A DNA stretch of 32,069 nt from an uncultured Clostridia bacterium (GTDB lineage Bacteria > Bacillota > Clostridia > Christensenellales > UBA1242): NCBI GenBank assembly GCA_944372335.1, contig CALVYQ010000012.1:1-32069 (forward strand), read 5' to 3'. The notes under the pieces are model-generated. The model saw nothing but the letters and a program-made list of their open reading frames with translations. It had not been told where the DNA came from and did not search any database. The position numbers and the translations under genes are program-made. Each line of letters opens with the position of its first letter. The stretch's first letter is position 1. This document shows, piece by piece, positions 1-32,069 of the stretch.

Positions 1-369
1 AGCGTAAGTAGGCAAAGCGGAACATATACCTATGTATCATTAGGCAATAACAGCACAAGATACACACTTTTAAGTGTTATGGTGGCAGATGAGATAGCTA
101 ACAACAGTGACCAAGCAAGTGGCATAGGCGACTTTGCAGGCAGACTAAATAGTTCTGAAATAGATACCTGCTTTGTCAGAAAGTCAAGGACGATAGACGA
201 GGAGATAGGTGGCTTTGTGGGCAACACAACCTCTGGAACAATCAGCTATGCCTACACATCACGCATGGATTTTGTAACAAACACAACAGGAACAACGATG
301 AACCATATACACACACAAATCTCCGACATCACTACCTGTCCAGAGTGTGCCGACCGCTTCATCTGGTAA
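1..369 (+). CDS. C-terminal end of a GLUG-repeat, surface-type protein (5' end outside window)
   Basis: The frame is open from base 1 to a TAA at 367-369 and gives 122 residues. A methionine at 79 is internal: the frame upstream of it has the same Ser/Thr/Asn/Gly-rich character and no ribosome-binding site precedes it, so this is the tail of a longer gene. The segment GGFVGNTTSGTISYAYTS (about residues 68-85) fits the GLUG motif pattern (GG-hydrophobic-G, then G-x-I-x-x-S-Y-A). GLUG motifs occur as tandem repeats in large secreted or cell-surface proteins, often near peptidases or adhesin domains. The last residues contain a CPEC pair, unusual for an extracellular repeat tail. No sortase motif is seen. 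The function of the whole protein cannot be judged from this fragment. A good terminator follows. Confidence 0.6.
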   Translation, partial: SVSRQSGTYTYVSLGNNSTRYTLLSVMVADEIANNSDQASGIGDFAGRLNSSEIDTCFVRKSRTIDEEIGGFVGNTTSGTISYAYTSRMDFVTNTTGTTMNHIHTQISDITTCPECADRFIW

Positions 370-398
370 ATTACAAAAAAAATATATATTAAATCTTA

Positions 399-446
399 AA
401 AACTCTATCTCTTAAAGCCTAGTGCTAAATTAGATAGAGTTTTATT
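399..446 (+). terminator. Intrinsic terminator after the GLUG-repeat gene
   Basis: A 12-bp perfect stem (AAAACTCTATCT at 399-410, AGATAGAGTTTT at 432-443) encloses a 21-nt loop, and the 3' arm runs into TTTTATTTT. It lies 30 bp past the stop codon at 369. Confidence 0.75.
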
Positions 447-480
447 TTGTAAAAGAATTTTCTAAGAATTATGTTTGTAG

Positions 481-516
481 TTTTTTAACAAAATTAATGC
501 TGAGCAATTCCAGCAT
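481..516 (-). terminator. Probable weak terminator for murB
   Basis: Read on the minus strand, a 6-bp stem (ATGCTG / CAGCAT, plus-strand positions 497-502 and 511-516) is followed by a T-rich stretch (TAATTTTGTT) leading to position 481. It lies about 40 bp beyond the murB stop. The stem is short, so this is tentative. Confidence 0.4.
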
Positions 517-556
517 ATTGAATTTTATTATATTTTAACTGCAAAAATTAAAGTTT

Positions 557-1399
557 TTAATTTAATAAGATAATTTCTTCTTCAAAATCTATTCCAGCTT
601 TATTTTTAACATAGTCAATTAGAGCACGCACATCAATAGATTTGGCGTTATCAACATTAATGATAAATCCAGCGTGCTTTTTTGAAATTTCTGCTCCACC
701 AATTTTTGTACCTTTCAAATTGAGACTGTCAATAAGCTTTGCCGGTATCAAATCATTTGTTCGTTTAAACACACTTCCTGCACTTGGATAATTTAATGGT
801 TGACTTTTTTTTCGGCATTCAAAATAATATCTTTGTTTTTCTTTGATTATATTTTCATCTGTTTTTTTTAATTTAACTTCTGCGCCAAGTATGATACCTT
901 CAATATTAGACTTACGATATGAAAAAGGAATATCATATTTTTTAAGCCAAATGATTTTATCGTCTTTTAAAATCTTAATTCGTTTTATAAAATCAAATAT
1001 TGTATGTCCATAGGCTCCACCATTCATATATACAAGCCCACCGAATGAAGCGGGAATTCCAAAGCTCCACTCTAAACCATCAAATTTATTCATCAAACAA
1101 AAATTGTTTAAAGCATAGATATTTACACCTGCTTCTATATATATGCCACTTTTTTTCTCAGTGATTTTATCAAAATATTTAAGCGAGATTAAAATTTTTT
1201 CTAAGTCGTAGTCAGGGAAAAGCAAATTACTTCCATTTCCTAAAATAAAATAATCTAATCCATTATTTTTACATTCTTTTATCACTCTTTTTAACTCATA
1301 AATATTTTTAGGAAAGACTATTGTTCCTCTTCCACCTATTTTGAAGGTATTGTATGATTTTAAATCAGCATTTTTGATTGTTTCAATATTTTTAAACAT
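557..1399 (-). CDS. murB: UDP-N-acetylenolpyruvoylglucosamine reductase
   Basis: MurB is a cytoplasmic FAD enzyme that uses NADPH to reduce UDP-GlcNAc-enolpyruvate to UDP-MurNAc, the second committed step of peptidoglycan synthesis. At 280 residues it has the size of type II MurB. Visible signatures: the YNTFKIGG start (residues 16-23), the FAD-binding GNGSNLL (54-60), the IPASFGG-MNGGAYG segment (115-131), the substrate-binding Arg162 in YRKSNI, the catalytic Ser209 in AGSVFKR, the IGGAEISKKHAGF segment (233-245) and a C-terminal acidic cluster (FEEE, 272-275) holding the expected catalytic Glu. The gene is divergent from dtd. No Shine-Dalgarno precedes the ATG, but a promoter-like -10 ends six bases upstream of it, suggesting a leaderless transcript. 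Confidence 0.95.
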   Translation of the reverse strand: MFKNIETIKNADLKSYNTFKIGGRGTIVFPKNIYELKRVIKECKNNGLDYFILGNGSNLLFPDYDLEKILISLKYFDKITEKKSGIYIEAGVNIYALNNFCLMNKFDGLEWSFGIPASFGGLVYMNGGAYGHTIFDFIKRIKILKDDKIIWLKKYDIPFSYRKSNIEGIILGAEVKLKKTDENIIKEKQRYYFECRKKSQPLNYPSAGSVFKRTNDLIPAKLIDSLNLKGTKIGGAEISKKHAGFIINVDNAKSIDVRALIDYVKNKAGIDFEEEIILLN

Positions 1400-1404
1400 A
1401 ATAT

Positions 1405-1433
1405 TTAATATGAAACTATATTAGATTTTGTAA
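1405..1433 (-). promoter_or_regulatory. Promoter of murB, predicting a leaderless mRNA
   Basis: Minus strand: -35 TTACAA (1433-1428), 17-bp spacer, -10 TATTAA (1410-1405). The expected transcription start falls at or next to the A of the murB ATG (1399), leaving no room for a ribosome-binding site. Confidence 0.5.
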
Positions 1434-1447
1434 TAACCTATAAAGAA

Positions 1448-1476
1448 TTGACAAAAGTAATTATATTTGATATCAT
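1448..1476 (+). promoter_or_regulatory. Sigma-A-type promoter of dtd
   Basis: -35 TTGACA (1448-1453, perfect consensus), 17-bp spacer, -10 TATCAT (1471-1476). The expected start is near 1483, immediately followed by the GAGGT ribosome-binding site (1483-1487) and the ATG at 1492, so the leader would be only about 9 nt. Confidence 0.75.
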
Positions 1477-1491
1477 ATAAATGAGGTTCTG

Positions 1492-1935
1492 ATGAAAGCG
1501 GTTGTTCAAAAGGTCAATAGTGCGAAGTTATATGTTGACAATGTTATTATCTCTGAAATAAAAAGAGGCTTTGTGGTGTATTTTTGTGTCGAGAAAGGGG
1601 ATAAAGAGGAGCTTTTAGCCTATTTCGCAAAAAAAATCTCAAAACTTCGCATTTTTGAAGATGAAAATGGCAAGATGAATCTCTCGCTAACTGATGTGGG
1701 TGGTGAGATTTTGCTGGTATCACAGTTTACTTTGGCAGGTAGCGTTGAACATGGCTTTCGACCGTCATTTACAGATGCGGAAGAGCCTAAGAGAGCAGAA
1801 GAATTGTATCTTTGTTTGGCAAAAAGCTTAAACGAAGTTGTGCCTACAAAGACGGGAGTTTTTGGAGCAATGATGAGAATTGTACAGGAAAACGTTGGGC
1901 CTGTGACAATTATTATTGAAAAAAATAAGGAGTGA
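1492..1935 (+). CDS. dtd: D-aminoacyl-tRNA deacylase
   Basis: Dtd hydrolyses D-amino acids (classically D-Tyr) and mischarged glycine from tRNA, proofreading chirality after charging. The 147-residue length is typical. The two cross-subunit signature motifs are present: SQFTL (about residues 77-81), containing the active-site Thr, and the GPVT motif (about 136-139), which carries the chiral-selection Gly-cisPro. The start MKAVVQKV is a standard family N-terminus. The stop at 1933-1935 lies 4 bp before the ATG (1940) of the next membrane-protein gene, whose ribosome-binding site is inside the dtd 3' end, so the two are probably co-transcribed. Confidence 0.95.
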   Translation: MKAVVQKVNSAKLYVDNVIISEIKRGFVVYFCVEKGDKEELLAYFAKKISKLRIFEDENGKMNLSLTDVGGEILLVSQFTLAGSVEHGFRPSFTDAEEPKRAEELYLCLAKSLNEVVPTKTGVFGAMMRIVQENVGPVTIIIEKNKE

Positions 1936-1939
1936 AAAC

Positions 1940-2566
1940 ATGAAAAGAAATTTAATGTATGCTGGTGCAATACTTGGAGTTGTTGGTTCTTCAATTGCAA
2001 CATTTGCTTATGCGATTTCGTTTTTATATATAGTTTTTGGCTTTTCTACAATTCTAAATTTGATTAATGCAGAAATTCCAAATGAAGCGTATCAAATAAC
2101 GAATGATTTACTTGTGGCTTTAGCAATTATCATTTTTATTATGCTTATTATCAGTGTGTTTGCAATAATATTCAATGCAAAGTCCATTTCTATTTCAAAA
2201 TCATCGCATGAAGAGTTTATGGCTAAAAAGAGCAATGTTGTGGCTGCTATTACCTTTAATTTTATCACCTTGGCGATGGTGCTTATAGTTGCTGCTATTT
2301 TGATGATTGTCGATTTAACTCGTGAAAAGGATCGGGTTTCGGTAAATGGGAATGTGGTTACTAGCAGTGCTAATGTAAAAGAGGAAACTCAAAAGCTAGA
2401 AAAGACAGCACCAATCGAAAAAAATACCGTTTTAGGCGACAAACTTGCTGTTTTAGAAAAAGATTTAAATACGCTTAAAAATCTACGTGAAAAAGAATTA
2501 ATTTCTGATGAAGAGTATGAAAAATTACGTTCAGAAAGAATTAATCAACATATCAATAATATTTAA
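1940..2566 (+). CDS. Small membrane protein with C-terminal SHOCT-like domain
   Basis: The chosen start is ATG 1940, 5 bp after AAGGAGTG (1927-1934); an in-frame TTG at 1916 lies before that site. The product is 208 residues. Three hydrophobic segments are seen, at about residues 5-35, 58-85 and 101-125. They are followed by a polar Ser/Thr/Val linker and a charged C-terminus (about 165-205) with the pattern L-x-x-L-x-x-L-(R/K)-E-K-x-L-I-S-D-E-E-Y-E-K-L, typical of SHOCT (short C-terminal) domains. SHOCT domains sit at the ends of many unrelated membrane proteins and may mediate oligomerisation; the membrane part is not recognised. It follows dtd closely and precedes a terminator, so the pair looks like a bicistronic unit. 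The function is unknown. Confidence 0.75.
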   Translation: MKRNLMYAGAILGVVGSSIATFAYAISFLYIVFGFSTILNLINAEIPNEAYQITNDLLVALAIIIFIMLIISVFAIIFNAKSISISKSSHEEFMAKKSNVVAAITFNFITLAMVLIVAAILMIVDLTREKDRVSVNGNVVTSSANVKEETQKLEKTAPIEKNTVLGDKLAVLEKDLNTLKNLREKELISDEEYEKLRSERINQHINNI

Positions 2567-2585
2567 AATAGTCAAATTTAGTTAT

Positions 2586-2632
2586 AAGGTGTGTAAATAT
2601 GACAAAAAAGTCATTTACACATCTTATTTTTT
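2586..2632 (+). terminator. Intrinsic terminator of the dtd unit
   Basis: A long stem is formed by 2586-2603 (AAGGTGTGTAAATATGAC) and 2610-2625 (GTCATTTACACATCTT), with a six-A loop and a T-rich tail (ATTTTTTATTTT). It separates the dtd unit from spoIIE. Confidence 0.8.
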
Positions 2633-2689
2633 ATTTTAAAATTAATTTGATTAACTTTTATGAGCAATAGACTGTTTTATGAGGTAAAA

Positions 2690-4981
2690 ATGAAAAAATT
2701 TGACAAAATTTTGAAGGGTGGAATATTGTTTTTGTCCTTTGTGCTATTGTTTTTTGTTTTAAACAATGCTAGCATAAATAATCTCTTGTATCCTTTTTCT
2801 TTTGGTATGTTGTTTGCATTGACGTGGGCTAATCAAAAGGTATATCTTTTAGTTCCGGCCTACTTAATTGCGGGACTAACTCTAGATTTTTCTCTGAATA
2901 GTGCTATATCCCTTTTGGTTACAATTTTTATGCTAATTGTGCCTTACTACATTCATGTGCTTTGTAAAAAAGTGATGAAAAAATGGGAATTTGGCTTATT
3001 TTCACTTCTATCTCAAACAGCAACGCTTGTGTTTACCATTGTTTCTAACGGCTCAATCTTGCTTACCGCCATCAATATAATCTTAGGTGTTTTGTATATG
3101 TATTCGGCAATTATCATCTTTGAGGCTCTTGTTGTGCGTGGATTTACAAATAAGTTGACTAGTTTAGAGCTTATTTCTTTGTTTATAATTGTCATGAGTT
3201 TATGCTCTGGCCTTGTCAATATATCTATTGGAGAATTTTCTTTTTTAAAGCTTTTTGTATCTCTCATTATCTTTATTTTTGCATTTACTTCCTCTTCTGT
3301 TCTTACACTTCTTATGGCAATAACAGCAGGATTTGGTGCTCTTCTTGCCACAAATAATCCTATTTTTATGACACCTTTTGTTATTTGGGCACTTTGTGCG
3401 CTTGTATTTAAAAATCATCACAAAGTGTTCATGATAATTGGTGTTTTATGCTCAGAGGTTATCATTGGACTTTACTTTAAGCTTTATCCAATATTTACTA
3501 TAGTTGAAGCATTACCGGTTGTAATTTCAGCTTGTATTTTCTTTATATTGCCAAATAGATGGCTTAACGAATTTGCTGTCATTTTTAATCTTTCAAAGGA
3601 TAGGCTTGCTATGAAGAATGTTGTCAACAGAAATCGTGAACTTTTGAGCAAGAGGTTATCCAATCTCGCCGAAGTTTTTAATGATATGAACATCATATAT
3701 CGCAATATGATTAAAAGAGGAATGAGTAAAGATGATGTAAAAAAAGTTTTATATGAGGAGATATGTGAGAAAATTTGTTCCTACTGTCCTGAGCGAAATC
3801 ATTGCCATAGAACCTTTGCAGATAGCACGAAAAAAGTGTTTGAGGAACTTATTGCTATTGCCTTTGAGCGTGGCAAGGCAACACTTATAGATATTCCATC
3901 ATATTTGACCTCCCGTTGCAAACAGACAACAGCAATTCTTGGCTCTGTAAACACTCTTACTGCACAGTATAAAAAATATTTAACGATGCTTGCTGATGTA
4001 GATTCAAGCAAAATAATAATAGCAGAACAACTTTTAGGTATTAGTAAAGTGATAGATACATTGTCAAAGGAGGTTGATTCAAATATCTCTTTCGATACGG
4101 TGCGAGAAAACAAGATACTTGACGAACTAACTTATCATAATATTATATGTATTGATGCGGTTGTCTTTGAAAAGGATATTCATACAGAGGTAGCGTCATT
4201 AGTTGTTAGAAATGATGATGCACAGAAGTTGAGGCTTGTTGACTGTGTCGGCAAAGTTTGTGGACAAAAAATGGCTGTCTATGAGATGTTTCCAAGTGCT
4301 CGTCCTAATTATACTGTTGTTAACTTAAAGACAGCTCCTCGTTTTGATTGTATGTTTGGTGTCAGTCAAAAGACAAAGAGCAAAAGTTCGACAAGCGGAG
4401 ATAACTATAGCGTAATAAAGCTTCAGGAAGATAAAATTTTGTTTGCGATAAGTGATGGTATGGGTAGTGGCGAAAAGGCAGAAAATTATAGCGAACTATC
4501 ACTCGCTCTCATAGAAAATTTTTATAAGGCAGGCTTTGATAACGATATCATAATAAGCTCTGTCAACAAGCTTTTAAATTTGCATAAAGACGACATATTC
4601 TCTGCACTTGATATTGGTGTGTTAGATTTAAAAAATGGTATATGTGATTTTATTAAAATGGCAAGTCCTGTCACTTTTATCATTAACACTGAGGAAGTTA
4701 AAAAGGTGGAATCTTCTTCTCTTCCGTTAGGCATTGTTGATAAGCTTGAGCCATTGGTAAAGAAGGAGGTTATAAGTGTAGGAGATTATATTATTCTTGT
4801 TTCAGATGGTATCAGTGACAGTTTTGAAAGTGATGAAAGTTTTAAAGAAGAATTATTATCTTTAAACAAAAGCAATCCTCAGGAGATTGCTGACCAAATT
4901 ATAGAAAGAGCCTTATCAAAAAATAAAGGTTATGCTATTGATGATATGACAGCACTTGTTATAAAAATCATAGAAAATTAA
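2690..4981 (+). CDS. spoIIE: Stage II sporulation protein E (PP2C-type Ser/Thr phosphatase)
   Basis: SpoIIE is a polytopic membrane phosphatase that dephosphorylates the anti-anti-sigma factor SpoIIAA-P in the forespore, releasing sigma-F, and also acts at the polar septum with FtsZ. I start at ATG 2690 (763 residues), preceded by GAGGT at 2681-2685; an upstream ATG at 2660 lacks a ribosome-binding site. About ten hydrophobic segments fill roughly residues 5-300. A Cys/His cluster (C..YCPERNHCH, near 360-375) and a coiled region follow. The C-terminal phosphatase domain has SGDNYS (about 565), the metal-binding SDGMGSGE (about 587), SDGISD (about 704) and IDDMTAL (about 749). The length is slightly below the B. 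subtilis protein (827). It is followed by tilS, the usual Firmicutes neighbour. It implies sporulation capacity unless this is a relic; all core motifs look intact. Confidence 0.93.
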   Translation: MKKFDKILKGGILFLSFVLLFFVLNNASINNLLYPFSFGMLFALTWANQKVYLLVPAYLIAGLTLDFSLNSAISLLVTIFMLIVPYYIHVLCKKVMKKWEFGLFSLLSQTATLVFTIVSNGSILLTAINIILGVLYMYSAIIIFEALVVRGFTNKLTSLELISLFIIVMSLCSGLVNISIGEFSFLKLFVSLIIFIFAFTSSSVLTLLMAITAGFGALLATNNPIFMTPFVIWALCALVFKNHHKVFMIIGVLCSEVIIGLYFKLYPIFTIVEALPVVISACIFFILPNRWLNEFAVIFNLSKDRLAMKNVVNRNRELLSKRLSNLAEVFNDMNIIYRNMIKRGMSKDDVKKVLYEEICEKICSYCPERNHCHRTFADSTKKVFEELIAIAFERGKATLIDIPSYLTSRCKQTTAILGSVNTLTAQYKKYLTMLADVDSSKIIIAEQLLGISKVIDTLSKEVDSNISFDTVRENKILDELTYHNIICIDAVVFEKDIHTEVASLVVRNDDAQKLRLVDCVGKVCGQKMAVYEMFPSARPNYTVVNLKTAPRFDCMFGVSQKTKSKSSTSGDNYSVIKLQEDKILFAISDGMGSGEKAENYSELSLALIENFYKAGFDNDIIISSVNKLLNLHKDDIFSALDIGVLDLKNGICDFIKMASPVTFIINTEEVKKVESSSLPLGIVDKLEPLVKKEVISVGDYIILVSDGISDSFESDESFKEELLSLNKSNPQEIADQIIERALSKNKGYAIDDMTALVIKIIEN

Positions 4982-5058
4982 AAATCGCTAAAAAAGCATA
5001 TAAAAATCAAAAAAAATGCGTTTTTATATCAAAAATTCTTAATTTTCTTAAAAAGATA

Positions 5059-5087
5059 TTGTTTTTTCCACTTTTATATTGTATAAT
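5059..5087 (+). promoter_or_regulatory. Promoter of tilS
   Basis: -35 TTGTTT (5059-5064, only TTG conserved), 17-bp spacer, perfect -10 TATAAT (5082-5087). The tilS ATG is at 5111, after AAAGG (5096-5100). Confidence 0.6.
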
Positions 5088-5110
5088 AAAGACATAAAGG
5101 TTGGGAAACT

Positions 5111-6433
5111 ATGAATGAAATTTTAGATTTTATCAAAGAGCATAAGCTTGTAAAAAAGGGTGATGTTATAGGTGTTGGTGTCAGCGGTGGGGTTGACTCT
5201 ATGTGCTTGTTGCACTATTTAAACAGCGTAAAAGAGCAACTTGATATTGAGGTTGTTGGTATTCACATCAATCATGGCATACGTGAAGAGAGTTATGATG
5301 AAGCCCGTTTTGTTTTAGAAAAGTGTAAAGAAATGGGAATTAGGGTGTATAAATTCACCATCGATTCAAACAAGATTGCAAAAGAGAAAAAGATTAGTTT
5401 GGAAACGGCGGCACGTGAAGGTAGATACGGTGTGTTTGAGGCACTCATAAAGAAAGATATTGTTGATAAGATTGCTCTTGCTCATCACATGAGTGACCAA
5501 GCAGAGACTATTCTTATGCACCTATTTCGAGGTGCGGGTGTTAAAGGTGCAAAGGGTATGGAGCCGATGCGTGATGGAATTTACATTAGGCCGATGTTGA
5601 ATACCTCAAAGAAAGAGATACTTGAATATGCATCTATGAACAATTTAGAATACGTGGAAGACAATAGCAATTATGACAATTCTTACAGCAGAAATTATAT
5701 GCGTAATGTTGTTATGAAGGATATTTTGGAACGTTGGCCAAATGCTATAGAGGCAATCAACAGTTTTTCTCGTACTGTATGCGAGGACGATGACTATATA
5801 GACAGTAATTTAGATTTAAATTCTTTGATTATAGATGATAAAGTTGTGCAGCTGCCATGCAGTGTCTTTAAACTCCACAGTGCGATTTACAGCAGATTGG
5901 TGTTTAAAGCACTTTCACTTATAAATGTGAAAAAGGATATTGAGAGAAAGCATATTGAAAGCATAAAAGCATTAGCAGTAAATTTGGAAAATGGCAAAAA
6001 AATCAAACTTCCATTAGATGTCACTGTTACAAAAGAATACGGCTTTTTAACCTTTGAAAATGTTTATACTGAAAAACCTGTCTTACGTAAGCCTAATAAA
6101 TGTTTTTCGTTTGATGTTGAGAATTTTGGAACAGTTACAATCAACCGTGTTAAGACAGGCGATTTGACGGACGGATTATATTTTGACTATCGCAAAGTGC
6201 CAAAAGATGCATATTGGAGATTTAGAGAGGAAGGAGACGTCTTTGAAAAATTTGGTGGTGGAACAAAAAAGCTAAAGTCTATCTTTATCGATAAGAAAAT
6301 TCCTGTGAGAAAGCGTGATTATATTCCTGTGCTTGCAAGTGGAAATGAAGTTTATGTTATAGTAGGTGTGGCAATAAGTGATAAAGTAAAAGTTGAGAAT
6401 GTTCCGACCTGTTATCGTGTTACAGTTGAATAA
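5111..6433 (+). CDS. tilS: tRNA(Ile)-lysidine synthase
   Basis: TilS ligates lysine to C34 of tRNA-Ile(CAU) using ATP, converting it to read AUA; it is essential where that tRNA decodes AUA. The N-terminal PP-loop ATPase motif SGGVDS is at about residues 25-30. It is followed by family segments NHGIR (57-61), LETAAREGRY (about 96-105), the LAHHMSDQAET stretch and the LFRGAGVKGAKGM segment. The C-terminal TilS substrate-binding domain (about 370-440) shows KLKSIFIDKKIP and ends with a beta-rich segment. The 440-residue length is normal. Its position directly behind spoIIE is conserved in Bacilli and Clostridia, but hpt and ftsH, which usually come next, are absent; a bidirectional terminator and a minus-strand gene follow. 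Confidence 0.95.
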   Translation: MNEILDFIKEHKLVKKGDVIGVGVSGGVDSMCLLHYLNSVKEQLDIEVVGIHINHGIREESYDEARFVLEKCKEMGIRVYKFTIDSNKIAKEKKISLETAAREGRYGVFEALIKKDIVDKIALAHHMSDQAETILMHLFRGAGVKGAKGMEPMRDGIYIRPMLNTSKKEILEYASMNNLEYVEDNSNYDNSYSRNYMRNVVMKDILERWPNAIEAINSFSRTVCEDDDYIDSNLDLNSLIIDDKVVQLPCSVFKLHSAIYSRLVFKALSLINVKKDIERKHIESIKALAVNLENGKKIKLPLDVTVTKEYGFLTFENVYTEKPVLRKPNKCFSFDVENFGTVTINRVKTGDLTDGLYFDYRKVPKDAYWRFREEGDVFEKFGGGTKKLKSIFIDKKIPVRKRDYIPVLASGNEVYVIVGVAISDKVKVENVPTCYRVTVE

Positions 6434-6495
6434 AAAAACACCTTATATTTTAAATTTTCCTGATAAAGGAAGTTTAGAATAAAAGGTGCTTTTTC
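6434..6495. terminator. Bidirectional terminator between convergent tilS and the exported-protein gene
   Basis: An outer AT-rich stem with a GC-containing end (ACACCTT at 6438-6444 with AAGGTGC at 6483-6489) encloses an inner TTCC/GGAA helix (6457-6460, 6468-6471). T-runs follow on both strands: GCTTTTT on plus, and a run of seven T on minus at 6438-6432. Confidence 0.75.
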
Positions 6496-6554
6496 TTCAA
6501 TTTTTATATTATTTTATGTTTATATGAGCAAAAATGCAATTTTTTATATAAATT

Positions 6555-7538
6555 TTATAAATCATTTAGATTATAGCTATATACATTTGTTAGATTCACC
6601 CTTGTAAAAAGTTTATATTTACTGCAAGCATTTTCAAAAAGAACAAAGAGAGCATCATCTTTGATTGTTATCTCTTCACTCATTGGCGGAAGTGTTTTTG
6701 TGGAGGTTGGAGTGTCAAGAATATATGTGTCAACCTCTTCATCTAGTCCTAGGAAACTTTGTTTTGTAGATGTTCCGTTTATAATATTTTCATAGGTGTA
6801 AATATGTGAATTTGGCAAACTGTAAGAAGTTGAAAGAATGATTTTATCTTCAGTTATGCTCATACCTTGAACGAGCGATGGGGTTGAAATTGCATAGACA
6901 GGAATAAACGAACTTAAACCACAATCGTTGTTCCTATTGATTTCATAGGCAAAAGTAACTGCTTTATTTACATTGCCAGATGGAGTTTGAATTTCGTGTG
7001 AAACGTCACTTGAATAGTTTTCATCACGGTGAAATTCTCCAACTATCAAATTATTGTTATAAATTGTCACAAAATCAGCACCGTTAGGAGCGGTAAAGCG
7101 TGAATTAATGGCAAGCTCCTCGCCATTTTCTGCATTTAATACCTCTCCAAGATTGAGATAGTTTACCATATCATCGCCAACAATCCATAGCCCATCGCCA
7201 TCGCTTGTCACACCGCCGGCGTGTCCGGTATAAACTTCATCTTTAAAATTAAAAGTGACATATTTAACTTCGTTTTCGCTGTCAATTATGTATAATCTTG
7301 ACGCCGAACCGTTTGTCATGTAGCCACTGACTAAAAAGATATCGTTTGTGCTTTCATATTCCATACCTTGTGGAACGAAGCCTTCTCCTAAGCCGGGAAT
7401 TTCAAATTCTTGATTAGTTTCTGCATAAAAACTGTTATAATTTTCTCCAAAATAATATACGAAAGCAAAAATTGAAAATGCTGTGAATATTATTGTCATG
7501 ATGATAAAAAGTGCAAATTTTCCCTTTGTTATTTTCAT
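6555..7538 (-). CDS. Membrane-anchored exported protein, probable beta-propeller-like fold; function unknown
   Basis: Start ATG 7538 is preceded by AGGAGG (7550-7545). A longer open frame to 7586 would begin inside the promoter. The 327-residue product begins with a short Lys-rich stretch and one hydrophobic segment (about residues 7-29), a signal anchor or uncleaved signal peptide, so the rest should lie outside the membrane. The ectodomain starts with a GLGEGFVPQGMEY segment, then repeats of hydrophobic beta-strand-like stretches joined by turns rich in Gly, Asp and Asn (for example VSGYM, GHAGGVTSDGDGLWIVGDD and NLIVGEFH). This resembles proteins that fold as YVTN/SMP-30-type propellers, but I do not recognise a named family. 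The gene is monocistronic, with its own promoter and a terminator shared with tilS. Confidence 0.7.
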   Translation of the reverse strand: MKITKGKFALFIIMTIIFTAFSIFAFVYYFGENYNSFYAETNQEFEIPGLGEGFVPQGMEYESTNDIFLVSGYMTNGSASRLYIIDSENEVKYVTFNFKDEVYTGHAGGVTSDGDGLWIVGDDMVNYLNLGEVLNAENGEELAINSRFTAPNGADFVTIYNNNLIVGEFHRDENYSSDVSHEIQTPSGNVNKAVTFAYEINRNNDCGLSSFIPVYAISTPSLVQGMSITEDKIILSTSYSLPNSHIYTYENIINGTSTKQSFLGLDEEVDTYILDTPTSTKTLPPMSEEITIKDDALFVLFENACSKYKLFTRVNLTNVYSYNLNDL

Positions 7539-7557
7539 ATTATTCCTCCTTAAAATC

Positions 7558-7586
7558 ATTCTAGCATAAATATGAAGATTTCGCAA
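7558..7586 (-). promoter_or_regulatory. Extended -10 promoter of the exported-protein gene
   Basis: Minus strand: -35 TTGCGA (7586-7581), 17-bp spacer ending in TGC, -10 TAGAAT (7563-7558), giving an extended TGnTAGAAT box. AGGAGG follows and then the ATG at 7538, which supports that start. Confidence 0.65.
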
Positions 7587-7673
7587 ATAAATTTAAAAGT
7601 TTGTTTATAATGTTAAATATGTGCATTTATCTTGTTTTATTGGTGGATAGGCATAAAAATATTAAAATTTGTT

Positions 7674-7701
7674 TTGAATTTTTATTTTTATCCTATATAA
7701 T
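7674..7701 (+). promoter_or_regulatory. Promoter of the degV-family gene
   Basis: -35 TTGAAT (7674-7679), 16-bp spacer, perfect -10 TATAAT (7696-7701). GAGGTGAG (7711-7718) and the ATG at 7721 follow. Confidence 0.7.
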
Positions 7702-7720
7702 AGTGATTAAGAGGTGAGAT

Positions 7721-8569
7721 ATGAAAATAGCAATTTCTGCAGAAAGTACAATAGATTTACCAAAGGAGCTTTTGACGCTTTATGATATTCATACTTTACC
7801 ATATACAATAATACTTGGAGACAAGGATTATTTAGACGGAGAAATTTTGCCAGAGCAAATCTTTAAATTTTATGAGGACACAAAGACATTGCCAAAGACT
7901 TCGGCAATAAATTCTTTACAATATCAAGAGCATTTTAACTCACTTTTAAAAGATTATGACGGAGTTATTCATTTTTGTTTGTCAAGTGAGATTTCAAGTT
8001 CGTGTAAGAATGCTATGGAAGCAGCGGAAAAATTTAAAAATGTCTATGTAGTTGACACAAAATCTCTTTCAACAGGCATAGCACTTCAAGCAATCTATGC
8101 TTCAAAGCTTATAAAAGACGGGCTAGATATTAATGATATTTATGAAAGTGTTTTGAAGAGAGTGTCTTATGTTCAGGCAAGTTTTGTTCTAAAAAAGCTG
8201 GAATTTCTATATAAAGGCGGAAGATGTTCAGCTCTTTCATACTTTGGAGCAAATCTTTTGCAGATAAGACCTCAAATCATTCTAAAAGACGGGAAAATGG
8301 GGCCTCATAAAAAGTATCGTGGTAACATGGAGAAAGTGGTGAAAAGTTATTGCGATGACACGCTTGAGGAGTTTAATAATCCTGACCTTTCTATTGGCTT
8401 TGTGACTTATACTACTGCAAGTGATGAGATGCTAGAAATTGCTAAGAACAGCTTGATTAATCGGGGCTTTAAAAAAATCTACTGTACTAAGGCTGGAGCA
8501 ACAATATCAAGCCACTGTGGAGAAAACACTTTGGGAATACTCTATATCAATGACGGTGATAAATTTTAA
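7721..8569 (+). CDS. DegV family fatty-acid-binding protein
   Basis: DegV/FakB proteins bind a single fatty acid in a two-domain fold; FakB members present it to the FakA kinase for phosphorylation and entry into phospholipid synthesis. The 282-residue length is typical. Motifs: an N-terminal SAESTIDLP (residues 6-14, equivalent to the D-S-T/S-x-D-L start), a KTSAIN segment (about 65) at the position of the family's T-S-Q-P-S loop, a SSEISSSCKNA segment (about 88-98), VVDTKSLSTG, and LEFLYKGGRCS (about 160-170) followed by L-x-I-R-P. The P-S of the loop is replaced by I-N, so the variant differs in detail from well-studied FakB. It is monocistronic with promoter and terminator. No fakA is nearby, so a fatty-acid role is inferred from the family. 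Confidence 0.9.
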   Translation: MKIAISAESTIDLPKELLTLYDIHTLPYTIILGDKDYLDGEILPEQIFKFYEDTKTLPKTSAINSLQYQEHFNSLLKDYDGVIHFCLSSEISSSCKNAMEAAEKFKNVYVVDTKSLSTGIALQAIYASKLIKDGLDINDIYESVLKRVSYVQASFVLKKLEFLYKGGRCSALSYFGANLLQIRPQIILKDGKMGPHKKYRGNMEKVVKSYCDDTLEEFNNPDLSIGFVTYTTASDEMLEIAKNSLINRGFKKIYCTKAGATISSHCGENTLGILYINDGDKF

Positions 8570-8594
8570 AATTATTTTGTTTAGTATATTTTTC

Positions 8595-8633
8595 AAAAAG
8601 ATAGTGAGAAAATCTCTCGCTGTCTTTTATTAT
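8595..8633 (+). terminator. Terminator of the degV-family gene
   Basis: A stem (AAAAGATAGTGAGA at 8596-8609 paired with TCTCGCTGTCTTTT at 8614-8627, two G-T pairs) with a short loop runs into TTTTATTATTTT. Confidence 0.75.
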
Positions 8634-8691
8634 TTTAAATATTTTTTATATAAAATTAAATAAAATGTGTAAATATGTACATATTAAAAAT

Positions 8692-8811
8692 ATGAGCATA
8701 TTTAAGAAAAAGAAGAAAAAATTTCAAAGTAAAACTGACCCTTTGGGTTCATATACCGGCGTGCCAGAAAATCCTTATGAGACACCTATTCAAGATGCTG
8801 ACGACTTATAA
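8692..8811 (+). CDS. Very small protein (39 aa) with Lys-rich start and acidic end
   Basis: An open frame from ATG 8692 to TAA 8809-8811 encodes 39 residues. It has a strongly basic N-terminus (MSIFKKKKKKF), a middle segment containing GSYTGVPENPYETP, and the acidic ending QDADDL. The composition is unlike random AT-rich translation, and the G-S-Y-T-G and Q-D-A-D-D-L elements recall a group of tiny uncharacterised Firmicutes proteins that I remember but cannot check here. There is no good ribosome-binding site; an in-frame ATG at 8665 is an alternative start. It lies alone between a terminator and the promoter of the TtcA-like gene. The function is unknown. Confidence 0.5.
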   Translation: MSIFKKKKKKFQSKTDPLGSYTGVPENPYETPIQDADDL

Positions 8812-8898
8812 TATATAAGCATAAAAATTTAAACTAATAAATATAAAACTTCTTATTATAAGAAAATAATAAAAAATAGCATATTCTTTTAATTTTTA

Positions 8899-8927
8899 TT
8901 GAAAAAATTGATAAAAAAGTGTATTAT
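8899..8927 (+). promoter_or_regulatory. Promoter of the TtcA-like gene, predicting a leaderless mRNA
   Basis: -35 TTGAAA (8899-8904), 17-bp spacer, -10 TATTAT (8922-8927). Initiation about 7 bp downstream falls on the ATG at 8935. A possible TTG start at 8899 coincides with the -35 box and is therefore unlikely. Confidence 0.6.
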
Positions 8928-8934
8928 TTTTTAT

Positions 8935-9783
8935 ATGAATAAAGAATTAACAAAAGCACAACTTGTTGAAAGAAGTTTGATGAAGAGATTTAGAAAGTCG
9001 ATTTGGACTAAGTTTATCCTCGCTCTAAAAAGATATAAACTTGTCGAAGAGGGGGATAAAATTGCCGTCTGCGTGTCGGGTGGGAAGGATAGTATGCTTC
9101 TAGCTAAGCTTATGCAACAATTAAAAAAGATTAGTGAGGTAAATTTTGAAGTTGTCTATATCTGTATGAATCCGGGCTATAACGAGAAGAATTTAAAACA
9201 GATAGAGAATAACGCAAAGATGCTTGAAATTCCGCTTTATATCTTTGAGAGCAATATTTTTGATAGTGTTGTAAATATTGAAAAATCACCGTGCTATCTT
9301 TGTGCCAGAATGCGAAGAGGCTATCTCTATAATGAAGCACAAAAATTGGATTGCAATAAAATAGCACTTGCTCATCACTTCAACGATGTTATTGAGACCA
9401 CTCTTATGGGTATGTTTTATGGGGCACAACTTCAAGCGATGCCTCCAAAACTTCGCTCTAAAAATTTTGAAGGAATGGAACTTATAAGGCCACTCTATTA
9501 TGTTGAAGAAAAGGATATTTTAGCGTGGAAGGAGTATAATGACCTAAGATTCTTGCAGTGTGCCTGCCGCTTTACAGAGAAGGCGGAAATTGAAGACGAG
9601 ATTTCTCCATCTGCACGCCTCAATATTAAAAATCTGATAAAGGAATTAAAGATGAAGATTCCAGATATTGAAAATCATATCTTCAAAAGTATCCATAATT
9701 GCAATGTTGACACTATGGTCGGCTGGAAATATAAGGGGAAAAACTACGACTTTAATGAAGTATATGAGAATCGAGAAGAATAA
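8935..9783 (+). CDS. TtcA-like tRNA thiolation enzyme (PP-loop ATPase)
   Basis: Members of the TtcA/TtuA family adenylate a tRNA base with ATP and replace oxygen by sulfur, usually with an iron-sulfur cluster (TtcA: 2-thiocytidine 32). From ATG 8935 the protein has 282 residues. It carries a PP-loop SGGKDS (48-53), a CYLCARMRRG motif giving Cys120 and Cys123 (the C-x-x-C cluster ligands), ALAHHFNDVIET (about 144-155), and QCACRF (Cys209 or Cys211) as the expected third ligand. No N-terminal zinc ribbon is present, which favours TtcA-like over TtuA-like. Which base is modified cannot be read from sequence. No Shine-Dalgarno precedes the ATG; a promoter sits directly upstream. Confidence 0.88.
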   Translation: MNKELTKAQLVERSLMKRFRKSIWTKFILALKRYKLVEEGDKIAVCVSGGKDSMLLAKLMQQLKKISEVNFEVVYICMNPGYNEKNLKQIENNAKMLEIPLYIFESNIFDSVVNIEKSPCYLCARMRRGYLYNEAQKLDCNKIALAHHFNDVIETTLMGMFYGAQLQAMPPKLRSKNFEGMELIRPLYYVEEKDILAWKEYNDLRFLQCACRFTEKAEIEDEISPSARLNIKNLIKELKMKIPDIENHIFKSIHNCNVDTMVGWKYKGKNYDFNEVYENREE

Positions 9784-9880
9784 TTTTATCTTTTATATTT
9801 ATATAAACTTAGGTAAAAAATGTTTTTATTAGAGTGAATATTATTTTCTCTTCTGCACATTCTATGTGTGGGAGGTAAAT

Positions 9881-10036
9881 ATGGAAAAGTATAGACCTGG
9901 TGAAAATGTCCCTGAATCTGGCGAATATACCGCTTACAGTAGGGACGGACGCAACGGCGGAAAAACTTACCTTGAAAAAGGTGAATCTTTTCCTCCAACA
10001 CAACACGAGGGAAGTTATTATGTGAAAGAGGACTAA
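9881..10036 (+). CDS. YjzC-like small protein (51 aa)
   Basis: ATG 9881 is preceded by GGGAGGT (9870-9876) and the frame ends at TAA 10034-10036. The sequence has Y-R-P-G-E at residues 4-8, a P-x-S-G-E-Y turn at 11-16, then LEKGESFPPT at 31-40. This matches the pattern of YjzC-family proteins (K-P-G-x-x-a-P-x-x-G-x-Y... L-x-x-G-E-x-F-P-x-T), short Bacillus/Clostridia proteins of unknown function. The strong ribosome-binding site and the terminator 6 bp after the stop support a real gene. The reverse-strand open frame opposite it is a shadow. Confidence 0.7.
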   Translation: MEKYRPGENVPESGEYTAYSRDGRNGGKTYLEKGESFPPTQHEGSYYVKED

Positions 10037-10041
10037 CCTCT

Positions 10042-10069
10042 AAAAAAAGTGGCAATGCCACTTTTTTTA
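10042..10069. terminator. Bidirectional-looking terminator of the YjzC-like gene
   Basis: A near-perfect palindrome of seven A, GTGGC, loop AAT, GCCAC, seven T. It is symmetric, so it could act on both strands. Confidence 0.85.
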
Positions 10070-10159
10070 TTTATTTTTAGAAAAAAATGTAAAAAAGTAT
10101 GTTATTTTTAAGAAAAAAGTTAAAAAAACGACTATTTTTTGCATTTTTTGTCAAAATAA

Positions 10160-10188
10160 TTGATTTCTGCTTTCGTTTTTGCTAAAAT
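10160..10188 (+). promoter_or_regulatory. Promoter of yigZ, predicting a leaderless mRNA
   Basis: -35 TTGATT (10160-10165), 17-bp spacer, -10 TAAAAT (10183-10188). Six bases separate the -10 box from the ATG at 10195, placing the expected start on the initiation codon. Confidence 0.65.
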
Positions 10189-10194
10189 ATAGAT

Positions 10195-10554
10195 ATGAAT
10201 ATTTCTTTCGATAACACCGTTGAACTTATAGAGAAGAAGTCTAAATTTATCGGATATAAGCTTTCTTGCAAAAGTTCCAAAGAGGTTGAAGAGGCTTTAG
10301 AAAAACTCAAAAAGGAACACAAAAAAGCAACCCATATATGTTATGCCTATTCTCTCAAATCTCCTTTCCTTGAAAAGGCTGTCGATGATGGAGAACCTTC
10401 CTCCACGGCAGGGCGACCTATTTTGTCGGTGTTACAAAAGAAAAAATTAGGTGATATTTGCGTCTTTGTGGTCAGGTACTTTGGCGGTATAAAACTTGGT
10501 GCTGGAGGGCTTGTTAGAGCATATACAAAAGTGGCAAGTGAAGTTTTAAAGTGA
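10195..10554 (+). CDS. yigZ: YigZ/IMPACT family protein, N-terminal domain only
   Basis: The IMPACT N-terminal fold is recognised by KKSKFIGY (about residues 14-21), A-T-H-I-C-Y-A-Y (about 45-52), DDGEPSSTAGRPIL (about 64-77) and VVRYFGGIKLGAGGLVRAYT (about 91-110). The family is linked to translation control in eukaryotes (IMPACT/YIH1); the bacterial role is unclear. Usual bacterial YigZ proteins are about 200 residues, with a second ferredoxin-like domain. This one ends at residue 119 just after the first domain, and the stop is followed 10 bp later by another gene, so the second domain has been lost rather than shifted out of frame. It appears to head an operon with the next gene, recX and acpS. 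Confidence 0.85.
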   Translation: MNISFDNTVELIEKKSKFIGYKLSCKSSKEVEEALEKLKKEHKKATHICYAYSLKSPFLEKAVDDGEPSSTAGRPILSVLQKKKLGDICVFVVRYFGGIKLGAGGLVRAYTKVASEVLK

Positions 10555-10563
10555 GGTGAAAAA

Positions 10564-10869
10564 ATGAAAGTTGTGACATTATGTGGAAGTATGAGATATC
10601 AAAATGAGATGATTAAAATTGCAAGAAATTTGGAAGTGACTTTTGGCTACTGCGTTTTGCAATGTGTTTATGACTTTGCTGGAAAGAACGATACGCAAAA
10701 GGAGAGAGATAAGATAATCAAGGCTCACTTTAAAAAGATTGACCTATCTGACTTTATCTATGTTGTAAATATCAATGGCTTTATCAGTGAAAGCACGCAA
10801 AAGGAAATCGACTATGCTATTAAGCATGATAAGGAAGTTTTTTATCACGAAGAAGTGAAAAAGGATTAG
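10564..10869 (+). CDS. Small nucleoside 2-deoxyribosyltransferase-like protein
   Basis: A 101-residue protein starting MKVVTLCGSMRY. The C-G-S-M-R-Y/E start, a central K-x-H-F-K-K-I-D-L-S-D-F-I-Y-V-V-N segment (about residues 57-73) and the S-T-x-K-E-I-D-Y-A motif (about 79-87) match the fold of nucleoside 2-deoxyribosyltransferase-like (DUF4406-type) proteins. In that fold a Gly-Ser loop binds the nucleotide and an Asp/Glu pair acts on the glycosidic bond. Substrate and activity are unproven. GAGGTG (10553-10558) overlaps the yigZ stop, and its own stop is 2 bp from the recX ATG, so it is co-transcribed with both. Confidence 0.7.
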   Translation: MKVVTLCGSMRYQNEMIKIARNLEVTFGYCVLQCVYDFAGKNDTQKERDKIIKAHFKKIDLSDFIYVVNINGFISESTQKEIDYAIKHDKEVFYHEEVKKD

Positions 10870-10871
10870 TG

Positions 10872-11489
10872 ATGCAAATTACCGAGATAAAAAAATCTAA
10901 ACAGCCAATGAAATATCATCTTTATATAGATGATGTTTTTTTCGGTGTTTTTTTAGATGAGATGCTTGCTAAATATGAATTAAAGACAGGGCAGGAGATC
11001 GATGAAGACTTGCTCTATTCTATCAAGGAAGAAAACGATGAAAAACTTGCCTTTTTAATGGCGGTAAGTTATCTTGAAAAATATAATGTTTCCACAAAGG
11101 GCTTAAAAGATTATCTATATAGAAAGGGATTTAAAAAGAACAATATTGAAAGTGCTGTTGAAAAGTTGAAAGGATATGCCTATCTTGACGATAGAAATTT
11201 TGCCAAAAATTATTTTGAATCACTTTCTTCTTCTAAGGGCAGGCTTGTTATTGTGAATAAGTTAAAAGAAAAAGGAATAAGCCAAGAGATTATTGATGAG
11301 CTTCTTGAAAATGTCGATGATGAAGATGAGGAAGAGCGAGCAAGAATACTAGCTGAGAAATTCGCCAAAAATCGAGAAAATAACCTAAAAAACAAACAAA
11401 AATGCTTTGCACATCTCATATATAAGGGGTATGATTATAGTGTAGCACAAAAGATTGTCAACGATCTATTTAAGGGGGACGAAAGATGA
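10872..11489 (+). CDS. recX: Regulatory protein RecX
   Basis: RecX binds RecA filaments and modulates recombination and the SOS response. The start is taken as ATG 10872, preceded by AAGGA (10861-10865); a GTG at 10869 overlaps the upstream stop. The 205-residue product is all-helical after an N-terminal beta part. It shows the RecX three-helix repeats: L-x-x-L-x-x-K-G-F/Y elements at YLYRKGFKKNNIE (about residues 82-94), KLKEKGISQEIID (about 131-143) and HLIYKGYDYSVAQKIV (about 179-194), and the YLDDRNFAKNY segment (about 104-114). It overlaps acpS by 4 bp (ATGA), indicating translational coupling. No recA is present here. Confidence 0.88.
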   Translation: MQITEIKKSKQPMKYHLYIDDVFFGVFLDEMLAKYELKTGQEIDEDLLYSIKEENDEKLAFLMAVSYLEKYNVSTKGLKDYLYRKGFKKNNIESAVEKLKGYAYLDDRNFAKNYFESLSSSKGRLVIVNKLKEKGISQEIIDELLENVDDEDEEERARILAEKFAKNRENNLKNKQKCFAHLIYKGYDYSVAQKIVNDLFKGDER

Positions 11490-11824
11490 TTGGTTTTGAC
11501 CTTGAACATATATCAAAAGTTAAAGATGAAAATAGGCTTTTAAAAAAAATCGCCACTGTCAACGAAATTGCCTACATAGAGAAGTTTAAAAATAAAAAGG
11601 AAAAGGTGGCATCGCTTTGGGCTGTTAAAGAGGCTGTTTTTAAATGCTTAAATGTGACAAACGAAAAAATATCTTTTAAGGATATTGAGCTTGGACATCT
11701 TGAAAACGGCAAGCCTATCATCATTCTTCATAACGAAGCGTTGAAACTTGTTAAGGGTAAAACGGTTGAAATCTCTCTTTCACACACAAAAGATATAGTG
11801 GGAGCGGTGGCTATTTTAAAATAG
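11486..11824 (+). CDS. acpS: Holo-[acyl-carrier-protein] synthase
   Basis: AcpS transfers 4'-phosphopantetheine from CoA to the serine of apo-ACP, activating fatty-acid synthesis. The 112-residue length is usual. Signatures: N-terminal IGFDLEHI (residues 2-9), with the Mg-binding Asp5, and LWAVKEAVFKCL (about 48-59), with the conserved K-E-A-x-x-K carrying the second metal Glu. These are followed by NGKPII and SLSHTKDIVGAVAI near the end. It overlaps recX by 4 bp. In Bacillus, acpS neighbours alr and mazEF; here mazF lies 370 bp downstream, while alr is elsewhere in the window. Confidence 0.93.
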   Translation: MIGFDLEHISKVKDENRLLKKIATVNEIAYIEKFKNKKEKVASLWAVKEAVFKCLNVTNEKISFKDIELGHLENGKPIIILHNEALKLVKGKTVEISLSHTKDIVGAVAILK

Positions 11825-11858
11825 CAACTTAAAGTTTATAACCGCTTCTCTTATAAAA

Positions 11859-11889
11859 AATGATTACATTGCTAATCATTACTTTTTTT
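11859..11889 (+). terminator. Terminator after acpS
   Basis: An 8-bp stem AATGATTA (11859-11866) / TAATCATT (11873-11880) with a 6-nt loop, then AC and seven T. Confidence 0.75.
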
Positions 11890-11971
11890 AATGCACACAA
11901 AGGCATAAAAATTTAATATCTTCACAAAATATAAGTGAGTATTAAATTTTGATAAACGGGAGAAGATTATT

Positions 11972-12211
11972 ATGAACAATCCTTATGCAAAAACACTAAA
12001 AAAAGTTGAAAAAATTGAAAAAAATGGACAAAGTTTAAAAGATTTTGTTGTTTGGTCAACTTGTGGCAGTTTGGAGCATAAGATGATTGTAGAAGAGGAC
12101 TATCGTTCAATAGGCGAGCTTGAAAGCGTCTATGAGGACATGGTTCCCTTTGAAATTGCAGATTTAACTGATTATCAAAGTTTAATAGGAAGGTATGATG
12201 GAGACTTATAA
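11972..12211 (+). CDS. Unrecognised 79-aa protein overlapping mazF; candidate antitoxin
   Basis: ATG 11972 follows GGGAG (11958-11962). The product is 79 residues with a basic Lys-rich N-terminal third ([13 protein letters not shown], residues 8-20) and an acidic C-terminal half ending in Asp-Leu. The MazF-type toxin gene begins inside its 3' end: the start at 12198 overlaps by 14 bp and its ribosome-binding site is within this gene. That is the usual antitoxin-toxin arrangement. The sequence does not show the ribbon-helix-helix start of the Bacillus EndoA antitoxin, nor an AbrB/MazE-like swapped hairpin that I can recognise, so the role is inferred from position and charge only. Confidence 0.65.
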
Positions 12212-12548
12212 ACGAGGAGAGATATACTTTGCTGACCTTAGTCCTGTTGTTGGGAGTGAGCAAGGTGGAGTTCGTCCTGTTTTAATAATACAAAACGATG
12301 TTGGAAACAAATTTTCTCCGACAGTTATCGTTTCTGCCATCACAAGTCAACTTAGTAAAGCAAAACTTCCAACACACATCGAGCTTTCTTCGCAAAAATA
12401 CCACTTGCCAAAGGACAGCGTTGTTCTTTTAGAGCAGATTAGAACGCTTGATAAGCGTAGGCTTAAAGAAAAAATCTCCAACATCGACAGCTTTAAGATG
12501 AAAGAGGTGGATAGAGCAATCTTGATTTCTCTTGGCTTTGTGAATTGA
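12198..12548 (+). CDS. mazF: MazF/EndoA-type endoribonuclease toxin
   Basis: MazF toxins cleave mRNA at short specific sequences; EndoA (NdoA) of Bacillus cuts at U-ACAU and is neutralised by a cognate antitoxin. The start ATG 12198 is 4 bp after AGGAAGGT (12187-12194); an adjacent ATG at 12195 is too close. The 116-residue product is strikingly close to EndoA. The [12 protein letters not shown] segment (residues 6-17), [17 protein letters not shown], the [11 protein letters not shown] strand, LPTHIEL and [11 protein letters not shown](L/I)DK-R-L are all present. They include the catalytic Arg (GGVRPV) and Thr (SAIT) expected for the family. It overlaps the upstream 79-residue gene. No terminator is obvious behind it. 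Confidence 0.93.
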
Positions 12549-12630
12549 TACTACGCAAAGTCATTTTTTTAAAAAGCTGATATTTAGTGATTAAAGTTAG
12601 AGATAAAAAGGGAAATTATCAAAAAATTTC

Positions 12631-12659
12631 TTTACAAATTGATTTAGCTGTGATATAAT
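12631..12659 (+). promoter_or_regulatory. Promoter of rpoZ
   Basis: -35 TTTACA (12631-12636), 17-bp spacer, perfect -10 TATAAT (12654-12659). The expected start is near 12666, with AGGAG at 12671 and the ATG at 12685. Confidence 0.75.
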
Positions 12660-12684
12660 ATGGAGGAAATAGGAGAAGAAAGTT

Positions 12685-12885
12685 ATGATGAATAAACCAC
12701 CAATTGATGCTCTCGTTGCTAAAACAGGGAATAAATACATTCTTTCAATCTTGGCAAGCAAGCGTGCAAAAGAGATTGAAGCAACAAGAAGAGAAGAACT
12801 TGCAACTGCCGATAGAAAGGCAATTTCAATTGCTTTAGATGAAATCTATAACGGAGAAATTACCTTTAAAGGTGAGGAAGAATAG
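12685..12885 (+). CDS. rpoZ: RNA polymerase omega subunit
   Basis: Omega assists folding and assembly of the beta' subunit. The 66-residue product is the short Gram-positive form. It begins PPIDALV (residues 5-11), followed by K-Y-x-L-S-I-L-A-S-K-R-A (about 18-29), the A-x-K-R-A-R element through which omega clamps beta'. A-x-x-x-I-S-I-A-L-D-E-I follows near 46-57. A second ATG at 12688 is possible. The usual upstream partner gmk is not present; priA follows as in many Firmicutes, but with a terminator and promoter between, and without coaBC. Confidence 0.85.
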   Translation: MMNKPPIDALVAKTGNKYILSILASKRAKEIEATRREELATADRKAISIALDEIYNGEITFKGEEE

Positions 12886-12886
12886 T

Positions 12887-12914
12887 TTGATATTTTTTGC
12901 AAGTATGTTATAAT
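12887..12914 (+). promoter_or_regulatory. Promoter of the priA operon, abutting the rpoZ terminator
   Basis: -35 TTGATA (12887-12892), 16-bp spacer, perfect -10 TATAAT (12909-12914). The -35 starts right after the rpoZ stop (12885), and the expected start (about 12921) lies inside the 5' arm of the following terminator hairpin. Confidence 0.7.
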
Positions 12915-12915
12915 T

Positions 12916-12944
12916 TCACTATCCTATTTGGGTAGTGATTTTTT
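12916..12944 (+). terminator. Terminator of rpoZ
   Basis: A 9-bp stem TCACTATCC (12916-12924) / GGGTAGTGA (12930-12938, one G-T pair), loop TATTT, followed by six T. Transcripts starting at the overlapping promoter would lack most of the 5' arm and so should escape it. Confidence 0.75.
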
Positions 12945-12959
12945 ATATATGGAGAAAAG

Positions 12960-15134
12960 ATGAGATTTGCTAATGTCATAATTGACCAAGATGCTAAGGC
13001 ACTTGATAGAGAGTTTGTATATATCATTCCAGATGACCTTGATGTCTGTTTGGGAGAGAGGGTTGTTGTGCCTTTTGGAGCAAGAGTTTTAGAGGGCTTT
13101 GTTGTTGATATTATTGATAAGACTGACTTCGATGTGTCTAAAATAAAGTCTATCATTCGCACGGTTGATGGCTTTGCAGTGATAAAAAAAGAGATGCTCT
13201 CTCTTATGCACTATATGGCAGATAATCTACATTTGAAACTAGCCAGCATTCTTCGACTCTTTCTTCCAAGTGAGATGCGAACAGGTAAGGTTAAAGAATT
13301 AAAAGTCCGCTATGTAAAACTAAAAAATAAAGATGTGACCACTCCAAAAAACGCAAAAAAACAGGCGGAAATTATTGAATATTTAAAAGAAAATGATATA
13401 ACAAAGTTCAGTGATGTTTCATCGGAGTTCGGCTACGCACCGCTGTCGGCTCTTGTCAAAAAAGGTGATGTTATTGTCTATTTTGAAGAGAAAAAGCGTG
13501 CAGTTGAATATGACAAGATAGCATCTACTAAAAGAGAACTTACACCTCTTCAACAGCGTGCAGTTGACACGATTAAAGAAAATAAAACCTATCTTCTTCA
13601 CGGAGTCACGGGAAGCGGAAAGACAGAGGTATATATGAACCTCATTGAAAGGGCTTTGAATCAAAATAAGACAGCCCTTATGCTTGTGCCAGAGATATCT
13701 CTGACGCCTCAGGTACTTGCCAACTTTAAGGCGAGATTTGGTGAGGAAGTGGCACTTATTCACAGTGGCTTATCAGCAGGAGAACGCTTTGATGAATGGC
13801 GTAGGATTTTCTTTGGAGAGGCACGAGTGGTTGTGGGTGCAAGGTCAGCCATCTTTTCTCCGATTGAGAATTTAGGGATAATCATAATTGATGAAGAACA
13901 CGAACAAAGTTACATCTCAGAGAGCAATCCTCGCTATGACACCCACGAGATTGCCGAATTTAGAAGGAAGTATAACGATTGTATATTAGTTCTAGGCTCA
14001 GCAACGCCAAGTATCGACAGTTATCTTAAAGCACTGGAGGGAGAATACGAACTTGTTGAAATGCCAGTGCGTGTCAATGGTATGGAGATGCCAAAAATAG
14101 TGATTGTCGATATGCTGAATGAATTAAGGCATGGCAACAACGAAATCTTTTCCATTCCACTTATGGCGGAACTTGGGAATGTGGTGGAAAAGAAAAAGCA
14201 GGCAATGATTTTTATTAACCGCCGTGGCTTTTCCTCCTTTCAGCGTTGTCGGGAATGTGGATATGTAGCAAAGTGTAAGGACTGCGATGTTTCGCTTGTC
14301 TATCATAGATATGAAAACAAGTTAAAATGCCATTATTGCGGAAAGAGATATAGGGCTCTTGATATATGTCCTAGTTGTGGCAGTCACAACATAAAACAAG
14401 GGGCAATTGGCACAGAGAGAGTGGTGGAGGAATTAAAAAGGTATTTCCCAGATGTTCCAATCTTTCGTATGGACAATGACACCACCTCCACAAAAGGTGC
14501 TCATAGAAGCATTCTTTCCCAATTTCGTGAGGCAAAGCCGGGTATTCTTGTCGGCACGCAGATGATAGCCAAAGGGCACGATTTTGAGGACGTTATTTTG
14601 GTGGGAATTATAGACGCCGACCAAAGCCTATATCAGGCGGACTATCGTTCCATTGAGCGAACCTTTCAACTTATCACTCAGGTGAGTGGGCGTGCGGGAC
14701 GAAGCAAGGAGCAGGGGAAAGTTATTCTTCAAACCTATTCGCCACGCCACTATGTCTATCGTTATGCACAGAACTATGACTTTAAAGGCTTCTTCAAAAA
14801 AGAGGCGAATTTAAGAAAGGTGACCAACTTTCCGCCATACACCAAGGTGCTTAGAATATTATTCTCACATGAAGATGAAAATATTGTGGCAAAAGAGATA
14901 AAAGTGTGCTATAATAAGGTGCAGGAAGTTAAAGAAAAATATAAAGATGACTTTATCTATCTTGATGTGATGAAATCGCCGTTAAATCGAATAAAGACAA
15001 AGTATCGCTATCAAATCCTCACACGATTTAAACTTGGTAAGGCAAAGGAGATTGAAGACGAGATATATAAATGTGTCGATGAAAAGGCAAAGTCTTCCAT
15101 TTTCTTTGAGATAAATCCGCAAAATTTAAGTTAG
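12960..15134 (+). CDS. priA: Primosomal protein N' (replication restart helicase)
   Basis: PriA is a superfamily 2 3'-5' DNA helicase that recognises stalled forks and reloads the replisome. At 724 residues it has the usual length. An N-terminal 3'-end-binding domain leads to Walker A GVTGSGKTEVY (about residues 215-225), the Walker B DEEH box (about 310), GSATPS (motif III, about 342-347) and a zinc-binding region (about 430-475) with four C-x-x-C pairs (CREC, CKDC, CHYC, CPSC). The C-terminal helicase half holds GTQMIAKGHDF and Q-V-S-G-R-A-G-R. It heads a run of closely spaced genes (cutA, histidine phosphatase, def, fmt, rlmN, rsgA), most 10 bp apart or overlapping, so it is the promoter-proximal gene of a long operon. 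Confidence 0.96.
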   Translation: MRFANVIIDQDAKALDREFVYIIPDDLDVCLGERVVVPFGARVLEGFVVDIIDKTDFDVSKIKSIIRTVDGFAVIKKEMLSLMHYMADNLHLKLASILRLFLPSEMRTGKVKELKVRYVKLKNKDVTTPKNAKKQAEIIEYLKENDITKFSDVSSEFGYAPLSALVKKGDVIVYFEEKKRAVEYDKIASTKRELTPLQQRAVDTIKENKTYLLHGVTGSGKTEVYMNLIERALNQNKTALMLVPEISLTPQVLANFKARFGEEVALIHSGLSAGERFDEWRRIFFGEARVVVGARSAIFSPIENLGIIIIDEEHEQSYISESNPRYDTHEIAEFRRKYNDCILVLGSATPSIDSYLKALEGEYELVEMPVRVNGMEMPKIVIVDMLNELRHGNNEIFSIPLMAELGNVVEKKKQAMIFINRRGFSSFQRCRECGYVAKCKDCDVSLVYHRYENKLKCHYCGKRYRALDICPSCGSHNIKQGAIGTERVVEELKRYFPDVPIFRMDNDTTSTKGAHRSILSQFREAKPGILVGTQMIAKGHDFEDVILVGIIDADQSLYQADYRSIERTFQLITQVSGRAGRSKEQGKVILQTYSPRHYVYRYAQNYDFKGFFKKEANLRKVTNFPPYTKVLRILFSHEDENIVAKEIKVCYNKVQEVKEKYKDDFIYLDVMKSPLNRIKTKYRYQILTRFKLGKAKEIEDEIYKCVDEKAKSSIFFEINPQNLS

Positions 15135-15142
15135 GAGAAAGT

Positions 15143-15451
15143 ATGTTTGTTGAAGTAAAGTTTGCCACCGATAGTTTAGAGAAGGCAAGAAAGATAGGAG
15201 ATATTCTAATAGACAAAAAGCTTGTTGTTTGCGTTCAAATTTTTCCTATTGAAAGTCACTATTTTTGGAAAAAAGAGAGGTGCGAGACAAACGAATTTAT
15301 GGTCACGATGAAAACTAAGCGAAGATTGTTTAATAGAGTGGAAAAAGTGATAAAAGAAAATCATTCTTACGAAGTAGCAGAGATAATTGCTGTTCCTATC
15401 GCAAAAGGCTCAAGAGAATTTTTTAAGTGGATAGAGGACAGCACAATTTAA
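15143..15451 (+). CDS. cutA: CutA1-like divalent-cation tolerance protein
   Basis: CutA1 is a small, very stable trimer with a ferredoxin-like fold, linked to copper tolerance in E. coli, though its general role is unsettled. The 102-residue product fits. After the VEVKFATDSLEKA start come a V-C-V-Q-I-F-P-I-E-S-H-Y-F-W segment (about residues 30-43; the family has C/A-x-V-N-I-x-x-x-x-x-S-x-Y-x-W) and HSYEVAEIIAVPI (about 74-86), then a terminal F-x-K-W-I. Asn of the usual VNI is Gln here. AGGAG at 15133-15137 overlaps the priA stop region, and the stop abuts the ribosome-binding site of the next gene. Confidence 0.85.
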   Translation: MFVEVKFATDSLEKARKIGDILIDKKLVVCVQIFPIESHYFWKKERCETNEFMVTMKTKRRLFNRVEKVIKENHSYEVAEIIAVPIAKGSREFFKWIEDSTI

Positions 15452-15461
15452 GGAGTGAAAT

Positions 15462-16013
15462 ATGGTTGTATATATAATGCGACACGGACAAACTGTTTGG
15501 AATGCAAAGGGTATAACGCAGGGGAGAAGTCAGAATAGGCTCAGTAAACTTGGAAAGGCACAGGTTGAAGAAGTGGCTAAAAAATTTAAACAAGGCGATG
15601 TTGATATAATAATTACCTCACCACTTATGCGTACCATGCAGACGGCAAACATAGTAAATAAAGTTTTAAAGGCGAAAATTGTGCGAGACAAAAAACTGAT
15701 AGAGATAGATAATGGAGTCTTAACAGGTCGAGCAAAAGAAACTTTAACAGAGGAAGAAAAAAGGTTAAAAAAGGAAAATCCACATCTCCTTAAAATGGAG
15801 AGCGTGCAAGATGTTGTGGACAGAGTTAGAGATTTTAGTGGTTTTCTTTTAAGCAACTTTTATGATAAAAAAGTTTTAGTGGTCACGCACGACATTGTGG
15901 CGTTTATATTAGAGAAAATTTTATTAAAAGACGAAAAATATGTTTTAAATTATTACGATATTCATGAAGGTAAATACGATAACGCAGAGATAAGAAAATT
16001 TACATTAGATTAA
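15462..16013 (+). CDS. Histidine phosphatase (phosphoglycerate mutase-like) family protein
   Basis: The branch-2-independent PGM-like fold is marked by MRHGQT (residues 6-11), with catalytic His8, then N-x-x-G-I-T-Q-G (14-21). The TSPLMRTMQTA segment (about 50-60) holds the second phosphate-binding Arg, an acidic E-I-D-N-G-x-L-T-G (about 80-88) the proton donor, and VVTHD (about 141-145) the second catalytic His. At 183 residues it is a small, single-domain phosphatase. The substrate is not predictable from sequence; cobalamin-related (CobC) and broad-specificity phosphatases are equally possible. It sits within the priA-def operon after AAGGAG at 15450. Confidence 0.85.
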   Translation: MVVYIMRHGQTVWNAKGITQGRSQNRLSKLGKAQVEEVAKKFKQGDVDIIITSPLMRTMQTANIVNKVLKAKIVRDKKLIEIDNGVLTGRAKETLTEEEKRLKKENPHLLKMESVQDVVDRVRDFSGFLLSNFYDKKVLVVTHDIVAFILEKILLKDEKYVLNYYDIHEGKYDNAEIRKFTLD

Positions 16014-16023
16014 GGAGAAAAAG

Positions 16024-16506
16024 ATGTCAGTTAGAAACATTATAAAAATTGGAAACGCAACATTGAGAAAAAAGTCAAAGCCTGTGACAAGTTTTGACGA
16101 AGATTTATCTACGCTTTTAGACGATATGAAAAAGACGATGATCGAGAAGAAAGGTGTCGGCATTGCGGCAGTTCAGGTCGGTGTTCTAAGGCGTGCAATC
16201 ATCATTGAAGTGGACGAAAACGAATATTTGGAGCTTATAAATCCAGAGATTCTAAAGACAAAAGGCTCTGTTAAAGACAGCGAGGGGTGTCTATCTATTC
16301 CTGATTTTTATTGTGATGTGAAAAGGCCTAAATATGTGCTTGTTAAGGCTTTTGACAGAAAGGGTAGAGAATTTACTTTTGAGGCGAAAGACTATCTTGC
16401 TCGTTGTGTCTGCCACGAAATAGACCACCTTGACGGCATACTTTTTGTCGATTACACCGAAGAGGGCAAGAAATATCGAAGTCGTTTTGAACACGAGGAG
16501 GGTTGA
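16024..16506 (+). CDS. def: Peptide deformylase
   Basis: Def removes the formyl group from nascent N-terminal formyl-Met, using an Fe/Zn centre at the ribosome exit. The 160-residue product has all three motifs: GVGIAAVQ (residues 44-51; the common Pro before Q is Val here), EGCLS (88-92) with metal ligand Cys89, and HEIDH (131-135) with ligands His131 and His135 and catalytic Glu132. It is coupled to fmt, whose ATG overlaps its TGA, so the enzymes that add and remove the formyl group are made together. Confidence 0.96.
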   Translation: MSVRNIIKIGNATLRKKSKPVTSFDEDLSTLLDDMKKTMIEKKGVGIAAVQVGVLRRAIIIEVDENEYLELINPEILKTKGSVKDSEGCLSIPDFYCDVKRPKYVLVKAFDRKGREFTFEAKDYLARCVCHEIDHLDGILFVDYTEEGKKYRSRFEHEEG

Positions 16507-17402
16507 TGAAAGTTTTATTTTTTGGCACTCCGTATTTTTCTGAGATTGTCTTAAAAAGTTTGGTGAAAAAACATCAGGTTGTGGGAGTTGTCTGCCAGAT
16601 AGACAAGCCAGCAAATCGAGGGAAAAAACTTGTTTCGCCTAATATTAAAAAACTTGCTGAGAGTATGAATATTAATGTGTATCAATTTGACAGATTGAAG
16701 GAAAATTTAGAAACTTTTAAAGAGATTGACTGCGACATATTTGTGACAGCATCTTATGGTAAAATTTTACCAAAAGAACTACTTGATATGAAGTTGTGTA
16801 TAAATGTGCACCCATCAATGCTTCCAAAATATCGTGGAGCGACACCTATTCAAACAGCACTTTTAAATGGTGACAAAAGGACAGGCGTGTCAATTATGAA
16901 AACCGATGTTGGTATGGACGATGGGGATATTCTTTTGCAGAGAGAGGTGGAAATACATGATGAAGACGACTACAACACTCTCATGCCAAGGCTTGCCGAA
17001 GTTGGAGCAGAATTACTTCTTCAAGCCTTAAGTGAGATAGAAAATAAAACGGCAAATTTTATAAAACAAGATGATAAAAAGGCGACTTTCACAAAGTTAA
17101 TTAAAAAGGAAGATGCTCTTTTAGATTTTAACAAGAGTGCAGAAGAGCTTGTAAATCAAGTTAGAGCGTATGTTGAAAATCCAACGGCATATTTTTTCTT
17201 GGGAGAAGACAGAATTAAGGTATATAAGGCAGAGGTGGAAAAAGGGAGTCTAGAAAATGCCAAGATAGGCGAAGTGGTCATCGAAAACAAGAAAAAGTTT
17301 TTGATAAAAACAAAAAAAGACGTTCTTTCCATCTTGAAGTGTCAAGCGTCAGGTGGAAAAGTGCTTGATGTCAAAGATTTTTTGAATGGATATAGATTTT
17401 AG
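16506..17402 (+). CDS. fmt: Methionyl-tRNA formyltransferase
   Basis: Fmt transfers a formyl group from 10-formyl-THF to Met-tRNA-fMet for initiation. The start ATG 16506 overlaps the def TGA (TGATG); GAGGAGGG (16495-16502) lies just before, and an in-frame TTG at 16503 is less likely. In the 298-residue product the catalytic triad is visible: Asn100 and His102 in NVHPSMLPKYRGATP, and Asp138 in GMDDGD, with the same spacing as N106-H108-D144 of E. coli. The Rossmann start FFGTPYFS is at residues 5-12. The C-terminal OB-like domain ends with an ASGGKVLDVKDFLNG segment (about 280-294). Confidence 0.96.
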   Translation: MKVLFFGTPYFSEIVLKSLVKKHQVVGVVCQIDKPANRGKKLVSPNIKKLAESMNINVYQFDRLKENLETFKEIDCDIFVTASYGKILPKELLDMKLCINVHPSMLPKYRGATPIQTALLNGDKRTGVSIMKTDVGMDDGDILLQREVEIHDEDDYNTLMPRLAEVGAELLLQALSEIENKTANFIKQDDKKATFTKLIKKEDALLDFNKSAEELVNQVRAYVENPTAYFFLGEDRIKVYKAEVEKGSLENAKIGEVVIENKKKFLIKTKKDVLSILKCQASGGKVLDVKDFLNGYRF

Positions 17403-17410
17403 GAGAGATT

Positions 17411-18436
17411 GTGTTATTAGATTTATCGCTATTAGAACTCAAAGAATATGTAAAAAGTATAGGTTTGCCGGCATATCGTGCTGACCAGATTTTTGACGCT
17501 CTATATAGAGCTAAAAGTTTGGAGGAGATATCCAATCTTTCAAAAGATATAAAAGCGAAAATTGAAAAAGACTACCCAAAATATGAAATTTTGAAGATTT
17601 TAGAAAGCAGTGATGGTACAAAGAAGATGGCGTTAAAACTTGCCGATGGAAGCATTGTAGAGAGTGTGCTTTTAAAGTATAAATACGGTTACACAGTGTG
17701 CGTATCTACACAGGTTGGTTGTCGTATGGGTTGCAAGTTTTGTGCCTCAACAATCGGCGGACTAAAAAGAAATCTAAGTGCCGGGGAGATTCTTTTGCAG
17801 ATATTACTTTTTAATAAAATTGTTGGTGGAACGATTAAAGAGCGTGGGATTACAAATGTTGTGCTTATGGGCTGTGGCGAACCGCTTGATAACTATGAAA
17901 ATGTGGCAAAGTTTTTGAAACTAATCTCTTCAGAAGATGGCTTAAACATAAGTCAGAGAAATATCTCTCTTTCTACCTGCGGACTTGTCGATAAGATAAA
18001 GAAACTTGCTGATGATGATTTTTCAGTGACGCTGACAATCTCTCTTCACGCACCAAATGACGGGACAAGAAAAAAGATTATGCCAATCGCAAACGCCTAT
18101 AAGATAAGCGAAATACTAGACGCATGCGACTATTATTTTTCAAAAACAGGTAGGCGTGTGGTGTTTGAATACGCTCTTATTAAAGATGTTAATTCAAGCA
18201 CGGAAAATATGCTGGAACTTACACATCTACTTAAAGGTCGAAGTTGCCACGTCAATTTAATTCCACTAAATTCTGTTAAAGAACAAAACTTAAACGGTAT
18301 TCCACGAAAAGAAGCGTATAGACTTATGAATATTCTAAATTCTCACGGCATAAGTGCCACAGTGCGAAGAACGATGGGCGAGGATATCGAGGGTGCTTGT
18401 GGACAACTAAGGAATAAGCTTGGAGGTGCTAAGTGA
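17411..18436 (+). CDS. rlmN: 23S rRNA A2503 / tRNA A37 C2-methyltransferase (radical SAM)
   Basis: RlmN methylates C2 of A2503 in 23S rRNA, and of A37 in some tRNAs, by a radical SAM mechanism through a methyl-cysteine. The start is GTG 17411 after AGGAG (17401-17405); the product is 341 residues. An N-terminal helical domain is followed by the 4Fe-4S motif CRMGCKFC (Cys104, 108, 111). The methyl-accepting Cys330 lies in EGACGQL near the end, the counterpart of Cys355 in E. coli. The absence of resistance-type (Cfr) features and the operon position support RlmN. It overlaps rsgA by 4 bp (GTGA). In many Firmicutes rsmB precedes it and a PP2C phosphatase and PASTA kinase follow; none is here. 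Confidence 0.96.
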   Translation: MLLDLSLLELKEYVKSIGLPAYRADQIFDALYRAKSLEEISNLSKDIKAKIEKDYPKYEILKILESSDGTKKMALKLADGSIVESVLLKYKYGYTVCVSTQVGCRMGCKFCASTIGGLKRNLSAGEILLQILLFNKIVGGTIKERGITNVVLMGCGEPLDNYENVAKFLKLISSEDGLNISQRNISLSTCGLVDKIKKLADDDFSVTLTISLHAPNDGTRKKIMPIANAYKISEILDACDYYFSKTGRRVVFEYALIKDVNSSTENMLELTHLLKGRSCHVNLIPLNSVKEQNLNGIPRKEAYRLMNILNSHGISATVRRTMGEDIEGACGQLRNKLGGAK

Positions 18437-19269
18437 GTGGACTAGTTCTCAAGAAAAACGCTGATAAGTTCACAGTTGAAATGGACGGACAAACATCTAT
18501 TATGTCGGCACGCAATTTAAAAAAAGAGGGAATATTTGTTGGTGATAAAGTTGAGTGCCAAAACGGTGTAATAGAGAGAGTGCTTGAAAGAAAAAATCTA
18601 CTTATAAGGCCACCTCTTGCGAATGTTGACACGATGATTATCGTTGTTGCTTTTCAGCCGAAGCCAGATTTTTTACTAGTTGACAAACTTTTAGTGTTTT
18701 GCATGGTTAAAGGAATTATTCCAATACTTTGTGTGAACAAAAGCGATTTAAGTGAGAGCTTTGTAAGTGATGTCAAAAAAATCTACAAAAATGTTGTGGA
18801 TATAGTAAGCATCTCCACTCTTGATAGAAGCGTTATGAAGCTCAAAAAATATATAAAGGGGATAACCGCACTTGCTGGACAAAGTGCAGTGGGGAAATCG
18901 TCAATCATAAATGCTCTTTTAGGTGAAAAACTTGCCACGATTGGTGATTTTAGTAAGAAAGTGATGCGAGGAAAACAGACAACACGACTTGTTGAACTCT
19001 ATGATTTAAAAAACGGCAATTATTTAGCGGACACTGCGGGCTTTTCCAAACTTTCAGAGGAACTTTTGCTGATAAATGAAAATGAGTTAAAAGACTATTA
19101 TCCTGACTTTATAAAATATGCTCATGAGTGTAAATATAAGAGTTGTCAACATCTTTCTTTAAAAGATTGTGGAATAGTAAAAGCGGTAAGAGAGGGGAAA
19201 ATTAGCAAAACTCGCTATGAAAACTATAAAATTTTGCGAGAAAACATAAAAAAAGTGAAAAAATTTTGA
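18433..19269 (+). CDS. rsgA: Ribosome small-subunit-dependent GTPase A
   Basis: RsgA is a late 30S assembly factor and checkpoint GTPase. The start is GTG 18433, 4 bp after GGAGGTG (18422-18428) and overlapping the rlmN stop. The 278-residue product has an N-terminal OB fold (about residues 1-60), then the circularly permuted GTPase order: NKSD (G4, 102-105), SIS (G5), GQSAVGKS (G1, 149-156), a G2 region with T-T-R and DTAGF (G3, 200-204). The C-terminal zinc site is intact: Cys233, Cys238, His240, Cys246. rpe follows as usual. Confidence 0.95.
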   Translation: MSGLVLKKNADKFTVEMDGQTSIMSARNLKKEGIFVGDKVECQNGVIERVLERKNLLIRPPLANVDTMIIVVAFQPKPDFLLVDKLLVFCMVKGIIPILCVNKSDLSESFVSDVKKIYKNVVDIVSISTLDRSVMKLKKYIKGITALAGQSAVGKSSIINALLGEKLATIGDFSKKVMRGKQTTRLVELYDLKNGNYLADTAGFSKLSEELLLINENELKDYYPDFIKYAHECKYKSCQHLSLKDCGIVKAVREGKISKTRYENYKILRENIKKVKKF

Positions 19270-19276
19270 TTTTTTA

Positions 19277-19304
19277 TTGTATTGTGTTAATATTACATTA
19301 TAAA
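19277..19304 (+). promoter_or_regulatory. Possible internal promoter upstream of rpe
   Basis: TTGTAT (19277-19282), 16-bp spacer, TATAAA (19299-19304) in the 66-bp gap between rsgA and rpe. Only a moderate match. Confidence 0.35.
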
Positions 19305-19335
19305 AGTTGTGTCTTTTAGTTTAAACGGAGTAAAT

Positions 19336-20004
19336 ATGAAAAGAGTTGTAGATGTGGCAGTTTCAACTGACCCAATTGATAATTTTCAAAATATTGTCGA
19401 TTACGCAAAGGAGATGCAGGGCATAGCTGAGTTTTTGCATTGTGATATCATGAACGAAAACTTTGTTGGCAAGAACACTTATGACTATAATGTGGTTAAG
19501 ACGATTAATAGTTCTAGTGCCATCATGCTTGATTGTCATTTGATGGTTAATGAGCCGGCAAACGATGTTTCAAAATATATAGATGCTGGAGCGAATATCA
19601 TAACCTTGCATTACGAAGCTTTTAAGGATAAAAACCAGTTGGCTCAAGTTTTAAAGTATATCAAAAAATGCAATGTGCTTGCCGGCATTAGCCTTAATCC
19701 TGCCACACCTTTTAAAGAGATTAGGGCGTTTGCGTATAGTGCTGATATTGTGTTAGTTATGGGTGTCGAGCCTGGAGCCTCTGGTCAGACAACCGATGAA
19801 GAGACATATAAAAAGGTGGCAAAAATTCATAGGTTTAAAGAGGATAACAATCTCAATTTTAAGATAGAGTTTGATGGCGGTGTAAATGAGAAAAACGCTC
19901 AAAAACTTCGAGATTTAGGTGTAGATATTTTAGTTTCAGGTTCCTATGTCTATAACAGCAAGGATAGAGTTTCCGCTGTGAAGTTTTTAAAGGGTATGGA
20001 GTAG
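19336..20004 (+). CDS. rpe: Ribulose-phosphate 3-epimerase
   Basis: Rpe interconverts ribulose-5-phosphate and xylulose-5-phosphate in the pentose phosphate pathway. The start is ATG 19336, 5 bp after GGAG (19327-19330); an in-frame TTG at 19309 has no ribosome-binding site. The 222-residue TIM barrel keeps the metal and catalytic residues: Ser10, the HCDIMN segment (His and Asp), DCHLMV (His), ISLNPATP, VMGVEPGASGQ (family: V-M-T/S-V-E-P-G-F-G-G-Q) and FDGGV (catalytic Asp). Small departures (LSAD replaced by VSTD, GF-G by GA-S) mark it as a divergent member. The rsgA-rpe linkage is a Firmicutes hallmark; the third usual member, thiN, is replaced by a HAD phosphatase. Confidence 0.92.
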   Translation: MKRVVDVAVSTDPIDNFQNIVDYAKEMQGIAEFLHCDIMNENFVGKNTYDYNVVKTINSSSAIMLDCHLMVNEPANDVSKYIDAGANIITLHYEAFKDKNQLAQVLKYIKKCNVLAGISLNPATPFKEIRAFAYSADIVLVMGVEPGASGQTTDEETYKKVAKIHRFKEDNNLNFKIEFDGGVNEKNAQKLRDLGVDILVSGSYVYNSKDRVSAVKFLKGME

Positions 20005-20018
20005 AATTGGAGGTACAA

Positions 20019-20627
20019 GTGATAAAGGTTGTCGCTTTTGACTTTGACAACACGCTTTATAATGGATATGTATTCAAAAATTATAGAGAATATTTGAAAG
20101 AAATTTTGACAAAGTATTTTAAAAATGAAGATAAAGCGGAAAATTTTTTAATTGACTGTTTCAAAGAAGATAATCATTACACTAACAAGGCGGTAAGCTT
20201 AAGATTGCAGGAGCTTGGTTATAGTGCAAAAAGATTTGTTAAACTTTTAGGAAAACATATCTATAAGCATGCCTGCACGCCTGAAATAATATCAACAGAA
20301 TTTTTAAAAGAGCTTGCTAAAAAATACCATCTTTACATAGCTACAATGTCAACACCACAATATCTTAAACACTATATGAAAAAATTTAATATTGACAGAA
20401 GACTTTTTAAAAAGTGCTATTCTGTTGATTTGTCGGCTAAAAACATCTCTAAAAAAGATATTTATTATAAATTATTAAAGAGAGAAAAAATTTCTAAAGA
20501 TGAATTACTTATGATTGGAGATAATCCTGTAGAAGATATTGAAACGGCAAAAGAAGTGGGTATAAAATATCTTTACTATAATAAAGAAAACTTCAACCAA
20601 ATATATAATTATTTTAAAAATCTATAA
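20019..20627 (+). CDS. HAD-superfamily hydrolase
   Basis: I place the start at GTG 20019, since TTGGAGGT (20007-20014) precedes it at good spacing and an alternative in-frame TTG at 20007 would be part of that site. The 202-residue product has HAD motif I DFDNTL (residues 7-12, with nucleophile Asp7 and acid Asp9), a helical cap (about 15-90), motif II Thr in ATMST (about 111-115), motif III Lys in the KKDIYYKLLKREK segment (about 147-159) and motif IV GDNPVEDI (about 167-174). It is probably a phosphatase for a small sugar or nucleotide phosphate; the substrate is unknown. It ends the priA-rpe co-directional run, its last codons overlapping a terminator. Confidence 0.85.
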   Translation: MIKVVAFDFDNTLYNGYVFKNYREYLKEILTKYFKNEDKAENFLIDCFKEDNHYTNKAVSLRLQELGYSAKRFVKLLGKHIYKHACTPEIISTEFLKELAKKYHLYIATMSTPQYLKHYMKKFNIDRRLFKKCYSVDLSAKNISKKDIYYKLLKREKISKDELLMIGDNPVEDIETAKEVGIKYLYYNKENFNQIYNYFKNL

Positions 20628-20656
20628 TTTTACTAAAAAAATTATAGATTTTTTAT
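20616..20656. terminator. Terminator between the HAD gene and the convergent ferritin-like gene
   Basis: A 13-bp perfect stem AAAAATCTATAAT (20616-20628) / ATTATAGATTTTT (20641-20653), 12-nt loop, with T-runs on both sides. The 5' arm overlaps the end of the HAD gene. Confidence 0.75.
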
Positions 20657-20705
20657 AAAAAAATGTGATTTTTATTGAAAAATTTTAAATTTTTAATTTA
20701 AAAAT

Positions 20706-20993
20706 TTAGTTTTTATAGTTCATTGTGCTTTGCTTTGAAAATTCGTTTAGTCCTTTTTCAAATTGTTCCTTGCTTGTAGGGTCGAGCATAAATAAAAGTC
20801 CGAAGAGTTGACCGACGTGCAATTTTTCTTCGTTTACAATATCCTGCAAAGTGGCACGGTATGTTGGGTCGGTGCTACTATTTATGTGTGCTTCATATTG
20901 AATGATGGCATCAAGTTCTCCGATGATATCAAGTCTTGTGTTTTGTGCTAAGGTGTTTACATTATTTTCCATAAGTGTGTAAGCGTTTCTCAT
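20706..20993 (-). CDS. Small ferritin-like protein (two-helix type)
   Basis: A 95-residue helical protein; the start at 20993 is preceded by GGAG in GGAAAGGAG on the minus strand. Two long helices are seen. The first has D-I-I-G-E-L-D-A-I-I-Q-Y-E-A-H (residues 22-36); the second has a D-I-V-N-E-E-K-L-H-V-G-Q-L segment (about 51-63), followed by L-D-P. The E-x6-Y-E-x-H and E-E-K-x-H pattern supplies carboxylate and His ligands for a diiron site. A subunit with half a normal four-helix bundle must dimerise, as in encapsulin-associated ferritins and some rubrerythrin-like proteins. No encapsulin gene is in the window. A role in iron or peroxide handling is inferred. Confidence 0.75.
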   Translation of the reverse strand: MRNAYTLMENNVNTLAQNTRLDIIGELDAIIQYEAHINSSTDPTYRATLQDIVNEEKLHVGQLFGLLFMLDPTSKEQFEKGLNEFSKQSTMNYKN

Positions 20994-21060
20994 AATTTCT
21001 CCTTTCCTTTTTAGATATTCTTACGCACATATTTTTGTTAATCTTATGCATACTTTTTTT

Positions 21061-21261
21061 ATGTATTTTAACTATCATGCTAAAGTTAAGAGATTGATTA
21101 AGGAGAAAAAAGCAATAGGGTATGAATTTTTAGAGAACTATCATAACATTTCGCCTTGTCTTTTAATTTATTTTAAAGATGAACGACCTATGCCGATAAG
21201 GGATAGTCATTTTGACGAATATTTGAAATTACTGAAAGAATATAAAATTAAACATATATAA
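21061..21261 (+). CDS. Small conserved-looking protein (66 aa), function unknown
   Basis: The open frame runs from ATG 21046 or ATG 21061 to the stop at 21259-21261; neither start has a clear ribosome-binding site. From 21061 it reads MYFNYHAKVKRLIKEKK, then G-Y-E-F-L-E-N-Y-H-x-I-S-P-C-L-L-I-Y-F (about residues 20-38) and R-P-M-P-I-R-D, with an aromatic/charged end. The regular N-Y-H-A-K, Y-F and P-M-P-I-R elements look like a conserved small domain. I recall similar short Firmicutes proteins, some carrying a doubtful 'hemolysin delta-VPH' label, but I would not transfer that function. It is divergent from the ferritin-like gene, sharing a 67-bp intergenic stretch. Confidence 0.6.
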   Translation: MYFNYHAKVKRLIKEKKAIGYEFLENYHNISPCLLIYFKDERPMPIRDSHFDEYLKLLKEYKIKHI

Positions 21262-21310
21262 TTTTTATAGAGATTTGCAAACTGAATATATTAGGCATAT
21301 AAAAAGAAAT

Positions 21311-21392
21311 AAAAAAAGAAAGTGCCACGAGTGATATTTCTATACTCAAATCTGTGGGGACTACAAGGCTAAAGCCGAGTCAAACACTTTCG
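21311..21392 (-). ncRNA. Unidentified small structured RNA with own promoter and terminator
   Basis: Read on the minus strand, RNA starting near 21392 folds compactly. A closing helix P1 GAAAGUG (21391-21385) pairs with CACUUUC (21324-21318) and is followed at once by seven U (21317-21311), so the whole fold acts as the terminator stem. Inside P1 are two arms. P2 is GACU...AGUC (from about 21381) with an inner GGC/GCC capped by UUUA. P3 is CCAC/GUGG enclosing, across a 6-nt asymmetric loop, GAGU-AUA / UAU-ACUC capped by a GAAA tetraloop, with one bulged C. There is no start codon, ribosome-binding site or coding frame. It does not resemble SRP, 6S, tmRNA, RNase P or a riboswitch that I know. 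Confidence 0.65.
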
Positions 21393-21397
21393 CTATT

Positions 21398-21426
21398 ATT
21401 ATATTCTTTTAAAAGATAAAAGTCAA
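21398..21426 (-). promoter_or_regulatory. Strong promoter of the small RNA
   Basis: Minus strand: -35 TTGACT (21426-21421), 17-bp spacer, perfect -10 TATAAT (21403-21398). The expected start, about 21392, is right at the foot of the P1 helix. Confidence 0.75.
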
Positions 21427-21489
21427 TATTTTAAAATAGTTTTTGTTTAGAAAATAGTTATATTATATTGAAAATTTTTTATATAATTA

Positions 21490-21518
21490 TTGATTATATT
21501 GTAGTTTTTTGATATGAT
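21490..21518 (+). promoter_or_regulatory. Promoter of the first YwaF-like gene
   Basis: -35 TTGATT (21490-21495), 17-bp spacer, -10 TATGAT (21513-21518), then AAGGAG (21528-21533) and the ATG at 21540. It is divergent from the small-RNA promoter 64 bp away. Confidence 0.65.
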
Positions 21519-21539
21519 GATAAAATCAAGGAGAAAAGT

Positions 21540-22334
21540 ATGACTTTTTTAGATTGGCTTATGAGTAGCTATCCTAATCCTTCCATACATGGACAGTGGG
21601 GCTTGTTACATATTTTGACACTTGTTGCTTGTATTATAATTATTGTGGCATTTACCTTTCTTTTTCGCTCTAAAAGTGAAAAAACAAGGAAAATTGTGCT
21701 TTGGTGTTTAGTGGCAATCTTGATATTATTTGAAGTAACAAGGCGTGTTATCAACTTTACAAAGACCACAGATTTTTCTTTTCAAAATGTGTTACATATT
21801 CTCTTGCCAAGGCCATGGTGTGCTATTTCTGTTTTTCTTATCATTTTTGCTATGTGCGTCAATAAAAAATTCATGTATAATTTTGTCAGTATAACCGGGC
21901 TTCTTTGTGCCTTAGCCTTTTTCGCTTATCCGGGCGTCGGATTCAATAATCAATATATTTTGTTTGAGAATCTATATTCCATTATGACACATAGCTTAAT
22001 TTTGATTTGCACAATTTTGATGATTACGTTAAAGTTTACAAAATTTGAATTTAAAACGATGTATAAAGAATTGGTCGTTTTGGCCTGCGTGCTAACCTAT
22101 GTACTTTTTGAAATTTATGTTTTAGGTATAGAAAGTGACCCGATGTATTTTATGCCGGGGAATGATATAATGGAAATATTGGGAGTATCTTATCCAAGCT
22201 TTATTGTGCTTTATATCTTGGTGTTTGCTCTCTACTTTTCCTCTTTCTACCTCATTAGCGACAGGAAAAGGAAGAAGAAAAGAAGCGAGGATAATTTTGA
22301 GCAAATTTTATCTATTATAAAAGAAAATATGTAA
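21540..22334 (+). CDS. YwaF-like (TIGR02206-type) multi-pass membrane protein
   Basis: A 264-residue protein with about seven hydrophobic segments (starting near residues 22, 50, 88, 110, 145, 175 and 220) and a Lys/Arg-rich cytoplasmic tail (SDRKRKKKRS, about 239-248). The short extracellular-type segment before helix 1 (GQWGLLHILTL), the long loop with ILLPRPWCAISVFLIIF and the later T-H-S-L-I-L segment match the layout of YwaF-type membrane proteins. In those, an H-x-x-x-L in helix 1 and a L-P-L-H-x-C-S-like loop are typical; here the loop is L-P-R-P-W-C-A. The function of the family is unknown. A second, more divergent copy lies at 29527-30417. Confidence 0.75.
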   Translation: MTFLDWLMSSYPNPSIHGQWGLLHILTLVACIIIIVAFTFLFRSKSEKTRKIVLWCLVAILILFEVTRRVINFTKTTDFSFQNVLHILLPRPWCAISVFLIIFAMCVNKKFMYNFVSITGLLCALAFFAYPGVGFNNQYILFENLYSIMTHSLILICTILMITLKFTKFEFKTMYKELVVLACVLTYVLFEIYVLGIESDPMYFMPGNDIMEILGVSYPSFIVLYILVFALYFSSFYLISDRKRKKKRSEDNFEQILSIIKENM

Positions 22335-22364
22335 ACAAAATTAGAGATATTTTTTTAAATCACT

Positions 22365-22392
22365 TTGATAAATTTTTGTTTTAGTGTAAAAT
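22365..22392 (+). promoter_or_regulatory. Promoter of rsmE
   Basis: -35 TTGATA (22365-22370), 16-bp spacer, -10 TAAAAT (22387-22392), then AGAGGGAAG and the ATG at 22410. Confidence 0.65.
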
Positions 22393-22409
22393 ATTAATGA
22401 GAGGGAAGT

Positions 22410-23114
22410 ATGAGAAGATTTTTTGGAGAAAAAGACGGAGATAAGATTTTAGTTAAAGGTGATGAGTTTAATCATCTTAAAAATGTTTTACGTCTTAAAG
22501 TAGGAGAAGAGATTATTGTAAGTCTTAACACAAAGTATGAGTATGTCTGCGAAATTCTTTCAATGGGCAAAGGTGTTGCGACTTGTAAAATCAATGGAGA
22601 AACAGAATGCTTGAAAAATCCTTGCAAAAACATCGTGCTTTTTCAGGCGGTAGCAAAAAAGGCTAAATTTGAATTTATTGTGCAAAAGGCAACTGAGATT
22701 GGTATTAGTGAAATCGTGCCATTTATGAGCGAGTATTGCATCGCTAAGGTGACAGAAAATAAGGCAGAAAGGCTTTATGATATAGCTCTCAATGCCTGCA
22801 AACAGTGTGAAAGAACAATAATACCAAAAATAGCAGAAACAACTGATGTGGCAGGCGTTATAAATAGATTTAAAGACTTTGATGTTGTGCTTTTTGCAAA
22901 CGAGAGAACCGATGTTGGCGAAAAACTTAATAAGCTTTCTAAATATAAGAACATAGCCATAATTGTCGGCTCAGAGGGCGGATTCTCTCAAAAAGAGAAG
23001 GAAAAATTTATTGAAGCAGGTGCTGTTTCTGTCTCTCTTGGAAAAAGAATATTGAGATGCGAAACTGCCTCTGTTGCTATGATGAGTTTGGTGTCTATTT
23101 TAAGTGATAATTAG
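22410..23114 (+). CDS. rsmE: 16S rRNA m3U1498 methyltransferase
   Basis: RsmE is a SPOUT-class (knotted) methyltransferase that methylates N3 of U1498 in helix 44 of 16S rRNA. The 234-residue product begins MRRFFGE and has a PUA-like N-terminal domain with H-L-x-x-V-L-R-L-K-V-G-E/D (about residues 22-33). Then come V-Q-K-A-T-E-I-G-I-S-E-I-V-P (about 90-103), a helical segment with E-R-T/S-x-I-P-K-I (about 132-139) and the knot region: V-G-S-E-G-G-F (about 188-194), where SAM binds, then L-G-K-R-I-L-R-C/T-E-T-A (about 210-220). It is followed 100 bp downstream by mtaB, the usual Firmicutes order. Confidence 0.95.
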   Translation: MRRFFGEKDGDKILVKGDEFNHLKNVLRLKVGEEIIVSLNTKYEYVCEILSMGKGVATCKINGETECLKNPCKNIVLFQAVAKKAKFEFIVQKATEIGISEIVPFMSEYCIAKVTENKAERLYDIALNACKQCERTIIPKIAETTDVAGVINRFKDFDVVLFANERTDVGEKLNKLSKYKNIAIIVGSEGGFSQKEKEKFIEAGAVSVSLGKRILRCETASVAMMSLVSILSDN

Positions 23115-23213
23115 ATGATTAAGGGATAGGAAAAGTAAAATTTAAAAATTATCCTATAATAATTTAACTTCAAACTTTTCTTTATCTACTAGAAAATATT
23201 TTAAGGATAAAGT

Positions 23214-24449
23214 ATGAAAATAGCGGTTTTAACTTTGGGTTGTAAGGTGAATAAGTATGAGAGCGATGCTCTCATTTTTAAACTGCGAGAAAGAGGCTTT
23301 GAGGCTGTTGATACACTAGAAGAAGCAGACGCATACATCATCAATACCTGTGCGGTAACTAATGAAGCCGAGAGAAAGTCCCGTCAAATGATTGAGCGTT
23401 GTCGAAAGTATAATGAGAGAGCAAAAATATATGTGCTTGGCTGTGCAAGTCAGAATAGGCCGATGCAGTTTGAAGATAAAGGTGTTACATTTATACAGGG
23501 CGTGGCAAACAAACTTAAAATTATTGACCACCTTGAAGATAAGGGAGAGGATATATATAAACTTCCTTTAAAGTATGAAGATGACCTTTACAGTGCTCAA
23601 ACGCTCACACGTGCATTTATCAAAATTCAAGATGGTTGTGATAACTTTTGTACATATTGTATTATTCCATATCTTCGTGGGCGAAGTAGGTCGAGAAGTG
23701 TGGAGAGTGTCATTAGCGAAGTGGAAAAATTGCCGAAAGAAGTCAAAGAGGTAGTGCTTGTTGGTATTGATGTTTCTTCCTATTCATCTGACGACAATTT
23801 GCTTATAGATTTACTTGAAAGATTGGATAAGTTTAACTTTCGCCTTAGGCTCTCTTCGATGGAAGATAATCTTGTGAGTGAAGATTTTGTTAGAAGATTA
23901 AGTAGGTTAAAAAACTTCTGTCCACATTTTCATCTATCTCTTCAAAGTGGTTGCGACAAAGTGCTTAAAAAGATGAATAGAAAATATACTACTGCCGATT
24001 TTAAGCATACGGTTGAACTTATCAGGCGTTATTTTCCGCTTGCCGGCATAACAACCGATGTCATAGTCGGCTTTCCAACAGAGACAGAGGAAGATTTTGA
24101 AGAAACTGTGAAGTTTATCAAAGAAATTAAGTTTTCTGACCTACATATCTTTCCATACTCTAACCGCACAGGCACGGCGGCTTCAAAACTTTATAAGGAT
24201 CTACCAAAGAGCGTGAAAACGAAAAGAGAAAAAGTCTTAGAAGAGATAAAAAAGCGAGATAAACTAGAATTTATCAAAAAGAACGATATTGTCGAAATTT
24301 TGCTTGAAGAAGAGAAAGATGGTGAGTTTTTTGGTTATAGCAAAAATTACATTCGTTGCAAAATAAAGGGCGATTTTAAAGTTGGAGACATTGTTAAAGC
24401 AAAGATCGTTAAGGCGGATATAAACACAACGCTTTGCGAAGAGCAATAA
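23214..24449 (+). CDS. mtaB: tRNA t6A37 methylthiotransferase
   Basis: MtaB converts t6A37 to ms2t6A37 in tRNAs reading ANN codons, using two 4Fe-4S clusters and radical SAM chemistry. The 411-residue product starts with the LGCKVNKYES signature (residues 8-17) that separates MtaB from MiaB and RimO. The UPF0004 cluster ligands are Cys10, Cys46 and Cys77; the radical SAM motif is CDNFCTYC (Cys142, 146, 149). The C-terminal TRAM-like end (about 355-411) is short but present. AAGGA lies before the ATG. A terminator follows about 70 bp downstream. Confidence 0.95.
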   Translation: MKIAVLTLGCKVNKYESDALIFKLRERGFEAVDTLEEADAYIINTCAVTNEAERKSRQMIERCRKYNERAKIYVLGCASQNRPMQFEDKGVTFIQGVANKLKIIDHLEDKGEDIYKLPLKYEDDLYSAQTLTRAFIKIQDGCDNFCTYCIIPYLRGRSRSRSVESVISEVEKLPKEVKEVVLVGIDVSSYSSDDNLLIDLLERLDKFNFRLRLSSMEDNLVSEDFVRRLSRLKNFCPHFHLSLQSGCDKVLKKMNRKYTTADFKHTVELIRRYFPLAGITTDVIVGFPTETEEDFEETVKFIKEIKFSDLHIFPYSNRTGTAASKLYKDLPKSVKTKREKVLEEIKKRDKLEFIKKNDIVEILLEEEKDGEFFGYSKNYIRCKIKGDFKVGDIVKAKIVKADINTTLCEEQ

Positions 24450-24521
24450 AATAAGTTAGGTTATAAACGCTTCAAAAATAACACAATGAATTAAATTTGC
24501 TAAAATAAGACAAAATTAGAG

Positions 24522-24549
24522 AAGATAATCGCTTGATTATCTTTTTTTT
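24522..24549 (+). terminator. Terminator of the rsmE-mtaB unit
   Basis: A 9-bp perfect stem AAGATAATC (24522-24530) / GATTATCTT (24535-24543), loop GCTT, then a T-run to 24549. A perfect TATAAT at 24565-24570 just downstream may be the minD -10; the matching -35 region lies in this T-run and is poor. Confidence 0.85.
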
Positions 24550-24589
24550 AAGTTTCTAAAGATTTATAATCGTTGAAGAGGTGGTGAAT

Positions 24590-25381
24590 TTGGCAAGAAA
24601 GATTGTTATAACAAGCGGTAAAGGCGGTGTTGGAAAGACAACGGTATGTGCAAACTTAGGCGTGTATTTATCTAGGCTTGGCTTTCGTGTTGCTATGCTT
24701 GATGTTGATATAGGGCTTAACAACCTTGATGTTGTTATGGGTATGGAAAAACAGGTGATTTTCGACATTACCGATGTTGTCAGTGGAAAGTGTAGGGTCA
24801 GGCAAGCACTTGTGCAGGACTATAACTATCCTTCACTCTATCTTTTGCCGTCCTCGCATTCTTATGCATCAAGCAAGATTACCGGCGAGCATATTAAAAA
24901 CATCACAGACATCATCGACCACTCTTTTGACTATATCCTTCTTGACTGCCCAGCAGGAGTGGAGGCGGGCTTTCATAGAGCGGTCTATCCTGCAAATGAG
25001 GCAATCGTTGTTGTCACTCCGCACATATCAAGTTTGCGAGATGCCGACAAAGTTGTGTCTATTCTTTCAAAATACCAAATTGAAACCAAATATCTTGTTA
25101 TAAACAGAATGAGAGGAGATTTACTTTTAAATGGTGATATGCTCAATATTGAAAGTATTGTAAAAGCTATGGGTATTCCGCTTGTCGGTGTCATTCCAGA
25201 GGATGACGATGTTGGCAAGATGTCGTCAGACGGGCGAATACTCACCGACTGCGAAAGTGCAAGAGCATTTACGCTTCTTGCTGAGAACATTCACAATGGC
25301 AGTAAGAAAATCTTTGACTGCACCTATAAATATCGTGGAATTTTAGGCTTCTTTAAAAGAAATATTAAAAAACACGTCTAG
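24590..25381 (+). CDS. minD: Septum site-determining ATPase MinD
   Basis: MinD is a membrane-cycling ParA-type ATPase that, with MinC and a topological factor, blocks division away from midcell. I favour TTG 24590, 7 bp after GAGGTG (24577-24582), giving MARKIVITSGKGGVGKTT, the normal MinD start; GTG 24581 is the longer alternative. The 263-residue product has the deviant Walker A KGGVGKT (residues 11-17), DVDIGLNNLD (about 41-50), the LLDCPAG Walker B (about 115-121) and V-T-x-P-x-x-S-x-R-D-A-D (about 143-154). It ends in an amphipathic basic/aromatic tail (GFFKRNIKKHV) of the membrane-targeting type. minE follows 9 bp later. No minC is present, although it commonly precedes minD. Confidence 0.95.
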   Translation: MARKIVITSGKGGVGKTTVCANLGVYLSRLGFRVAMLDVDIGLNNLDVVMGMEKQVIFDITDVVSGKCRVRQALVQDYNYPSLYLLPSSHSYASSKITGEHIKNITDIIDHSFDYILLDCPAGVEAGFHRAVYPANEAIVVVTPHISSLRDADKVVSILSKYQIETKYLVINRMRGDLLLNGDMLNIESIVKAMGIPLVGVIPEDDDVGKMSSDGRILTDCESARAFTLLAENIHNGSKKIFDCTYKYRGILGFFKRNIKKHV

Positions 25382-25390
25382 GAGGAGGAT

Positions 25391-25612
25391 ATGTCACTTT
25401 TAAGACTTGATGAAATTTTGGTGAATGATAAGTTTGAAAATATTGCTAAGATTGCAAGCCTTCTTGAAAAAGAGGTAACAAAAGTTGCAAAAAACTATCT
25501 AATATTTAGAGATGATGCAGTTGTACGCTATCGAAAGGAGGGTGATAAGTTTATCTTTAATGTTGAACTTACTGTAGAAAGAGTGAAGCCTTTTGGAAAA
25601 ATAATAGGCTGA
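25391..25612 (+). CDS. minE: Cell division topological specificity factor MinE (divergent)
   Basis: MinE stimulates MinD ATPase and drives pole-to-pole oscillation. The 73-residue product fits by position (9 bp behind minD, with AGGAGGAGG between) and layout. A RLDEILVNDKF start matches the R-L-x-x-V/I-L-x-x-D-R anti-MinCD region. It is followed by L-E-K-E-V-T-K-V-A-K-N-Y-L-I-F (about residues 27-41; the family has L-x-x-E-I-L-x-V-I-x-K-Y-V), then a short beta-strand pair ending VELTVER. The key Arg after the Asp is replaced by Lys. It is somewhat shorter than usual (80-90) and clearly divergent. Confidence 0.75.
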   Translation: MSLLRLDEILVNDKFENIAKIASLLEKEVTKVAKNYLIFRDDAVVRYRKEGDKFIFNVELTVERVKPFGKIIG

Positions 25613-25635
25613 TTTTATTTTTTTTCCTAATTTTA

Positions 25636-25664
25636 TTGCATATTAATACTAACCATGCTACAAT
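25636..25664 (+). promoter_or_regulatory. Extended -10 promoter of the XRE-membrane gene
   Basis: TTGCAT (25636-25641), 17-bp spacer ending TGC, -10 TACAAT (25659-25664), giving the extended TGnTACAAT box. AAGGAG follows at 25671-25676. Confidence 0.6.
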
Positions 25665-25687
25665 TTCATTAAGGAGTAAATGTAGTA

Positions 25688-26836
25688 ATGGAGAGCAGGA
25701 TTTTAGAGTTAAGAATAAGGCAAAAGATGAGCGTGGAGGAAGTGTCGCAAATTGTTGATATTCCTATTGAAAGAATTAGAGAGATAGAGAATAACAACGC
25801 AACATTAACAAATATGGAAATCAAAAAATTTTCTATATTGTTTAATGTGCAAGCTGATGAGCTTTATAAAAAGAAAACAGAGGATGAAGCTTTTAAATTT
25901 GAAGAAATCAAAGTAGAAGATAATGATAAAATAGAAAAAATAGAGAAAACAGAAAAAATCAAAGAGAGAAAAACATTCTTTAATCGTCCGCTACTTATTG
26001 TTCCGCCTATTTTAATGGCTCTATTGTTTCTTTTCATGGCACTGCCTTGCTATGGAGGAGATGTAGATTTCGGCTTTACCGAGGCAAGCTATTCTTTTAG
26101 TATCTTTGACTTGATGTTAACAAATGTCGATGGAAATTTTCTTGATGATGGGCTAGCTGCAATTGGCATAATTATGATAATTTTAAACAGCTTATCTATC
26201 ATCTATTTTATTTGCTCCATAGTTGTTGGAAAAGAAACTTTAAAGAAATTAGAGAAATATAATGTCGCAGTATTAGGACTTTCTGGTGTTATTAACTTAG
26301 CTTTTGCTATAAGCACAATAGTCATAATTGGCGGAACAGAGGCATTGATTTTCTGTGGTATCATGAGTTACTTTATCTGGTTTGCTTATTCTTTTTATGC
26401 AGTGGTTGTGTCGCTTATAGGACTGCATAATATTACGAAATCATCTGGTGAGATAAAGAAGAACAATATTAAAGACGGATTTATAACAAAATCAAGATAT
26501 GGTCTATTATTTACTATTTTTCCTCTTATTATAGAATCAGTTTTATTAGCTGTTATATCTCTTCTTGGCGAGATTTTCATCTTCTTTGTGCTAAATTTGG
26601 CGGTTTTAGCGTTGGCATTTATCTTTTATATGGTTATTATCTTTGTGAAAGAAAAAACAAGAGCAAAACTACGAATTGCCTTTGACGTGGTAAATGGGGC
26701 GGTTATTCTTTTTAATCTTATATGGTTAATTTGCGCAATTCCGCCAGTGCTAGAAGAGATATTTGTGATGACAGCTATAAACATCATTATATTCAGTTTA
26801 TATTATCTTCTTCATATTACTAAAAAGCAAACTTGA
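25688..26836 (+). CDS. XRE-family helix-turn-helix protein with C-terminal membrane domain
   Basis: The 382-residue protein has an N-terminal HTH of the Cro/CI type (about residues 4-62: L-R-x-x-x-x-M-S-V-E-E-V-S-Q-I-V-D-I-P-x-x-R-I-R-E-I-E-N) and a Lys/Glu-rich linker (about 65-98, with repeats of K-I-E-K). After that come about seven hydrophobic segments from residue 102 on (first: LLIVPPILMALLFLFMALPC). DNA-binding domains tethered to polytopic membrane domains may sense membrane or envelope state, but no ligand domain is recognised. The start ATG 25688 is 11 bp from AAGGAG; an ATG at 25680, closer to it, is followed directly by TAG. It stands alone between minE and rpsO with its own promoter. 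Confidence 0.75.
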   Translation: MESRILELRIRQKMSVEEVSQIVDIPIERIREIENNNATLTNMEIKKFSILFNVQADELYKKKTEDEAFKFEEIKVEDNDKIEKIEKTEKIKERKTFFNRPLLIVPPILMALLFLFMALPCYGGDVDFGFTEASYSFSIFDLMLTNVDGNFLDDGLAAIGIIMIILNSLSIIYFICSIVVGKETLKKLEKYNVAVLGLSGVINLAFAISTIVIIGGTEALIFCGIMSYFIWFAYSFYAVVVSLIGLHNITKSSGEIKKNNIKDGFITKSRYGLLFTIFPLIIESVLLAVISLLGEIFIFFVLNLAVLALAFIFYMVIIFVKEKTRAKLRIAFDVVNGAVILFNLIWLICAIPPVLEEIFVMTAINIIIFSLYYLLHITKKQT

Positions 26837-26890
26837 TAAGGCTATTTTCAGTTAGCTTTCTATAAGGTTAAAGAAATTTGTAAAAAATTC

Positions 26891-26919
26891 TTTACTTTTT
26901 TAAAACTATATGTTATAAT
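26891..26919 (+). promoter_or_regulatory. Extended -10 promoter of rpsO-pnp
   Basis: -35 TTTACT (26891-26896), 17-bp spacer ending TGT, -10 TATAAT (26914-26919), a full TGnTATAAT extended element. The start is expected near 26926. Confidence 0.75.
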
Positions 26920-26925
26920 CTTTTT

Positions 26926-27010
26926 GTCGATTGATGCGATGCACAGTTTACGGGAGTCCTTCGACCCAAAACTATGTGTTTGCAGATAAGTTTAAAAATG
27001 GAGGTTAATA
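26926..27010 (+). promoter_or_regulatory. Structured 5' leader of rpsO, candidate S15 autoregulatory element
   Basis: The 85-nt leader can fold a hairpin: CACAGTTT (26942-26949) pairs with AAAC (26969-26972) and TGTG (26975-26978), with a TA bulge and an 18-nt apical region containing GGG (26952-26954) and CCC (26965-26967). The first bases GTCGA (26926-26930) are complementary to TCGAC (26961-26965) in that apical region, so a pseudoknot is possible; local GTC-CTTC-GAC is an alternative. GGAGGT (27000-27005) follows. S15 is known to repress its own mRNA through structured leaders that differ between bacterial groups. Confidence 0.55.
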
Positions 27011-27280
27011 ATGGAAAAGCAAGTTAAAAGCGAAATCATTGCAAAATTTAAGCAATCAGAAAATGACACCGGTTCCGTTCAAGTTCAAGTTGCACTCTTA
27101 ACAAACAGAATTAATCATTTAACTGAGCACCTTAAAAAGAACCCAAAAGACAATCATTCAAGACGTGGTCTTCTTCAAATGGTTGGTAAAAGAAAGGGTT
27201 TCTTGCAATATTTAAAGGATAGAGATATCGAAGCTTACAGACAGCTTATCAAAGAACTTAATATAAGAGAAGTTAAATAG
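27011..27280 (+). CDS. rpsO: 30S ribosomal protein S15
   Basis: S15 is an early-binding 16S rRNA protein at the three-way junction of helices 20-22 and contacts 23S rRNA in bridge B4. The 89-residue length is standard. Motifs: G-S-V/P-x-V-Q-V-A-L-L-T-x-R-I-N-x-L-T-E-H-L-K (residues 21-41), [18 protein letters not shown]-x-Y-L (about 49-68). It starts after GGAGGT and is followed by a terminator and pnp, the widely conserved order. Confidence 0.97.
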
Positions 27281-27285
27281 TTAAA

Positions 27286-27325
27286 GAAAGGGGGAGGTAT
27301 TGCTTTTTTGCTCCCCTTTTTTGTT
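27286..27325 (+). terminator. Terminator/attenuator between rpsO and pnp
   Basis: GGGGAG (27291-27296) pairs with CTCCCC (27311-27316); A-rich bases before and T after extend the stem, and TTTTTT follows. The stem may both lower pnp expression and serve as the RNase processing site known for rpsO-pnp transcripts. Confidence 0.75.
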
Positions 27326-27343
27326 ATTTTAAAGGAGTTTATT

Positions 27344-29443
27344 ATGCAAACAGAATTATCAAAAAAATTTAAACTTGACATTGCCGGTAAAGAGGTTGTG
27401 TTTGAAACAGGGGCTCTTTGTATGCAATCCAACGGCTCTTGCCTAGTTCGTTCGGGAGATACTGTTATTATGGTCAATGTGACTATGAGTGAAGAGCCAA
27501 AGCCGGGAATTGATTTCTTTCCACTTTCTGTGGAATATCAAGAGAAGATGTATTCAGTTGGAAAGATTCCAGGTGGCTTTAAAAAGAGAGAGGGGCGTCC
27601 TTCTGACAAGGCAATCCTTGTTTCTCGTCTCATCGACCGTCCACTTCGTCCACTCTTTCCAAAAGGCTTTTTCAACGATGTAGTCGTTGTGGCAACCGCT
27701 CTTTCCATTGACCCTGATGTCAGCCCTGAGCCTCTTGCTATGCTAGGTTCTTCTTTTGCTCTTTCTGTCAGCGACATTCCTTTCCAAGGCCCAACCGGTT
27801 CGGTGCTTGTTGGACTAGTAGATGGTAAATTTATCGTCAACCCAAATCAAGAAGAGAGAGAAAAGAGTGACTTACACCTAACCGTTTCTGGAACAGAAGA
27901 GGCTGTTCTTATGGTGGAGGCTGGTGCAAACGAAGTGCCAGAGGAGACAATCTTAGATGCCATTATGTTTGCTCACGAAGAGATAAAGAAGATTGTTAGA
28001 TTTATTAAGAAGGTAAAGGCAGAGATAGGCAAGCCTGTCAATGAAAAAATCTCTTACTATGTTGTTCCAGAGGAGATTGGTAGAGATGTTCGCAAATATG
28101 CTGATAAACTTTTAGACGAAGCACTTGACACCTTTGATAGACACGAGCGTCAAAAAAGACAAGACGAAGTTAAAGAAAAAGTGCTTGAACATTTTGCTGA
28201 AGCTTATCCTGAAAAAGAGCGTGAGATTGGCGATGTGCTTTACAAGATGACCAAAGAAAAGGTGCGTGCTAAAATTTTGGATAAGGGCATTCGTCCAGAC
28301 GGCAGAACTTTGGAGCAAATTCGTCCTATCTGGTGCGAAGTTGGTGTGCTTCCAAGAGTGCATGGCAGTGCGGTGTTCACTCGTGGCGAGACGCAGGTGC
28401 TTTCAGCTTTGACACTTGGCACTGTTAGTGATGTTCAACAACTTGACGGCTTAGACGATGAAGAGGTAAATCGCTATGTTCACCACTACAATATGCCACC
28501 TTACGCTACCGGCGAAGCAAAGATGATTAAGGGGACAGGTAGGCGTGAGATAGGTCACGGTGCTCTTGCAGAGCGTGCCTTAGAGCCTGTTATACCTAAA
28601 GAAGATGTCTTTCCTTATGCACTTAGAATTGTAAGTGAAGTGCTTTCTTCAAATGGTTCATCATCTATGGCAAGTGTGTGCGGTTCAACGCTTGCTCTTA
28701 TGGACGGCGGTGTGCCAATATCTGCTCCTGTTGCCGGAATTGCTATGGGACTCATTAAAGATGAAAACTCAAAGAAGGTGGCAGTGTTATCCGACATTCA
28801 AGGCCTAGAGGACTTTTTAGGTGATATGGACTTCAAGGTTACAGGAACTAGTAAGGGTGTAACTGCCATTCAAATGGATATCAAGATTCACGGCATAGAC
28901 AAGCCAATTCTTCTTGAAGCGTTAACCCGTGCAAGAATTGGCAGAATGTATATTATGGACAAACTTCTTGCTTGTATCAGTGAGCCAAGAAAGAGCATTT
29001 CAAAATACGCTCCAAAGATTATCACCTTTGAAATCGATCCTGAAAAGATTAAAGATGTCATCGGTTCTGGCGGAAAGACAATCAACAAGATTATCGCAGA
29101 AACAGGCGTAAAGATTGATATTGAAGATGATGGAAGCGTGTTTATCGCCTCTGTTGATGAGGAGATGAATGAAAAGGCCAAGAAAATTATCCTTTCTATC
29201 GTTGAAGATATTGAAGTTGGTGATGTCTATGACGGCAAAGTTGCAAGAATAACCACTTTTGGTGCGTTTGTTGATTTAGGTATGGGCAAAGAGGGTATGA
29301 TTCACATTTCAAAGCTCTCCTCAAAACGGGTTAATAAAGTTGAAGATGTTGTTAAAGTTGGTGATGCTGTTGAAGTTGAAGTTATAAAGATTGACGAAAA
29401 GGGTAGAATTGACCTAAAACGACTTGAAAAAAAAGAAGATTAA
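27344..29443 (+). CDS. pnp: Polyribonucleotide nucleotidyltransferase
   Basis: PNPase is a trimeric 3'-5' phosphorolytic exoribonuclease of RNA turnover. The start ATG 27344 follows AAAGGAG (27331-27337); a farther TTG at 27308 lies in the terminator. The 699-residue product has two RNase PH-like cores. The first (about residues 1-220) includes the [21 protein letters not shown]-type segment with F-K-K-R-E-G-R-P-S; the second (about 300-530) has the catalytic [16 protein letters not shown] region (about 482-497) with its conserved Asp residues. A KH domain follows (about 555-610, I-G-S-G-G-K-T/M-I), then an S1 domain (about 620-690, [12 protein letters not shown]). All parts are intact. Confidence 0.97.
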
Positions 29444-29526
29444 TAAAAAAGTATATATGATTTAGTTTTATTAAACTTAAATCTTTATAAAATCAAAAAT
29501 ATTAATTTGTTATAAGGAGGTTTGAA

Positions 29527-30417
29527 TTGGAGCTTTTTTGTTTAGAACATATTTTATTCATGGTGGTTATAGCCTTAATAATGGGATTATCCATTTTCTT
29601 AATCTTAAAATTTGTTCCGAAAGAAAAAATGTTTATTCCTATTAAAATTTTAGCCACAATAGGATTAATTTTAATTATAATAAATCGAATTGTAGTTGCA
29701 AAATCAAGAACATCAACATTTATTGACTTCTTGCCAAATACTTATTGTAGTATGATGGGGTTTATTATGCCTTTAGTTGTTTTGTTTTTTAAGCCAAACA
29801 CTAAAATTTTTCAATATGCTCTATTTGCTGGAATGATAGGTGGACTATTAACTTATATATATCCTGATTTTATTGTTTATTTTGATACAATGTTTAATAT
29901 ACATCCTTTTACTGCTTATTTGTATCATGTTTTTATGCTGTTTATTTTTTTAATTGCGATCATATCAAAGTATTTTGTTCCAACTTTTAAAAATTGGATT
30001 TCTTTACCAATAGGATTGGCATTTATGGTTGTTGTAGGAGTTTTTGGAAATAGTGTGCTTAATCAATCAAACAATATGTATTTAAATGCACCTTTAATTG
30101 ATGGAACATTTTTTACATGGTATATTGTCGGGATTTTATTTTTAGTGTTATACACATTGATTATTCAAATCTATGAGATGTGCACAATAAAACCGAAAGA
30201 ATGGACAGTTGTTAAAGGTTGGAATTATGTAAAAAGTAAGTTTAAAGAAATAAAGTTTAAGACAAATATAGACAAAAGAAAAGCTCTTAAAGACGAAATT
30301 CAAAATAATACGGAAAATAAAAAAGTCGCCAATGTTGAAATCTTGGCTTCTAGTTTAGATGGAAAAGAAGATATAAAAGATAAAAAAACAAAAAAAGTAA
30401 AAAATAAAAAGCAATGA
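29527..30417 (+). CDS. Second YwaF-like multi-pass membrane protein
   Basis: The start is TTG 29527, 6 bp after AAGGAGG (29514-29520). The 296-residue product has about seven hydrophobic segments (first at about residues 8-29) and a long Lys-rich cytoplasmic tail (about 225-296, ending KKVKNKKQ). A loop with F-L-P-N-T-Y-C-S-M-M-G-F (about 67-78) corresponds to the L-P-x-x-x-C-S-x-x-x-F loop of YwaF-type proteins, followed by a G-G-L-L-T-Y-I-Y-P segment (about 107-115) and a helix starting H-V-F-M-L-F. It shares layout with the protein at 21540-22334 but little direct identity. It is somewhat lower in GC than pnp. The function is unknown. Confidence 0.65.
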   Translation: MELFCLEHILFMVVIALIMGLSIFLILKFVPKEKMFIPIKILATIGLILIIINRIVVAKSRTSTFIDFLPNTYCSMMGFIMPLVVLFFKPNTKIFQYALFAGMIGGLLTYIYPDFIVYFDTMFNIHPFTAYLYHVFMLFIFLIAIISKYFVPTFKNWISLPIGLAFMVVVGVFGNSVLNQSNNMYLNAPLIDGTFFTWYIVGILFLVLYTLIIQIYEMCTIKPKEWTVVKGWNYVKSKFKEIKFKTNIDKRKALKDEIQNNTENKKVANVEILASSLDGKEDIKDKKTKKVKNKKQ

Positions 30418-30430
30418 TATTATTTTTTAG

Positions 30431-30460
30431 CACTTTAACGATAAGTTAGGGTGTTTTTTT
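30431..30460 (+). terminator. Terminator after the second YwaF-like gene
   Basis: Stem CACTTTAAC (30431-30439) / GTTAGGGTG (30445-30453, two G-T pairs), loop GATAA, then seven T. A second hairpin, GTGTTT (30451-30456) / AAACAC (30468-30473), with its own seven T (30474-30480) follows as a back-up. Confidence 0.75.
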
Positions 30461-30493
30461 ATATAAGAAACACTTTTTTTATTCTAAACACTT

Positions 30494-31504
30494 TTATTTT
30501 TTATTTGAGGTGATTTTTTTTACCGTGCCACGAAGATTTGAAAAGTTTGTTAAAATTTCATAAGTGATTGTCTTAGCTTTTTTTGCTAAATAAGATGCAT
30601 CTCTTAAAACAATAACTTCATCTCCAACATTTACATTTTCATCTATTTTAACAAAAAATGCATCCATGCAGATATTACCTACGCTTTTATACTTTTTTCC
30701 ATTAATACTAACTGTAAACTTTTGTGAGAGCGTTCTTGTGAGGCCGTCACCATAGCCTATTTGAACTACGCCGAAAAAACTATTTTTTCTTACTTGATAT
30801 TTTTTGCCATAGCCAATGTATTCGCCTTTTTTAGAGTAGAATTTTTTTATAATGTGTGATGAAATTGTCATAACTTTTAACTTATTTGGTTCATAGCCGT
30901 AAGCGCCAATACCAAGACGAAGTATGTCATAATCATAATTATAGCCATAGATTCCACTTCCGCCAAAACAAACAGGACAGGTGTTTATAATATGTTCTTT
31001 TAGTTTGCAAAATTTATTGTATTGCTTTTTTGTTCTTCTTCTATCATTCGTGTCAGAAAAATGAGTATAAATAGATTTTAATTCAATATTGTTTTCTTTC
31101 AAAATATTGCTTATGCTCTTTAAAACTATTTCACTTTTAGTGCCAAATCTATTCATTCCGGTATTTATTGCTAGATGTAAAAGATGTGAGCAATTGTTTT
31201 TTATTGCCTGTCTTAAATCTTCCTCATTTTCAATAATAAATTCCAAGTTAAATTCCCGACAAGTCTTATAATCTTCAATCGGTGCATATATGATTACTCG
31301 CTTTTTTGTTAAACTTCTTACAAAAAGAGCTTCGCTGATATTAACAACGCCAAAAGCTTCAACAAAGTTTTCGCTATTTAAAACAATCTCTTCTACTCCA
31401 TGTCCATAGGCGTTTGCTTTGACCATCAAACAAATTTTTTTACTTGAATAGCAGGATAGGTTGTGTTTTAAAGCTTCAATATCTATATATTTAAAATTTT
31501 TCAT
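30494..31504 (-). CDS. alr: Alanine racemase
   Basis: Alr is a PLP enzyme making D-alanine for peptidoglycan. The 336-residue product is shorter than typical (360-390) and divergent. Core elements remain: the PLP lysine Lys29 in VKANAYGHG (residues 28-36), TGMNRFG (115-121), I-Y-T-H-F-S (145-150), R-L-G-I-G-A-Y-G (196-203) and the second catalytic base Tyr251 in IGYGDGLTR (249-257). Near the C-terminus are G-N-I-C-M-D (substrate binding) and V-G-D-E-V-I-V-L. The usual H-x-A-N-S-A segment is changed to C-F-G-G-S-G. No ribosome-binding site precedes the ATG, and the promoter abuts it. In Bacillus alr sits beside acpS and mazEF; here it is about 19 kb away. Confidence 0.9.
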   Translation of the reverse strand: MKNFKYIDIEALKHNLSCYSSKKICLMVKANAYGHGVEEIVLNSENFVEAFGVVNISEALFVRSLTKKRVIIYAPIEDYKTCREFNLEFIIENEEDLRQAIKNNCSHLLHLAINTGMNRFGTKSEIVLKSISNILKENNIELKSIYTHFSDTNDRRRTKKQYNKFCKLKEHIINTCPVCFGGSGIYGYNYDYDILRLGIGAYGYEPNKLKVMTISSHIIKKFYSKKGEYIGYGKKYQVRKNSFFGVVQIGYGDGLTRTLSQKFTVSINGKKYKSVGNICMDAFFVKIDENVNVGDEVIVLRDASYLAKKAKTITYEILTNFSNLRGTVKKITSNKK

Positions 31505-31509
31505 AAGAA

Positions 31510-31539
31510 TATATATTTTCTTTCAATATTTTATGTTAA
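31510..31539 (-). promoter_or_regulatory. Promoter of alr, predicting a leaderless mRNA
   Basis: Minus strand: -35 TTAACA (31539-31534), 18-bp spacer, -10 TATATA (31515-31510). Five bases separate the -10 from the alr ATG at 31504. Confidence 0.45.
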
Positions 31540-31548
31540 ATTTTCTTG

Positions 31549-31565
31549 TATCGAAAAAAGTCGAA
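31549..31565 (+). promoter_or_regulatory. Imperfect tandem Spo0A-like boxes
   Basis: TATCGAA (31549-31555) and AGTCGAA (31559-31565) each differ by one base from the Spo0A box TGTCGAA, and are in direct repeat with a 3-bp gap (10-bp period), the spacing used by Spo0A dimers. They lie between alr and the Arc-type gene. The AT-rich context makes chance occurrence possible. Confidence 0.3.
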
Positions 31566-31639
31566 AAGATGACGCACTTTTGCCGTCAAGATTATGTAAT
31601 TTTTAATTTTATTTAGTAAAATTTAATAGGAGGCAAAAT

Positions 31640-31819
31640 ATGAATAAACTACGATATACGCTGAGAATATCCAACGTTTTACAAGCCAAGATAAGCTACA
31701 CTGCAAATTATAACGGCCGTTCTAAAAACAAAGAAATAGAATATGCCATTAAAAGATACTTGACTGATTTTGAAAGATTGCACGGTGAGATTGATACGAA
31801 AAAAGAGCAAGATTTTTAA
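31640..31819 (+). CDS. Arc-type ribbon-helix-helix DNA-binding protein (59 aa)
   Basis: ATG 31640 follows a strong AGGAGG (31628-31633), and the frame ends at TAA 31817-31819. The product has the Arc-like pattern: a beta-strand R-Y-T-L-R-I (residues 5-10) that would enter the major groove, helix A (about 12-23), the turn N-G-R-S-K-N-K-E-I (25-33; Arc has N-G-R-S-V-N-S-E-I) and helix B (about 33-46), then a polar tail. It is a probable dimeric transcription factor or an orphan antitoxin; no toxin gene adjoins it. An inverted repeat TGACG (31570-31574) / CGTCA (31584-31588) lies 50 bp upstream and could be an operator. Confidence 0.75.
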   Translation: MNKLRYTLRISNVLQAKISYTANYNGRSKNKEIEYAIKRYLTDFERLHGEIDTKKEQDF

Positions 31820-31838
31820 ATAAAGTTACCTAATTTTA

Positions 31839-31867
31839 TTGACTTTTAAAAAAATGTGTTGTATAAT
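31839..31867 (+). promoter_or_regulatory. Strong promoter upstream of the tRNA-Lys
   Basis: -35 TTGACT (31839-31844), 17-bp spacer, perfect -10 TATAAT (31862-31867). The expected start is near 31874, about 120 nt before the tRNA. The leader contains a small CATAG/CTATG hairpin and no recognised gene. Confidence 0.75.
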
Positions 31868-31994
31868 ACACATAGTTTTTTCTATGGAAGTAATTTTTTT
31901 AAATTGTCATAGTGATATTGACTTTTAAAATTTTATTTAGAAAAGCTGTGGTGTCTCTTAAGTTTCAAATTTTTGCCGGAGAGGTTATAAGCAT

Positions 31995-32034
31995 GGGTTG
32001 CTAGCTCAGTTGGTAGAGCATTCGACTCTTAATC
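31995..32034 (+). tRNA. 5' part of tRNA-Lys(CTT), interrupted in the anticodon stem
   Basis: The sequence follows tRNA order exactly: acceptor strand GGGTTGC (31995-32001), TA, D-stem GCTC / GAGC (32004-32007, 32016-32019) with loop AGTTGGTA, A, anticodon stem TTCGA (32021-32025) and loop CTCTTAA (32026-32032), giving anticodon CTT (32028-32030), Lys. The 3' stem should read TCGAA, but only TC (32033-32034) agrees. The remaining 35 bases to the window end contain no T-arm (no GTTCRA), so the rest of the tRNA is missing or displaced. The cause may be an intron, an insertion, or an assembly error at the end of the sequence. Confidence 0.8.
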
Positions 32035-32069
32035 ATACGCTCCGAAATGAGTATAAACTACATTTATGG

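Follow-up and report, generated by a model that had tools for sequence, protein, structure and literature searches.

A probable family of free-standing small RNAs, patchily distributed in the Christensenellales and not found in Rfam

The window, a stretch of 32,069 nucleotides from an uncultured Clostridia bacterium (CALVYQ010000012.1), contains a 278-bp gap (21262-21539). It is flanked on one side by a 71-aa frame that has no Pfam match and on the other by a gene with a TMEM164 match, which we take, with the initial annotation, to be YwaF-like. Within this gap, whose size had been given correctly, the minus strand carries a promoter, a 74-nt RNA predicted to form a three-way junction, and a T-run, in the following arrangement:

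21421..21426, minus strand: -35 hexamer TTGACT (promoter scan and sequence)
21398..21403, minus strand: -10 hexamer TATAAT, after a 17-nt spacer (promoter scan and sequence)
21318..21391, minus strand: structured RNA, P1 through P1, 74 nt (fold and homologues)
21385..21391, minus strand: 5' arm of P1, GAAAGTG (helix scan and nine-member comparison)
21359..21381, minus strand: arm P2, GACU/AGUC with inner GGC/GCC and a UUUA loop (fold and pair changes)
21325..21357, minus strand: arm P3, outer CCAC/GUGG, 6-nt bulge and inner GAGU/ACUC hairpin (fold and pair changes)
21318..21324, minus strand: 3' arm of P1, CACTTTC, with the T-run flush (helix scan and nine-member comparison)
21311..21317, minus strand: T7 run, the putative terminator tail (sequence and nine-member comparison)

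The minus-strand promoter TTGACT-N17-TATAAT described in the initial annotation was recovered at 21426-21398. With 11 of 12 matches it ranks first among the 21 promoter-like sites of the region 20000-23000, a number of sites that is itself ordinary (15.6 in shuffles, sd 4.0), and 6 nt separate the end of its -10 hexamer from the closing helix GAAAGTG. The seven U placed directly after P1 are likewise evident, as is the lack of a T-run there on the plus strand. Scanning the window for the combination of promoter, closing helix and T-run gave two matches against 0.1 expected (10 first-order Markov resamplings), namely the small RNA locus itself and 6003-6114 on the minus strand, within the frame 5111-6433. 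A terminator scan, which admits loops of 3-8 only, omits the putative terminator of the small RNA.

Folding the window RNA reproduced the architecture first proposed, a three-way junction with a 7-bp closing helix (P1, GAAAGUG/CACUUUC) and two arms, P2 with its GGC/GCC core and P3 with its GAAA tetraloop (GAGUAUA-GAAA-UAU-C-ACUC). Beyond that description, P3 has the outer CCAC/GUGG helix and the 6-nt bulge; this outer helix is missing from the centroid structures. The fold energy is unremarkable, with z-scores of -1.36 and -1.70 (20 and 12 of 200 shuffles equally stable), and single-sequence energies are equally ordinary across the homologues introduced below (3 to 47 of 200). Folded singly, eight of the nine members again form a junction that is closed by the same P1 and has the bulge of 6 nt in P3, P2 being drawn differently within an otherwise like junction in G150 and G578; in G101 the minimum-energy fold is not the junction.

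How widespread is this RNA? We accepted eight homologues, of which two belong to the genus of the window and the remaining six are spread over four further families of the order; all nine members have motifs in common. Within the genus, three of 112 genomes were accepted: the window's own, G101 and G150. The G101 sequence belongs to Candidatus Caccovivens faecavium (DVLK01000088.1), under whose genus the window genome is also listed; PMC8035907 places Caccovivens in the Christensenellales, family UBA1242. A DNA search with the core matched four of the 112 genomes, the window's own, G101, G114 and G022, the last two by chance as judged on reading. A model built from the window and G101 sequences led to G150 at E 7.2e-8, and at E 2.4e-11 once the pairs of both arms were added. 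Among 396 genomes sampled from the order there were at least five further members (G589, G618, G370, G578 and G558), plus the window's own, and in the family of G618 at least three of 74 genomes carry the RNA, G702 being the new one. The class sample of 226 genomes returned the window genome alone among the best 18 candidates scored per genome. As the corresponding numbers were 11 for the order, 39 for the genus and 55 for the G618 family, members may have been missed, and it is with this latitude that we describe the distribution as patchy.

Many further candidates were set aside. A 151-base DNA search matched 95 of 101 genomes at E up to 1, those listed being mostly short AT-rich pieces. Among 309 genomes, a pattern search matched seven, five of which were rejected on reading, and a P2 pattern matched 37, exactly in the window and G150, with eight further places read and rejected. 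Within the genus, the two-sequence model at E up to 1 matched 18 of 112 genomes (three accepted, the others rejected on reading) and the both-arm model at E up to 0.2 matched nine (three accepted and five rejected on reading, the ninth being G135). The order search matched seven of 396 genomes, of which G538 was rejected on reading. An exact pattern run across genome contigs found two records, that of G101 and another that falls within a reading frame of a Neisseriaceae genome, and exact patterns had no match in viral contigs. With the query taken from the window, 55 phage and 2 plasmid records contained short pieces, none covering 80% and those listed at most 29%; the G618 query had no match in phages and plasmids.

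The RNA was described at the outset as free of reading frames and unlike any familiar RNA family. A frame starting at the GTG of GAAAGTG stops after 8, 8, 5 and 23 codons in the window, G150, G578 and G702, and meets no stop in G589, G618, G370 and G558; G101 has no GAAAGTG. With no frame kept across the nine members, a conserved peptide was rejected. At gathering score, Rfam 15 gave no match in the window, and only a single tRNA in seven loci that hold seven of the eight homologues (all but G702); permissive scans of the gap region and of the tandem array discussed below gave sub-threshold matches only. No title among those listed in a literature search concerns this RNA, although it may already have an entry in PMC8040213, which reports 3161 candidate RNAs from intergenic regions of human microbiomes.

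Pairs are altered on both sides among the nine members. Measured against shuffles, which related sequences can beat through kinship alone without any structure, the nine-sequence alignment (A11), fitted to the model and with counts that lean toward the structure, shows both-side changes in 8 of 21 pairs, amounting to 13 cells against 3.1 (none of 500 shuffles as high), and 16 further pair types against 11.4 (4 of 500). In this alignment 93.6% of 188 cells pair, and sliding the partners by 1-3 columns leaves at most three pairs changed on both sides. A MAFFT alignment of eight sequences, not fitted to the structure and with a one-column shift of two rows in P3, has 91.0% of cells pairing and both-side changes in 8 of 24 pairs (11 cells against 3.4, 0 of 500); its further pair types number 16 against 12.6, a value reached by 19 of 500 shuffles, and slid partners reach five pairs changed on both sides. 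Covariation supports the two predicted arms, P2 and P3, rather than the closing helix. As five of the seven P1 pairs are invariant and the helix hardly varies, covariation speaks neither for nor against it. The proposal that the closing helix doubles as terminator agrees with the tails, six or seven T flush with P1 in all nine members, whereas covariation is silent on it.

Two features typical of trans-acting small RNAs recur with the fold. Judged by consensus match rather than activity, eight of the nine members have a promoter of their own, in which the spacer measures 17 nt, 10-12 of 12 positions match and the end lies 6-9 nt before P1; the G101 promoter is weak, matching at 9 of 12 positions with a spacer of 16 and a distance of 16 nt. 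An intrinsic terminator, as read from sequence alone, is present in all nine. By eye, the same promoter type precedes RNase P-like and SRP RNA-like genes, which marks it as a strong promoter of the housekeeping type and not as a hallmark of the family. A third feature is the independence from any one neighbor. The copy in G101 follows rplS, that in G589 lies near rpsI and tRNA-Ser, and that in G618 upstream of uvrB; in G558 it stands beside a response-regulator gene, in G578 near a phospholipase D-like gene, in G370 after a membrane-protein-like frame, and in G702 it adjoins a 276-aa frame. The G150 copy (L084, G150:C23) sits inside an integrase-bearing element, on the strand opposite to both neighbors; this element also has a repressor, a replication-initiator-like gene, a ToxN-family gene and a DUF3644 gene. 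By eye, which is also how genes without a family match were named, no gene is common to the nine contexts, and such unlike neighbors argue against a cis-acting leader. In 11 relatives, inspection by eye of the stretch preceding the YwaF-like gene showed no such RNA, and these stretches have diverged too far to reveal a clean empty site. In G033 (L032), a CRISPR-like repeat array appears, by eye, shortly upstream of the YwaF-like gene.

What can be concluded about the nature of this RNA? The initial observation is confirmed and its interpretation supported: comparison of the nine members gives good support to a real free-standing small RNA family, patchy in distribution and not found in Rfam, and the locus probably represents a genuine, though as yet unstudied, RNA gene. 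Two of the outcomes named at the outset as refuting did not occur, since homologues with both-side pair changes exist and the eight members scanned have no Rfam match at gathering score. For the abundance first proposed, the one pointer is the consensus-like promoter. We favor, at a probability of roughly 60%, a free-standing accessory small RNA gene with its own promoter and P1 as terminator that acts in trans. A sigma-70-type promoter of its own would drive its transcription, which intrinsic termination would end with the closing helix as the stem; action in trans is suggested by the context, since the neighbors are unlike. As an accessory gene, it may have been gained and lost, or passed between lineages. 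As for its mode of action, we lean toward base-pairing, in which CCUUG on the 3' side of P2 might pair with ribosome-binding sites (CAAGG/AAGGA). This putative motif is kept in seven of nine members, the exceptions being G101 and G578; the CC within it is paired.

The main rival is that the structured RNA binds a protein or ligand through the asymmetric P2 loops and the P3 bulge, without base-pairing. The constant bulge length of 6 in all eight members of like fold and the largely conserved sequence of the P2 internal loop would suit such binding, but the bulge sequence is variable and the nine contexts, by eye, have no partner gene in common, so that we hold this to be unlikely. Less probable still is that the RNA belongs to a toxin or defence system, in which it would be the antitoxin or a decoy, an idea that draws on the patchy distribution and on the ToxN-family and DUF3644 genes of the G150 element; ToxN, however, lies ~3.6 kb from the RNA there, and no such gene was seen by eye beside the other eight copies, with five window proteins scanned. 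A long terminator or other DNA element without RNA function, though consistent with the conserved closing helix and T-run and the ordinary energies, is very improbable, given that eight of the nine members keep a promoter at fixed spacing and that pairs change on both sides in arms for which a terminator would have no use.

The favored trans-acting RNA may have company. In G618 (L117, 7605-8447), the family RNA by eye opens a same-strand series of about six small RNA genes that are unlike one another. All have a promoter-like site, and in five of the six a closing helix runs into T6-8. Four of them, the family RNA included, pass a strict scan against 0.0 expected (10 locus resamplings). The RNAs differ in sequence, though parts of their promoters and spacers recur. 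A relative of the third RNA occurs in G552 (L124, G552:C1:227480-227617; 69% over 148 query bases), whose closing helix shows apparent compensatory changes by eye. Also by eye, a separate RNA of apparently the same plan occurs in G618:C5 (L137, around 1501-1547), and in G702 (L121) a second RNA-like unit, with a short closing helix and T7, lies directly upstream of the member. The tandem array points to a kind of small-RNA cassette whose shared plan would be a strong promoter, a multi-arm RNA and a closing helix that is also the terminator; that our RNA is itself such a cassette, drawn from a larger and mobile set of dissimilar small RNAs that can stand in tandem as in G618, is a tentative idea that we consider rather doubtful. 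In any event, a family found from one raw sequence would add a structured RNA to the Christensenellales, a gut order known largely from metagenomes.

Among known RNAs, DUF3800-V RNA (RF02964) aligns weakly over the window RNA (13.6 bits, E 7.5), far from its gathering score of 37.4, and the proteins scanned against Pfam, from the window and the G150 element, include no DUF3800 match. Another comparison is offered by RsaE/RoxS and the csRNAs, trans-acting Gram-positive small RNAs with pyrimidine-rich pairing motifs. Like them, the new RNA appears to be free-standing, with its own promoter, an intrinsic terminator and a possible anti-Shine-Dalgarno stretch; unlike them, it has no gathering-score match in Rfam, its CCUUG is partly paired, and the helix that closes the whole RNA would at the same time be the stem of its terminator.
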